Virus record (IMG/VR): IMGVR_UViG_3300045049_000291
Span: 1 to 47,890 of that record
Reading direction: 5' to 3' (one strand)
Source of the DNA: a virus
DNA length: 47,890 nt
Below, one piece after another: positions 1 to 47,890 of this stretch; position 1 is the stretch's first letter, and every line of letters begins with the position of its first letter. The notes beneath the pieces were generated by a model that was not told the DNA's origin, ran no database searches, and saw only the letters and a list, made by a program, of their open reading frames with translations. The position numbers and the translations under genes were made by a program.

Positions 1-419
1 TCCACGCCTTCCCGCACGAGGTCTACGAGCCGGTCGCCGCTTGTCACGACGAGGTCGATGCCGGGATAGCGGCGACGGAAATCGTCGATGTTGGGCAGGA
101 TGATCCGCGTGGCGTGGGTGCCGTGCATGTCGACGCGCAGGGTGCCGCGCGGATTCGAGGCGACATGACGCAGGGCCGCTTCGGCATCGTCGAGTTCCGC
201 CAGCACTTGCACGCAGCGTTCGTAGTACGCCTGACCGTCGAGCGTCGGGCGCACGTGCCGCGTCGTGCGCTCGAGCAGACGCGTATCGAGCCGTGCTTCC
301 AGTTGCTTGACGGCGTGCGTTGCCGTCGCGCGGGGGATGTCGAGTCCGTCCGCGGCGCGGCTGAAGCTGCCGGTCTCGACGATACGGGTGAAGAGCCGCA
401 GTGCGTCCAATCGATCCAT
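1..419 (-). CDS. LysR-family transcriptional regulator, N-terminal part (cut by window edge)
   Basis: Reading the minus strand from the ATG at 417-419 gives a protein beginning MDRLDALRLFTRIVETGSF, the standard start of a LysR winged helix-turn-helix domain. The HTH covers roughly residues 1-60, and the beginning of the effector-binding domain follows. The frame is open to the window edge, so about 139 residues are seen and the C-terminal half is missing. The gene is divergent from the dehydrogenase at 544. LysR proteins usually control the divergent neighbour, so this is the likely regulator of the dehydrogenase-tautomerase group. The effector is unknown. Confidence 0.9.
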   Translation of the reverse strand, partial: MDRLDALRLFTRIVETGSFSRAADGLDIPRATATHAVKQLEARLDTRLLERTTRHVRPTLDGQAYYERCVQVLAELDDAEAALRHVASNPRGTLRVDMHGTHATRIILPNIDDFRRRYPGIDLVVTSGDRLVDLVREGV

Positions 420-444
420 GGCGACAAATTATTGACGGTTTTTG

Positions 445-460
445 AATTGTGATCGCAATT
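445..460. promoter_or_regulatory. Palindrome in the LysR/dehydrogenase divergent promoter region
   Basis: AATTGTGATCGCAATT has perfect 5-bp arms (AATTG/CAATT) around TGATCG. It sits in the 124-bp gap between the divergent LysR and dehydrogenase genes. Dyads of this kind with a T-N11-A outline are typical LysR binding sites. Binding by this regulator is inferred from position only. Confidence 0.5.
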
Positions 461-543
461 AACGCGTCTTTATACCACATGGATAAACGAGAAGAATGGT
501 TGCTCAGGCGGGCATGTCGCCCGGCGACATCAGGAGAACGAAC

Positions 544-1290
544 ATGAGTGCGAGCAGAGAACCGGGCAGGGTGGCGATCGTGACGGGTGCTTCGGGCGGA
601 ATCGGTCGTGCGGTGGCGCAGCGCCTGGCGGCGGACGGCTTCGCCGTTACGGTGCACTACGCCGGCAACGCGCGGAAGGCGAACGAATTGGTAGCGGCGA
701 TCGAAGCGGCCGGTGCTCGGGCGATCGCAGTGCGCGGCGATGTGGGGAATGCTGAGGATGTCGCCGCTTTGTACGACGCCACGCGGCGCGCGTTCGGCCG
801 CCTCGACGTCGTGGTGAACAGCGCCGGCACGATGCGCTTGGCACCGCTCGCCGAGGTGGACCCCGCCGATTTCGACCGCACGATTGCGACAAACTTGCGC
901 GGCACATTTTTGATGATGGCGCAGGCCGCCCGGCATCTGCGCGAAGGGGGGCGGTTCATCGCACTTTCGACGAGCGTCATTGCGAAGAACGTGCCGGGCT
1001 ATGGGGCCTATATCGCCTCAAAGGCCGGCGTCGAGGGGCTTGTTCGCGTCTTCGCTCACGAGCTGCGCGGGCGCGGCATCACGGTCAACGCTGTCGCGCC
1101 GGGGCCGATTGCAACCGAGATGTTCTTTGAGGGCAAGAGCGAGGCGCAGATCGAGCAGATCGTGAAGCAGGCCCCGCTCGAGCGGATCGGCGAGCCAGAC
1201 GATATTGCGCGCGTCGTCGCGTTTCTGGCCGGCCCCGACGGCGCCTGGGTCAATGCGCAGGTCGTGCGCGCCAACGGCGGGTTTGCGTGA
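544..1290 (+). CDS. Short-chain dehydrogenase/reductase (SDR)
   Basis: A 248-residue classical SDR, a cytosolic NAD(P)-dependent oxidoreductase. The Rossmann motif TGASGGIG lies at residues 14-21, NSAG near 92-95, the catalytic Ser region LSTSV near 141-145, and the Tyr-X3-Lys pair (YIASK) at 156-160. The ATG at 544 is chosen over an upstream in-frame ATG at 496 because AGGAG lies just before it and the Rossmann motif follows at the normal distance. A 4-oxalocrotonate-type tautomerase follows at 1395, and a LysR gene is divergent. The family resembles 3-oxoacyl-ACP reductase-like SDRs, but the substrate cannot be read from sequence. Confidence 0.92.
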   Translation: MSASREPGRVAIVTGASGGIGRAVAQRLAADGFAVTVHYAGNARKANELVAAIEAAGARAIAVRGDVGNAEDVAALYDATRRAFGRLDVVVNSAGTMRLAPLAEVDPADFDRTIATNLRGTFLMMAQAARHLREGGRFIALSTSVIAKNVPGYGAYIASKAGVEGLVRVFAHELRGRGITVNAVAPGPIATEMFFEGKSEAQIEQIVKQAPLERIGEPDDIARVVAFLAGPDGAWVNAQVVRANGGFA

Positions 1291-1330
1291 CCGACGACGA
1301 TCTGTGTCGCGGCGTGCGCCTGACCGCCTC

Positions 1331-1354
1331 GATCGACCGATCGACCGATCGACC
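1331..1354. repeat. Three tandem copies of the 8-mer GATCGACC
   Basis: The 8-mer GATCGACC occurs three times head to tail in the intergenic space between the dehydrogenase and the tautomerase. It is probably a replication-slippage tract. No function is visible. Confidence 0.8.
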
Positions 1355-1394
1355 ACGAGAAGAACCGACTACTGAAACACAATGAGGAGCAATG

Positions 1395-1607
1395 ATGCCA
1401 TTTGCCAACTTTAAGTTCCCCGAAGGGATCGTCGATGCGGCACGCAAGGAAGAGATCATCCACCGGACGACGGCCATGTTCGTCGAGTACTTTGGCGAGG
1501 GCGTTCGCCCGTACGCGATGGTGCTCGTCGAGGAGGTGGCCGACGGCGGTTGGGGGCGCGCCGACGAGACGCTGACCCTCGCGAAGATGGGCCGCACGAC
1601 GCGATAG
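1395..1607 (+). CDS. 4-oxalocrotonate tautomerase-family protein
   Basis: A 70-residue small protein beginning MPFANFKFPEG. In the tautomerase superfamily the catalytic base is the N-terminal proline exposed after Met removal. Of the two adjacent ATGs (1392 and 1395), the second gives Met-Pro and is therefore preferred, with GAGGAG upstream as ribosome binding site. The length matches the 60-80-residue 4-OT subunits, which form oligomers in the cytoplasm. The TTAMFVEYFGEGVRPYAMVLVE segment fits the family's helix plus the second strand. It follows the SDR gene on the same strand, suggesting a small catabolic or detoxifying unit. The substrate is unknown. Confidence 0.85.
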   Translation: MPFANFKFPEGIVDAARKEEIIHRTTAMFVEYFGEGVRPYAMVLVEEVADGGWGRADETLTLAKMGRTTR

Positions 1608-1772
1608 GCACGGGGGGAAACAATTCGGCCTCCGAAATGCACACAATGCGAACCCTATTGACCGTGGGGCTGCCGCACGGTTGCGGCGGCTTCGGTATAC
1701 GATTTCGGTTTCCGTCAGAGATCGTCGGGTTCCGGTGGCAACAACGGGCTTTCCGGTCTCACAATTTTAGTT

Positions 1773-3035
1773 ATGAGCCGCAATACTGCCGACCGTTCCC
1801 ACGCCCCGGGCGCTGCCAATTCGCCGCGTTTTTTGCTTTTGTTGATTTGCCTGTTCTCTTCGGCGGGGCAGGTGGCGATCGATATCTATGTCCCTGCACT
1901 TCCCGCGATGGCGCGCTTTTACGCCACCTCGTCGCAGGCGATCCAGTCGAGCGTTTCGGGCTATATGGTGGCGTACGCATTGGGGCAACTGATCTTCGGT
2001 CCCGTCGCCGATGCGTACGGACGCAAGCGTGTTCTCGGGTTCGGGCTCGCAATTTATACGCTCGGCTCCGTGCTGTCGCTTACGGCGCCGAATCTGGAGA
2101 CCTTTGTTCTGGCGCGCTGCCTGCAAGGCTTTGGGATTGCCGCCACGAACCTGCTGGCAAAGGCGATCGTCACTGATTCATTCACCGGGCTTGCGCTGCT
2201 ACATGCCTTCACGTACATGGCGACGGCGTGGGGGCTCGCTCCGATTCTGGCGCCCGTGGTCGGAGCGCACCTTCAGACGTGGTTCGGCTGGCAGTCGTGC
2301 CTTGTCTTCCTGCTCGTGTATTCCGTCGTGATGTGGGCCGTGCTGCTGGGCTACCGGGAGACGTTGCCACGGCCCGTGCCGCTGGCGCCGCGTACGCTGA
2401 TCGCCAATACCGCCACGGTGCTGGCGAGTCCCGTATTTCAGACGTGCTTTCTTGCACAGGGGTTGTGCTACAGCATCCTGCTCGTGTTCAACATCGTGGG
2501 GCCTTTCATGGTGCAGAACACGCTGCATAACCCGCCGACATATTTCGGCTATCTGGCGCTCGCGATCGGGATGATGTATTTCCTCGGCGGGTTCTCGAAC
2601 CGTCTGCACGGGCCCCGTCTGCCGAGCGCGGAGCAGCGGCTGCGGTACGGCGCCCGCATCATGGCTGCCGCGTCGATTGCGATGTTGATTCTTGCGTTGA
2701 CGATCGGCTTGCGTGTCTGGACGCTCGCCGTGCCGGTGCTTGTGATGGGGTTCTGCGCGGGCGCGATGTATCCGACGTTGATGGCGAAGGGCAACTCGCT
2801 GTTCCCGCATATTGCTGGGCTGACGAGCGCGATTCTGGGGTGCGCGCTGTTGCTCGTGTCGTCCGCGATGATGGGGCTTGCCGGGTTCGTCTCGATTCAC
2901 GTACTGACGCCGCTCGCGGTCTTTTTCGTGATACTGGCGTTCACGGTCGTTGCCATGGTGACGCGGCTGCTGCGCTATCTCGAGCAGCCGCAGCAGCCCG
3001 GGGCCGTCGCATGCGGCACCGGCGGGCGGGCCTAA
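1773..3035 (+). CDS. MFS multidrug efflux transporter, Bcr/CflA type
   Basis: A 420-residue integral membrane protein with about twelve hydrophobic segments, the usual length for drug:H+ antiporters. The first transmembrane helix contains DIYVPALP near residues 37-44, a hallmark of the Bcr/CflA drug-resistance subfamily. MFS motif A (GPVADAYGRKR) is at residues 76-86 in the loop between helices 2 and 3. The gene would export small molecules across the inner membrane in exchange for protons. It lies downstream of the tautomerase, with about 165 bp between them, so it may have its own promoter. The drug specificity is not predictable. Confidence 0.9.
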   Translation: MSRNTADRSHAPGAANSPRFLLLLICLFSSAGQVAIDIYVPALPAMARFYATSSQAIQSSVSGYMVAYALGQLIFGPVADAYGRKRVLGFGLAIYTLGSVLSLTAPNLETFVLARCLQGFGIAATNLLAKAIVTDSFTGLALLHAFTYMATAWGLAPILAPVVGAHLQTWFGWQSCLVFLLVYSVVMWAVLLGYRETLPRPVPLAPRTLIANTATVLASPVFQTCFLAQGLCYSILLVFNIVGPFMVQNTLHNPPTYFGYLALAIGMMYFLGGFSNRLHGPRLPSAEQRLRYGARIMAAASIAMLILALTIGLRVWTLAVPVLVMGFCAGAMYPTLMAKGNSLFPHIAGLTSAILGCALLLVSSAMMGLAGFVSIHVLTPLAVFFVILAFTVVAMVTRLLRYLEQPQQPGAVACGTGGRA

Positions 3036-3063
3036 GCCGCGCCCGCGCATACAGCGTCGGTAC

Positions 3064-4956
3064 TCAGACGGTTGCTAGCATGAGGCGTGTCGGGCCTACG
3101 CCGAGGCGAAGGCCGTCTGTGCGGTTCGCCAGATAGCGTTCGTTGAGCTCGTCTGGGGTCCAGCTGCGGCAACTGCCGAAGCCGAGTGTGCTCAGCGTCG
3201 AGGCGAGCGTTTCGGGGTCGAAGAAGCTCTTCCACGGCTCGCCGCGTTCGGCGAATCGCGCCATCATTTGTTCGATGACGATACGCATCATCGGCGGCAG
3301 GCTCGCGAGCGGCACGGCGTGTTCGAACAGCACGGCAGTGCCTTTGGCGCAGCCTGCGATGAAGCGCAACGTATCGATGACCGCCGGCTCGTCGAGATAC
3401 ATCGTCACGCCGAGCCAACTGAACACGGCAGGCGCGTGCCTGTCGAAACCGGCTGCGGTCAACCCCTCGGCTAGCCCGACGCGTTCGAAATCGACGGGGA
3501 CGAAGTTGAGCGATGCAGGCACTGCGATCCCGGCTTCTTCGAGGCGCGCGCGTTTCCATTGCTGTGTCGACGGTAGATCGACTTCGAAGATGCGACCGGG
3601 GGCATCGGGATGCCGGTACGCACTCGTATCGAGTCCCGCGCCCAGCACGACGTACTGATCGATGCCGCGTTCGGCGTGCTCGGCGCGGATGTCGTCGGCC
3701 AGCCGGCTGCGCACGACCACTGTGCTGCGCAGGCCCAATGACATCGGATGACTGAACTTGTCGAGATCGCTGCGCAGCGCTTGCGCGTCTGCCGCGCCAA
3801 GGATCGGCAGGGCGATGGGATCGTCGAGGACGAGCGGCCGGTCGATGAGTTGATGGGCCGCGCGTTGCGTGGCGACAATCAGCGCGCTCGGTTTGGGGCC
3901 ACCGTCGACGGGAGCGATTTCGTTGCCGACGAGATGGGCCTTGTGCAGATAGCCGAGCAGGGCATCGTCCAGGCCGACGCCCAGCTGAAGAGCCGGTTCA
4001 CGTGTGAATGCATCGCGGACGCGGGCTTCCAGCACCACATCGTTGCCGCAGAAGCTGTCGCGAAAGCGCTGTTGCCAGCGCTTCACGATGGCCTGCACGG
4101 GGGCTGCCGCGGGATCGGTGCCGGCTTCCATCTGTGCCCTCAACTCGGCGACGAGCGGGGGCCACGCGCGAGCGTTCGCGGGGTCGAGCTGGCGGCGGCG
4201 CACTTCTTCGGCTTGCGCCGGGCTTAGGTGCTTGGCGAACAGCGCGCAGCGCGCGTGCCTGAATGCTTCGTCGATCCAGGCGAGCATGGGCGGCGTGATG
4301 CCGACGATGTCCTGAGCACGCGGCTCTCCGAGCTGCATTTGCATGAGCTTGTTGGCGAGCATCGGGTCGTTGCGGGTCATGCGCGTGACGAGCTCGATCC
4401 AGCGCCAGGCGAGCGCTTGAGCTGCTTCGCTTGCGGTCGGCAGGGCTTGTTCGATGGCGCGACGGACTTCGTCGATGAGTTTGGTCCAGGCCGGGTCGGT
4501 GGGGGCGAGCGTATCGGGCGCGGCATCGAGCAGCGTTTCGAGTTCTTTCTCGTTCAGGTGCTTGTGGTACATGTTCAAGAGCTCCAGTGTGTTCAGCCAG
4601 TCGATCGCCGGGGGCTCGCTGCCTGTGGCGAGCAAGTCGACGAGATGTCGCAACTGCCGGCTTGCGCGCTGGGCGCGCAATGCCTGTGCGTCGAGTTCGG
4701 CGATCTGGCGTTTCAGCAGGGGCAGCGGTGCGCCGGCCGATTTGCCGTCGAGGCCGGCGAGGATGTCCTGCAACGAGTAGCCGAAATGCTTCAGCGCCTC
4801 GATTCGATGCAGACGGATCAGGTCGTTGCGGTCATAGAGACGCGCGCCGCCTGCTGAACGCTCGGAGGGTGAGAGCAACCCGATTGCGTCGTAGTGATGC
4901 AGGGTGCGGACCGTCAGGCCGGTCTTTGTTGCGAGTTCGCCGATCTTCAGTTGCAT
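3064..4956 (-). CDS. MerR-type regulator fused to a class I SAM-dependent methyltransferase
   Basis: A 630-residue protein. Residues 1-70 are a MerR winged HTH (KIGELATKTGLTVRTLHHYD, then the wing motif RLYDRNDLIRL). A helical stretch follows, resembling the TipAS-like region of drug-binding MerR proteins. From about residue 370 there is a leucine-carboxyl-methyltransferase-like (PPM1/LCM) domain with the SAM motif VLGAGLDTSAYR near 430 and EVDLP after it. The start at 4956 is preferred to 5010 because GGAGAGG lies just upstream and the HTH begins at once. MerR proteins are normally 120-280 residues, so the fusion is unusual. It may be autoregulated through the palindrome at 4989-5005. Confidence 0.87.
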   Translation of the reverse strand: MQLKIGELATKTGLTVRTLHHYDAIGLLSPSERSAGGARLYDRNDLIRLHRIEALKHFGYSLQDILAGLDGKSAGAPLPLLKRQIAELDAQALRAQRASRQLRHLVDLLATGSEPPAIDWLNTLELLNMYHKHLNEKELETLLDAAPDTLAPTDPAWTKLIDEVRRAIEQALPTASEAAQALAWRWIELVTRMTRNDPMLANKLMQMQLGEPRAQDIVGITPPMLAWIDEAFRHARCALFAKHLSPAQAEEVRRRQLDPANARAWPPLVAELRAQMEAGTDPAAAPVQAIVKRWQQRFRDSFCGNDVVLEARVRDAFTREPALQLGVGLDDALLGYLHKAHLVGNEIAPVDGGPKPSALIVATQRAAHQLIDRPLVLDDPIALPILGAADAQALRSDLDKFSHPMSLGLRSTVVVRSRLADDIRAEHAERGIDQYVVLGAGLDTSAYRHPDAPGRIFEVDLPSTQQWKRARLEEAGIAVPASLNFVPVDFERVGLAEGLTAAGFDRHAPAVFSWLGVTMYLDEPAVIDTLRFIAGCAKGTAVLFEHAVPLASLPPMMRIVIEQMMARFAERGEPWKSFFDPETLASTLSTLGFGSCRSWTPDELNERYLANRTDGLRLGVGPTRLMLATV

Positions 4957-4988
4957 CGCCTCTCCAGTCGACGGCCGCCATCCTAAAC

Positions 4989-5005
4989 CCTGACGTAGCG
5001 TCAGG
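4989..5005. promoter_or_regulatory. MerR-type operator, perfect palindrome
   Basis: CCTGACGTAGCGTCAGG has perfect 7-bp arms around TAG. It lies about 33 bp upstream of the start codon of the MerR-methyltransferase gene. Drug-responsive MerR proteins bind such TGACG/CGTCA dyads in the spacer of their own promoters, so autoregulation is a reasonable inference. Confidence 0.65.
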
Positions 5006-5094
5006 TGCAAGCGGAACTGCGGGGGACGTTAGCACTTCTGCGCGCGCTTTGCTTCGGAGCGCCTTATTCGACCTGTAGCGATGGGCATCGCGGG

Positions 5095-5817
5095 TCAGCG
5101 CATGATGTCTTGAGCGGGCAACGCCGCTTCGACCGGCGTGCCGTTGTGGCAATGGGCGCGGTAGGCGGTCGAACCTGCCTGCCACGAAAACACGCTGGCG
5201 ATAGCGGTATCGACATAAAGCGCTGCGGCGAAATCGTCGATGGCGATGGAAGGCGGGATGGTTTCGGCGTGAAGTGCGGCGTGGAGCGTTTCGCGTCTTT
5301 TGGGGCTGCTGCCGTAATGGACGGCGCAGCCGCCGGGTAAAAGCCCTAAGCATTCGAGGGGGCGCATCGCGGGCTCCCAGAACGAGTCGGTCAGCCCTGC
5401 TTCGAACCAACACATTGCGCCGGCGCTCATCCCGGCGAGCAGCACACGACCCGATTCCCATGCCGCGCGCAGGACCGAATCGAGTTGCCAGTCGCGCCAG
5501 ACGGCGAGGGCGGATTTGGTGTTTCCGCCGCCCACGTAGATGACGTCCTGTTCGAGCAGTCTCGAGCGGAAGTCGTTGACGGGAATGGACCTTGAATCGC
5601 GCAGGCGAAAGAACGCGAGATGTGACGTTTCGCAGCCAAAATCGTCGTAGGTCGCATGGAATTTCTCGATGTGCTCCGGCAGGTCGCCGCTGGGCGTGGC
5701 AAGAAAGCAGACGCGCGGTCTTGCTTTGCCCGTGAGGCTCACGATATGCCGATCGATGGGCGACGGGGCGTCTTCCACCAGGAAGCCCCCGCCACCGATG
5801 GCGAGAATGCGCCGCAT
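5095..5817 (-). CDS. Peptidase E-like protein (peptidase family S51)
   Basis: A 240-residue protein starting MRRILAIGGGGF. The long upstream extension to 5991 is rejected because it would run across the tRNA terminator and is not conserved-looking. The nucleophile elbow GMSAGA carries the catalytic Ser expected of S51 (aspartyl dipeptidase-like, class I glutamine-amidotransferase fold). The segment VIYVGGGNT is the usual family motif before it. Peptidase E enzymes hydrolyse Asp-X dipeptides in the cytosol, and relatives include cyanophycinase-like proteins. The specificity is not certain. This is the last host gene before the prophage. Confidence 0.88.
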   Translation of the reverse strand: MRRILAIGGGGFLVEDAPSPIDRHIVSLTGKARPRVCFLATPSGDLPEHIEKFHATYDDFGCETSHLAFFRLRDSRSIPVNDFRSRLLEQDVIYVGGGNTKSALAVWRDWQLDSVLRAAWESGRVLLAGMSAGAMCWFEAGLTDSFWEPAMRPLECLGLLPGGCAVHYGSSPKRRETLHAALHAETIPPSIAIDDFAAALYVDTAIASVFSWQAGSTAYRAHCHNGTPVEAALPAQDIMR

Positions 5818-5940
5818 GGATGCTCCGGTGTAGATGGCGGAAATCTTCCGTCTGCTTTGTGGAGGGCGTTTGCCGATAGTCTGCCATGCTCGAGCCAACG
5901 CACGCATCGGATTCGACCCACGCCGACCGAAGCGGTCCAA

Positions 5941-5980
5941 TAAAAGAAAAAACCCCGCAAGACGATGATCTAGCAGGGTT
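5941..5980 (-). terminator. Intrinsic terminator downstream of the tRNA 3' end
   Basis: On the minus strand AACCCTGC (5980-5973) pairs with GCGGGGTT (5958-5951) through eight base pairs including one G-U, with a 14-nt loop. A run of T residues follows. It lies just after the tRNA fragment and matches a tRNA-gene terminator left on the host side after integration. Confidence 0.75.
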
Positions 5981-6016
5981 TCTCGAAACACAACGGCACG
6001 CGCCGGAACATCTTCC

Positions 6017-6041
6017 TGGTGCCCGGGACCGGACTCGAACC
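6017..6041 (-). other. tRNA 3' fragment (probably tRNA-Leu): prophage attachment site
   Basis: Minus-strand bases 6041-6017 read as a TTCGA-type T-loop, then a CCGGT arm, then CCCGGGC, the discriminator A and CCA. This is the 3' end of a tRNA whose acceptor would start GCCCGGG, typical of tRNA-Leu. Upstream bases do not continue the T-stem properly (GATGG where about ACCGG is needed), so the tRNA is broken exactly here. The terminator follows on the host side and an excisionase-like gene on the other. This is the displaced 3' end and attachment core. The intact tRNA should be at the far prophage end, outside the window. Confidence 0.85.
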
Positions 6042-6079
6042 ATCAGTAAGATGCCGTGTTATAGCAAAGCGTGGGGAAT

Positions 6080-6298
6080 TTATGCGCTCTCCGTCTCCAG
6101 CAAGCGGTCTACCTGATCGATCGGTATCAAGCCGCAGCCATTCAGCCGCAGTTTTCCGGACCGTACCAGTTTGCTAACTGTATGACGGCTGATGCCAAGC
6201 ATCTCACCGGCCTGGATCCTGGTGACCTGAAGCGGCCTAGGGTGCTGCTCAGCATAGAGTTGGACGGCCTTGAGCGCGATTCTCAATTCATCTGTCAT
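6080..6298 (-). CDS. Excisionase-like HTH protein
   Basis: A 72-residue basic protein with an excisionase/MerR-type winged HTH (IQAGEMLGISRHTVSKLVRSG near residues 29-49, then a wing ending in the I-P-x-x-x-V-D motif). The start at 6298 is chosen over upstream codons because GGGGAG lies seven bases before it. It overlaps the end of the preceding gene by 11 bp, implying coupling. It is the last gene of the leftward operon and the closest gene to the attachment site, which is where a phage Xis would be expected. The integrase it would serve is not in the window. Confidence 0.7.
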   Translation of the reverse strand: MTDELRIALKAVQLYAEQHPRPLQVTRIQAGEMLGISRHTVSKLVRSGKLRLNGCGLIPIDQVDRLLETESA

Positions 6299-6950
6299 TT
6301 TGGGGCTCCCCATGTCCCGCATTGGTTGCGGCATCGATGCAGGCCTTTCCGGCCTCAGTGTTGAAATAGCAAACTGTCGGGAACTCGGCCGATTCGGCGC
6401 AGGTGCAGGTCTCGCCGCACCGCTCGGTTACGCGCCGCTCCTCGATAAGCCCGCAGTCAAGCGCGGCCTGCTGCAGGACGCCTCCATCGACATCGCCCGG
6501 CCATCCGTCGTTGCGGTGAGCCTCCAGAACGATGCCGGAGAAACGTATGACGCCTTCGCTCGCCGTGTCGATGGGAGGGTGGGCGTTGTTTATCTGTTCA
6601 GCGATCATCTTTACGCTTTCGTCGTAGCCACATCCAAACCAGGAATGCACGAGCACATCGTTGACGAACAGCCTAGGGCCAACTGGCGTTTCTTCGATGT
6701 GAGCTACCGGCCTTTGCTTCTTTGCTGCTGCGATGCGCGCTTCGAGCACCTTGACGCGCTCCAATGCCTCAGAGCACTGATCGAACAGTGTGATGTTTTC
6801 TAGCGCTTGCTGTTGGATGCGCGCGGCATGGGCTTCGATCAAGTTGGCGGATTCTTCCATGTCCGACGCGATGGCCGATGAGTAATCCTTCTCCACATCG
6901 CGCGCGTCTCGATGCAGCCTCTTGCAAAGCTCTTCGTGGTTCGTCGTCAT
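6288..6950 (-). CDS. Hypothetical phage protein with N-terminal coiled coil
   Basis: A 220-residue protein not recognised. Residues about 10-80 are strongly helical and charged (heptad-like pattern through ARIQQQALENITLFDQCSEA), suggesting a coiled coil. The C-terminal part is richer in Cys (CGETCTCAESAE) and beta-like. It starts MTTN, as does the gene at 10232, which also has a charged helical start; this may reflect modular N-termini in the operon. It overlaps the upstream gene by 4 bp and the excisionase-like gene by 11 bp. Confidence 0.65.
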   Translation of the reverse strand: MTTNHEELCKRLHRDARDVEKDYSSAIASDMEESANLIEAHAARIQQQALENITLFDQCSEALERVKVLEARIAAAKKQRPVAHIEETPVGPRLFVNDVLVHSWFGCGYDESVKMIAEQINNAHPPIDTASEGVIRFSGIVLEAHRNDGWPGDVDGGVLQQAALDCGLIEERRVTERCGETCTCAESAEFPTVCYFNTEAGKACIDAATNAGHGEPQNDR

Positions 6951-7321
6951 TTCGTTTCCTTCAGCAGCGCGTCTCGCGTCTCGATGTACTTTGCATGCGC
7001 GTTCATTTGCAGCGTGAACACCTCGCGAAGCATCCGAGCGCTCTCGGCGGTCATCGACTCAGGCCAGCGCAGCGAAACATGGCCGCCCTCTGGGAGTTCC
7101 AAACGCATCTCCTGATACCGAATGCCTTTGATGAGTTCGAGTTTCTTCTCAAGGTCCTCGATCCTGGCCCGCTGCCGGACTATTTCTTGTCGAGTTTCGC
7201 TCGCCGATCTGGCGGCGGCTATTGCGTCCTTGACGAGTTGCCTAACGTCATCGGCGTCACCGGCATGGCCTGCGCTACTCAGAATCTCAGCGATTTCCAT
7301 GAAACGCGTCGTGTCGATCAC
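6947..7321 (-). CDS. Hypothetical phage protein with central coiled coil
   Basis: A 124-residue protein of unknown function. Residues about 25-65 form a predicted long charged helix (ETRQEIVRQRARIEDLEKKL), probably a coiled coil. A short beta-like stretch (MRLELPEGGHVSLRWPE) follows, and then a second helix. It is joined to both neighbours by ATGA-type 4-bp overlaps, so it is translated from the shared leftward early mRNA. No signal peptide or membrane segment is seen. Confidence 0.65.
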   Translation of the reverse strand: MIDTTRFMEIAEILSSAGHAGDADDVRQLVKDAIAAARSASETRQEIVRQRARIEDLEKKLELIKGIRYQEMRLELPEGGHVSLRWPESMTAESARMLREVFTLQMNAHAKYIETRDALLKETK

Positions 7322-7500
7322 GATCCCTCCTTCAGCGCTTGACGAACGCTCTCGTGAAACGCCTCGGTGATCTCTTTCAGAACGGCCTCGCGCGCGGCTT
7401 TCTCGATGGCGCGGGAGAAGGCCTGCAGTTGCTCGGTGCCTACGAAACCGAACATGCCGTGGGTCCTGGCGAATGCCAGAATTTGTTCAGACTTCATCAT
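7318..7500 (-). CDS. Small hypothetical phage protein
   Basis: A 60-residue, mostly helical protein starting MMKSEQILAFARTHGMFG. GGAGG lies five bases before the first ATG. It overlaps the upstream gene by 14 bp and the downstream gene by 4 bp, so it belongs to the coupled leftward operon. No family is recognised. The charged amphipathic C-terminal helix (IEKAAREAVLKEITEAF) could mediate oligomerisation. Confidence 0.6.
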   Translation of the reverse strand: MMKSEQILAFARTHGMFGFVGTEQLQAFSRAIEKAAREAVLKEITEAFHESVRQALKEGS

Positions 7501-7741
7501 CGCCGCCTCCCTTCGCTGCGTCGCGCTCGATGGCTGCCTTCATCTTGTCGCGCGGTAGCCAAAGAACCAGTCCACACTTCGGCATCTGGTCATTGAGTAA
7601 GTCGCGCGCACGTACTTCATTCGTGCCGAATGTGATCTTTGCAGACGTTGCGTTGCCGTCCACTTTCAGCGCGCATTCGTCCAACATTTGGAAGGCCACA
7701 TTGTCATCGCCTATGGCGGCGATCAGTTCGGATAACCTCAC
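7487..7741 (-). CDS. Small hypothetical phage protein
   Basis: An 84-residue protein, MRLSELIAAIGDDNVAFQML..., with alternating helix and strand and an acidic C-terminus (KGGGDDEV). It is not recognised. It overlaps the gene before it by 4 bp and the next by 14 bp. Small cytosolic proteins of this kind are common in the accessory early operons of Burkholderiales prophages, where their roles are mostly unknown. Confidence 0.6.
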   Translation of the reverse strand: MRLSELIAAIGDDNVAFQMLDECALKVDGNATSAKITFGTNEVRARDLLNDQMPKCGLVLWLPRDKMKAAIERDAAKGGGDDEV

Positions 7742-8934
7742 GATTTCCCCTCCGCTCTATCAAGGCGCTCGATTTCGGCGATGATCAGCGCGCCGGCTTT
7801 TTCGAGCATGCGACGCCGGTCCCCAGGTTTCCACCACGACGCGTCCCACGGCCAAATGCTGGGCATCCCGCCATGACTTGTGATGCTCTCACTGGCGTAG
7901 GATGCTGCGGCCATTGCAAGTTCGCCATTTACGTATCTATCGTCATGCTCCGGCGTCCATCCCTCGACGCTCACTTGCCGCGCACGCTCTGCCAGCACGT
8001 CTTTTGCTGCCTGCTTGATGATGGCGCCGGGGTACTTGACCGACCGAATGCACTCGCGCCGGACCTGCGCAACGATGTCGCAAAGCGATGCTTGCTTCGC
8101 CGCCCCTTCTTCGCCGTGAAAGGTGTAGCCCATTTGCTGAAGCGTCAGCACTGCGGCGTCACGCATATCCGAGGCGGGGAAGATGGTGTTATCGTCCGCC
8201 GCCGCATCCGTCTGGTCGGCGGCCATCGGGGTAGCAGTGTTGAGCGCTCGCACCGCTCGGGCGAATGCTAGCAAGCCCGGTGCGCCGCAGTGGTATTGTG
8301 TGCCGTTGCCCGATTTTGGGAAGCGCGTCGGCGTCTCGCTGAAATACCGCTCCCCTTCGTTCAATGCGAGGATTTCGGCGTCAGTGGGCTCCGCCTGCCC
8401 CGCGCTTGCAGTCATCGGGGCGGCGTTACGTAACCACGCGAGCGGACTGCCCGGCTCTGTGATGGCATCCACGGCACGCGCAGCATCTTCTGTCGCCCTT
8501 TCGTTGTCAGGCGCCCCGCCGAACGCCCATAAGGCCGTAATCAACAGGCTACGTGTCCACACCCATTCCGAGCGCTGCGCCGGCCCTGCGCTTGCAGCGA
8601 GCCCAGCAAGCGCAAGGTCAGCGACGTTCGCCAGCACCTCGGCGTGCTCCTCGATGCGCATCCACTCGACGCCAGCGCGAGACAACCTGCGTGCTTCGTC
8701 GCGAAGCTTATCGATCTCATCGGCAGTTGGCCTATGCATGACGCACCCAGGCCCGTCCGAGACATCGACAACGCTACCCGCGCTTGCAGCGAGACTTGCG
8801 CGGCCAGCTTGGAAGCCCCGCCAAGCCGCCTCTGTTTCGCAGTCGCAAAAATCGCTTACGCGCTCGTCGTCGAAAACTCCGGAAGCGAGACACGCCTCGA
8901 ACGCCTCGCGCTCGCTCATCGCTTTGTCAGTCAT
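7738..8934 (-). CDS. Conserved phage hypothetical protein with WPWD-SWWKP C-terminal motif
   Basis: A 398-residue protein. The last 90 residues (EGWTPEHDDRYVNGELAMAA, then WPWDASWWKPGDRRR and AGALIIAEIERLDR) match a motif widely found in phage proteins of unknown function. The rest looks modular: an N-terminal acidic part, then segments rich in AASAG linkers. The C-terminal motif module alone often occurs as a free protein, so this may be a composite. GGAGGCAGCA precedes the ATG, and the same leader precedes the paralog at 9307. It overlaps that gene by 8 bp. Confidence 0.7.
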   Translation of the reverse strand: MTDKAMSEREAFEACLASGVFDDERVSDFCDCETEAAWRGFQAGRASLAASAGSVVDVSDGPGCVMHRPTADEIDKLRDEARRLSRAGVEWMRIEEHAEVLANVADLALAGLAASAGPAQRSEWVWTRSLLITALWAFGGAPDNERATEDAARAVDAITEPGSPLAWLRNAAPMTASAGQAEPTDAEILALNEGERYFSETPTRFPKSGNGTQYHCGAPGLLAFARAVRALNTATPMAADQTDAAADDNTIFPASDMRDAAVLTLQQMGYTFHGEEGAAKQASLCDIVAQVRRECIRSVKYPGAIIKQAAKDVLAERARQVSVEGWTPEHDDRYVNGELAMAAASYASESITSHGGMPSIWPWDASWWKPGDRRRMLEKAGALIIAEIERLDRAEGKS

Positions 8935-9307
8935 TGCTGCCTCCTATCTTTATCCTGCGGACGGCTCTGGCGCGCAACTCGCTGTCCTGGTGATAGTTGT
9001 ACTGGATGCCATTGTTGAAGCGCTGGTACCACGCCCAGCCGGCGTATTCGGGGTCATCGTCCTGCTCGTTCGACCAGTAGGCGTACTGCTGAAACTGATC
9101 GCGATGGGCCGCCCAAAGCATGGCCTGCTCGATTCGATTGGGCAGATCGCCGCCGATGCTTTTCGCCCACGCCATCTGTGATTGCCAGTTGGCGTCGTCG
9201 TTGTCGCCGGGCAGCAAAATGACGTGATAGAAATCGCCGTTCTTGTCACCGATTGCGCCGACATAGACCTCGCCTTCGGCGAGCGGCGGGATTTGGAAAT
9301 TATTCAT
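8927..9307 (-). CDS. DUF1566-type DGR variable protein, copy A
   Basis: A 126-residue protein with the DUF1566 / C-type-lectin-like pattern: ILLPGDNDDANW, WAKSIGGDLPNRIEQAMLW, YWS, GWAW, then ELRARAVRR at the end. Such domains are common DGR targets, whose variable residues cluster on the ligand-binding face. Its last third contains a 48-nt variable segment (8981-9028). Outside that segment it is nearly identical to copy C (11040-11405). It sits alone in the operon, overlapping its neighbours by 8 bp on each side, about 2 kb from copies B and C. The constant segment after the variable region has drifted from that of B and C. Confidence 0.85.
   Translation of the reverse strand: MNNFQIPPLAEGEVYVGAIGDKNGDFYHVILLPGDNDDANWQSQMAWAKSIGGDLPNRIEQAMLWAAHRDQFQQYAYWSNEQDDDPEYAGWAWYQRFNNGIQYNYHQDSELRARAVRRIKIGGSND
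8981..9028 (-). repeat. DGR-like variable region of copy A
   Basis: Sixteen codons between the conserved GWAW and ELRARAVRR motifs. Eleven codons differ among copies A, B and C only at positions one and two, always keeping the same third base. The five others (CAG, TTC, GGC, CAG, CAG) are identical in all three. Several codons in this copy are still AAC or AAT, the unmutated state expected from an AAY-rich template. Confidence 0.85.
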
Positions 9308-10232
9308 TGCTGCCTCCGTTGAGAGTGGAGAGAAGGGCGCGCAATGCGTCGATGGTATGACGCGCTTCCACTCGCCGATAATTCCAAAGCCACGCTACGG
9401 CATCCACGATCGCTTTTCGGTGTTCCTCGCTCAACGCCGCTTTCTCTGGCGGCCATGCGCCTGTACCGTCGCATTCCGTGCAATCCGGGCCACTGTGCGC
9501 CATGCAGGATTTCGGATAGGCTTGCTGCTCCCCCTTCGGCTCGGCCGGCGCGGGGACGGCATGCTTGACGATTTCGACAACCATTTCGATGCAGTCGACC
9601 GGTAATCCGATTCCGTGTGCATCGCAGATCGACACTGCGCCGTCATAGTCGAGCGGCGCTACAGCCTGCGCAGCGGGGGCGTGATTACCGCGCGCTATGA
9701 GCGTGTCTATCGACGCCACAGCGGCGCGCTCAGCAGTCTCCCACCCACATCCTGTCGAGTTGTGGATTGCCTCGGCCACAGCGCCAATGTCGTCAGGATC
9801 GACCGGGCGCTCCACAGGGATCGCCCCTGCTTGCGGCGGCTGTGGGGCGCGAGGCAATTCGCGCGCGTATGGCCAGTGGCATTCCTTCGCGATCCGAAGC
9901 GCCGCCGCTACCTGTGAGGGCGTCAGGGGCTCATGTGCGCCCATGCCGAGCGCGAGCCGGATCGGCTGACCGACCGGGCTGCTTCCGCCTTGATGGTGGT
10001 ACAGCACCCAAAGCAACGCTGCTCTGGCGCTATCCGTGAACTCGGGCGACATATCCTCCGGCACCCGCACGCCAGCCGTGGCGACGTCTGTTTCCCCGCA
10101 GTGCGAGCGAACAGCCTCCTCGAGCAACAGCCCGACGTCGTGCCGCATCTTTCCATCGACAACGCACTCATGTGCGATACGTGACAGCTCGACGGCGAGG
10201 GTAGCGTCCATTTCATGCAGATTCGTAGTCAT
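9300..10232 (-). CDS. Hypothetical phage protein
   Basis: A 310-residue protein starting MTTNLHEMDATLAVELSRIAHECV, with GAGG before the ATG. It is not recognised. Several segments look like spliced modules common in Burkholderiales phage early proteins, separated by Pro/Ala linkers (RAPQPPQAGAIPVERPVDPD). A CMAHSGPDCTECDGTGAWPPEK stretch carries a CxxC pair that might bind a metal. It overlaps copy A of the variable protein by 8 bp, so that target is translated with it. It lies where a DGR reverse transcriptase might be expected, but shows no RT motif. Confidence 0.65.
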   Translation of the reverse strand: MTTNLHEMDATLAVELSRIAHECVVDGKMRHDVGLLLEEAVRSHCGETDVATAGVRVPEDMSPEFTDSARAALLWVLYHHQGGSSPVGQPIRLALGMGAHEPLTPSQVAAALRIAKECHWPYARELPRAPQPPQAGAIPVERPVDPDDIGAVAEAIHNSTGCGWETAERAAVASIDTLIARGNHAPAAQAVAPLDYDGAVSICDAHGIGLPVDCIEMVVEIVKHAVPAPAEPKGEQQAYPKSCMAHSGPDCTECDGTGAWPPEKAALSEEHRKAIVDAVAWLWNYRRVEARHTIDALRALLSTLNGGSNE

Positions 10233-10239
10233 GTGGTCC

Positions 10240-10311
10240 TCAGGCGAGGTCGTTAGGATCGATGGTGACGATTGCCGCGTACTTGCCAGGCGTCCCTTTG
10301 AATTCGCTCAT
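10240..10311 (-). CDS. Very short ORF (23 aa), possible fragment
   Basis: MSEFKGTPGKYAAIVTIDPN and three more residues, preceded by an AG-rich stretch (GAGAGAAAGAG). The MSEFKGTPG start is familiar from longer conserved phage proteins that continue with P-W. Here the frame closes after 23 codons. It may be the remaining end of such a gene after a deletion between the truncated Avd-like gene and the gene at 10232. Its coding status is uncertain. Confidence 0.35.
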   Translation of the reverse strand: MSEFKGTPGKYAAIVTIDPNDLA

Positions 10312-10320
10312 CTCTTTCTC

Positions 10321-10533
10321 TCAAAAAGCGGGGGCCGTACTGCGCCCCACCGAAATACCGAGCATCCGAGCGTTTGCGCGGAACACCAGGACCATGATCT
10401 CGATGCACTCCGCGCTGATTTTCTCGCCGATGCTGCGCTTGAAATCGCGAGGCATGTTCTTGACCAGGTCGGTGACGCTATCGAGTAGCGCGTATGCCGC
10501 TCGATAGATCGGAAGTTGGGTGTGCAGGGCCAC
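10321..10533 (-). pseudogene. avd: Truncated Avd-like four-helix-bundle protein (DGR accessory)
   Basis: A 70-residue ORF starting MALHTQLPIYRAAYALL, then LVKNMPRDFKRSIGEKI and ECIEIMVLVFRANA. This matches the first two helices of Avd/four-helix-bundle proteins that accompany DGR reverse transcriptases, including the FPRDFK-like turn and the IFRAN-like end of helix two. Full-length relatives are about 115-130 residues. Here the match stops at FRANA, followed by an unrelated 14-residue tail (RMLGISVGRSTAPAF) and stop. Helices three and four are missing. It lies 14 bp after variable copy B, the usual target-avd order. It is probably non-functional unless a short form is active. Confidence 0.72.
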
Positions 10534-10547
10534 GGTGCGTTAAATAA

Positions 10548-11009
10548 TCAAATTGCTGAAGGAATAAATCTGCGGACGGCCCGGGCGCGCAACTCGGCGT
10601 TCTGGAGAAGGCTGGTCTGGATGCCAAGGCCGAAGCCCTGGGACCACGCCCAGCCGGGCGATTGATGCTCTTCAGCGGACCAATAGCAGGCCGATTGGAA
10701 TTCGCTCTTCAGGTTGGCGAACAAGAGTGATTGCTCACGCCGAGAAGGCAGCTCGCCGCCCTTGTTGGCCGCCCATGCGAGCGCGTCCTTCCAGTTCAAA
10801 TCCTCGGCATCGCCGGGCAAAAGGATCAGGTAGTGGCTCAGCGTGCCGTCGTCGTTGAGGACCGCGCCGGCAAATCGTTCGCCGCCCGCGAAGGGGATTG
10901 TGATCGCGTCGATGTGGTACTCGGTCGTCTTCGGCTGCTTCTTGAATTCTTCGATCATTGCGGCGATGCGCGAATGCTCGGCCTCGATATGTTCAAGCGT
11001 GATCGTCAT
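10548..11009 (-). CDS. DUF1566-type DGR variable protein, copy B
   Basis: A 153-residue protein. The N-terminus (MTITLEHIEAEHSRIAAMI...) is an amphipathic helix absent from copies A and C. The DUF1566-like core follows: LILLPGDAEDLNWKDALAWA, GGELPSRREQSLLFA, YWS, GWAW and terminal ELRARAVRR. The N-terminal two thirds differs clearly from A and C, but the flanks of the variable window are identical, as expected if template sequence was copied into each gene. The window is 10596-10643. It is directly followed by the Avd-like remnant and preceded by copy C. Confidence 0.85.
   Translation of the reverse strand: MTITLEHIEAEHSRIAAMIEEFKKQPKTTEYHIDAITIPFAGGERFAGAVLNDDGTLSHYLILLPGDAEDLNWKDALAWAANKGGELPSRREQSLLFANLKSEFQSACYWSAEEHQSPGWAWSQGFGLGIQTSLLQNAELRARAVRRFIPSAI
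10569..10595 (-). other. IMH-like constant segment after variable region B
   Basis: This 27-bp GC-rich segment encodes ELRARAVRR and is identical to 11052-11078 in copy C. In DGRs a GC-rich initiation-of-mutagenic-homing element borders the 3' end of the variable region and marks where cDNA transfer starts. Copy A differs here at two codons. The IMH role is inferred from position and conservation. Confidence 0.5.
10596..10643 (-). repeat. DGR-like variable region of copy B
   Basis: Aligned without gaps to 8981-9028 and 11079-11126. Examples of aligned codons A/C/B are AAC/TGC/GGC, AAC/CGC/AGC, CAC/CGC/CTC and TAT/GAT/CTT: third base fixed, first two free. The encoded residues here are S, G, G, L, I, T, S, L, L, N, A at the variable positions. 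Confidence 0.85.
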
Positions 11010-11039
11010 TGCGAAACTCCGTTGAAAATGGGCAAATGA

Positions 11040-11405
11040 TTAAATCGGCAATCTGCGGACGGCCCGGGCGCGCAACTCGACGTCCTGGCGATCGCGGTAC
11101 TGGCAGCCATTGCAGAAGTACTGGCACCACGCCCAGCCGGAATAATCTGGATCGTCGTCGGGTGTGTTCGACCAATACGCGGCCTTCTGAAACTGATCGC
11201 GATGGTTCGCCCACAACATCGCCTGTTCGATCCGGTTTGGCAGATCGCCGCCGATGCTTTTCGCCCAAGCCATCTGTGCTTGCCAGTTGGCGTCGTCGTT
11301 GTCGCCGGACAGCAAAACGACGTGATAGAAGTCGCCGTTCTTGTCACCGATTGCGCCGACGTAGACCTCGCCTTCGGCGAGCGGTGGGAGTTGGATCTGT
11401 TGCAT
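11040..11405 (-). CDS. DUF1566-type DGR variable protein, copy C
   Basis: A 121-residue protein starting MQQIQLPPLAEGEVYVGAIG. The ATG at 11405 has GGAG five bases upstream and aligns with the start of copy A, so the longer frame to 11468 is not used. The core is as in copy A (VVLLSGDNDDANW, WAKSIGGDLPNRIEQAMLW, YWS, GWAW, ELRARAVRR). The two genes are almost identical up to the YWS region, where scattered mostly silent changes occur. Then the 48-nt variable window differs at eight of eleven codons. It is the first of the C-B-avd series. Confidence 0.85.
   Translation of the reverse strand: MQQIQLPPLAEGEVYVGAIGDKNGDFYHVVLLSGDNDDANWQAQMAWAKSIGGDLPNRIEQAMLWANHRDQFQKAAYWSNTPDDDPDYSGWAWCQYFCNGCQYRDRQDVELRARAVRRLPI
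11079..11126 (-). repeat. DGR-like variable region of copy C
   Basis: Across the three copies, 19 of the 22 first/second positions in the eleven variable codons vary, and none of the eleven third positions does. An A is present in at least one copy at 15 of those 19 columns, as expected for mutagenesis of template adenines. This copy encodes three Cys residues in the window (from TGC codons). Confidence 0.85.
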
Positions 11406-11516
11406 GAGATCTCCAAAATTGTTCAAAAAGAAGGGCGCCAAACAGGCCGCCCCGTCAAAGGACCGCACGCTTATCCGAGGGCCAGTGCGTGCGGGTGAGA
11501 GGCTATTCGAGAGGCG

Positions 11517-11849
11517 CTACGCCGCGTCGAGATCGAAAGCGAGACCGGGGTGCATACTGACCAGTGCCGAGCACGCATCGTCGTCGTATTCAGGAAGGAC
11601 GTTTGCGTCCATGTCCGAATAGACGCGCTCGCCACTCGGCAATGCCCATTCGATTCGAGACTCGCCGCGTGGGCCGGCGCCTCGACACAGTCGGATGCAT
11701 TCGGCCGGAACCATGGCATCAGCACGGCGCGAAAACAGTCGGAACATTCGCTTGATGTATTCGAATTCGATTTCGTCAACTGCTCGAATGTCGCCACGCT
11801 TGGCGGCTTTGTTGGCTCGCTTGCACGCTGCCTGAAGGATCGGATCCAT
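11517..11849 (-). CDS. Hypothetical phage protein
   Basis: A 110-residue protein of unknown function. The N-terminal 40 residues form charged helices (MDPILQAACKRANKAAKRGD). The C-terminal half is acidic with possible strands (SRIEWALPSGERVYSD). It lies 10 bp after the sliding-clamp gene in the leftward operon. A gap of 111 bp with an 8-bp inverted repeat separates it from variable copy C. Confidence 0.6.
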   Translation of the reverse strand: MDPILQAACKRANKAAKRGDIRAVDEIEFEYIKRMFRLFSRRADAMVPAECIRLCRGAGPRGESRIEWALPSGERVYSDMDANVLPEYDDDACSALVSMHPGLAFDLDAA

Positions 11850-11859
11850 ACCTACCTCG

Positions 11860-12921
11860 TTAGACGATGAGCGGCGAGATCACGCCGCGCCAGTTGCCGT
11901 TTTGAATCAGGAATGCCCGCGGTTTCTCGGCGTCCCAGTAGATCGTCACTTCCTTTTCTGGCGCATGCTGCAGGACCTTCGATAGTTGCGATCCGCTGAA
12001 CGAGAAATTGAACGACGTTTCGTCACTCCCGAGCTTTGCGTCAAGCGCCGATTCAGCTTTCGATTCGACGTTGTCAATTTCGACGGTGCATTCCGTCCCC
12101 TCGGTGATGAACCGAACGGTGCCGACCTTATCGCCGTAGTGGCGGTGCATCGACACGGCTTCGCGGAGGGCGTCTCCATCGAAGACGATAGAGTTCTTGG
12201 GCTCGGGCGACAGGCGGCGCCAGTCGATCTTTGGTGCTGAGACGGGGCAGACGATGAGCTCGACGTTATTGCCGCGCGCCTTCAAATGCGACGACGTAAT
12301 CTCGATGTGATCGGGATCGATGGCGGCAATCAGCTCGCACGCTGAAACGGACAGCATCAGGGAGAATGGTGCCGCCGCGAGAGGGACCTGTGCTGCCGCC
12401 ATGACCTTCGAGTCTGTTGCGTTCGCCGAAAAGACTTCTCCGTCGGACTCGAGCCAAACGCCCTGGCAATACGGACGGATGTCTTTCGGGGCAGCCGCGA
12501 ACGAAACGGATGAGATCAAGTCGGGTAGGCCGACGACGTCGACGTCGGCAATGACGGCTCCCTCAGATTTAATCAGCGGGAACTCGCTTCCGGGGATCGA
12601 CGGGACGGTCACGGTGTGGGACGACGTCGAAAACTTCACCCGACCATTCTTCTGCGGCGAGAGGACGATTTCGTCGTCGGCCACCGCAACGAGAGGAACA
12701 AGGCGGTCGGCCTCGACGCACACGTCGATCGGGGCGCTTGCGCCGTCGATCTGTGCGCGATACGTCGCCTGGCCATCGATTGCGCCCGCCGTCATCTCGA
12801 AGGAAACACCTGACACACGGATGCGCACCGATTGGAATGCCTTAAGAGGCGAGCGCCGATCGACTGCGGGGCCGATCTTCTTGAGCGCGTCTTTCAAAAT
12901 GGGAGTTGGAATCGTGATCAT
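11860..12921 (-). CDS. DNA polymerase III beta-like sliding clamp (DnaN homolog), phage-encoded
   Basis: A 353-residue protein with the three-domain outline of bacterial beta clamps (usual length 365-380): an N-terminal domain starting MITIPTPILKDALKKIG, a central domain with SVSFAAAPKDIRPYCQGVWLE (compare the family's RPVLNGVLLE-type motif), and a C-terminal domain closing FLIQNGNWRGVISPLIV. A clamp encircles DNA and gives processivity to the replicative polymerase. It also binds partners through clamp-binding motifs. Here the C-terminal end differs from the host-type VMPMRL, so the partner-binding cleft may be altered. It is the largest clearly enzymatic-complex gene in the leftward arm. 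Confidence 0.85.
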   Translation of the reverse strand: MITIPTPILKDALKKIGPAVDRRSPLKAFQSVRIRVSGVSFEMTAGAIDGQATYRAQIDGASAPIDVCVEADRLVPLVAVADDEIVLSPQKNGRVKFSTSSHTVTVPSIPGSEFPLIKSEGAVIADVDVVGLPDLISSVSFAAAPKDIRPYCQGVWLESDGEVFSANATDSKVMAAAQVPLAAAPFSLMLSVSACELIAAIDPDHIEITSSHLKARGNNVELIVCPVSAPKIDWRRLSPEPKNSIVFDGDALREAVSMHRHYGDKVGTVRFITEGTECTVEIDNVESKAESALDAKLGSDETSFNFSFSGSQLSKVLQHAPEKEVTIYWDAEKPRAFLIQNGNWRGVISPLIV

Positions 12922-12953
12922 TGCGATTGCTCAGGTTGTCCGCTTGACGTTGG

Positions 12954-13118
12954 TTAGTCCCAGGGGCGCGAATAGAGATCGTTCGCCTGATGCTCATCGC
13001 ACGGGACGATAGGCGTCCTTGCGATCGTCCGCAGGCTTCCCATCATCCAGCCGAAGCAAAATCCGACGAAGAAGACCATAAGGACTACTAACACTTGTCC
13101 GGCGAGATCCGCACTCAT
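12954..13118 (-). CDS. Tiny membrane protein (54 aa)
   Basis: Minus-strand ORF MSADLAGQVLVVLMVFFVGF... with one strong hydrophobic helix at about residues 8-28 and a basic segment after it (SLRTIARTP). This predicts one membrane span. A GGA-type ribosome binding site precedes the ATG. It is not recognised. It forms a group with two other tiny membrane proteins immediately upstream (13134-13402). Confidence 0.6.
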   Translation of the reverse strand: MSADLAGQVLVVLMVFFVGFCFGWMMGSLRTIARTPIVPCDEHQANDLYSRPWD

Positions 13119-13133
13119 GGTTTCAGTCCGGTG

Positions 13134-13259
13134 TCAGACGCAGCGCATGACGCTGCAGGGTTCAATGGAGTTCTGCTGCTCGTCGAGAACCGAGCACATC
13201 AGGACGTAGATTGCGACGACGACGGCCGCGCCAATCCATATCCGAATTTGCTCGCGCAT
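13134..13259 (-). CDS. Tiny membrane protein (41 aa)
   Basis: MREQIRIWIGAAVVVAIYVL followed by a hydrophilic tail with Cys residues. One predicted transmembrane helix spans about residues 6-25. AGGGG lies ahead of the ATG, and the start codon overlaps the stop of the previous gene (TGATG). The longer frame to 13565 is ignored because the overlap and the ribosome binding site support this start. Confidence 0.55.
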   Translation of the reverse strand: MREQIRIWIGAAVVVAIYVLMCSVLDEQQNSIEPCSVMRCV

Positions 13260-13402
13260 CACAATGCCCCTGAACGAATTGCAACGCCGACGAACCAGAA
13301 AACGCCGATTGCGACGCCGTAGACAACCATCGCCACGGCTGCACGATTGGAGCGGCCGGTGCATGAGGTCAGCAGGACATTGTCGAAGTGCGGTCGATTC
13401 AT
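13259..13402 (-). CDS. Tiny membrane protein (47 aa)
   Basis: MNRPHFDNVLLTSCTGRSN, then a hydrophobic helix (AAVAMVVYGVAIGVFWFVGV). GGAG lies six bases before the ATG at 13402. Its TGA overlaps the start of the next tiny membrane protein. The function is unknown. The pair could be a two-component membrane device, but nothing in the sequence identifies it. Confidence 0.55.
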   Translation of the reverse strand: MNRPHFDNVLLTSCTGRSNRAAVAMVVYGVAIGVFWFVGVAIRSGAL

Positions 13403-13437
13403 TTGGGTCTCCATTCCCGCCGAAGCGGGCGCGGTGT

Positions 13438-13638
13438 TCAGGCGGAAGTGCGAGCGATGCGTTCTGCCGTGCGATATGCTGCGTAGAGTTCGGGTTCGTT
13501 CGCATGCCAGTACCCCGCCGCACGGCCAGCGCAGTAGCCGGCACCTTTCCCCAATGCAAAATCAAAATGGTCAGGTCCGAGACGGTCGCGCGCGTCGGCT
13601 TCGTTCATTTCGTCGCGCCAGTAGTCTTTCGTTGCCAT
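13438..13638 (-). CDS. Small hypothetical phage protein
   Basis: A 66-residue protein, MATKDYWRDEMNEADARDRLG..., with an aromatic, charged N-terminus and a helical C-terminus (ELYAAYRTAERIARTSA). GGGGAAGACG precedes the ATG. A closely similar leader (GGGGAATGACG) precedes the next gene upstream, suggesting duplicated translation signals. No family is recognised. Confidence 0.55.
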   Translation of the reverse strand: MATKDYWRDEMNEADARDRLGPDHFDFALGKGAGYCAGRAAGYWHANEPELYAAYRTAERIARTSA

Positions 13639-13680
13639 CGTCTTCCCCTTCGTGATTGGCCGCCGAAGCGGGCGCGGGGG

Positions 13681-13878
13681 TTATCGGATGAATTTCGCTG
13701 CCTTGGCCTGCTGCTTTGCAATTTCCTGTTCTGCCAAGTTGACCGACGCGAACCATTGCAAGCACTTGACGCCGGCACAGACGTAGCAGCCGTCACCGTC
13801 CCCGGCGCGGTCGATTCGAACATTGGACATTTGACCGGCCTTGTATGCGGCGCGAATGTGCTTGTAGATCGCGTTCAT
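13681..13878 (-). CDS. Small hypothetical phage protein with Cys pair
   Basis: A 65-residue protein starting MNAIYKHIRAAYKAGQMSNV. The ATG at 13878 is chosen because AGGGG lies seven bases upstream, as in the neighbouring gene. It contains CYVCAGVKC, three Cys in nine residues, which might bind a metal. The C-terminus is a basic helix. It is not recognised. Confidence 0.55.
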   Translation of the reverse strand: MNAIYKHIRAAYKAGQMSNVRIDRAGDGDGCYVCAGVKCLQWFASVNLAEQEIAKQQAKAAKFIR

Positions 13879-13903
13879 CGTCATTCCCCTTCGTGATTGC
13901 ATA

Positions 13904-14083
13904 TCAGCGCCGAGGCTCAACGAGCTTGCCGAAGGAGAAAGCGACTTCGACACGCGCCTGCGGGCAGCGAGCCAAGTCGGAGAGGGTGAGGACAACGATC
14001 GTGCGTCCGATGCTGGCTACGAAGCGGCAACGGCCATCGAGGCTCTTTGCTGCTGCGCGGTGCATCGCTTTTTTGACGTTCAT
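13904..14083 (-). CDS. Small basic hypothetical protein, first gene of the leftward operon
   Basis: A 59-residue basic protein (pI clearly high), MNVKKAMHRAAAKSLDGRCR..., with short strands after an N-terminal helix. GGAG lies eight bases upstream. It is the first gene after the leftward promoter at 14208-14235 and the structured leader at 14121-14172. In lambda this position holds N, and a small basic antiterminator would fit, but there is no recognisable N-like arginine-rich motif beyond the basic start, so this is only a thought. Confidence 0.5.
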   Translation of the reverse strand: MNVKKAMHRAAAKSLDGRCRFVASIGRTIVVLTLSDLARCPQARVEVAFSFGKLVEPRR

Positions 14084-14120
14084 CTCTCTCACTCCAGACC
14101 GAACCTGGGGTAGGTGAGAT

Positions 14121-14172
14121 GCGCCCTAAGTACAGAGCACTGGATCGAACCAATGCCCTCCGCTTAGGGCGC
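14121..14172 (-). ncRNA. Structured leader RNA: two nested stems with symmetric internal loop
   Basis: GCGCCCTAAG (14121-14130) and CTTAGGGCGC (14163-14172) form a perfect 10-bp stem. Inside, after 6-nt internal loops on both sides, GCACTGG and CCAATGC form a 7-bp stem (one G-U in the RNA) with a 6-nt TTCGAT loop on the minus strand. The layout is exactly symmetric (10-6-7-6-7-6-10). It lies between the leftward promoter and the first gene, so it would be in the 5' untranslated leader. It could bind a regulator, protect the end, or serve antitermination. Confidence 0.5.
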
Positions 14173-14207
14173 TTCGCACGTCGCGCTGTGATCAGCGCTT
14201 GAGATGA

Positions 14208-14250
14208 AGTATATCGTTTTGATCTATTTAAGCAAGCAAAATGATTTGCT
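14208..14250 (-). promoter_or_regulatory. Leftward early promoter with repressor operators (OL-like)
   Basis: On the minus strand TTGCTT (14235-14230), a 16-bp spacer and TATACT (14213-14208) form a sigma70-type promoter for the leftward operon. It is overlapped by TATATCGTTTTGATCTATT (plus strand, 14210-14228), which recurs with one change at 16876-16894. A second motif, the palindromic AGCAAAATGATTTGCT at 14235-14250, overlaps the -35 side. Its right part, AAATGATTTGCT, recurs at 16839-16850. Confidence 0.75.
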
Positions 14251-14308
14251 CATGGCTGACAAAAATTTCTATCGGCTGTTTGATGTTGATAGGCTAGGGC
14301 GCTTTAAC

Positions 14309-14336
14309 CAAAAAAATACCCGCCGGGGCGGGTATC
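14309..14336 (-). terminator. Intrinsic terminator of the three-gene MqsR/MqsA-like operon
   Basis: ATACCCGC and GCGGGTAT form an 8-bp stem with a 4-nt loop. On the minus strand a run of seven T follows. It ends transcripts coming from the operon at 14360-15776 before they reach the OL-like promoter. Confidence 0.88.
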
Positions 14337-14359
14337 TTTGCTGGCTGAAGGGAATCGAC

Positions 14360-14713
14360 CTATGCGAGGCTCTGGACTTCATCAACCTTCTTGGCGAATT
14401 GAGTGCTCATAGCCTCTGCTGCAGCCTTAAGCCCCTTGCCGCCGTCTTCTGTTGCACTTGCCAGTGCCTTCGCACAGAAGTCGAGGAGAGCTCCGGTAGG
14501 CATTACGAGTTGCAGCACAGCGGTCCGGTGCTCAACCTTGGTTCGCGGGTCGGAACCCGGGCTAGGAGGAGGTACCCTGTGCAGCAGAATTTTCGAATAT
14601 GGGTAGCCGACCGCCAGAGTTGTGACGCCCTCGATGAAAACCTCCGAGAGCACGTCAGGGTACTCGATCGTGAATTTGGCGCCGTTGGCATCGACCTCCA
14701 TCAGCTTCGTCAT
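14360..14713 (-). CDS. Third gene of the MqsR/MqsA-like operon, DUF3467-like or unknown
   Basis: A 117-residue protein, MTKLMEVDANGAKFTIEYPD.... Two beta segments (VFIEGVTTLAVGYPYSKILL and HRTAVLQLVMPTGALLDFCA) with a final helix recall the YSN...FxLDF...RVxLxPxxA pattern of DUF3467-type proteins. That assignment is by eye and weak. It starts in a 4-bp overlap with the antitoxin-like gene, so the three genes are one translational unit, and it is followed by a strong terminator. MqsRA-like pairs sometimes have a third SecB-like chaperone gene, and whether this is one cannot be told here. Confidence 0.6.
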   Translation of the reverse strand: MTKLMEVDANGAKFTIEYPDVLSEVFIEGVTTLAVGYPYSKILLHRVPPPSPGSDPRTKVEHRTAVLQLVMPTGALLDFCAKALASATEDGGKGLKAAAEAMSTQFAKKVDEVQSLA

Positions 14714-15354
14714 CGTCTTTTCTCCTGAATGCCGTTACTTACCGGGGTGCTGCCCAAGTACATTGTTCCCGTTACGCCAGTGGATGGATGGAGCACGGTC
14801 AGTGCCATATGAAGATGCTCCGGATTGAACCCCGTGGGCCATACCACTCCTGCCGAACGTTCGCGCGTCGCCGGCTTCGATGCCGCAGCAAGCTCGACCT
14901 CACAATGTTCGGCCAACAGCGGGATAGCCTTGTCATCGTGGCATGCAAGGAAGAGAAGCCGGGCCGTCGGGGCTGCAGGCACCACCTCGCCATTTTCGTA
15001 CTTGCTGAACGCAGTCGGACCGACACCAAATATTTTCCCGGCCTTGCCCTGTGTTAGTTTCCAGCTGGCTCGCATTTTCTTGAGTTCCGCGCGCGAAGGC
15101 GCGCCGAGGGCTCGTAGCTTCGCGTCGTTTATCTCGAGGGCATTGCACTTCGCAGCTTCCGCCGGTGTGCGAATGGCCATGCAGTGATCGCATTCGAGGT
15201 AACGCTTTTGGTACTGCTCCTCGCGACCAGCAAACTCAAGTACGGCGGGCCGCATCTTTTGCTGCAAGTGCCCTCTGCCGCATACGTCGCATAGATGCGT
15301 CTCATGCGCTGGGCCGCTGCCGCTAATCCGGCCCTGTCTATCTGGTTTCATCAT
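14710..15354 (-). CDS. MqsA/YgiT-like protein: zinc finger plus HTH (antitoxin-like)
   Basis: A 214-residue protein. An N-terminal zinc finger has two CxxC pairs (HLCDVCGRG near residue 23 and LECDHC near 55). An XRE-type HTH follows at about 90-140: KMRASWKLTQGKAGKIFGVG, then AFSKYENGEVVP, the typical MqsA signature. MqsA proteins neutralise MqsR RNases and repress their own operon. The start at 15354 overlaps the toxin-like stop (ATGA). An extra C-terminal 70 residues are not typical of E. coli MqsA (131 aa). Confidence 0.75.
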   Translation of the reverse strand: MMKPDRQGRISGSGPAHETHLCDVCGRGHLQQKMRPAVLEFAGREEQYQKRYLECDHCMAIRTPAEAAKCNALEINDAKLRALGAPSRAELKKMRASWKLTQGKAGKIFGVGPTAFSKYENGEVVPAAPTARLLFLACHDDKAIPLLAEHCEVELAAASKPATRERSAGVVWPTGFNPEHLHMALTVLHPSTGVTGTMYLGSTPVSNGIQEKRR

Positions 15355-15776
15355 CGCTCCGGGTGACATTGGATAACCGTCACAACGGTCTGTGTGGTAG
15401 GGCATACACCGAATTTAAGGTACGACCTAAACCGGTCTGCCCCCTGGCGCAAAGGTACGATGTACACATCGCAAGGTACCCACCCGACATATACGCCTCT
15501 ATTCGCTTTGCACCATTCGCTTTTCCAAAAATGGCCCTTTTTTCCCAGGGGGCCCGCCTTCGCAAGCGAGAAGATCATCTTCACGTCTTCTTCAGACCAA
15601 CCATTTCTGTCGAGCAAATCCACGCAAGAGTGAGTGCCGATCGAGATCGCACTGGCAGCCGCGATAAGCTTCTTTGCCGTGGCGAGGTCATAGAGGCAGG
15701 TGTGGGCCGGTGGTTGCGCGATGTCCCGCGACGCACCATCAGCTGGCGGCGACCCCGGATCGAAATTTACCACCAA
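15351..15776 (-). CDS. MqsR-like putative toxin
   Basis: A 141-residue protein starting at TTG 15776. The pattern YDLATAKKLIAAASAI, NGWSEEDVKMIFSLAK, FWKSEWCKANRG, VYVGWVPCDVYIVPLR follows the order of MqsR RNase elements: a helix, the LG-DVL helix, the FYKSM-like and Q-DVY-like regions, and the final strand DVLIVSFK. The match is by eye and the residues differ substantially. Position (toxin before MqsA-like gene, ATGA overlap) supports it. MqsR cleaves mRNA at GCU/GCA in known cases. It lies between the repressor gene and OL-like promoter, the place of rexAB in lambda. Confidence 0.5.
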   Translation of the reverse strand: MVVNFDPGSPPADGASRDIAQPPAHTCLYDLATAKKLIAAASAISIGTHSCVDLLDRNGWSEEDVKMIFSLAKAGPLGKKGHFWKSEWCKANRGVYVGWVPCDVYIVPLRQGADRFRSYLKFGVCPTTQTVVTVIQCHPER

Positions 15777-15830
15777 GGTAAGTGTCTGTATAGTGCTGAT
15801 TGCCCACTCCTGCTCACGGTTTGGGTTCTA

Positions 15831-16823
15831 TCAGTCGGGGCGCCACAATGACGCGCGCGTTCTGGCTGCGACATAGTGCATGTGCTCGATCTCCTCTTCG
15901 TAGAGTGAGATGGGGGGGTGCGCCTCGTTCACGGAGACCAGGTGGACCCTCCCGGCTCGCTTGTACAAGAACGTCTTGATCATGACGCGGCCATCCTTCG
16001 ACTTCACGAGTACATCATCTCCTGGCTCGATAGGGTGCGCGGGCTCGATGACGGCATATTCCCCGTCTCGGATCCGAGGGCGCATAGAGTCTCCGACGCA
16101 GCGAATGGCGTAAGCGTGCGGGTCACGCGACGGAACGTCGATGTATCCGTCCCCGTGTCCAACCGGGTACTCAATTTCGGACCAGTGTCCGTCGTCACCG
16201 AGCTGCGCCATGCCTACCACCGGGATTCGCTTCCAATCTGAGATTTGTATCGGCCTGAATTCATCGTTGTACCGGACTGCGACGCCTGGCTCACCCTTGC
16301 CTTTCAGGAGCCAGACAATGTTGACGCCATACGTATTTTGAATGGCTACAGCGTGCTCGAGTCCAAGGTCCGGCCCCGCGCCGGCAAGCCACTGCGACGC
16401 GATCTCCGCGCCGACACCTGCCACGCCAGCAAGCGTCTCAGCTGTGATCGACATAGGCGAAAGCGCAGCTTTCAGCCGCTGCGGAGATGTGAGACGCGCC
16501 GGATCTAGGTTACCGCCCTCGGTCGATGACGATTGCCCGATCTCGACCGCCATCTGTCCGTATATCGGCCCATCAGCTCTGCGGGTTGTGTGGTCGAGGT
16601 CCAGCCAGCCGAGCGGGCGCTCGTAGGCGGCCTCTATTCGGCGGGCGAGTGCGTCCCCAATGTTGCGCGTTGGGTTCGGGCCGATCGTTTGATTGACCTG
16701 CTGCGTACTGCTGCCGATCTTGCGCGCGAACTCAGCCGGCCCGTCTGTCGCCAGCGAGCGCGCGTTTTCCCGGCGAATTTCCTTGACGGTCTTCATGGCC
16801 GGGATCGTCTTCGAATCAATCAT
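15831..16823 (-). CDS. CI-like prophage repressor with two HTH segments and S24 peptidase domain
   Basis: A 330-residue protein if started at 16823. Two predicted helix-turn-helix regions occur in series: ENARSLATDGPAEFARKIG and onward (residues about 18-75), and SPMSITAETLAGVAGVGAEI onward (about 125-185, ending WLLKGKGEP). Then comes a LexA/CI S24 domain with VPVVGMAQLGDDG, the nucleophile in VGDSM (Ser about 246) and the base in RVMIK (Lys about 283), a spacing of 37 as in LexA. No clear Ala-Gly cleavage dipeptide is seen just before the domain. No good ribosome binding site exists. A -10-like TAGCAC ends about 10 nt before this ATG, so a nearly leaderless mRNA is possible. An alternative start is 16796. 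Confidence 0.87.
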   Translation of the reverse strand: MIDSKTIPAMKTVKEIRRENARSLATDGPAEFARKIGSSTQQVNQTIGPNPTRNIGDALARRIEAAYERPLGWLDLDHTTRRADGPIYGQMAVEIGQSSSTEGGNLDPARLTSPQRLKAALSPMSITAETLAGVAGVGAEIASQWLAGAGPDLGLEHAVAIQNTYGVNIVWLLKGKGEPGVAVRYNDEFRPIQISDWKRIPVVGMAQLGDDGHWSEIEYPVGHGDGYIDVPSRDPHAYAIRCVGDSMRPRIRDGEYAVIEPAHPIEPGDDVLVKSKDGRVMIKTFLYKRAGRVHLVSVNEAHPPISLYEEEIEHMHYVAARTRASLWRPD

Positions 16824-16896
16824 TTTGATCAACGTGCTAAATGATTTGCTGTGACAGAGCAAAAAGCTTGATTGATATATCGTTTTGATTTATTCT
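16819..16896. promoter_or_regulatory. Divergent repressor/Cro promoter region with operators (OR-like)
   Basis: Rightward promoter: TTGATT (16868-16873), 17 bp, TATTCT (16891-16896). The operator TATATCGTTTTGATTTATT (16876-16894) sits in its spacer and over its -10 and matches the OL-like copy at 18 of 19 bases. AAATGATTTGCT is at 16839-16850, and a related ATCATTTTGATCAA at 16819-16832 covers the repressor start. Leftward: TTGCTC and a weak TAGCAC at 17-bp spacing would drive the repressor gene. Confidence 0.7.
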
Positions 16897-16923
16897 GACC
16901 TCACCGACAACTTGTGAGGCCGC

Positions 16924-17199
16924 ATGGATCTCCGAACGTTCTTCCAGACCACGAAGCCTGCTGACCGCGAAGAGTTCGCGAGCGCGGTCGGAGCGAAGGT
17001 CGACTACCTGTATCTGTGTTCCCGCGGCACCCGGAAGCCTGGGCCGGAGCTGTGCAAGCGCATTGTCGCGCATGACGCGCGATTCACTCTTGCAGAGCTT
17101 CGTCCCGACATTTGGGGTGTCGAAATCGAAGGGTACGCCGCCTCTGACGACACTCAACCTCCAGTAGGTGGCCGCAGCGAATTCAAGGAGGGCTCCTGA
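16924..17199 (+). CDS. Cro/YdaS-like HTH regulator
   Basis: A 91-residue protein starting MDLRTFFQTTKPADREEFAS. It has the YdaS/Cro-type HTH (FASAVGAKVDYLYLCSRGTRKPGPELCKRI, residues about 18-47), a fold with little else around it. GTGAGG lies before the ATG. It is the first gene on the rightward early promoter, divergent from the CI-like gene, which is the position of cro. It would bind the shared operators to favour lytic growth. The C-terminal tail is low-complexity. Confidence 0.82.
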   Translation: MDLRTFFQTTKPADREEFASAVGAKVDYLYLCSRGTRKPGPELCKRIVAHDARFTLAELRPDIWGVEIEGYAASDDTQPPVGGRSEFKEGS

Positions 17200-17200
17200 T

Positions 17201-17593
17201 ATGAAAAGGCTGTACGGGCGATTTGTTCTTTGGCTGATCCAGCCAGCGCTCGACGAGGAATCGAGGCGCCGATCCGTGGAGGCTGACAAGAGCTGGAAGG
17301 CGCAGCTGGATAAGCTGTTCCCTGATCGAGAGGCTGCCGCCGCTAGATTGTGGTGGAACTCGATCGATGGCATCGCAGACAAGTCTCGCGAACTGTTTAT
17401 TCCACCGTGCCGATCTGACGGTCCGCTCGACGAAAGATCATCTCTCGAAGCTTTTGCCCGTACTCCGCTGCTGCGGCTTCTTCGATCCTGGTTCGACCGG
17501 ACGCTGTCGACTCTTCGATTGCATCGCGCAAGCGAACATCGAACTGGTCCAGAAGGCGTTCGCAGTCCGGGTGCGTCTGAATCATCGACTTGA
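17201..17593 (+). CDS. Hypothetical early protein, C-terminal part overlaps a convergent gene
   Basis: A 130-residue frame starting MKRLYGRFVLWLIQPALDEE, with AAGGAGG upstream and two bases after the Cro-like stop. The first 75 residues look like a genuine helical protein (hydrophobic start, then RRRSVEADKSWKAQLDKLF). The last 55 are antisense to the convergent gene at 17397-17678 and are Arg/Ser/Leu-rich with little character. In the lambda layout this is the cII position, but no HTH is seen. Either a real short protein has had its end replaced, or the frame is longer than the true coding part. Confidence 0.5.
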   Translation: MKRLYGRFVLWLIQPALDEESRRRSVEADKSWKAQLDKLFPDREAAAARLWWNSIDGIADKSRELFIPPCRSDGPLDERSSLEAFARTPLLRLLRSWFDRTLSTLRLHRASEHRTGPEGVRSPGASESST

Positions 17594-17678
17594 TGACGGC
17601 GTCGACGACGCGAAACAACCCGAACAGTGTGTCGATCTCCCATTCCGGGTTTCGCTTGGTCGGATCTTCGATTTTCAT
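17397..17678 (-). CDS. Hypothetical protein convergent with the early right operon
   Basis: A 93-residue protein starting MKIEDPTKRNPEWEIDTLFG at the ATG preceded by GGGG, with a normal-looking amphipathic helical composition (LFRVVDAVIKSMIQTHPDCE, LLDQFDVRLRDAIEE). It runs against the rightward operon and overlaps the end of the plus-strand frame by 197 bp. Its amino-acid composition looks more protein-like than the plus-strand frame in the overlap. It might be a separately promoted lysogenic gene. The function is unknown. Confidence 0.55.
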   Translation of the reverse strand: MKIEDPTKRNPEWEIDTLFGLFRVVDAVIKSMIQTHPDCERLLDQFDVRLRDAIEESTASGRTRIEEAAAAEYGQKLREMIFRRADRQIGTVE

Positions 17679-17782
17679 GAGTGCCCCGATTGTTGATGGG
17701 TTGAACGTGTGGAGGCGCAATTCTGACACGGTCGCGGGTGCTCACCAGTTTCGCAATTTCAACGTAAGTAGAGGAGGAGGAA

Positions 17783-18007
17783 ATGTCACGTCGTACCGAG
17801 TACCGCAACGAGCTGAAAACGCGCGTTCCGGATGAGATCGTTGAGGCGCTGAGGGCGTGGAAAGCGCTCCACGGTGTCCAGCACGATTCATCGGCAGTTG
17901 AACGCATTTTGCGGCTCCATTTGTTTGGCTCGATTGGAAGTTTGCCTGCGGATCTGATCGACCGCAGTGCCTACGCGGTCCACTCTGGGACGCGGGTGGC
18001 GGCATGA
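17783..18007 (+). CDS. Ribbon-helix-helix-like small DNA-binding protein
   Basis: A 74-residue protein with GAGGAGGAGG ahead of its ATG. Residues about 10-50 (ELKTRVPDEIVEALRAWKAL, then DSSAVERILRLHLFG) follow the Arc/MetJ ribbon-helix-helix pattern: a beta strand with alternating residues, helix A, turn, helix B. Such dimers repress phage promoters. It overlaps the following gene by 4 bp, so the two are made together. Confidence 0.65.
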   Translation: MSRRTEYRNELKTRVPDEIVEALRAWKALHGVQHDSSAVERILRLHLFGSIGSLPADLIDRSAYAVHSGTRVAA

Positions 18008-18210
18008 CGCAAAGCAAGACCAGCCTCGTAGTAGAGCTTCCTGCACCGGAGGCGGCTGATCTGGCAGTGCGTGCGGCGTCAGAGGGGGTTTCGACGCCTG
18101 AATACCTCGGCTACCACGTGTTGCGCAGCGCTTACGGCGCGCTGCATCCGCTCGTGGCCGCATTCGAATCACGTCCCAAAGAGGGACATGAGGGGACAGA
18201 AGACAAATAG
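18004..18210 (+). CDS. Small RHH-like protein
   Basis: A 68-residue protein. TSLVVELPAPEAADLAVRAA followed by GVSTPEYLGYHVLRSAYG again resembles a strand-helix-helix (ribbon-helix-helix) unit, like the gene before it. It starts inside an ATGA overlap. The two tandem RHH-like proteins may form a pair (paralogs or heterodimer). The acidic/basic tail (RPKEGHEGTEDK) is probably disordered. Confidence 0.55.
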   Translation: MTQSKTSLVVELPAPEAADLAVRAASEGVSTPEYLGYHVLRSAYGALHPLVAAFESRPKEGHEGTEDK

Positions 18211-18328
18211 GCGGATGCAGTTCCGCCGCTCCTGATTGTCGACCGGCAACACGAGCCGCTTCGTGCGCGAGGCCGCTCATGTTGAGGGTTAGGACTACTA
18301 AACGGGCACCGCCCGTCCAGGAGCAAAA

Positions 18329-18667
18329 ATGAACCACGCTTCGACGGGTGCCGCGCTGCACCCTGACTTTTTCAGCCCCCGCACGGGGCGACGCGTCGCT
18401 GCAACTCAGCAGGACGCTATCCACAGCATGCCGGCGCGCGAACTTTGCGCGAAACAGCGGATGGTGCTCGACGCGATTGAGCACGCCGGCAGCCCTCTCA
18501 CGCGAGAGGACATCGCCACAAACACGAACCTCAAGCTGTCGAGCGTCTGCGGTCGCGTTCGCGAACTGCTGGACGCAGGTCGTCTCGTGGTCGTTGGTGG
18601 GCGCAAAGACACGGCCACCGGCCGCGAACAGCAGCTGCTCGGCATCCCGGCGTGCCCCGCGGCGTAA
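18329..18667 (+). CDS. Winged-HTH regulatory protein
   Basis: A 112-residue protein. Residues about 40-105 form a winged HTH: CAKQRMVLDAIEHAGSPLTR, EDIATNTNLKLSSVCGRVRE, LLDAGRLVVVGG, then wing residues. This resembles MarR-like/phage HTH modules that open or close DNA-processing operons. The 118-bp gap before it has no recognisable gene. A ParB-like gene follows 26 bp later. Confidence 0.65.
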   Translation: MNHASTGAALHPDFFSPRTGRRVAATQQDAIHSMPARELCAKQRMVLDAIEHAGSPLTREDIATNTNLKLSSVCGRVRELLDAGRLVVVGGRKDTATGREQQLLGIPACPAA

Positions 18668-18693
18668 CACGTCCGCCCGACAAGGAATCCGCA

Positions 18694-19500
18694 ATGGCAA
18701 AAAATTCCATCGACGCATACGGCGCCGAGGGGAAGAGCAATGTGCTCTTCTTCGATCCGGACAAGCTGACGCTCGTCACGGACCCGGTGCATTTCCTCTA
18801 CGACGAGCGCGTGCACTGGCCCGTCGACGAGAGCATGGTTCGGAACATCATGCACCAAGGCATCCTGCAGGCGATCGAGGTCACGAAGGACCCCGAGACC
18901 GGCGAGGTTCAGGTCGTGACAGGGCGCCAGCGTGTGAAGGCCGCCCGAGAGGCGAATCGGCGCTTGCTCGAGCGCGGCAGTGACCCGGTCCAGGTCCCGG
19001 CCACTGTGCGTCGCGTCGATCGGAAGGACCGCGAGTCGGTTCTTTCGGACGCCGTTGCGAGCGAGAACGCCATTCGGCAGCAGGAGACCCCGCTTACGAC
19101 CGCGGCGAAGATGGCGCGCCAACTGCAACGTCGCAGCGAGGAAACGGTCGCCATCCTCTTCGGCTGCAACGTGCAGACCGTCCGCGCTACGGTCGCGCTG
19201 CTCGACTGCTGCGACGCGGTGCAGAAGGCCGTCGAGTCGGGAAAGATCAGCGTCACGCATGCGCGGAAACTCGCGAAACTGGAGCCGGCCGAGCAGCGCG
19301 CGAAGGTCGCAGAGCTCGTTGAGGCTGGCGAGGGTAAGGCCGGGCATGAACGCTCGCGCGCGCAACGCGCAGTGATCGACGGCGGCAAGCCGCGGATGAA
19401 GTCGCGCGCGCAGGTCGAGAAGGCCCTCATCGAGGCGACGGGCGAGCGTGCTGACGCGCTGCGCTGGGTCCTCGGTATGACGGAGGGCGCTGCTCAATGA
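18694..19500 (+). CDS. ParB/Spo0J-like protein
   Basis: A 268-residue protein starting MAKNSIDAYGAEGKSNVLFF at the ATG behind CAAGGAAT. The N-terminal ParB domain is seen at about residues 25-130 (PVDESMVRNIMHQGILQAIE, VVTGRQRVKAAREANRR, where G-R-Q-R matches the CTP-binding box). A helical HTH region follows (TTAAKMARQLQRRSEETVAI, VQTVRATVALLDCCDAVQ, KISVTHARKLAKL). No ParA partner is nearby. In phages such proteins may act in DNA partition, transcription or nuclease roles. It overlaps the next gene by 4 bp. Confidence 0.82.
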   Translation: MAKNSIDAYGAEGKSNVLFFDPDKLTLVTDPVHFLYDERVHWPVDESMVRNIMHQGILQAIEVTKDPETGEVQVVTGRQRVKAAREANRRLLERGSDPVQVPATVRRVDRKDRESVLSDAVASENAIRQQETPLTTAAKMARQLQRRSEETVAILFGCNVQTVRATVALLDCCDAVQKAVESGKISVTHARKLAKLEPAEQRAKVAELVEAGEGKAGHERSRAQRAVIDGGKPRMKSRAQVEKALIEATGERADALRWVLGMTEGAAQ

Positions 19501-19757
19501 GCTTCCACCTCGTGAATGTCGCATGGGAGAAGGACCTTCCGCACGCGCCGAAGATCGTCCTGCTTGCTCTGGCTCACTTCGCGCACCAGTCGACCGGCGA
19601 GTGCTTCCCGTCTATCCGCCTGCTGTCGGCCCGCTGCGGGCTTTCTGCCTCGTCGGTTCGATCGCAGATCCGCGCACTGGAGAAGGCTGGGATCGTCGAG
19701 ACCGAGCGTCAGGCGGACGGACCGGTGTACCGAGTGAAGCTGGGGGTGGCTGCTTGA
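19497..19757 (+). CDS. HTH protein of the replication module (small)
   Basis: An 86-residue protein, almost entirely one winged HTH of the phage replication-protein type (HTH_36-like): PHAPKIVLLALAHFAHQSTG, CFPSIRLLSARCGLSASSVR, SQIRALEKAGIVETERQ. The same pattern is repeated in the N-terminus of the next protein (SVTQKAVLISLADNANDQGV, CWPSIPTIGKRC), so the two look like duplicates, one of which kept the C-terminal domain. Confidence 0.7.
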   Translation: MSFHLVNVAWEKDLPHAPKIVLLALAHFAHQSTGECFPSIRLLSARCGLSASSVRSQIRALEKAGIVETERQADGPVYRVKLGVAA

Positions 19758-19762
19758 GCACG

Positions 19763-20746
19763 ATGATCATGTCGGCGTGCTGGCCGCTCCAAGGCATGTC
19801 TGTGACGCAGAAGGCGGTGCTGATCTCGTTGGCCGACAACGCCAACGACCAGGGCGTCTGCTGGCCGTCGATTCCGACGATCGGCAAGCGCTGCTGCTTG
19901 TCCGATCGCGCCGTGCAGAACGCGATCAAGTGGCTCGAGCAGGCTGGCATCGTGACGGCGAACAGGAATAACGGACGCCACACAAGCTATACGCTGACCC
20001 CCGCACAATATTCACCCCCGCAGGATATTCACCCCCGCACCAAATGCACCGGTGCACCGGATGCACCCCAGCACGCCGTGCACCCCACCCCCGCATCTCG
20101 TGCGGGGGACCCCCGCACGGCGTGCACCACACCCCCGCACCAGGTGCCGTCTAACCGTAAAGAACCGTCAGAAGAACCGTCATTGAACCGTCAACCCGCG
20201 CGGCGTGCGCCGCGAGTTGCGTTGCATGGCGAACTGCGGTCGATCGAACTGCCCGACTGCATCGACCGCGAAGCATGGCTCGACTGGTGCGAACACCGCG
20301 AGGCGAAAGCGACGGCTGCTGGCAAAGCGGTGCCCTGGACGCACGCGGCAGGCCGCGTCTCGGTCAAGAAGCTGACGAAGATCCATGCCGACGGCGGCTC
20401 GGTGACGGCGGCGATCGAAGAGGCGGTATTCCGCGGCTGGACTGGGCTCTGGGAGGCCAACGAAGAGCCGGCAGCGAGCGGGAAGGCCGGTACCAGCGTG
20501 CCTAGCGACTGGTGGAAGACCTCGAGCGGTATCGAGGCCCGGGGCGCGCAGCTCGGCGTCAAGCCGATCGAGGGCGAGCCGTTCATGCGCTTCAAGGTGC
20601 GCGTCTTTAAGGCGGCCGGCGCAGGCGAATGGATCGAAGACCTGTTGCGCACCGTCTCGCGCGAGAGCGAAGAGCGCTACGAGCAGCTTTACGCCTACTT
20701 CAACGACATTCCGCGCGAACAGGTCGCGCAACAGGCGGCGGCATGA
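19763..20746 (+). CDS. Phage replication initiator-like protein (wHTH plus helicase-loader-like tail)
   Basis: A 327-residue protein if started at ATG 19763. A TTG at 19754 overlapping the previous stop is an alternative. The N-terminal winged HTH (about 15-80) is followed by a Pro/His-rich linker encoded by repeated CCCCCGCA motifs, then a C-terminal domain with DREAWLDWCEHREAKATAAG, WTHAAGRVSVKKLTKI and WTGLWEANE. This matches the DnaT/lambda-O-like class that recruits the host helicase. Its position between ParB-like and PAPS-reductase-like genes, and the internal repeats, suggest an origin inside the gene, as in lambda O. Confidence 0.75.
   Translation: MIMSACWPLQGMSVTQKAVLISLADNANDQGVCWPSIPTIGKRCCLSDRAVQNAIKWLEQAGIVTANRNNGRHTSYTLTPAQYSPPQDIHPRTKCTGAPDAPQHAVHPTPASRAGDPRTACTTPPHQVPSNRKEPSEEPSLNRQPARRAPRVALHGELRSIELPDCIDREAWLDWCEHREAKATAAGKAVPWTHAAGRVSVKKLTKIHADGGSVTAAIEEAVFRGWTGLWEANEEPAASGKAGTSVPSDWWKTSSGIEARGAQLGVKPIEGEPFMRFKVRVFKAAGAGEWIEDLLRTVSRESEERYEQLYAYFNDIPREQVAQQAAA
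19998..20139. repeat. Iteron-like cluster of CCCCCGCA (candidate replication origin)
   Basis: CCCCCGCA occurs at 19998, 20015, 20032, 20088, 20110 and 20132, and inverted (TGCGGGGG) at 20101. Spacings are 17, 17, 56, 22 and 22 bp. The first three share a longer 17-bp unit with ATATTC between copies. The cluster lies inside the replication gene in its linker, as the lambda origin lies inside O. Confidence 0.65.
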
Positions 20747-21864
20747 GTGCTCGTCCAATCCTCCACGTCGTTTCGGTGTCGTCGGGCAAGGACAGCCAGA
20801 AGGTGTTGCTTAAGGCGAAGGAGCGCGTGCCGGTGGAATCGATTCGAGCCATCTTCTGCGACACGGCGAACGAGCATCAGCACGTCTATGACCATTTGGA
20901 CTATCTCGAGCAAACGACCGGTATCCGCATCGACCGTCTGAAGGCAGATTTCACTGAGCAGTTGACAGCAAAGCGGATGTTCATTGCGCGAGATATACGC
21001 ACGAAGCGTGAATATCGTCGCGTGCCGAAGGTCGACCGATTCGGACAGCCGGTGTACGTCAAGAATGCCGACGGCAGCGTGAAGCTTTTCCCGGTTTTTG
21101 AGGATGGCGAAGAGGGAATCGAAGGGGCTCAGCCTATTGACTGGAAGCCCATTCAAAAGATGGGCTGGGACGGTGGCCGCAGGGTTCGCTGGAGCAACAA
21201 AGCCAAGCGCCGTGCACTGTCTGTCATGTATCCGACCGGAAACCCGTTTCTCGATCTGTGTATGTGGAAGGGCCGTTTCCCGTCCCGCAAGGCGCAATTT
21301 TGCACAGAAGAGCTGAAGCGAAACATGGCCGTCGCCTATCAGCTGGATCTGGTCGACGCGGGATACAACGTGATCAGCTGGCAGGGAGTGCGCCGGGATG
21401 AATCCCATAACCGCCGCAACGCTCGCGTATTTGAGCGCGTCGGTCGAGGCATTTATATCTTCCGCCCGATCGTCTATGACACAGCAGAGCAAGTAATTCG
21501 GTTCTCCCGCGAGCGTGGTGTATTGCTCAACCCGCTATATCGCGAAGGCCGCTCGCGCGTCGGTTGCAATCCCTGCATCAATGAGAACAAGGAAGGCGTG
21601 CGGGAGATTTCGCGCCGTGATCCTGAGCATATCGACCGAATTGAATCGTGGGAATGGATCGTCGGCCAATGCTCGAAGCGGGGCTTTTCGACGTTTTTCT
21701 CAGACGGTCACGATGCGGTGGACCGCCGCAAGGTATTTGCCGATCTGAACATCCGGGCCCGTGTCGAGTGGTCGAAAACAACGCGCGGCGGCCGGCAATA
21801 CGACCTGCTCGCTGATGCTGAGCCGGCAACGGCATGCTCCTCTGCATATGGGCTTTGCGAATGA
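20743..21864 (+). CDS. PAPS reductase-like PP-loop phage protein
   Basis: A 373-residue protein starting MSARPILHVVSVSSGKDSQK; the ATG overlaps the previous stop. The PP-loop S-x-G-K-D-S (about residues 11-18) and the CDTANEHQHVYDHL segment match the PAPS reductase / adenine-nucleotide alpha-hydrolase family. WKGRFPSRKAQFCTEELKRN and RREGRSRVGCNPCINE-like elements (CNPC) are the usual Cys-containing motif of phage members. Such enzymes activate or reduce sulfur donors and in phages may modify DNA or tRNA. No DndC/DndD-type partners are nearby, so the role is open. Confidence 0.82.
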   Translation: MSARPILHVVSVSSGKDSQKVLLKAKERVPVESIRAIFCDTANEHQHVYDHLDYLEQTTGIRIDRLKADFTEQLTAKRMFIARDIRTKREYRRVPKVDRFGQPVYVKNADGSVKLFPVFEDGEEGIEGAQPIDWKPIQKMGWDGGRRVRWSNKAKRRALSVMYPTGNPFLDLCMWKGRFPSRKAQFCTEELKRNMAVAYQLDLVDAGYNVISWQGVRRDESHNRRNARVFERVGRGIYIFRPIVYDTAEQVIRFSRERGVLLNPLYREGRSRVGCNPCINENKEGVREISRRDPEHIDRIESWEWIVGQCSKRGFSTFFSDGHDAVDRRKVFADLNIRARVEWSKTTRGGRQYDLLADAEPATACSSAYGLCE

Positions 21865-22469
21865 CTGCTCGCACATCAATTCGATTCCCCGAGGGGACAA
21901 AAGCGGTGGGTACTGCCCGCGTGCGCGAGGACCGCGCAATCGGCCGCAGCTTCGCCGAGCGTGAGCTGATGCGCCGCACTGGCAACCAGCCGTCGAGCGA
22001 GTTCGACGACATCGCGTCGGGGCTGGGGCTTACGACGAAGGCAGAGGCGTTCGGATTGGAGCCGGAGCAGGTCGCGGCGGCAGAGGCATCAATGCGCAAG
22101 GAAGCGCGGCTCGCCCGGCAACTTTTGCAGCCCGCGAAAAGGCCCTCGAAGTATCGCAACGAGAAGTGCGAGTCTGGCGGCATCAAGTTCGATTCGAAGC
22201 GGGAAATGATGCGCTGGCATGACCTCGTCCGGATGCAGGAGCGTGGGGAAATCTTCGACCTCGAGCGGCAGGTGCCGTTTGTCCTCGCTCCGGCGGTCGT
22301 CATCAATGGCCGGAAGAAGACGGAACTGCGCTACGTCGCTGACTTCGTCTACGAGACCAAGGACGGGGCTCGGGTCATCGAAGACGTGAAGGGCGCTGTG
22401 ACGCCCGTCTACGCGATCAAGCGCCACCTGATGGCCGCGCGCGGCTTAATCATCACGGAGGTCCGGTAG
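21861..22469 (+). CDS. DUF1064 nuclease-like protein
   Basis: A 202-residue protein starting MTARTSIRFPEG (ATGA overlap with the previous gene). Residues about 110-200 match DUF1064: SKYRNEKCESGGIKFDSKRE, MMRWHDLVRMQERGEI, VPFVLAP, ELRYVADFVYET, RVIEDVKGAVTP. The D...E..K-type residues (ADF, EDVKG) look like a restriction-endonuclease-fold active site. Family members are proposed Holliday-junction-type or recombination nucleases. It is likely part of early phage DNA metabolism. Confidence 0.8.
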   Translation: MTARTSIRFPEGTKAVGTARVREDRAIGRSFAERELMRRTGNQPSSEFDDIASGLGLTTKAEAFGLEPEQVAAAEASMRKEARLARQLLQPAKRPSKYRNEKCESGGIKFDSKREMMRWHDLVRMQERGEIFDLERQVPFVLAPAVVINGRKKTELRYVADFVYETKDGARVIEDVKGAVTPVYAIKRHLMAARGLIITEVR

Positions 22470-23140
22470 TGGCAAAGGCATGGAGCCGAGAAGAGGAAGC
22501 GATCCTCACCGAGATCTCGCGCTCGACGGATTCGCTGCTGTCGCAAATGCACAGATTGCCGGGCCGTAGCTGGCCGGCCGCCCGCACGCATGCGAGCCGG
22601 ATCGGCATTGCGATGACTGAAGCGCGGGCCTGGAGCGAAGAGGAGCGCGACATCCTTCGCCAGATTTGGCGCGGCAAGGAGTCGATCAAAGTCGGCATGA
22701 AGCGGCTTCCGGGTCGCACCTACATCGCCGCAAAGGGAGAGGCGCAGAGACTCGGCCTGTGCGGAAAGCGAAAGCGGCCCGGCCGCACCGGGTACTCGTG
22801 GGTCGATACGGCTATCTGCCGCGTGCTTGATGCCAATGATGCGATGTCGATTGGGGAACTCGCGAAAGAGACCGGCGCCTCGATAGCGGCAATCGGGAAG
22901 ATCCTTCGTTCGGCACGCGGCAAGCGCTTCCACGTCGGCGGTTGGTCGCGTGCGTCGTCTGTTGGCGATTGGACGATGAAATGGTCGCTCGGCGGCGGTC
23001 CGGACGCACCGAAGCCTCGGCCGAAATCATCGCGTCAGACGTGCCGTGACTGGCGCGAGCGTAAGCGTATCCGCAACGGAGAAGTCAATCCCTTCTCGAC
23101 CGTCATTGCTCAGGTAATCGGCGCGGAGCGCACGGCATGA
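22469..23140 (+). CDS. Protein with two SANT/Myb-like HTH repeats
   Basis: A 223-residue protein starting at GTG 22469 (overlaps the TAG). Residues about 4-45 and 50-95 are two similar tryptophan-start repeats: AWSREEEAILTEI...LPGRSWPAARTHASRIG and AWSEEERDILRQI...LPGRTYIAAKGEAQRLG, as in SANT/Myb-type DNA-binding repeats found in phage proteins. A third HTH-like segment (SIGELAKETGASIAAIGKIL) follows. This may be an early DNA-binding regulator. It overlaps the next gene by 4 bp. Confidence 0.7.
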   Translation: MAKAWSREEEAILTEISRSTDSLLSQMHRLPGRSWPAARTHASRIGIAMTEARAWSEEERDILRQIWRGKESIKVGMKRLPGRTYIAAKGEAQRLGLCGKRKRPGRTGYSWVDTAICRVLDANDAMSIGELAKETGASIAAIGKILRSARGKRFHVGGWSRASSVGDWTMKWSLGGGPDAPKPRPKSSRQTCRDWRERKRIRNGEVNPFSTVIAQVIGAERTA

Positions 23141-23583
23141 AGCGCTCTGGCGAACTGAAGCGAAAGACGCCGATGAAGCGTTCAACGTTCTCCCGTAGCG
23201 GCTCACCGTTCGGATGGCCGACGCGCGCAACTGCGCTGAAGCGGTCCGAGATGAAACGGCTGGTGAAGAATCCGACGGTCGCCGAAGGATCGAAGTACCT
23301 CGCGGCGTGCCGCGGCGAGCAGTGCTACTTGCGCGTGCCCGGGATCTGCATCGGCGCTGAGACGGTCGTCCCCTGCCACTCGAACCAACAGCGGCACGGG
23401 AAAGGGATGGGCCGGAAGGCCGAGCACCATTACACGGTCCCTGGGTGCAGCGCCTGTCACGCATGGATCGACCAAGGGAGCGCGCCGCGGGAAGTGAAGT
23501 TTGAGCGATGGGACCGCGCATATGAGGCCTGGGAGCCGGTGCGCGCAAGAAAGATGGGTATCGAGATCGGGGAGGCGGCTTGA
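23137..23583 (+). CDS. DUF1364 (YbcO-type) HNH-like nuclease
   Basis: A 148-residue protein with a Lys/Arg-rich start (MKRSGELKRKTPMKRSTFSR). The DUF1364 core is CYLRVPGICIGAETVVPCHS, NQQRHGKGMGRKAEHHYTVP, GCSACHAWIDQ: Cys and His positioned to bind zinc, GxGMGxK loop, and CxxCH-x3-D, as in YbcO/RecA-dependent recombination nucleases. It probably cuts structured DNA in phage recombination and sits next to DUF1064. Confidence 0.82.
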   Translation: MKRSGELKRKTPMKRSTFSRSGSPFGWPTRATALKRSEMKRLVKNPTVAEGSKYLAACRGEQCYLRVPGICIGAETVVPCHSNQQRHGKGMGRKAEHHYTVPGCSACHAWIDQGSAPREVKFERWDRAYEAWEPVRARKMGIEIGEAA

Positions 23584-23909
23584 GATTGCTCGTTGAATTG
23601 CCCAATGGCATGGGGTTGGTGAAGGGGCGCCGCAGTCGGTTGGCTCCGCGGCTGTTTCAGCGCCACAAGTACATCGAGACCACGGTATATCGGATCGCGC
23701 TGCCGACCGTGCAGGACCCGGAGCAGCCGTATGTACTGGCGGACGCCGTTGTACTGGAGAAGGACGCCGCCGGCATCCCTCTTCTGAGTGACAAGTGGGT
23801 GGCGCCGGGAATCTACCGGGCGATCGCATACATCAACCGAAACAGGCGATCGCTTGCGCCATTTCTTGCGAGCGGCGCACGCGAATTGGATTTGAAGGAG
23901 GCTGAATGA
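23580..23909 (+). CDS. Small hypothetical phage protein
   Basis: A 109-residue protein that begins at TTG 23580, overlapping the TGA of the preceding gene. It is basic (KGRRSRLAPRLFQRHKYIET), followed by VYRIALPTVQDPEQ and a mixed segment. No family is recognised. Its non-ATG start is supported by the 4-bp overlap, the standard gene junction across this operon. Confidence 0.6.
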   Translation: MRLLVELPNGMGLVKGRRSRLAPRLFQRHKYIETTVYRIALPTVQDPEQPYVLADAVVLEKDAAGIPLLSDKWVAPGIYRAIAYINRNRRSLAPFLASGARELDLKEAE

Positions 23910-24118
23910 AAGCAACCATCCTCGCAGACGGCACCCTGAGCATTGCCCCGGAGTCTGGCCTTGAAGCTTATGCGCTTGATCGCTGGGCCAACGAAAACAT
24001 CACGAGCGACTGGTATTGCGTGACGCGCGTTCCGCCCGCTCCGAAGCTCATCCTCGACTGCAGTGAATACGCCGATCGCATGGACCTGTTTGTAACCGTC
24101 GGAGATATGAAAGCATGA
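23906..24118 (+). CDS. Small hypothetical phage protein
   Basis: A 70-residue protein (MKATILADGTLSIAPESGLE...), probably an alpha/beta fold (ALDRWANENITSDWYCVTRV). AAGGAGG lies before its ATG. It overlaps the neighbours by 4 bp on both sides. It is not recognised. Confidence 0.6.
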   Translation: MKATILADGTLSIAPESGLEAYALDRWANENITSDWYCVTRVPPAPKLILDCSEYADRMDLFVTVGDMKA

Positions 24119-24363
24119 CCGCATATGCATGCATCCCATGGGAGGAGATCCCTAAGCCCCTGGCCGATTCGTGCCGCAAGGAGGTCGAGGAGGGCACCCG
24201 TGCGACGCTTGCGTTGTTCAATGGCTACCCGTTCGCCGGCCAGATTAACGAAACGTCGAGCGGCCTTCAGGTCGAGTTTCTATTTTCCCGCGATGCGCAG
24301 CTTCGCAACGCACTCGTCGACTGGCTCATGTACTGGGGTATCAGCTTTACGGTGGTGATGTGA
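24115..24363 (+). CDS. Small hypothetical phage protein
   Basis: An 82-residue protein, MTAYACIPWEEIPKPLADSC..., with a helical middle and aromatic end (WLMYWGISFTVVM). It overlaps the preceding gene by 4 bp and the following gene by one base (TGATG). Nothing further can be assigned. Confidence 0.6.
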   Translation: MTAYACIPWEEIPKPLADSCRKEVEEGTRATLALFNGYPFAGQINETSSGLQVEFLFSRDAQLRNALVDWLMYWGISFTVVM

Positions 24364-24716
24364 TGAGCGCCGACAAAGACTACCTGATGACGATCGACGG
24401 CCGAGATCTGTTCGACCTGATCCGAGGAACCGTTAAATCGGCCATCGAAGACTTCGGAACGGACGACCGCACGACGGCATGTTGGATCTGGCAGGAAGCC
24501 ACTGAGCGCACGATCGCCGCGATGAACATGTGGAACGACTGGCGCACCAAGCTGTCGGGCGTCACGAGCGGCGATCGCGTTCCTGTTTCGATCTTCGACA
24601 GCCACGGGCGCCGCATTGACGTCATGGTCAGCCCGCCCGTCGCACGCCAGATCGCTGTGCTGCGAGACGAGCGCGACGTGCTTATGGGCGAACTGCGCCA
24701 AGCGAGGTCGGCATGA
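24363..24716 (+). CDS. Small hypothetical phage protein
   Basis: A 117-residue protein starting MSADKDYLMTIDGRDLFDLI. An ATG at 24363 inside TGATG is preferred to the GTG at 24360. Helical N-terminal half, then a strand-rich part (VTSGDRVPVSIFDSHGRRID). A C-terminal helix (VLRDERDVLMGELRQARSA) could be a coiled coil. Coupled to the next gene by 4 bp. Confidence 0.6.
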   Translation: MSADKDYLMTIDGRDLFDLIRGTVKSAIEDFGTDDRTTACWIWQEATERTIAAMNMWNDWRTKLSGVTSGDRVPVSIFDSHGRRIDVMVSPPVARQIAVLRDERDVLMGELRQARSA

Positions 24717-24967
24717 TGGCGCGCACCAAAGGTGGTCCGCTCGCACGCCTCGCTGGCATGTGGGCAAACGAACCAGCATTCCTCGAATGGATGCGCTCTA
24801 TCAGCCAGCCGGCGAACTCGCCTCAGGATGCGGCCGATTTCATCCGCGCCCGCTGCTGCATCGAGAGCCGCGCGCAGCTCGACCATAGCGCCGAGGCAAA
24901 GGCGAGGTTCGATCGCTACGTGCGCGGCCCTTACTCGAAATACCGAGCAGCGGCGGGGTGCAAATGA
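24713..24967 (+). CDS. Small hypothetical phage protein (lambda Ea/Nin-like size)
   Basis: An 84-residue helical protein (MMARTKGGPLARLAGMWANE, FLEWMRSISQPANSPQDAAD, CCIESRAQLDHSAEAKARFD). The pattern LAxxWxxxPxFxxWL...A...IR..C.I.SR..LD....A...F recalls a conserved phage family known from lambdoid nin regions. Its role is unknown. It overlaps both neighbours by 4 bp. Confidence 0.65.
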   Translation: MMARTKGGPLARLAGMWANEPAFLEWMRSISQPANSPQDAADFIRARCCIESRAQLDHSAEAKARFDRYVRGPYSKYRAAAGCK

Positions 24968-25158
24968 ACAGGGCGGCGCATAGAGACCCGGCAGTCATCA
25001 TCGAGGAAAAGCAAAGCCGCACATGCGCGGGTTGCGGAGATCTGGAGCGGGATTACACGCCCGGCTTCCGGAAGTTCAGTTGCCGCAAGGGCCGGCAGCC
25101 GGCGAAGCAAGACGTGTTTTTGATGGAACGATGCAACAAATACCGCGCGGGGGATTGA
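24964..25158 (+). CDS. Small Cys-containing hypothetical phage protein
   Basis: A 64-residue protein with CAGCG near residue 20 and further Cys at CRKG and RCNKY: the spacing could make a four-Cys zinc site. ATGA overlap upstream, single-base overlap downstream with the Q-like gene. It resembles a short zinc-ribbon-like protein, but no family is identified. Confidence 0.6.
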   Translation: MNRAAHRDPAVIIEEKQSRTCAGCGDLERDYTPGFRKFSCRKGRQPAKQDVFLMERCNKYRAGD

Positions 25159-25589
25159 TGGGCGAATTCAAGGATATGGCCGAGAGGCTGGACAACTGGG
25201 GAATGACCGTGCGCGCGCCGAAATTTCAGGAGGGCGTCTGTGCGCAGTGGGCGCGTCTGTACGTGGCGCTGCGAGACGGCACGGCCGCTCCATCCGGGGT
25301 GACGCCTACTGAGAAAGATGGGTGGCTCGTTGAGGCTGCATGGTCGGGAATGCCGGATCACGTGTCGAAGTGGGTGCTGAAATACACCTATGTGTGGCGC
25401 ATGTCGCCCGAGCAAGTGCAGACGCGCATGCGAAAGACTCATCGGGCGGTGTTGCGCGGTCGCCGCTTCGAGCTGGTGCTCGCCGAGGCCCATGCGGCGA
25501 TCTCTCGAAGGATCGTGCAATTGACCGCTGAACGGATCATCGAAGGGGCACAAAAAAAGGGTTGTAAACCGCAGACCGTTGCTTTATAG
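25158..25589 (+). CDS. Putative late-gene antiterminator (Q-like)
   Basis: A 143-residue basic protein starting MGEFKDMAERLDNWGMTVRA. The LDNWG start and a sigma-region-4-like helix pair at about 80-125 (VLKYTYVWRMSPEQVQTRMR, THRAVLRGRRFELVLAEAHA) fit the phage antitermination protein Q family (Q21/82-type length), although the match is by eye. The strongest support is context: last early gene, an excellent promoter overlapping its stop codon, then intrinsic terminators and finally the late operon, exactly the Q-pR'-tR' order of lambda. Confidence 0.6.
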   Translation: MGEFKDMAERLDNWGMTVRAPKFQEGVCAQWARLYVALRDGTAAPSGVTPTEKDGWLVEAAWSGMPDHVSKWVLKYTYVWRMSPEQVQTRMRKTHRAVLRGRRFELVLAEAHAAISRRIVQLTAERIIEGAQKKGCKPQTVAL

Positions 25590-25590
25590 T
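25562..25590 (+). promoter_or_regulatory. Late promoter candidate (pR'-like)
   Basis: TTGTAA (25562-25567), a 17-bp spacer and TATAGT (25585-25590), with an A-tract just upstream (CACAAAAAAAGG). The promoter lies in the last codons of the Q-like gene. Transcripts from about 25597 would run into the terminator at 25671, so the late genes need antitermination. Confidence 0.75.
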
Positions 25591-25670
25591 TTCTCGCAGA
25601 TTACCGAATCCGCCTCGCGCGTGAGCTTTCGCTTCCCAACTGGGAGGCGAAGTCACGCGAAGGCAAAGAA

Positions 25671-25706
25671 GCCCGCAAGTCGAAAGACGGCGGGCTTTGT
25701 TGTTTT
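25671..25706 (+). terminator. Intrinsic terminator (tR'-like)
   Basis: GCCCGC (25671-25676) pairs with GCGGGC (about 25690-25695) across a 13-nt loop. TTTGTTGTTTT follows. It is about 80 bp after the predicted late promoter start. Confidence 0.85.
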
Positions 25707-25931
25707 CGGGCTCTCGCGCGTGGGGATTGCTCAGTCTCCACGCGCGAGGGTGACAGCCGCAATCGACCATCGATGTCCCAAGCGGACGCCAGCATGCAGG
25801 GTCGAGGACATTGCCGCATATGATGCGGCTCACTAGATTGCGCCGCCGCGTTTAAGCAAACGCACAGGACCGCGAACGCCGTTGCGGATTCCCTCAACCT
25901 GTCTCCACCGTGCGAAGCCCTCGCATGGCCT

Positions 25932-25955
25932 GCCCGCCAAGTGCGGGCTTTTTCA
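25932..25955 (+). terminator. Second intrinsic terminator before the late operon
   Basis: GCCCGC (25932-25937) and GCGGGC (25943-25948) form a short-loop hairpin followed by five T. With the terminator at 25671 it brackets about 230 bp in which no protein gene is seen. Only a possible short transcript from the late promoter would span it. Confidence 0.8.
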
Positions 25956-25969
25956 TTTTCTGGTGCTGC

Positions 25970-26251
25970 ATGGCGCGTCCACCGAAGAAGACCGAGGCTG
26001 ATGCGCTCATCGGGTGCACGGTTCTGATGCGCTCCTCGCTCTGGAACAACGGCAAGCGAAAGGTTGCTGCAATCGTCTCCGATGCGACCACGGATGAAGC
26101 GCTCTTGCCCGAGAGGGCAATCGCGCTCGTCTCCGTAACGGCATTCCCGCCTGGAGCGCCATCGCGCATCGTTGTTGACGTCCCGCTCTATGAGGCCGAT
26201 CGAGGTGACGCGGTGCTCCCGAGCGCCTGCATGAAGGCTGGCCGGGCGTAG
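25970..26251 (+). CDS. Small hypothetical protein at the head of the late operon
   Basis: A 93-residue protein starting MARPPKKTEADALIGCTVLM. The ATG at 25970 is preferred because the upstream frame runs through the terminator. Strand-rich (KVAAIVSDATTDEALLPERA, ALVSVTAFPPG, RIVVDVPLYEAD). It is four bases before the gpZ-like gene. The function is unknown; it may be a head or tail accessory protein. Confidence 0.6.
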   Translation: MARPPKKTEADALIGCTVLMRSSLWNNGKRKVAAIVSDATTDEALLPERAIALVSVTAFPPGAPSRIVVDVPLYEADRGDAVLPSACMKAGRA

Positions 26252-26255
26252 CGCC

Positions 26256-26876
26256 ATGCTGACTTTGTCGGTGAAGGCGGACATTCGCAAGGTTGCGAAA
26301 GCGCTCGACGATGCGGCGCGCAAGCAATTGCCGTTTGCGACGGCTCAGGCGATCAATGCAACCGCTGAGAAGGTGCGGCTTGCGCAGCGCGACAACATGC
26401 GCGAAGTGCTCGACGAGCCGACGCCATTCACGCTGAGCTCGGTCGCCGTCAAGAGAGCGACGAAGGCGAACCAGGTTGCTCTGGTGTACGTAAAGCCTGT
26501 CGCAGCCGCATACCTTCTGCCATATGAGATTGGCGGCAAGAACAAGCTGAACAGCAAGGCTCTGCTCAAGCCGATCAATGCGAAGGTCAACCAGTACGGC
26601 AACCTGCCGCGCAATCTGGTGCGCCGACTGGCGTCGAAGCCAAACACGTTCATCGGCAAGGTCCAGACGAAGCGAGGCCTGATCGACGGTGTTTGGCAAC
26701 GCAGCAAGAAGACACGAGGCAAGGCAGCCGGCCTGAAGCTGATGGTCGAGTTCACCGATGCGCACGAGACGCAGCAGCGGCTCGACTATCGCGGTGTCGG
26801 CAAGCGCGTGGTGGCCGCGACCTTCATGGCTGAGCTGGAGCGCGCGGTCGCCAAGGCGCTCGCCACGGCGCGCTAG
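26256..26876 (+). CDS. GpZ-like minor tail/tail-completion protein
   Basis: A 206-residue protein with the prophage minor tail protein Z pattern: MLTLSVKADIRKVAKALDDA, QLPFATAQAINATAEKVRLA, PTPFTLSSVAVKRATKANQ, and the Gly/Asn-rich segment with YGNLPRNLV. In lambda gpZ connects head and tail and lies after the connector genes. Here the gene precedes the terminase genes, so it has moved relative to the standard order. It may act as a tail terminator or completion factor for the contractile tail. Confidence 0.75.
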   Translation: MLTLSVKADIRKVAKALDDAARKQLPFATAQAINATAEKVRLAQRDNMREVLDEPTPFTLSSVAVKRATKANQVALVYVKPVAAAYLLPYEIGGKNKLNSKALLKPINAKVNQYGNLPRNLVRRLASKPNTFIGKVQTKRGLIDGVWQRSKKTRGKAAGLKLMVEFTDAHETQQRLDYRGVGKRVVAATFMAELERAVAKALATAR

Positions 26877-26910
26877 GGCCGCCAAGCCGGCCCCTTGGGC
26901 GGGCGGGTCC

Positions 26911-26931
26911 CTCCTGGGCTTTGGAGGGTCA
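26911..26931 (+). other. Hairpin in the gap before the small terminase gene
   Basis: CCCTCC and GGAGGG are separated by about eight bases in the 128-bp gap between the gpZ-like and terminase small genes. There is no T run, so it is unlikely to terminate transcription. The gap otherwise holds GC-rich bases and the first GGTAACAG repeats (26982-26996), and may contain the packaging site. Confidence 0.45.
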
Positions 26932-26981
26932 CGGGCAATTGCGCACCGCGGTTTTCGACCAGCTACGAGTTTTGAAATTTG

Positions 26982-27236
26982 GGTAACAGGTAACAGTTCG
27001 CGCCATGAATCAGAGCGAGTTCGCCGCCCTACACGGCGTGAGTCGAAAGACGGTCACAAAGTGGAAGGAGCGCGGCTGGCTTGTGTTTGCCGGCGATGAA
27101 GTCGACGTCGAGGCGTCGAATAAATTGCTCAAGCGTTACAGGCGGGACGGTGTCCCGGCTGTTACCCCTGCTGCCTCGAAGTCACCGAGAGGTAACAAGC
27201 GACAACCTGTTACCCAGGCTGCGAAGGGGGTAACGC
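26982..27236. repeat. Cluster of six GGTAAC repeats (candidate terminase-binding/cos region)
   Basis: GGTAAC[A] occurs at 26982, 26989, 27191 and 27229. The reverse (GTTACC) is at 27161 and 27209, mostly as CTGTTACC. Six copies in 255 bp lie just upstream of and inside the small terminase gene. In lambda the TerS-binding R sites of cosB lie next to cosN at the start of nu1, so these are good candidates for packaging sites. Confidence 0.6.
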
Positions 27237-27598
27237 TTGAGGCCGGCGAGAGCGCCGGTGAGGCGGCCAAGAGGATCCTCTCTGGCAACGTCGAGCTGAT
27301 GGATTTCGACGAGGCGCGCTGCTTTAAAGAGAACTTCCTCGGGCTGATGGCTCAGCTCGAGTACGAACGAAAGTCCGGGTCGCTCGTCGAGCTGGACACC
27401 GCAACATCAATCCTCTTCGAGGAGTTCCGGGCGCAGCGCGATGCGTGGCTGAACTGGCCGACCAGAGTGGGTCCGATCTTGGCAGCCGACCTGGGCGTCG
27501 AGGCCGACCGAGTTGTCGAGGCTCTAACCGCGCATGTCCACAAGCATATTGCCCAACTCGGCGAACCCGAGGCCAATTTCTCGGAACGAGAAGGCTGA
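27005..27598 (+). CDS. Terminase small subunit (Nu1-like)
   Basis: A 197-residue protein. The N-terminal winged HTH (MNQSEFAALHGVSRKTVTKW, residues about 1-25) is that of Nu1-like small terminases. A basic linker (KSPRGNKRQPVTQAAKG) follows, and then a helical C-terminal part (ENFLGLMAQLEYERKSGSLV, FEEFRAQRDAWLNWPTRVGP) that would contact the large subunit. It binds the packaging site, probably the GGTAAC repeats in and before its own gene. It overlaps the large subunit gene by 65 bp. Confidence 0.85.
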   Translation: MNQSEFAALHGVSRKTVTKWKERGWLVFAGDEVDVEASNKLLKRYRRDGVPAVTPAASKSPRGNKRQPVTQAAKGVTLEAGESAGEAAKRILSGNVELMDFDEARCFKENFLGLMAQLEYERKSGSLVELDTATSILFEEFRAQRDAWLNWPTRVGPILAADLGVEADRVVEALTAHVHKHIAQLGEPEANFSEREG

Positions 27599-29696
27599 CC
27601 GGCTGCGCGCAGCTGTGCGGCGAGCATGGACGCCACCGCCTCGCATCAGCGTGCCCGCATGGGCTGACAAGTTTCGCAAGCTGGCGAAAGAAGCCGGCAG
27701 CACGTCCGGCAATTGGGAGACATCGACCGTCGAGGTTGCTCGCGGGCCGATGCTCGCGGTAACTGAGCCTGGCGTGCACGTCATCACGACGATGGTCAGC
27801 ACGCAGCTGCTGAAGACGGCACTCCTCGAAAACGTGTTCGGGTACTTCGCGCACCTGGACCCTTGCCCGATCCTTCTGCTTCAACCGAAGGAGGACGCTG
27901 CCGAGCAGTTCAGTAAGGAGCGGATCAGTCCGCTGATTCGCGTGACGCCGGTGCTTCGCGAGATCGTTGGCACGAGCAAGACCAGGAATGCCGATGAAAC
28001 GCTCTTGTTCAAGGCGTTCCCTGGCGGCTTCCTTGCGCTCGCTGGCGCTGGTAGCCCGGACAACCTTGCACGCCGGCCGGTGCGTGTGATCCTCGCCGAT
28101 GAGGTCGACAAGTACCCCGTGACCCGCGAAGGTGAGCCGATTGCGCTGGCCGAAGAGCGGACGGCGACGTTCGGGGTCAACTGGCTATCGATCCGCGCGT
28201 GCTCGCCGACGGTAGAGGACGAAAGCCGTATCGAGGCCAGCTACAAAGAATCGGATCAACGCCGGGCGTCGATCGCCTGCCCGCACTGCGGGCACCGCAT
28301 GTTTCCCGACTTTTTTAAGCATGTCGACTGGGACAAGCGGCGAGACGAAAGCGGCAATGTCGTCGAGCACTTCCCGAAGACGGCGCGAATCTCGTGCGAG
28401 TCCTGCGGCCAGATCTGGTCGGAGGGCGACCGGCTGCGTGCACTGCAGACCGCGCGCTGGCACCAGACGCGCCCGTTCGAGTGTTGTGGCTCGCGGCACG
28501 TCCCGCTCGACGCTTATGAGCGCGCGTGGCGCGGCCCCGACGATTCGCGTGAGGTGACGGGGAATGCGGCAATCGATGCCGTCTGGGACTGGTGGGAGAG
28601 CGACCGGCATGCGGTGTACCGAGCCAAGTGTCCGGAGTGCGGCGAGTGGAAAGTCGACAACGAGCATGCTGGTTTCCAAGCGAGCAAGCTTTACAGCCCC
28701 TGGCAGAAGGACAAGCCGTCCGACATCGCGGCGAAGTGGCTAAAGGCCGAAGGCGACGAAGAGAAAAAACAGACCTGGTGGAACACGCAGGCCGGCATGC
28801 CATATCGCCCCAACTCGGGCAAGGTGCTGCGCCTCGAGGCGCTTGTCGCACGCGGCGAACGCTGGGCGGCGGAAGTGCCCGACGGTGTCGCCGTGATCAC
28901 GATCGGCGTCGACACGCAGGACTACCGCTTCGAAATCGAGGTCGTCGGCTGGGGGCGCAACGAGGAAAGCTGGTCGATCGCCTATGAGGTGATCGAGGGC
29001 GACATGGAAACGCCGGAGCCATGGGAGCGGCTTGACGCGCTGCTGAATCGTATTTGGCATCGTGCGGACGGCCGGGCATTCGAGGCGATAGCGGTTTGTA
29101 TCGACTCGGGCGGTCACCACACGCAGAAGGTCTACGACTTCTCGAAGGCGCGCCTCGGCCGCAAGGTCTGGGCGATCAAGGGCGAGTCCGCCGTCAGCGG
29201 AAAACGCAATCCGATTTGGCCGACGAAGCGACCGACACGCAAGACGAAAGCGTCGTTCCGGCCGGTGATCATCGGCGTGAACGCGGCCAAGGACACCATC
29301 CGCAACCGGCTGTATGTCGAAGAGCCGGGCCCCGGCTTCATGCACTTTCCGAACGATCGGGACATCGGTTACTTCGAGCAACTGACGTCGGAGCGCTCGG
29401 TGGTCAAGGTGACTGGCGGCCAGAAATACCGCGTGTGGGAACTGCCGTCCGGGCGGGCGAATGAAGCGCTCGACTGCCGCGTGTATGCGTACGCCGCACT
29501 GTGCGGTCTGACGCACTTGGGCTTGAAGTTGAACCGACGGGCAGACCTAGTATCGCAGCCGCTCGATTTCGACGTCTCGCAGCAAGCTTGGGTGCCGCGC
29601 GAGGCAGCTGAACAGCCGACCGCACTGGCGGCGCCGGAGCCGTCGCCTACTGGCCCGAAACCTGTCAGGAAGAAGCTAACGAACCGTCTCGCATAG
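27534..29696 (+). CDS. Terminase large subunit (GpA family)
   Basis: A 720-residue ATPase-nuclease that cuts and pumps DNA into the prohead. The N-terminal ATPase domain contains PCPILLLQPKEDAAEQF near the nucleotide-binding region and a Walker-B-like VILADEVDKYP. Cys pairs (CPHCGHR, CESCGQ, CPECGEW) form a zinc-ribbon-like insertion. The C-terminal nuclease domain begins about VAVITIGVDTQDYRFEIE, with the expected acidic residue. The length and order match lambda GpA. The start overlaps the small subunit by 65 bp. Confidence 0.92.
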   Translation: MSTSILPNSANPRPISRNEKADRLRAAVRRAWTPPPRISVPAWADKFRKLAKEAGSTSGNWETSTVEVARGPMLAVTEPGVHVITTMVSTQLLKTALLENVFGYFAHLDPCPILLLQPKEDAAEQFSKERISPLIRVTPVLREIVGTSKTRNADETLLFKAFPGGFLALAGAGSPDNLARRPVRVILADEVDKYPVTREGEPIALAEERTATFGVNWLSIRACSPTVEDESRIEASYKESDQRRASIACPHCGHRMFPDFFKHVDWDKRRDESGNVVEHFPKTARISCESCGQIWSEGDRLRALQTARWHQTRPFECCGSRHVPLDAYERAWRGPDDSREVTGNAAIDAVWDWWESDRHAVYRAKCPECGEWKVDNEHAGFQASKLYSPWQKDKPSDIAAKWLKAEGDEEKKQTWWNTQAGMPYRPNSGKVLRLEALVARGERWAAEVPDGVAVITIGVDTQDYRFEIEVVGWGRNEESWSIAYEVIEGDMETPEPWERLDALLNRIWHRADGRAFEAIAVCIDSGGHHTQKVYDFSKARLGRKVWAIKGESAVSGKRNPIWPTKRPTRKTKASFRPVIIGVNAAKDTIRNRLYVEEPGPGFMHFPNDRDIGYFEQLTSERSVVKVTGGQKYRVWELPSGRANEALDCRVYAYAALCGLTHLGLKLNRRADLVSQPLDFDVSQQAWVPREAAEQPTALAAPEPSPTGPKPVRKKLTNRLA

Positions 29697-29703
29697 GGAA
29701 GAA

Positions 29704-29949
29704 ATGGCAATCACGGATGGAATGAGCACCACGGACATGCAGTCGAGGTTGGCCGCGCTTCAAGCGGCTTACTTCGATCTCGCCGCGGGGGCGAAGATCG
29801 TGACGGCTACCTACAACCAGGGCGACGGCACGAAGTCGGTCACGTATCAACAAAGCGACATCACGCAGGTTCGCAAAGCGATCGAGATGCTTCAAAAAGC
29901 TCTCGGGATCATCTGTCACTATCCACGCGCACGTAGGGTTCTTTTCTGA
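29704..29949 (+). CDS. gpW-like head-tail joining protein
   Basis: An 81-residue protein (MAITDGMSTTDMQSRLAALQ, FDLAAGAKIVTATYNQGDGT, DITQVRKAIEMLQKALG). The alpha-beta-beta-alpha outline of lambda gpW is clear, with the short beta hairpin between two helices. GGGAAGAA precedes the ATG. It overlaps the portal gene start by one base. gpW closes the head portal and provides the site for tail joining. Confidence 0.88.
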   Translation: MAITDGMSTTDMQSRLAALQAAYFDLAAGAKIVTATYNQGDGTKSVTYQQSDITQVRKAIEMLQKALGIICHYPRARRVLF

Positions 29950-31619
29950 TGGCACTCATCGTCGATTCAACCGGCAAGCCGTTCGCGGACCTGCCGGCTG
30001 GGGGACGTGCGCGCGCAGATTCTGGGTGGGGCGGCCCGGGTATCACCCAGCCGCCTTATTCGAGCCTCTTCCCGTACGAGGCCTCGAACATCCAGACGCC
30101 CGAAATGGGCCAGTGGTTTCCGTATATCCGCTCGCCGGACTCGGAGATCAACCAGTTCCGCGACCGCATGGTCGCGCGCTCGCGGGATCTTGCGCGCAAT
30201 GACGGCTGGGCGAGCGGCGGGATCACCCGCATTCTCGACAACACCGTCGGCGCGCACCTGCGCCTGTCCGCGAACCCGGACTGGCGCGTGCTTCGCCGGT
30301 TTGCGAAGGGCTTCGATGCAGTTTGGGCCGACGACTTCCGTCAGGCCGTGGAAGCATTATGGCGCGCGTTTTCCGAAGATCTCGGGCGATATAACGACGT
30401 CTCGCGGCAACTGACGGTTTCTCAGCAGATGCGTCTTGCGATGCGTCACAAGCTGATCGACGGAGAAGGCCTAGTCGTCAACTACTGGAAGCCGGAGCGC
30501 GTCGCGCGCGGGGCAGCGCAGTATGCGACCGCGTATCTCGTCGTTGACCCAGACCGCCTATCGAACCCGTATCAGATCGTCGACACAAAATACCTTCGCG
30601 GCGGCGTCGAAATCGACGACGACGGCGTGCCGCTTGCCTACCACATCCGAAAGGCTCACCAGAACGATTGGTACAACGCCGTCGAATCGATGGAGTGGGA
30701 GCGCGTCGAGCGCGAAGACGAGGACGGATGGCGCCGCGTGATCCACGACTTCGATCGTGATCGAGCTGGCCAAAACCGCGGCATTGGCGTATTCACGCCG
30801 GTACTCGCGCACGCGAAGATGCTTGCGCGGTACTACGGCGTCGAGTTGCAGGCCGCGACGGTCGCAACGATCTTCGGCACGTACGTCACAAGCCCGTTCG
30901 ATCCGAAGATGATCGAGGCGGCGATGGACAGTGACGGCGAGGAGCTTGGGTTCTATCAAGATCTTCGCGCGGATTGGTCGAAAGAGCGGCCCGCGATGCT
31001 CAATAGCGTTCGCATTCCGACGCTGGCGCCGGGCGAAGACATCAAGCAAGTGGCTGCGGCGCACCCTCATAGCGGCTTCGAAGACTTCGCGCACGAGATG
31101 TTGCGCTCGATCGCTGCTGCGCTCGGCGTGTCTGCCGAGCAGATCACTCAGGACTGGAGCAAGACCAACTACTCGAGTGCGCGCGCAGCGTTGCTCGAAA
31201 GCTGGAAGACGCTCAGCCGCCGGGGAGCGGAGTTCAAAGTCGGTACGGCGACGCCCATGTATGCGTCGTGGCTGCATGAGGTAATCGAGCGCGGCGATCT
31301 CGACGACGTCCTGCCTCGCAATGCGCCGGAGTACATCGAAGCTGCCACTGCATACGCACGGTGCGACTGGCTGGGTGTGGCGCGGGGATGGGTCGATCCG
31401 GTGCGCGAGCGTCAGGGAGCGATCCTAGGTCTCGACGGTGGCCTCTCTACGCTCAAGCGCGAATGCGCTGAGCAGGGCCTCGACTGGGAAGAGGTTATTG
31501 CTCAGCGCGCCGTTGAAGTGCGAGCGTTTAAGGAAAACGGGCTCGGACTGCCGGACTGGACCGGCGGGATGGACGCGCACGACGCATCGACGCCACAAGA
31601 GGAGCCTCAGGCGCAATGA
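29949..31619 (+). CDS. Phage portal protein (lambda gpB family)
   Basis: A 556-residue protein of the lambda-type portal family. Residues about 35-110 (FPYIRSPDSEINQFRDRMVA, RSRDLARNDGWASGGITRIL, DNTVGAHLRL) are the typical N-terminal signature. LIDGEGLVVNYWKPE, DPDRLSNPYQIVDTKYLRGG and QITQDWSKTNYSSARAALLE follow in the known order. The dodecameric portal forms the DNA channel at one head vertex. It overlaps the S49 peptidase gene by 4 bp. Confidence 0.92.
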   Translation: MALIVDSTGKPFADLPAGGRARADSGWGGPGITQPPYSSLFPYEASNIQTPEMGQWFPYIRSPDSEINQFRDRMVARSRDLARNDGWASGGITRILDNTVGAHLRLSANPDWRVLRRFAKGFDAVWADDFRQAVEALWRAFSEDLGRYNDVSRQLTVSQQMRLAMRHKLIDGEGLVVNYWKPERVARGAAQYATAYLVVDPDRLSNPYQIVDTKYLRGGVEIDDDGVPLAYHIRKAHQNDWYNAVESMEWERVEREDEDGWRRVIHDFDRDRAGQNRGIGVFTPVLAHAKMLARYYGVELQAATVATIFGTYVTSPFDPKMIEAAMDSDGEELGFYQDLRADWSKERPAMLNSVRIPTLAPGEDIKQVAAAHPHSGFEDFAHEMLRSIAAALGVSAEQITQDWSKTNYSSARAALLESWKTLSRRGAEFKVGTATPMYASWLHEVIERGDLDDVLPRNAPEYIEAATAYARCDWLGVARGWVDPVRERQGAILGLDGGLSTLKRECAEQGLDWEEVIAQRAVEVRAFKENGLGLPDWTGGMDAHDASTPQEEPQAQ

Positions 31620-32494
31620 AAAATTACCCTTTCGCGGCGGCACGGGTATTCGACGTGCCGCTTGCGATCCATCCGACCAAGGGGCAGGTGATCGCGAAGG
31701 TCCTTGCAGGCCGGTTCGGTATATCCGACATTGAATTTGCTGGCGAATCACCGCTCGTCGTCAGGCCGATGGCTTATGACGAATGGGACGACGGCCCGAG
31801 CGAGCAATATGAGGAGACGCCCTACGACCTGGAGCGAGGAGTCGCCGTCATCGATGTGTCGGGCACGCTCGTCCAGAAGAGCAGCCACTTGCGCCCCTAC
31901 TCGGGGATGCTCGGATACAACGCAATCCGCCACAACTTTCTTGAAGCGCTCGACGACAAGGATGTGAAGGCGATCGTGCTGTCAATCGATTCGCCGGGCG
32001 GTGAAGTTGCCGGCGTCTTCGACCTGGCCGACCTGATCTATGAGTCGCGCAGCATCAAGCCGACACTCGCCATCCTTAATGAGTCCGCATACAGCGCAGC
32101 TTATGCCCTCGCGAGCGCGTGTGAGCAGATCACGGTTCCGCGAACTGGCGGAACTGGCAGCGTCGGCGTGATCTGCATGCACGTTGACCAGAGCAAGGCG
32201 ATCGACAAGGCGGGTCTGACAGTAACGATCATCAAGTACGGCGATCGCAAGGCCGACGGAAACCAGTTCAACCCGCTCTCGAAAGAGGCTCTGGACCGGT
32301 ATCAATCGGAAGTCGACGAAATGGGCGAATTGTTCGTCCAGACGGTCGCCCGCAATCGCAACTTGTCTGCCGACGTCGTTCGCAAGACGCAGGCAACGAC
32401 ATTTCTTGGCGCCGCTGGCGTCGAGATCGGCTTCGCTGACGCCGTGATGGCGCCGGACGAGGCGTTCCGATCCCTGCTCAAAGAGCTGGGCTGA
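31616..32494 (+). CDS. S49-family head maturation protease (lambda gpC-like)
   Basis: A 292-residue SppA/ClpP-fold protein. Motifs: GVAVIDVSGTLVQKSSHLRP, AIVLSIDSPGGEVAGVFDLA, AILNESAYSAAYALASACEQ (the Ser of the A-Y-S-A-A-Y segment is the predicted nucleophile), and GTGSVGVICMHVDQSKAIDK with a Lys as base in the following segment. It would cleave prohead components during assembly. Unlike lambda, the scaffold is a separate downstream gene. Confidence 0.9.
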   Translation: MKNYPFAAARVFDVPLAIHPTKGQVIAKVLAGRFGISDIEFAGESPLVVRPMAYDEWDDGPSEQYEETPYDLERGVAVIDVSGTLVQKSSHLRPYSGMLGYNAIRHNFLEALDDKDVKAIVLSIDSPGGEVAGVFDLADLIYESRSIKPTLAILNESAYSAAYALASACEQITVPRTGGTGSVGVICMHVDQSKAIDKAGLTVTIIKYGDRKADGNQFNPLSKEALDRYQSEVDEMGELFVQTVARNRNLSADVVRKTQATTFLGAAGVEIGFADAVMAPDEAFRSLLKELG

Positions 32495-32521
32495 CATTTC
32501 CCAAACCCCAGAGGTTCACAC

Positions 32522-33172
32522 ATGAGTATTCGCACCCTCGCGGCGCGCGGGCTGTCGTTCGCCCATCTCGCCGGTATCAAGCCCCGCGGCGCGCGCGCAG
32601 AAGACGACCGCACGGAAGACGACGAGCGCGCCGAGGAGGACGAGCAGGAGGAGCAGGACCGCGACGACGGCGATGCAAACCGCTCGAAGGGCAAGAAGGG
32701 CAAACGAGCCGAAGACCGCACGGATGATCCGGATGCGGAGGACGAAGACGACGAGATCGAAGACGATTCGGGAAAGGGGAAGAAGGGTCGGCGCGCCGAA
32801 GACGATGAGGCTAGCGACGACGACAGCGACCCGGACGCGGAAGACGATGACGACGAGATGCGCGGCAAGAGCGCAATTGCTCGGGCTCGTCGCCGCGAAC
32901 AGGCGCGATGCGCGGCCATCATGGGTTCCAAATTCGCGGCTCGAAACGTCGAAATGGCCGCCAACCTGGCATTCAAGACGCGGATGACGCGCCAAGAAGC
33001 TCTGGCCATCTTGCGGTCGGCGCCGGGCTCATCCGCTGGCGCTCAGTCGCAGAGGCGCGCGGACCGCAATCCGCAGCTCGGCGCCGGGGGCGAAATGCAC
33101 CGCAGCCCGCAGCGCGAAGCGGCGGCCGGCTGGGATCGCGCATTTTCCCGGGTCACCGGCAAGCGCGCGTAA
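32522..33172 (+). CDS. Acidic scaffolding-like capsid assembly protein
   Basis: A 216-residue protein. Residues about 22-120 are a D/E-rich low-complexity tract broken by K/R patches, with a repeated unit (GKKGKRAED... then GKKGRRAED..., each followed by DPDAED-type acids). The C-terminal helix part (REQARCAAIMGSKFAARNVE, MAANLAFKTRMTRQEALAIL) resembles Nu3-type scaffold ends. It lies between the protease and the decoration protein, the place of Nu3 in lambda, but as an independent gene. Confidence 0.75.
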   Translation: MSIRTLAARGLSFAHLAGIKPRGARAEDDRTEDDERAEEDEQEEQDRDDGDANRSKGKKGKRAEDRTDDPDAEDEDDEIEDDSGKGKKGRRAEDDEASDDDSDPDAEDDDDEMRGKSAIARARRREQARCAAIMGSKFAARNVEMAANLAFKTRMTRQEALAILRSAPGSSAGAQSQRRADRNPQLGAGGEMHRSPQREAAAGWDRAFSRVTGKRA

Positions 33173-33206
33173 GCGTACCTCTTACTTCCTCTTCTAAGGA
33201 GCTCAC

Positions 33207-34136
33207 ATGAGCTACGTTTCTCGCGCTCCCCTCTACGAGCAATGGCACCCGGGTGGTTTCTTGGTCTCGCAGCCGCGTGGCCACCGCCATATCGATCGTG
33301 TGCTGATCTCGGGGGGCGCCAAAGTCTATCCGGGCACGGTGATGGGTCAGCAAACGACCGCGGCCACGGCCGTCGCCGCTGCGCTCGGCACGAATACTGG
33401 CAACGGTACCTTTGGCACGATCACGCCGGTGTCGGTTCCGACGCAGATCGGGGTGTACTCGGTGGCCTTCACGGCTGCTACGGCGTTCACCGTAACGGCT
33501 CCGAGCGGCGCGACGGCGACCGGCTCGACCGGCGTCGCATTCTCGGCTCTCGGCATCGGGTTCACGATTACCGCGGGTGGCACTGCGTTCGTCGCGGGCG
33601 ACTCGTTCGCAATCACCACGACCGCTGCGCCGGGTAAGCCGACGGCGGCTGCCGTGGCCGGCGGCACGAACACCGGTAACGGTACTTGCAGCGCGGTCAC
33701 GACGACCGGCTACGCGCCGACGGTGGGGACCTACACCGTCGAGTTCGACGATGCGACGCACTTCATCGTCTCGGCGCCCAACGGCCAGGAAATCGGCCAC
33801 GGCACGGCCGGCACCGCGTTCTCCGGCGGTGGACTCAACTTCACGATCACGGCAGGCGGGACGGCCTTCGTGCCGGGCGACAGCTTCACCGTCACGGTCG
33901 CGGCCGGCGCTGGGAAGTGGGTGCCGTGCACGGCGACGGCAGTCGACGGTTCGCAGAACGCGGCCGGCATCTGCTTCGGTCTCTCGGATGCGTCGCTCAA
34001 CGACGTCTATGGCGCCATGGTTGTGCGCGCGTGCGAGGTGAATAAGTCCGAGCTGGTTTGGGACGCGTCGATGAACGCGGCATCCCAGGCCGCGGCCCTC
34101 GTGCTCCTGCAGGCACAGGGAATCATCGCCCGCTGA
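33207..34136 (+). CDS. Head decoration protein (lambda gpD-like) with two inserted Ig-like repeat modules
   Basis: A 309-residue protein, against about 110 for lambda gpD. Residues 1-60 and 232-309 carry the gpD-like ends (HPGGFLVSQPRGHRHIDRVL and AAGICFGLSDASLNDVYGAM). Between them are two homologous modules of about 79 residues (61-139 and 153-231), each beginning GTNTGNGT and containing FTITAGGTAFVxGDSF. They are probably beta-sandwich repeats displayed on the capsid surface. AAGGAG precedes the ATG. Confidence 0.85.
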   Translation: MSYVSRAPLYEQWHPGGFLVSQPRGHRHIDRVLISGGAKVYPGTVMGQQTTAATAVAAALGTNTGNGTFGTITPVSVPTQIGVYSVAFTAATAFTVTAPSGATATGSTGVAFSALGIGFTITAGGTAFVAGDSFAITTTAAPGKPTAAAVAGGTNTGNGTCSAVTTTGYAPTVGTYTVEFDDATHFIVSAPNGQEIGHGTAGTAFSGGGLNFTITAGGTAFVPGDSFTVTVAAGAGKWVPCTATAVDGSQNAAGICFGLSDASLNDVYGAMVVRACEVNKSELVWDASMNAASQAAALVLLQAQGIIAR

Positions 34137-34162
34137 TCAGACCACCAATCCACGGATTCAAG

Positions 34163-34187
34163 GCCGCCCTAGGGCGGCTTTTTCATT
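34163..34187 (+). terminator. Intrinsic terminator between decoration and major capsid genes
   Basis: GCCGCCCT and AGGGCGGC form a perfect 8-bp, loop-less hairpin (34163-34178) followed by five T and another T-rich stretch. It lies between two genes that must both be made in large amounts, so it may be partly read through or it may tune the ratio. Confidence 0.72.
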
Positions 34188-34204
34188 TTTGAAGGGGCCG
34201 TTCA

Positions 34205-35242
34205 ATGGCATCGCTTGACATCTTCAATCAGGACGCGTTCTCGACCGTCACGCTGACCGCAGCGGTCGACAAGTACCCTTACCAACCGCAAACCCTCGGC
34301 GAGCTCGGCATCTTCGACGACGATCCCATTCGGACGACGGCGCTCGTGGTCGAGCAGCGTCAAGGCCAACTCGTCGTCATCCCTCTCAGCGAGCGCGGCG
34401 AGGAGGGTACCCAGCGTACGACGGAGAAGCGCCAGGCTCGCTACTTCGACGTGCCGCGGCTTCGGCATTCCGACACGATCTACGCGAACGAGCTGCAAAA
34501 CATTCGCGCGTTCGGCACCGAGTCCGAGCTGATGCAGGTCCAGGACGAAGTCGCACGTCGTCTCGCAGGCCCGACCGGTCTCCTGAAGAACATCGAGTAC
34601 ACCTGGGAATTCCAGCGACTCGCCGCTGTGCAGGGTCTGTTCACGGACTCTGACGGTTCGATTCGTTACAACTGGTTCCAGGAATTCGGGATCACGCAGG
34701 CGGCCGAGGTCGGCTTCAACCTCGCGGCCGGCGCTGCTAATACGCTGCGTCCGATCTGCAACCAGATCACCCGCTCGATGGCGCGCAAGGCGCAGGGTGC
34801 GTTCACACCGTCGACGAAGGTGTTCGCGCTGTGCGGCGACGCCTTCTATGACTCGTTTGTGAACCATCCGGACGTCATCCGCACGTTTGTGAACTGGAGC
34901 GACGCGCAGGAGATTCGGGGCGGCAATGCGGGCGGTGCCTTCCAGGCGTTCGAATTCGGCGGTATCCGATGGCTGAACTATCGCGGTTCGGATGACAACG
35001 CGACGATCAAGGTCCCGGACGACAAGGTCAAATTCTTCCCGGTCGGCGCTCCTGGCATCTTCCGGCGTGCGCTCGCGCCGGGCGAATCGTTCCAATGGGT
35101 CAACACTCCCGGCAAGCCGGTGTATGTGGTCCCGATCCCGGATCGTGACCGCAACGAGTGGTGGAAGATGGAAGTCTCGAGCTATCCGCTCCACATCTGC
35201 ACCCGTCCCGAAGTGCTGTTCAGCGGTCGCTCGGAGGCGTAA
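34205..35242 (+). CDS. Major capsid protein (lambda gpE family)
   Basis: A 345-residue protein, very close to lambda gpE length (341). Order of motifs: FNQDAFSTVTLTAAVDKYPY, LGELGIFDDDPIRTTALVVE, FDVPRLRHSDTIYANELQNI, GLLKNIEYTWEFQRLAAVQG, and KVFALCGDAFYDSFVNHPDV. These are the usual gpE family segments. It assembles the icosahedral head. AAGGGG lies before its ATG, and the terminator at 34163 precedes it. Confidence 0.92.
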   Translation: MASLDIFNQDAFSTVTLTAAVDKYPYQPQTLGELGIFDDDPIRTTALVVEQRQGQLVVIPLSERGEEGTQRTTEKRQARYFDVPRLRHSDTIYANELQNIRAFGTESELMQVQDEVARRLAGPTGLLKNIEYTWEFQRLAAVQGLFTDSDGSIRYNWFQEFGITQAAEVGFNLAAGAANTLRPICNQITRSMARKAQGAFTPSTKVFALCGDAFYDSFVNHPDVIRTFVNWSDAQEIRGGNAGGAFQAFEFGGIRWLNYRGSDDNATIKVPDDKVKFFPVGAPGIFRRALAPGESFQWVNTPGKPVYVVPIPDRDRNEWWKMEVSSYPLHICTRPEVLFSGRSEA

Positions 35243-35574
35243 TGCCTATCGACTGGAACGCCGTCGTCATCGGCCCGTTGCAGGGCGTTTTTGGCGAGCC
35301 GGTGATCTACACGCCACGCGGTGGCGCGGCGTTCCAGGTCTCCGGCGTATTCGATGACGCTTACCTGAAAGAAGTCATGTTCGAAGACGGGTCGATGGGC
35401 ACTACCACCGCTTCTGCTGTGCTCGGTGTCCAGCTGTCCCAGTTCGCGGCACTGCCAGCGCAGAACGACTCGCTGACCGTCGTCTCGAGCGGGGCGACCT
35501 ATCTCGTGCGCGACGTCCGCCCTGATAGTCGGGGCGGCGCAAAGCTGATGCTCAGCAAGGTGAGTCCAACATGA
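35242..35574 (+). CDS. Head-tail attachment protein (FII-like)
   Basis: A 110-residue protein starting MPIDWNAVVIGPLQGVFGEP. The start overlaps the capsid gene stop by one base. Segments PVIYTPRGGAAFQVSGVFDD, YLKEVMFEDGS and ATYLVRDVRPDSRGG fit the lambda gpFII/gp6-like head-tail joining class. It overlaps the following gene by 4 bp. Confidence 0.7.
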   Translation: MPIDWNAVVIGPLQGVFGEPVIYTPRGGAAFQVSGVFDDAYLKEVMFEDGSMGTTTASAVLGVQLSQFAALPAQNDSLTVVSSGATYLVRDVRPDSRGGAKLMLSKVSPT

Positions 35575-36143
35575 CGACATCGGCCGATATTCGTGCGCTC
35601 GTGATTCGCGGGCTGACCGGTGCGACGAGCGCCGGAGCATCCGTGTTCTCGCCGTTCGATTGGCCGACCGTTATCGCGAGCTTTCCCTGCATCCTCGTCA
35701 GGGCGCCCCGCGAGCGAAAGCATTCGCTCGGCAAGAACGCGCCGCTGTTCGAGGTGACGACGACGGTCGAGATCATTGCGCGCACGAGCGCTGGCGCGCT
35801 CGTCGGGGATGCAGGGTCGGCGCAGGCTCTTGCGGCGGCCGAGCAGCTGAAGCAGCAGATCGAGGTGGCGCTGATCAACAACACCTCGCTTTGGGTGAGC
35901 CCAGACGGCTCGCAGGTAATCGAGCAATTCGAATCGGTCGAGTCGGAGATCACGACAACCTCCGAAGGCGAAATGCCGATGGCTGAGCTGCAGATGCGCA
36001 TGGAGATTCAGTTCGTGCAGAGCCCTGCCGATTTCTACCCGATCCCGAGCACTCCGTTGCAGCAGCTCAGCGGAACGGTTGCTCAGCCGGCGGGCACGGT
36101 CGAGCCGCAGTTCTCGATCACTTTTCAAAACCCCATTCCGTAG
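35571..36143 (+). CDS. Putative tail completion/terminator protein
   Basis: A 190-residue protein. The segments FDWPTVIASFPCILVRAPRE, APLFEVTTTVEIIARTSAGA and the strand-rich end suggest the tail-terminator-like proteins (Mu gpK/gp37-type region), which cap the tail tube and connect it to the head. The assignment rests mainly on position between FII-like and DUF2635/sheath genes. Confidence 0.6.
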   Translation: MTTSADIRALVIRGLTGATSAGASVFSPFDWPTVIASFPCILVRAPRERKHSLGKNAPLFEVTTTVEIIARTSAGALVGDAGSAQALAAAEQLKQQIEVALINNTSLWVSPDGSQVIEQFESVESEITTTSEGEMPMAELQMRMEIQFVQSPADFYPIPSTPLQQLSGTVAQPAGTVEPQFSITFQNPIP

Positions 36144-36152
36144 GAGCGCCGC

Positions 36153-36332
36153 ATGCGCGTCAAACCTGCACCGGGCCTGTCCGTACGGGACCCGGAGACG
36201 AAGCAATTGCTGCCGGCTGATGGCATCGACGTGCCCGACGACAGCATTCTCTGGAACAAGATTCTCAATGACGGCGACGTCGTGCTGGTGTCGGCGAAGT
36301 CGTCTTCCGCAAAGGAAGGTGACAAGGCATGA
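36153..36332 (+). CDS. DUF2635 protein (Mu gp38-like)
   Basis: A 59-residue protein, MRVKPAPGLSVRDPETKQLL and onwards, that reads like Mu gp38/DUF2635 (VKP...GL.VRDP.T...LP..G..VPD). TAGGAGCG precedes the ATG, and the stop overlaps the sheath start by 4 bp. In Mu this gene immediately precedes the sheath gene L. The function is unknown. Confidence 0.82.
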   Translation: MRVKPAPGLSVRDPETKQLLPADGIDVPDDSILWNKILNDGDVVLVSAKSSSAKEGDKA

Positions 36333-37813
36333 GTACCGTCCCGTTCAAGACGATTCCATCTGGCCTGCGGTTGCCGGGCGCGTTTTTCGAGCTCGACAAT
36401 TCGCAGGCCAATACCGCTCAGGCCAATCAGCGCGCGCTGATCATCGGGCAAATCACTTCGGCCGGTATCGCCACGCCGAACGTGCCGATCATCTGTGGTG
36501 GCACGGGCGACGCGAAGAGTCAGGGCGGCGCGAATTCGATGCTCGCCAACATGGTGGCCGCGTATCGCCTGAACGACAGTTTCGGCGAAGTCTGGATGCT
36601 TCCGCTTGCGGATGCGGGCGGCGCGACGGCGGCAACCGGCTCGATCGCCTTCACGTCACCGCCGACTGCTGCTGGCACGCTTTCGCTGTATATCGCCGGC
36701 AACGTTGTGTCCGTACCGGTCACGGCATCGCAGACGACGTCGTCGATTGCCACGGCCGTCGCTGCGGCGATTAACGCGATACCGCAAATGCCGGTGACCG
36801 CGGTCGCATCGACGAACACGGTCAACCTGACCGCCGTCAACAAAGGGTTGTGCGGAAACGAGATCGACATCCGCTTCAACTACTACGGCACGGCGAATGG
36901 TGAAGTGCTGCCGGCGGGCGTCGCCTACACGATCACGGCCATGTCGGGCGGCGCAACGAACCCGACGCTTACGACGGCGCTGGGCAACCTGGGCAACATG
37001 ACGTTCGACTTCATAGCGTGCCCGTACACGGACGCGACGTCGCTGAATGCCGTGCAGCAGCTGCTGAACGACCAGACCGGGCGTTGGAGCTGGACGCAGC
37101 AGCTGTACGGGCACGCTTTCTACGCCAATGCCGGCACGTTTGCGAACCAGACGACGCTGGGCCTGTCACGGAACAATCAGCACGAAACGATTCTTGGCTT
37201 CTACGGCAGCCCGACGCCGAGTTGGCTGTGGGCATCGGCGCTGTGCGGGCAGGCCGCGGTGAGCGTGCGCGCGGACCCGGGCGTTCCGCTCCAGTACCTG
37301 CCGCTGCAGGGCGTGCTTGCGCCTCCGGTCTCGAGTCAGTTCTTGCCGAGCCAGCGCGAGACGCTGCTCTACGACGGCATCTCGACGTTCACCGTCGAGC
37401 AGGACGGCACGGTCCAGACCGAAAACGTCATCACGACATACCAGACGAACGCGCAGGGTGTCGCGGACAACAGCTACCTGGAAGTCGAAACGATGTTCCA
37501 GCTGATGCTGGAGATTCGCACGCTGCAGGCCATGCTGACGTCGAAGTACGCGCGCGCCAAGCTGGCCGACAACGGGTCCAAGCCGGCCGCCGGGTCGAAT
37601 CTCGTGACGCCGAACACGATCCGGGCCGACATCGTCGCGCTGTATCAGGAGCGAACGGATGCCGGGTTCACGCAGAACTCAGCCGCCTTCGAGGCCGCTC
37701 TCGTGGTGCAGAAGAACCAGGTGAACCCGAACCGCGTCGACATCCTTTGGCCGGGTACACCGGTCAACCAGATGCGCACGTTCGCGACGCTCGTGCAATT
37801 CCGGCTTCAGTAG
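36329..37813 (+). CDS. Contractile tail sheath protein (Mu gpL-like)
   Basis: A 494-residue protein. The N-terminal segment (FKTIPSGLRLPGAFFELDNS, QRALIIGQI) and the typical C-terminal part (QDGTVQTENVITTYQTNAQG, LEVETMFQLMLEIRTLQAML, FATLVQFRLQ) are Mu-type sheath signatures. An inserted domain around residues 90-210 resembles the outer domain of Mu gpL. The sheath contracts to drive the tube through the envelope, so this phage is a myovirus. Confidence 0.92.
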   Translation: MSTVPFKTIPSGLRLPGAFFELDNSQANTAQANQRALIIGQITSAGIATPNVPIICGGTGDAKSQGGANSMLANMVAAYRLNDSFGEVWMLPLADAGGATAATGSIAFTSPPTAAGTLSLYIAGNVVSVPVTASQTTSSIATAVAAAINAIPQMPVTAVASTNTVNLTAVNKGLCGNEIDIRFNYYGTANGEVLPAGVAYTITAMSGGATNPTLTTALGNLGNMTFDFIACPYTDATSLNAVQQLLNDQTGRWSWTQQLYGHAFYANAGTFANQTTLGLSRNNQHETILGFYGSPTPSWLWASALCGQAAVSVRADPGVPLQYLPLQGVLAPPVSSQFLPSQRETLLYDGISTFTVEQDGTVQTENVITTYQTNAQGVADNSYLEVETMFQLMLEIRTLQAMLTSKYARAKLADNGSKPAAGSNLVTPNTIRADIVALYQERTDAGFTQNSAAFEAALVVQKNQVNPNRVDILWPGTPVNQMRTFATLVQFRLQ

Positions 37814-37835
37814 GCTCGTTGACCCGTTGCAGTGA

Positions 37836-37853
37836 GGCCGCTTTCGAGCGGCC
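37836..37853 (+). other. Short hairpin between sheath and tube genes
   Basis: GGCCGC and GCGGCC pair across TTTCGA, followed by ATTTCG. Without a T run it is unlikely to terminate transcription; it more likely adjusts mRNA stability between the two abundant tail proteins. Confidence 0.5.
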
Positions 37854-37877
37854 ATTTCGAATTCAGGAGGGCCAACG

Positions 37878-38255
37878 ATGGCCAGCAATCTGATCGCCGG
37901 TATCGCCCAGGTAACGGTGGACGGCGCAACCTACCAGCTCGAGGGAAGTGCCAAATACAGCCCGTCGAGCGTTAAGCGCGAAGCGATGATCGGCCAGGAC
38001 GGGTTCCATGGATGGAAGGAAACGCCTGTCACGGGGTCGATCTCGATGTCGATCCGGGATGCCGGCGACATGACCGTCGGGTCGTTCAACACGATGCGCA
38101 ATGCCACGGTCGTGTTGTCTCTCGCAAATGGCAAGATCGTCGTCGGCCGGAACATGGGCACGACGGATGTCCAGGAAGTGGATACCGAAGATGCGAAATT
38201 CGATGTGAAGTTCGAAGGTCCGCAGGTGTCCGAGCAAACCGTGAGCGTGGGCTAA
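37878..38255 (+). CDS. Tail tube protein (Mu gpM-like)
   Basis: A 125-residue protein starting MASNLIAGIAQVTVDGATYQ. The family pattern YQLEGSAKYSPSSVKREAMI, GQDGFHGWKETPVTGSISMS and VVLSLANGKIVVGRNMG is clear. The length matches Mu-type tube (118). CAGGAGGG precedes the ATG. It forms the inner tube on which the sheath assembles. Confidence 0.9.
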   Translation: MASNLIAGIAQVTVDGATYQLEGSAKYSPSSVKREAMIGQDGFHGWKETPVTGSISMSIRDAGDMTVGSFNTMRNATVVLSLANGKIVVGRNMGTTDVQEVDTEDAKFDVKFEGPQVSEQTVSVG

Positions 38256-38258
38256 AGA

Positions 38259-38606
38259 ATGGGAAGCCAAATCACACAAGGTGCCATTGGCGTACCCGAT
38301 GATGAACTTACGATCGAGCTTGCAAGGCCGATCAAATTGGCCGGAGACGCCGACGGCCAGGTCTACACCGAGATCCGGCTTTGCGAGCCTAACGTCGCGC
38401 AGCTGAGCCAATTCATCAAGAAGACGCAGAAGGAAAACGCTGTCGACGCGATGAAGTATCTCGTCTCGATCGTGTCGAACGTGCCGCTTCCGGTGATCGA
38501 CAAGGTCGGCGTGCGCGACTTCTATCGCGCGCAGGAATTCATGATTGCGTTCATCACCCCGCCCGAGAAGGACGACCCCGAGGGAAACGCGGCGGGCTCC
38601 CAGTAG
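38259..38606 (+). CDS. Tail assembly chaperone (Mu gp41-like), 0-frame product
   Basis: A 115-residue protein: VPDDELTIELARPIKLAGDA, GQVYTEIRLCEPNVAQLSQF, then a helical middle. The acidic start and the strand-rich first half fit the Mu gp41/tail assembly chaperone family, made between the tube and the tape measure genes. It is the 0-frame part of a predicted frameshift pair (see 38259-38725), like lambda gpG and gpGT. Confidence 0.82.
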   Translation: MGSQITQGAIGVPDDELTIELARPIKLAGDADGQVYTEIRLCEPNVAQLSQFIKKTQKENAVDAMKYLVSIVSNVPLPVIDKVGVRDFYRAQEFMIAFITPPEKDDPEGNAAGSQ

Positions 38607-38725
38607 GCTGGGAGCAAGTCGTCGCAAAGACCGCGAAATTCTACGGGTGGCAGCCGAGCGAAACGAAGCAGCTGACGTGGAGCGAGGTGCGCTGGTGGAT
38701 GCAGCAGGCTCTCCGTATGAAATAA
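38259..38725 (+). other. Programmed -1 frameshift product of the tail chaperone
   Basis: At 38582-38588 the heptamer GGGAAAC is in the phase G-GGA-AAC, the classical -1 slippery site. A -1 shift there skips the TAG at 38604 and reads on to the TAA at 38723-38725, adding about 45 residues. These include WEQVVAKTAKFYGWQPSE and WSEVRWWMQQALR, a good T-domain-like extension. The extension has no start codon of its own. Confidence 0.85.
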
Positions 38726-38734
38726 GGGGTGGGT

Positions 38735-40660
38735 GTGGGACAGGAATTCGTTATCCGGATCCGGGCCGACGACGCTGCGACGGCTACCGTCAATAAGATC
38801 AAGGCGGCGCTCGGCAAGATCACGGACCCTATCGACAAGACCCAGAAGCGCGTCGGGAAGCTCGGCAGCGCCGGTGCGATTAGCCTGGGGAAAGTCGAGA
38901 AGGGATTCCGCAATGTGGCGTTGTCGGCTCGAGGCGTTGTCGACAAGATTGCCGAGATCGTTCCGGGCCTGAGCGCCATCGGTGGTGCGGCATCCGTCGC
39001 AGGCCTCTCGGCGCTCGCAGTGCGCTTCGGCTCGTTCGGCTTCACGCTGAACAAGACGTCGAAGCTGCTCGGCATGAATGCGCAGGACCTCGCGTCGTGG
39101 CACGTCGCCGCGCGCCGGGCCGGCGTGTCAGCCGAAGAATTCGACTCTGCGATGAACGCCTCGCAAATGGCGATTCGTGGCGCGGCGAACGGGGCAGATC
39201 CGCACGCGATGCTGTTGCTGCAAAAGATGGGCGTGCAGATCGCGCGCAACAAGGACGGGACCGTCGACTACTACTCCACGCAGATGCGCCTGATGAAGGC
39301 GATCCAGGGGCAGAAGTCGGTCGAAGCGCAGCGCGACGTTGCCGGCGCGTTCGGGATGGGCGGTCTCCTCCCGATGATTCAGCAGGGCACGTACGACGAC
39401 GACAAGGCGCGAGCGTTCAAGCAGGGCCTCGTCCCGACTGCTGATGAAATCGCAAAGGCGAAGGCGTTCAACGAGGATATTTCGGACCTGCGCGGCTCCG
39501 TCGACGGGCTCGGCAACAGCATCGGCTCAGCGCTGATCCCTGTGTTGGATCCTGCCGTGAAGTCTGTTGCGAAGTGGCTCAACGCGAACCGGGCCCAGAT
39601 CGCCGACAAGATCGCGGCGGCTGTGCAGCGCTTCGTGAATTGGATTTCGTCCATCGACTGGGACAAGGTTGCCTCGAAGGCATCCGCGTTCTATGACGCG
39701 ATTGGCGGGATCAAGACGGTTGCGATTGCCATTGCGGCGATCACGTTCGCCGGGCCGATCTCGGGGGTGCTTTCGTTGATTGCGGCGCTTACGCGGTTGG
39801 CTATGGTGACCGTTCCGGCCGCGGTGAGCGCACTGCGGTTGCTCGCGGCGAACCCGCTGCTGGCCGGCATTCTCGCGCTCATCCATTCCGAGAATCTGAA
39901 TTCGGGCGAAGACGAATATCTCGCCGCTCGGCAAGGGCAGACGTGGGACGGCGACCCGGTGGGTCAGCGGCGTGCTGCGGCCAATGCCAAGAATGCACCA
40001 ATCGGCGATCGGCAGCGCTACCTGTTCGATCGTCTGAAGGCGGCGGGCTACACCGATGAGCAGGCTGCCGGGCAGATCGGAAGCCTGATGCAGGAGAACG
40101 GGTCGCTCGACCCTTCTGTGGTCAACCAGAAATCGGGCGCCGCCGGATTCGCTCAGTGGCTGGGGCCGCGCGCGAAGCAATTCGCCGCGATGTTCGGCCA
40201 TACCGTGGACAAGGGCACGTTCGGCGAGCAGGTGGACTACTACCTGTGGGAGCTGCAAAACACCGAGCGCACTGCGGATCAGCGCATTCGAATGGCGCGT
40301 ACGCCAGAGCAGGCGGCCGACATCCATGCCCACGAGTATGAGCGGCCGGCGGCGAACGAGATGAACATTGCCAACCGGCAGTCGTACGCCGAACAGGTGT
40401 ATGCGAAATTCGCTGGCAAAGGTGCCGCATCCGACGCGCCGAGCGAAGCGCCGGTCGCTGGCGGTTCTGCTGGCGCACCCGCAGCAGCGGCGGCGGCCGG
40501 CGGCGCGGATGCTCATGACGCGCGCGTCGCGGAAATGCAGAGAACGGCGGTGCATGTGACGTTCGAAAACGTGCCGTCTGGCGTCCGGCCCGAGGCCAAA
40601 TCATCGGACGGGACATACCTTCCGACGAAGGTCAATTACCGCTTGGACGGTCTCCAATAG
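38735..40660 (+). CDS. Tape measure protein with C-terminal phage lysozyme-like domain
   Basis: About 641 residues if the GTG at 38735 is used (AGGGG five bases upstream); an in-frame GTG at 38729 is the alternative. The N-terminus (GQEFVIRIRADDAATATVNK) and the hydrophobic segments (AIAAITFAGPISGVLSLIAA) are typical of tape measures. Near residues 430-560 is a lysozyme-like domain (RYLFDRLKAAGYTDEQAAGQ, IGSLMQENGSLDPSVVN, AAGFAQWLGPRAKQFAAMF), of the phage tail lysozyme type. Tail length is set by this protein, and the domain may open the peptidoglycan. Confidence 0.87.
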   Translation: MGQEFVIRIRADDAATATVNKIKAALGKITDPIDKTQKRVGKLGSAGAISLGKVEKGFRNVALSARGVVDKIAEIVPGLSAIGGAASVAGLSALAVRFGSFGFTLNKTSKLLGMNAQDLASWHVAARRAGVSAEEFDSAMNASQMAIRGAANGADPHAMLLLQKMGVQIARNKDGTVDYYSTQMRLMKAIQGQKSVEAQRDVAGAFGMGGLLPMIQQGTYDDDKARAFKQGLVPTADEIAKAKAFNEDISDLRGSVDGLGNSIGSALIPVLDPAVKSVAKWLNANRAQIADKIAAAVQRFVNWISSIDWDKVASKASAFYDAIGGIKTVAIAIAAITFAGPISGVLSLIAALTRLAMVTVPAAVSALRLLAANPLLAGILALIHSENLNSGEDEYLAARQGQTWDGDPVGQRRAAANAKNAPIGDRQRYLFDRLKAAGYTDEQAAGQIGSLMQENGSLDPSVVNQKSGAAGFAQWLGPRAKQFAAMFGHTVDKGTFGEQVDYYLWELQNTERTADQRIRMARTPEQAADIHAHEYERPAANEMNIANRQSYAEQVYAKFAGKGAASDAPSEAPVAGGSAGAPAAAAAAGGADAHDARVAEMQRTAVHVTFENVPSGVRPEAKSSDGTYLPTKVNYRLDGLQ

Positions 40661-40670
40661 GGGAAATTGA

Positions 40671-42098
40671 GTGAGCGTGGTCACGGATGCAGTGCAGGTC
40701 GCGGGCAGTATCGGCGGCGTTGCGTCTGCCATTGGGGACGCGGCGGCGCTGATCACAGGCGACTGGTTCCACAATCTCAAGAAGGCCAGCTACGGCGGCA
40801 TACGATTCGGTGTCGAGTCGGTGCGCACTGCGGCGGGCCGCAAAACGTCGATCCACACGTACCCGTTTCGCGACGATGTGTGGGTCGAAGACCTCGGCAA
40901 GCGCCCCAGGCAGTTCGAGGTGCTTGGTTTCCTCGTTGAGGGGGACCTGATCACCCGCGGCGGCGCTGCCATCTCGCAGCGCGACGCGCTACTGGCCGCC
41001 TGCGAGACGGCCGGTGGTCAAAAGCTGGTGCATCCTACGCTGGGCACGATCGAAAACGTGTGCTGCCTGGGTGTCGAGATCATCGAGCGGACCGATCTCG
41101 GTCGCGCCTTCGAATTCCGCCTCACGCTGATCGTTTCGGGCAAGCGGCTTTTCCCGACGACGACGGAATCGACTGCCTCCGCGAGCGCAGCAGCGGCTAA
41201 ACAGACCCGCCTGCAGGCGCTCGCCGACTTCGTCAAGAAGGTTGCCGCGACTGTTGCGGCCGGTGCCGCGGTTGTGCAGGAGGCTATTTCGACGGTAGTC
41301 GGGTGGTATCAGATCGGCGTCGCAGCAATCAACGACGTCAAGCGGATCATCGGTGCCGTGTCGTCGATGTTCGGGAATTTCGGCCGCCTCTTCGGTGGTG
41401 GCAATAGCGGGGTTTCTGGCAGCAATCCGCGGGCGGCGGCTTCGAAGACTGCTTCGGATCTCCTGTCGGCATCGTCGGCCGCGCGAACGTCGGTTCTGAC
41501 GGCCGGAACGGCCTTGCAAGCCGCCGCGGCGAACCCGTCTGACTCTGCGACCCTCGGATCGACGGCGCAGGCGTATGTGGCCGCTGTAGCGGGCGCAGCG
41601 ACGGCGCCGGCTGACGCCGTTCGACTGGTGAGCGGCCTGGCGCAGTACTCGCCGTCCCCGGTCACCCAGATCGGCCCGATTGGCGCGGCCATGGCGACGA
41701 TGCAAACGGCTATGGCCGCTCTGTTGCGCCGATACGCATTGGCCCAGCTCGCCGAGACGCTGACGACGTACCAGCCGTCGTCGCAGGAGGATGCTGATTC
41801 AGTCCTCGCTTCCGCTGTCGGGCTGATTGATGCCGAAATCGACATTGCGGGGGATGCGGGCGACGACGACACCTATATGGCGCTGCGTGAACTTCGGCGT
41901 TCGGTCGTCGCGGATCTTCAGGCGCGCGGGGCGAATCTGGCTGCGGTCGCCACGTTCGAGTTCAACGCGCCGTTGCCGTCTCTTGTGCTCGCGAACCGCA
42001 TCTACCGTGACGCGTCGCGTGAGTCTCAGCTCGTGCAGCAGGTCGCGCCTGTCCACCCTGCGTTTATGCCAACGACGTTTGAGGCGCTGTCAAGCTGA
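40671..42098 (+). CDS. DNA circularization/baseplate protein (Mu gpN-like)
   Basis: A 475-residue protein starting at GTG 40671 behind AGGGGA. The conserved N-terminal DNA-circularisation domain (ASYGGIRFGVESVRTAAGRK, HTYPFRDDVWVEDLGKRPRQ, FEVLGFLVEGD) matches Mu gpN. The C-terminal 300 residues are Ala/Ser-rich, helical and variable. The function in Mu is at the baseplate/tail-tip region. It overlaps gpP by one base. Confidence 0.9.
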   Translation: MSVVTDAVQVAGSIGGVASAIGDAAALITGDWFHNLKKASYGGIRFGVESVRTAAGRKTSIHTYPFRDDVWVEDLGKRPRQFEVLGFLVEGDLITRGGAAISQRDALLAACETAGGQKLVHPTLGTIENVCCLGVEIIERTDLGRAFEFRLTLIVSGKRLFPTTTESTASASAAAAKQTRLQALADFVKKVAATVAAGAAVVQEAISTVVGWYQIGVAAINDVKRIIGAVSSMFGNFGRLFGGGNSGVSGSNPRAAASKTASDLLSASSAARTSVLTAGTALQAAAANPSDSATLGSTAQAYVAAVAGAATAPADAVRLVSGLAQYSPSPVTQIGPIGAAMATMQTAMAALLRRYALAQLAETLTTYQPSSQEDADSVLASAVGLIDAEIDIAGDAGDDDTYMALRELRRSVVADLQARGANLAAVATFEFNAPLPSLVLANRIYRDASRESQLVQQVAPVHPAFMPTTFEALSS

Positions 42099-43261
42099 TG
42101 GACGATGAAATCACACTCCGGGTGTCGTCGTGCGAGCGCGATCCGAACCCGTCGCCAGGCGAGCCGACGTTCTACGCGTACAACGGCCGGGACCTGACCG
42201 GCTGGACGGAGTTGCGCGTCTCGCGCGGGATCGAGCGGTGCCCGTCGGACTTCGAGATTGCCTTCACCGAGCCGTATCCGGCGATTTCTGACGTGATCGT
42301 GCAGCCGGGCGACCTCGTGCAGGTGATCCTTGGGTCCGACGTCGTGCTCACTGGCTTCGTTGACCGATACATGCCGGGCTACAACGCGCGCGAGCACTCG
42401 ACGCGGATCGTGGGGCGCAGCAAATGCCAAGACCTCGTCGACTGCTCGGCGAAGTGGACGGGCGGACAGCTGCTGAATCTCACGGTCGACCAGATCGCGA
42501 AGCGTCTTTGCTCGGTGTATGGCATCGACGTGACCGTTGCGGCCGGCACCAATATCGGCGATCCGATCCCGCAGTTGAACATCATGGTCGGCGAATCGAT
42601 CTATGAAGTGCTCGAGCGGATCTGCCGTTACCGAGCGTTACTGCTCTACGATCAGCCGGACGGGAGTCTGCTGCTCGCGAATGGTGGCGCAGGTTCGGGT
42701 GATGGGTCCATCGGAATCGGGACGCGGGTCGCCGCGAGCGGGTTCACGGAGGGCGTCAATGTTACGGCAGCGTCGGCCGTCTATGCCATGGATGGGCGAT
42801 TCTCGGACTACGACGCGGTGTACCAGGGACTGGATACGCTCACGGACGTCGGCGACGGCGGTAACCTGCTGGCGCACGTGACCGACCCCGGCGTCAAACG
42901 TCTGCGCTACCGCGCGATTGTGGCGGAAAACGTCGCTGGTGGCGCACAGGTGGCGCAGCAGCGCGCGAATTGGGAAATGGCGGCCCGCATGGGGCGCTCG
43001 ATGCCAGTCCGCGTATCGACCGACAGCTGGCGCGACGCCGACGGCCTGCTTTACGAGCCTAACACGCTCGTCGACATCTACCTGCCGAGTTTGAAGCTTG
43101 CGCCGCAGCAGTGGTTGATTGCTGATGTGACATACAAACGGGACCAGCAGGGCACTCAGGCCGATCTGCTGATCATGCCGCCGCAGGCCTTCTATCAGGA
43201 GCCCGTGACGCTGTACCCGGTCGCGCCTGACATCAACACTGTGAGCAACGTCAATTCATGA
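42098..43261 (+). CDS. Baseplate hub protein (Mu gpP-like; late control D)
   Basis: A 387-residue protein, matching Mu gp44/gpP in length. Typical segments are GWTELRVSRGIERCPSDFEI, LTGFVDRYMPGYNAREHSTR, LVDCSAKWTGGQLLNLTVDQ, IAKRLCSVYGIDV and VLERICRYRALLLYDQPDGS. It forms the trimeric hub around the spike. It overlaps the spike gene start by 4 bp. Confidence 0.92.
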   Translation: MDDEITLRVSSCERDPNPSPGEPTFYAYNGRDLTGWTELRVSRGIERCPSDFEIAFTEPYPAISDVIVQPGDLVQVILGSDVVLTGFVDRYMPGYNAREHSTRIVGRSKCQDLVDCSAKWTGGQLLNLTVDQIAKRLCSVYGIDVTVAAGTNIGDPIPQLNIMVGESIYEVLERICRYRALLLYDQPDGSLLLANGGAGSGDGSIGIGTRVAASGFTEGVNVTAASAVYAMDGRFSDYDAVYQGLDTLTDVGDGGNLLAHVTDPGVKRLRYRAIVAENVAGGAQVAQQRANWEMAARMGRSMPVRVSTDSWRDADGLLYEPNTLVDIYLPSLKLAPQQWLIADVTYKRDQQGTQADLLIMPPQAFYQEPVTLYPVAPDINTVSNVNS

Positions 43262-43899
43262 GCACAGCGATTCTTGAGCGAGCGCAGCGGGCAATTCGCG
43301 CGCTCGTCGGCCGCGGTCGTGTGACGTACGTCGACGACTCGAAGACCGTGCAGAAGATGCAGGTGACGATGAGCGGGCTCGAGACCCCCGACAATCGCAT
43401 ACGTGTTGCTGAATTCGGCTTTACGTCGAATCCGCCGATCGGCTCGGACGTCGTCGCGCTGCATGTCGCGGGCGATCGATCGGCGGGCGTGGTTGTCGGC
43501 ACGAACCATCAGCCGTCGCGGCCGACAGGCCTCTCGGCAGGCGAATCGATGCTCTATAGCCAGGATGGCAAGCAGGTCTATTTGACCGCCTCGGGCGGCA
43601 TCGTTGTCGAGGCGAAAGGACAGGATGTCGTCGTGAACGATGCGCGAAACGTCACGTGGAACTGCACGGGAGACTTCACGCTGAATGTAGGCGGCAAGTT
43701 CAACGTGGTGGCGCCGGGCGGAACCAACCTGACGACGCCGGCCGTGAAATCGAGCGGCGACATTCAGGACAACTCTGCGACAAACACGCACACGATGGCG
43801 CAGATGCGATCGATCTACAACACGCATACGCACCCGATTCCGAACGTGCAGGCCGGCAGTAGCACGGTCACGTCGAGCATACCGAACCAGCCCGAGTAG
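43258..43899 (+). CDS. Baseplate assembly/spike protein (Mu gp45-like)
   Basis: A 213-residue protein: OB-fold N-terminus (RVTYVDDSKTVQKMQVTMSG, RVAEFGFTSNPPIGSDVVAL), then repetitive strands of a beta-helix spike (VYLTASGGIVVEAKGQDVVV, NCTGDFTLNVGGKFNVVAPG). The end carries NTHTHPIP, the H-x-H motif that binds a metal ion at the tip of spikes in this family. It punctures the outer membrane when the sheath contracts. Confidence 0.9.
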   Translation: MSTAILERAQRAIRALVGRGRVTYVDDSKTVQKMQVTMSGLETPDNRIRVAEFGFTSNPPIGSDVVALHVAGDRSAGVVVGTNHQPSRPTGLSAGESMLYSQDGKQVYLTASGGIVVEAKGQDVVVNDARNVTWNCTGDFTLNVGGKFNVVAPGGTNLTTPAVKSSGDIQDNSATNTHTMAQMRSIYNTHTHPIPNVQAGSSTVTSSIPNQPE

Positions 43900-43920
43900 C
43901 GCACGAGCGCTCAACGATAG

Positions 43921-43950
43921 AACCCGCTTCGGCGGGTTTCATTTTTCTTA
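43921..43950 (+). terminator. Intrinsic terminator after the spike gene
   Basis: AACCCGC and GCGGGTT pair around a TTCG tetraloop (43921-43938), followed by TCATTTTTCTT. This is a good rho-independent signal in the middle of the baseplate genes. Antitermination from the late promoter would be needed to reach the following genes. Confidence 0.82.
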
Positions 43951-43955
43951 GCCCG

Positions 43956-44399
43956 ATGGCAGACATCTCGATCACGTGGGACCAGGCGAACGGCCGTGGC
44001 GATTGGACGATGAACGGCCCGGTGCTTGCCACCGGCAGCGACATCGAGACGGCGATCCTGATCAGCATCTTCACGGACCGCATGGCGCAGCCGGGAGACG
44101 TCATTCCTGACGGAACAAACGACCCGCGAGGCTGGTGGGCGGATGACGACGTGCCTATCGGCTCGCGCATGTGGCTGCTCAGGCGCGCGAAGCAGACGAC
44201 GCAGACGCTGCAGCTTGCATACGACTACTTGGCCGAGGCGCTGAAGTGGATGGTCGACGACGGCGTCGTTGGTCGCTTCGACCTCTCTACGCAATGGGTG
44301 CGTGCCGGAATGCTCGGTGCGATCATCGTCGCCTACTCGCCGGACGGAACACTACTTCACAAAGGCCAGTACGCCTGGGCCTGGGCGGGGATCAACTGA
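43956..44399 (+). CDS. Baseplate wedge protein (Mu gp46-like; gp25/W family)
   Basis: A 147-residue protein: MADISITWDQANGRGDWTMN, GPVLATGSDIETAILISIFT, DRMAQPGDVIPDG and a helical middle with LAYDYLAEALKWMVDDGV. This fits Mu gp46, a baseplate wedge component with a gp25-like lysozyme-like fold. It starts soon after the terminator and is followed two bases later by gp47. Confidence 0.88.
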   Translation: MADISITWDQANGRGDWTMNGPVLATGSDIETAILISIFTDRMAQPGDVIPDGTNDPRGWWADDDVPIGSRMWLLRRAKQTTQTLQLAYDYLAEALKWMVDDGVVGRFDLSTQWVRAGMLGAIIVAYSPDGTLLHKGQYAWAWAGIN

Positions 44400-44400
44400 T

Positions 44401-45561
44401 ATGCCTTACGCAAGACCTACCCTGTCGCAGCTGCGCGCGCAGGTGGCCGCCGATCTGCAGGCGAGCCCGGCCGGATCCGACCCGCTGCTGCGATTTTCCA
44501 GTCTGAACGTTCTCGGTCGCGCGCTCGCGGGGCTCGCAAATTCGCAGTATGGCTACACGGACTACGTAGCGCTCCAAGCCGTTCCGTTCACTGCCACCGA
44601 TGAGTATCTGGAGGCGTGGGCGGCTCTGAAGAGCGTCTATCGCGAGCCAGCGACGCAGGCCGGCGCATCGACGCCGGGCCAGATCACATTTCCTGGCACG
44701 AACGGCTACCAGATCCCGATTGGCACGGTCGTAACGCGCGGCGACGGCGTGCAATACACGACGACGTCGCTTGGCACTGTCGCGGCCGGGATTGTCACGG
44801 TGAATGCGGAGGCGAACGCGGACCCGACTGGGCTCACCGGCGCTTTCGGCAATTGCGCCGTCGGTACGGTGATGACGCTCGCGACCGCGATTGCCGGCAT
44901 ATCGTCGACCGGCTCGGTTACGACGGCCTTCACCGGCGGTGCCGACATCGAGACAGACGATAGCCTGCGTGCACGCATGCTGTACGCCTACCAGAATCCG
45001 CCTCAGGGTGGCGCGGTCTCCGACTACGTCACATGGGCGAAGCAGGTGAGCGGCGTTACGCGTGCCTGGTGCAACCCGAATGGGTTCGGCGCGGGCACTG
45101 TCGTCGTGTACGCCATGCTCGACAGCGCGGAGTCTGCGAACAATGGGTTCCCGGTCGGAACCAACGGGGTAGCGACATCGGAGACGCGCGGCACGCCGGT
45201 GGCGACTGGCGATCAGCTGACCATCGCGAACTACATCTATCCGCTGCGGCCGGCGACGGCGCTCGTATATGTGTGCTCGCCGAATCAGCTCGTCGTCAAT
45301 TTCACGATCAGCGGCACGTCCGGCTTCAGCTCCGCGACGAAGGCGCTGATCCAGTCGGCGATAGCCGGCGTGTTCGCGATGTATGGGTCTCCAGTGAGCT
45401 CGACGGCAGGGCAGAACGGGGTGATCGATCTGTCGTACATCCAATCGGCGATCGCCGCGATCTCGGGCACGCAAGGCTTCGTTATCACGTCGCCGACCGC
45501 AAATATCCAGGGCACGACGGGGCAACTTCCAGTGCTCGGGACCATCCTCTGGAACCCGTAA
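44401..45561 (+). CDS. Baseplate J-like protein (Mu gp47-like)
   Basis: A 386-residue protein. The start at ATG 44401 is used rather than the upstream frame because it follows the gp46 stop directly. Typical gp47 features: LSQLRAQVAADLQASPAGSD, a beta-rich middle with TGSVTTAFTGGADIETDDSL, LRARMLYAYQNPPQGGAVSD, and YPLRPATALVYVCSP at the end. It forms the baseplate wedge with gp46 and gp48. Confidence 0.92.
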   Translation: MPYARPTLSQLRAQVAADLQASPAGSDPLLRFSSLNVLGRALAGLANSQYGYTDYVALQAVPFTATDEYLEAWAALKSVYREPATQAGASTPGQITFPGTNGYQIPIGTVVTRGDGVQYTTTSLGTVAAGIVTVNAEANADPTGLTGAFGNCAVGTVMTLATAIAGISSTGSVTTAFTGGADIETDDSLRARMLYAYQNPPQGGAVSDYVTWAKQVSGVTRAWCNPNGFGAGTVVVYAMLDSAESANNGFPVGTNGVATSETRGTPVATGDQLTIANYIYPLRPATALVYVCSPNQLVVNFTISGTSGFSSATKALIQSAIAGVFAMYGSPVSSTAGQNGVIDLSYIQSAIAAISGTQGFVITSPTANIQGTTGQLPVLGTILWNP

Positions 45562-46158
45562 ATGGCGGCTCCGAACTATGCGGCCAGCGACTTCGCGACC
45601 GCTATCCACGCTCTTATGCCGCGCGGAAAGGTGTGGCCGCGTGATCCGACGGCAGTGATGGCGCAGGTGATCAACGGGCTGGCGCCGGCATGGGCTCGCC
45701 ACACGCAGGCGAACAACCAGTTGCTTGTCGATGCGTTCCCGGCGACGGCCGTCGAGCTGTTGCCAGAGTGGGAGTCGACGCTCGGCCTGCCAGATCCGTG
45801 CGCGGGCCCATCGCCGACGCTCCTTGGGCGACAGCAGCAAGTTGTTGCGCGACTCACGAATAGCGGCGGCCAGTCTGTTCCGTACTTCATCGGCTACGCG
45901 AAGGCGCTCGGGTACACGGTGACCGTAACCGAGTTCTCACCGTTCCGGGTTGGTCAACAGCGCATGGGGAGCCCAGTTGGAAATCAGGACTGGGCATTCA
46001 CCTGGCAGATCAACGCGCCGCTGAACACGGTCAGCTACTTCAGGACAGGACAGTCGTACGTCGGGCAGGCCCTCGCGACTTGGGGCAATGCTGTCCTGCA
46101 GTGCGAGCTGTCCGCCATCAAGCCTGCGCACACATATCTCAATTTCGCTTACAGGTAA
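45562..46158 (+). CDS. DUF2313 baseplate protein (Mu gp48-like)
   Basis: A 198-residue protein starting exactly after the gp47 stop. Pattern: DFATAIHALMPRGKVWPRDP, LAPAWARHTQANNQLLVDAF, ELLPEWESTLGLPDPC, GRQQQVVARLTNSGGQSVPY. This is the YmfQ/DUF2313 family. It completes the wedge and contacts the tail fibre. The next gene is ten bases further on. Confidence 0.9.
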   Translation: MAAPNYAASDFATAIHALMPRGKVWPRDPTAVMAQVINGLAPAWARHTQANNQLLVDAFPATAVELLPEWESTLGLPDPCAGPSPTLLGRQQQVVARLTNSGGQSVPYFIGYAKALGYTVTVTEFSPFRVGQQRMGSPVGNQDWAFTWQINAPLNTVSYFRTGQSYVGQALATWGNAVLQCELSAIKPAHTYLNFAYR

Positions 46159-46167
46159 GGTATTCGC

Positions 46168-47580
46168 ATGTTCCAAACCGATCAGGCCACGGCCGCGACC
46201 AGTCTCCCGACGCCCGCGGCAGCGGGCACGCCGGGTTATTTCACGAACGGCAACCCGAGCACCGGCGTAGCTGCGACGATCCTCGACGCGGACTTCATGA
46301 ACATGGTCATGATGGAGCTGGCGAACGTTGTGACGGGCGCCGGCATTGCGCTCAGCAAGACGACGTACAACCAGGTCCTGTCGGCGATCAAGCGGATCGG
46401 GCAAAACACCGCTGTCATCGCTGACGCGGGCGTCGCGAACGCCTATGCGGCGGCGAACGCGACGCCGCTCGTGGCCGGGACGTGGGTGGACGGCGTAGTG
46501 CAGGCCGTGAAGATCGCGAACACGAACACGGGCGCATCGACGTACGCGCCGGACGGCCTGACGGCGATCCCGATCTATGGCCTTGGGCTCCAGGCGCTCC
46601 AGGGCGGCGAGCTGTTCGCTGGCGGCACCGCGATCCTTATGCATGCGACGATCGCTGGCGTGAACAGCGGCAATCCGATCTGCGTTCTGATGGAGTGCGC
46701 GGGCGGCGCGCAACAGGTCACTGCCGCGACCGCATCAAAGCACGCCCCGCAGGCCGGCCAAGTGCAGCGGAATGCGTTCAACTACGCGAGTTCCGCAGGC
46801 GGCACGGCGAATGCCCTGACGGCCACGTTGACGCCGGCTCCTGCGAGCTATACCGACGACCTGACGGTCGTCGTTCGTGTCGCGAGCGCCAACACCGGCG
46901 CAACGACGCTCAATGTGAACGGCCTCGGCGCGACGGCCGTCGTTGGCGCCGGGCATCAGCCGTTGCAAGGCGGCGAGCTCGCGGCGAACGGCTTCGCGTG
47001 CTTCGCCTACTCGCAGGCCCTCGCCTCGTTCATCTTGCTGTGGACGACAGGCGGTGCGGAGCCGGTCGCGCCGGCAACGCAAAGCCAGCATGCAGTGCAG
47101 TTCGCTCAACTGGGGAATCGCGCGGGGGAGGTGTGCTTTTTCGCGACCTCTTCACCGCCGATAGGATTCCTCGCGGCGGATGGGTCAGCCGTCTCGCGGA
47201 CGACCTACGCGACGTTGTACTCGGCAATCGGGACGACGTTCGGCGCAGGGGACGGCTCCACGACGTTCAACCTTCCGGATCTTCGAGGCCGCTTTCCACG
47301 GGGTTACGACAATGGTGCCGGCGTTGACCCGGGACGTGCATTTGGCAGCGTGCAGGCCGACAGCTTCGCCAGCCACAACCACGGCGTCAACGACCCAACT
47401 CACGCTCACTCGTCGTCTGCGGCGGCATCTGGCAATCAGATTCTTGCTGCTGGTTCCAACGGCGCGGCCATCAATGGTAGCTCCACCGGCTATGCCTCAA
47501 CCGGCATCACGATCCAAAGCACGGGCGGCACCGAAACGCGTCCGAAGAACGTTGCCCTTCTCGCATGCATTAAGTATTAA
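46168..47580 (+). CDS. Tail fibre protein with tail-collar domain
   Basis: A 470-residue protein. The N-terminal part is variable and Ala/Gly-rich, for baseplate attachment. Two similar stretches occur (WVDGVVQAVKIANTNTGAST... and LTVVVRVASANTGATTLNVN..., each ending QALQGGELFA or QPLQGGELAA). The C-terminal collar domain starts about residue 318: GEVCFFATSSPPIGFLAADG, FGAGDGSTTFNLPDLRGRFP, RGYDNGAGVDPGR, and ends TETRPKNVALLACIKY. The His-rich HNHGVNDPTHAH is typical. It has no DUF1566-type variable region. Confidence 0.88.
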   Translation: MFQTDQATAATSLPTPAAAGTPGYFTNGNPSTGVAATILDADFMNMVMMELANVVTGAGIALSKTTYNQVLSAIKRIGQNTAVIADAGVANAYAAANATPLVAGTWVDGVVQAVKIANTNTGASTYAPDGLTAIPIYGLGLQALQGGELFAGGTAILMHATIAGVNSGNPICVLMECAGGAQQVTAATASKHAPQAGQVQRNAFNYASSAGGTANALTATLTPAPASYTDDLTVVVRVASANTGATTLNVNGLGATAVVGAGHQPLQGGELAANGFACFAYSQALASFILLWTTGGAEPVAPATQSQHAVQFAQLGNRAGEVCFFATSSPPIGFLAADGSAVSRTTYATLYSAIGTTFGAGDGSTTFNLPDLRGRFPRGYDNGAGVDPGRAFGSVQADSFASHNHGVNDPTHAHSSSAAASGNQILAAGSNGAAINGSSTGYASTGITIQSTGGTETRPKNVALLACIKY

Positions 47581-47591
47581 CTGAGGCAAGA

Positions 47592-47890
47592 ATGAAGATC
47601 TACAACTACGACCCGGGCACCTTCCAGTACATCGGCGATTCGATCGCGTTCGAATCGCCCCTTGAGCCGGGAGTGTTTCTGATCCCTGCCAATGCGACGG
47701 AAACGCCGGTTCCAACATACAACCCGGCGAATCAGCAGTGTCATTGGATCGGTGGAGAATGGGTCATTTCGGCTACCGTGGCGGACGTCCCGCCTCAACC
47801 GACAGCGGAAGAGTTGCAAGCCGCGGCATGGCAAGAATACCAAGCCAAGGCAAAGGCGATGCTATCGAAATCCGACTTGGCTATATTGCG
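47592..47890 (+). CDS. Tail fibre assembly protein, N-terminal part (cut by window edge)
   Basis: The frame begins MKIYNYDPGTFQYIGDSIAF with GAGGCAAG before the ATG and remains open to the window end (about 99 residues seen). LIPANATETPVPTYNPANQQ and CHWIGGEWVI fit the usual N-terminal beta segment of tail fibre assembly proteins, followed by a helical AEELQAAAWQEYQAKAKAML. It acts as a chaperone for the fibre encoded before it. Confidence 0.8.
   Translation, partial: MKIYNYDPGTFQYIGDSIAFESPLEPGVFLIPANATETPVPTYNPANQQCHWIGGEWVISATVADVPPQPTAEELQAAAWQEYQAKAKAMLSKSDLAIL

Follow-up and report, generated by a model that had tools for sequence, protein, structure and literature searches.

Our results point to three small lectin-fold genes, A, B and C, as targets of a decayed and probably frozen diversity-generating retroelement (DGR) of the Magia type, whose mutating half has been lost (probability about 0.85). 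Variation in a 48-nt segment of these genes is confined to template adenines, relatives carry a complete and active cassette, and the record itself holds a truncated Avd with neither template nor reverse transcriptase (RT). DGRs as a class are well established, and Burkholderia phage Magia already has this element annotated in complete form; what is new is that activity is seen in nature, that a fossil element survives whose template can be inferred, and that the RT is lost recurrently with HNH genes in its place.

The window is the whole source record, a viral contig of 47,890 bp. Host-type genes occupy bases 1 to ~6,000, with Burkholderia matches of 75–81% in a comparison of the flanking DNA. 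At the left prophage end (6017–6334), the 3' fragment of a tRNA is accompanied by a small excisionase-like ORF with a helix-turn-helix. A tRNA search of the 47,890-bp record returned no complete tRNA, and no integrase was noticed in the record's ORF list; it may sit past the right end. The prophage appears to extend to the right end of the record, its other end lying outside. Searches of the viral and genome collections found no second copy of this prophage, nor a near copy with an intact cassette, structural genes matching Burkholderiaceae genomes at ≤80%. The three targets are part of the leftward early region, and the tail genes, including the tape measure, are distant from them on the other strand.

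6017–6041, minus strand: 3' end of a tRNA, which probably marks the left attachment site (sequence read by eye)
11860–12921: DNA polymerase processivity factor homolog, near the target genes
46168–47580, opposite strand from the targets and far off: candidate tail fibre

The target genes and their variable repeats (VRs) are as follows.

8927–9307, minus strand: gene A, 126-aa lectin-fold DGR target, paralog of C with 80% identity (ORF, alignment)
8981–9028, minus strand: VR of gene A (alignment of the copies and the relatives' template)
10548–11009, minus strand: gene B, 153-aa lectin-fold DGR target, ortholog of Magia gp46 with 68% identity (tblastn)
10596–10643, minus strand: VR of gene B (alignment of the copies and the relatives' template)
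11040–11405, minus strand: gene C, 121-aa lectin-fold DGR target, Lcl_C/DUF1566-like (ORF, alignment with 41 relatives, AlphaFold model)
11079–11126, minus strand: VR of gene C (alignment of the copies and the relatives' template)

The encoded VR peptides are YQRFNNGIQYNYHQDS in A, CQYFCNGCQYRDRQDV in C and SQGFGLGIQTSLLQNA in B, each followed by ELRARAVRR. The first-pass annotation had described this segment as a gap-free 48-nt alignment in which 11 of 16 codons differ, and its description was reproduced exact to the base: variation affects 19 of the 22 first and second positions of the 11 codons and spares all their third bases as well as the remaining five codons, and on recounting, 15 of the 19 variable columns have A in at least one copy. 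Outside the segment A and C diverge normally, as had also been stated: across 93 codons, first positions differ 13 times, second positions 4 times and third positions 21 times, giving 16 silent and 14 replacement codons. Inside it, the corresponding counts are 6, 7 and 0 over 16 codons; the chance that all 13 of these A–C changes would miss third positions is ~2.5e-4.

Relatives were gathered by alignment search, which yielded 76 viral and 29 genomic loci; a single protein A query of the viral collection had found none. Extended blastn matches were obtained to Burkholderia phage Magia and two other phages. In ~100 loci related to Magia, the same target genes sit beside Avd, an adenine-rich template repeat and an RT, and an RT domain was detected in 64 of the 75 viral records tested. 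The AAY-rich template and DGR-type RT predicted from the three genes were thus both found in relatives. In three Burkholderia and Janthinobacterium genomes, the best DGR RT matches (G080:C25:69485-70759, G082:C31:209383-210654 and G083:C20:111729-113003) contain one in-frame TGA each; these RTs are possibly broken, or the match overran the stop.

The order on the minus strand of Magia (NC_070954) is lectin gp47, gp46, Avd, template and RT, and another lectin, gp57, lies 6 kb upstream. The publication on Magia annotates a potential DGR and lists genes 47 and 57 as its possible targets (PMC7883833). The prophage studied here shares with Magia the orthologous targets (gp46/gp47/gp57), VRs that agree in their fixed codons and 3' flank, and an Avd N-terminus that is 93% identical. 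However, Magia has a full Avd, a template and an RT, whereas this prophage retains the targets and 54 Avd residues.

Activity of this family was visible in two phage records of 47,902 bp each, OK094664 (vB_Sb_QDWS) and OP650936 (zrk29-1), which have the same target families and template as the prophage; their DGR, in contrast, is complete and active, and they differ from each other almost only in two VRs. Among their 31 differing sites, 26 lie in these two VRs (14 + 12), every one at a template adenine; one further templated change lies 4 nt upstream of the second VR and four are scattered elsewhere, while the third VR and the template are identical. Differences between related genomes therefore fall exactly where the first-pass annotation had predicted them. 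This is direct evidence that a DGR of the Magia-type family acts on small lectin genes, the remote one included, and it documents natural DGR activity on small non-tail lectins of temperate phages. The two records (L124 and L125) are assigned to Shewanella baltica and to a Tenericutes bacterium, differ at only 31 sites, and both resemble DGR loci of Burkholderia phages. At least one of these host labels is doubtful.

The template of the relatives reads TAC CAG AAC TTC AAC AAT GGC AAC CAG AAC AAC AAC CAC CAG AAC AAC. All 19 variable columns of A, B and C coincide with its 23 adenines (hypergeometric p = 7.7e-10), so that each target has, in its C-terminal part, a repeat that varies at template adenines. 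The positions that do not vary are equally informative: the invariant first bases of codons 1 and 13 correspond to a T and a C in the template, and the third invariant first or second position, the A of codon 15, is an unmutated template adenine. A template repeat occurs in 107 of the surveyed loci. Across 186 distinct template/VR pairs, 2,200 of 4,284 adenines (51%) were changed, against 0.14–1.2% of the other bases (C 4/2,818, G 6/1,017, T 10/809).

In the prophage itself, the cassette is broken directly behind gene B.

10321–10533, minus strand: truncated avd, its first 54 residues (10372–10533) 93% identical to Magia Avd
9300–10370, minus strand: replacement segment at the place of the relatives' avd 3' part, template and RT (homology break)
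9300–10232, minus strand: 310-aa ORF in the replacement segment, without a Pfam match and with partial matches in phages only

The avd remnant reads VALHTQLPIYRAAYALLDSVTDLVKNMPRDFKRSIGEKISAECIEIMVLVFRAN and continues in an unrelated tail to the stop at 10321. Nucleotide homology to the relatives that retain avd ends at 10371–10373 in nearly all of them. Nothing in the DGR relatives corresponds to the kilobase with the 310-aa ORF, and gene A sits beyond it. No RVT_1 domain match was obtained in the record, which ends before the right end of the prophage, and no template repeat was found in its 47,890 bp. The DGR signature proposed by the first-pass annotation was therefore right in kind, but it does not belong to a working element: Avd is truncated, and a complete DGR is not supported because RT and template were sought in the record and not found. 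These findings support the view that the prophage carries a DGR remnant, the signature of past DGR action, and that its three genes function, or once functioned, as DGR targets. The simplest reading of the sequence is that a deletion or replacement removed the 3' part of avd, the template and the RT.

The VRs retain a trace of the template that wrote them. The third base of codon 12 is T in all three, compared with C in 284 of 292 surveyed VRs and in every template. The shared T argues that the VRs of A, B and C were written from one template, now lost, with AAT at this codon; a single such template is the most likely source of all three. The target genes alone can thus reveal much of a DGR, down to one base of a lost template. 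The 3' flanks of the VRs were compared with those of relatives.

8953–8980, minus strand: 3' flank of VR A (IMH position), drifted, GCCAGAGCC versus GCCCGGGCC in B and C
10568–10595, minus strand: 3' flank of VR B (IMH position; flank comparison with relatives)
11051–11078, minus strand: 3' flank of VR C (IMH position; flank comparison with relatives)

This shared 28-nt flank, which ends sharply in relatives, is a candidate IMH that was kept in B and C and has drifted in A. In 216 active pairs, the 25 bases 3' of the VR almost never differ from the template; gene A has two differing sites within this 25-base flank, and B and C are identical there.

The adenine-misreading mechanism of DGR reverse transcriptases has been established for phage BPP-1. 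In the prophage, the pattern of variation suggests that an error-prone RT with Avd would have copied the template RNA while misreading its adenines. The cDNA would then have replaced the 48-base C-terminal stretch of each lectin-fold gene, randomising eleven codons. A deletion or replacement would subsequently have taken the template and the RT together with the second half of avd, leaving the three last-made variants as intact, probably frozen genes. We infer this order of events, the freezing, and the binding of ligands inside the cell.

Continued diversification of the targets in trans, by the DGR of another prophage or one in the missing right end, is the alternative that fares best, and we consider it unlikely. 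It would fit VRs that are intact and homogeneous at non-adenine positions, and in relatives a single template serves several distant targets; the host genome and the right end of the prophage both lie outside the record. Against it, neither the viral collection nor 399 Burkholderiaceae genomes yielded a template with T at codon 12, and RT, template and Avd sit together in relatives. The drift of the gene A flank likewise favours a loss of function rather than unseen activity in trans. No drift is seen at third positions within the VRs, either in A, B and C or in other RT-less loci, and when RT-less loci were tested for accelerated decay of third positions, no difference emerged. It follows that the loss is recent or that the genes are still being overwritten from elsewhere; judged from these sequences, the cassette was probably lost recently.

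An assembly artefact, by collapse of repeats and misjoining of two contigs, is a very improbable reason for the absence of RT and template. Variable and template repeats can mislead short-read assembly, and the record is one contig, but the break lies inside unique Avd sequence, away from these repeats, and the junction leads into ~1 kb of new phage-like coding sequence; other records also show RT loss. Ordinary divergence without any DGR, under strong positive selection on ligand-facing residues, could concentrate replacement changes at contact residues, but we give it almost no credence in view of the absence of third-position changes in the segment (0, against 21 in the A–C gene body), the way in which the changes coincide exactly with template adenines and spare the T and C positions, and the 26 adenine-position changes between two otherwise near-identical phages; as the first-pass annotation had argued, the pattern is not ordinary divergence, a combination of divergence and selection being refuted for the family by the phage pair and the 186 template/VR pairs.

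Loss of the mutating half, as we propose for this prophage, recurs among its relatives. When the count is limited to loci whose visible sequence extends 2.5 kb or more beyond the last target, a full RT is missing in ~12, this prophage included, although divergence could hide an RT in some distant ones. Seven RT-less relatives have an HNH endonuclease-like ORF at the vacated place of Avd, template and RT.

L070, 10873–11322: HNH-like ORF, HNH_3 above the curated Pfam cut-off, RT stub after it
L082, 10866–11321: HNH-like ORF, HNH_3 above the curated Pfam cut-off, RT stub after it
L096, 11230–11730: HNH-like ORF, HNH_3 above the curated Pfam cut-off, RT stub after it
L029, 10958–11425: HNH-like ORF, HNH_3 above the curated Pfam cut-off, RT stub after it
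L094, 10874–11299: HNH-like ORF without Pfam support
L112, 11334–11813: HNH-like ORF, by blastp similarity to the ORFs of L070, L082, L096 and L029
L044, 214–678: HNH-like ORF, by blastp similarity to the same four ORFs

The stub behind the first four consists of the final 50–95 residues of the RT. Among the 103 loci that have a full RT, not one has an HNH ORF at this place; four carry similar HNH genes elsewhere in the locus. Like this prophage, the seven relatives have kept VR-bearing targets and lost the RT; unlike them, it has no HNH gene at the cassette place. One way of losing the mutating half may thus be through homing endonucleases. We put forward only tentatively, as something we would not bet on, that RT-less lectin arrays are a regular alternative state of this DGR family and not occasional debris, in which Avd, template and RT are repeatedly swapped out while the diversified lectins stay, and variants are locked, or spread by endonuclease-driven gene conversion. 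If so, HNH homing endonucleases (in the seven relatives) or other DNA (here) would swap in, and the chosen lectins would not be re-randomised. The repeated loss raises the question of why these phages stop diversifying yet keep the diversified proteins.

The AlphaFold model of protein C (pLDDT 94.6) has the Legionella Lcl C-terminal domain (Lcl_C, formerly DUF1566; PDB 8q4e) as its best structural match, with a TM score of 0.73, followed by C-type lectins; model and matches together identify a target with a C-type lectin fold. Sequence identity to the Lcl domain is only 18%, and Pfam Lcl_C/DUF1566 (PF07603) scores of 14.8–20.4 bits fall below the curated threshold of 34.9. The DUF1566 label of the first-pass annotation thus has sub-threshold Pfam scores behind it and is backed by the predicted fold. 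Protein C is a single domain with predicted strands from residue 14, and its N-terminus, judged by eye, is unlike a signal peptide. The targets are most likely intracellular ligand binders, acting in the infected cell or lysogen through eleven randomised residues, and the position and size of their genes are consistent with the earlier view that they are not tail fibres.

The target of the BPP-1 DGR, Mtd, is a tail receptor-binding protein. Bordetella phage BPP-1 resembles the system described here in that mutagenesis is specific for adenines and strikes a C-terminal VR of a lectin-fold target, with Avd and an AAC-rich template also present (in part from PMC12875486), but its target belongs to the tail, whereas those of the prophage are small single-domain proteins encoded in the early region.

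Template adenines did not change uniformly in the survey. Those in the CAG codons 2, 9 and 14 were changed in 5 of 488 cases, compared with ~30–80% for AAC, CAC and TAC adenines; a first pass of this tally selected VRs partly on those bases, and a second pass, at the protein level, gave the same result. Purifying selection on Gln is a possible cause, as is faithful copying of A before G, and an altered error profile in NAG contexts is described for BPP-1 (PMC12875486). Strict context shielding of adenines is disfavoured because 4 of 8 AGC template adenines were changed in the first-pass tally. Finally, three loci that keep an intact Avd and RT have templates short of adenines and VR-like in their 3' half (L090:11404-11451, L052:5563-5610 and L053:5811-5858), and these templates look as if overwritten by a VR.
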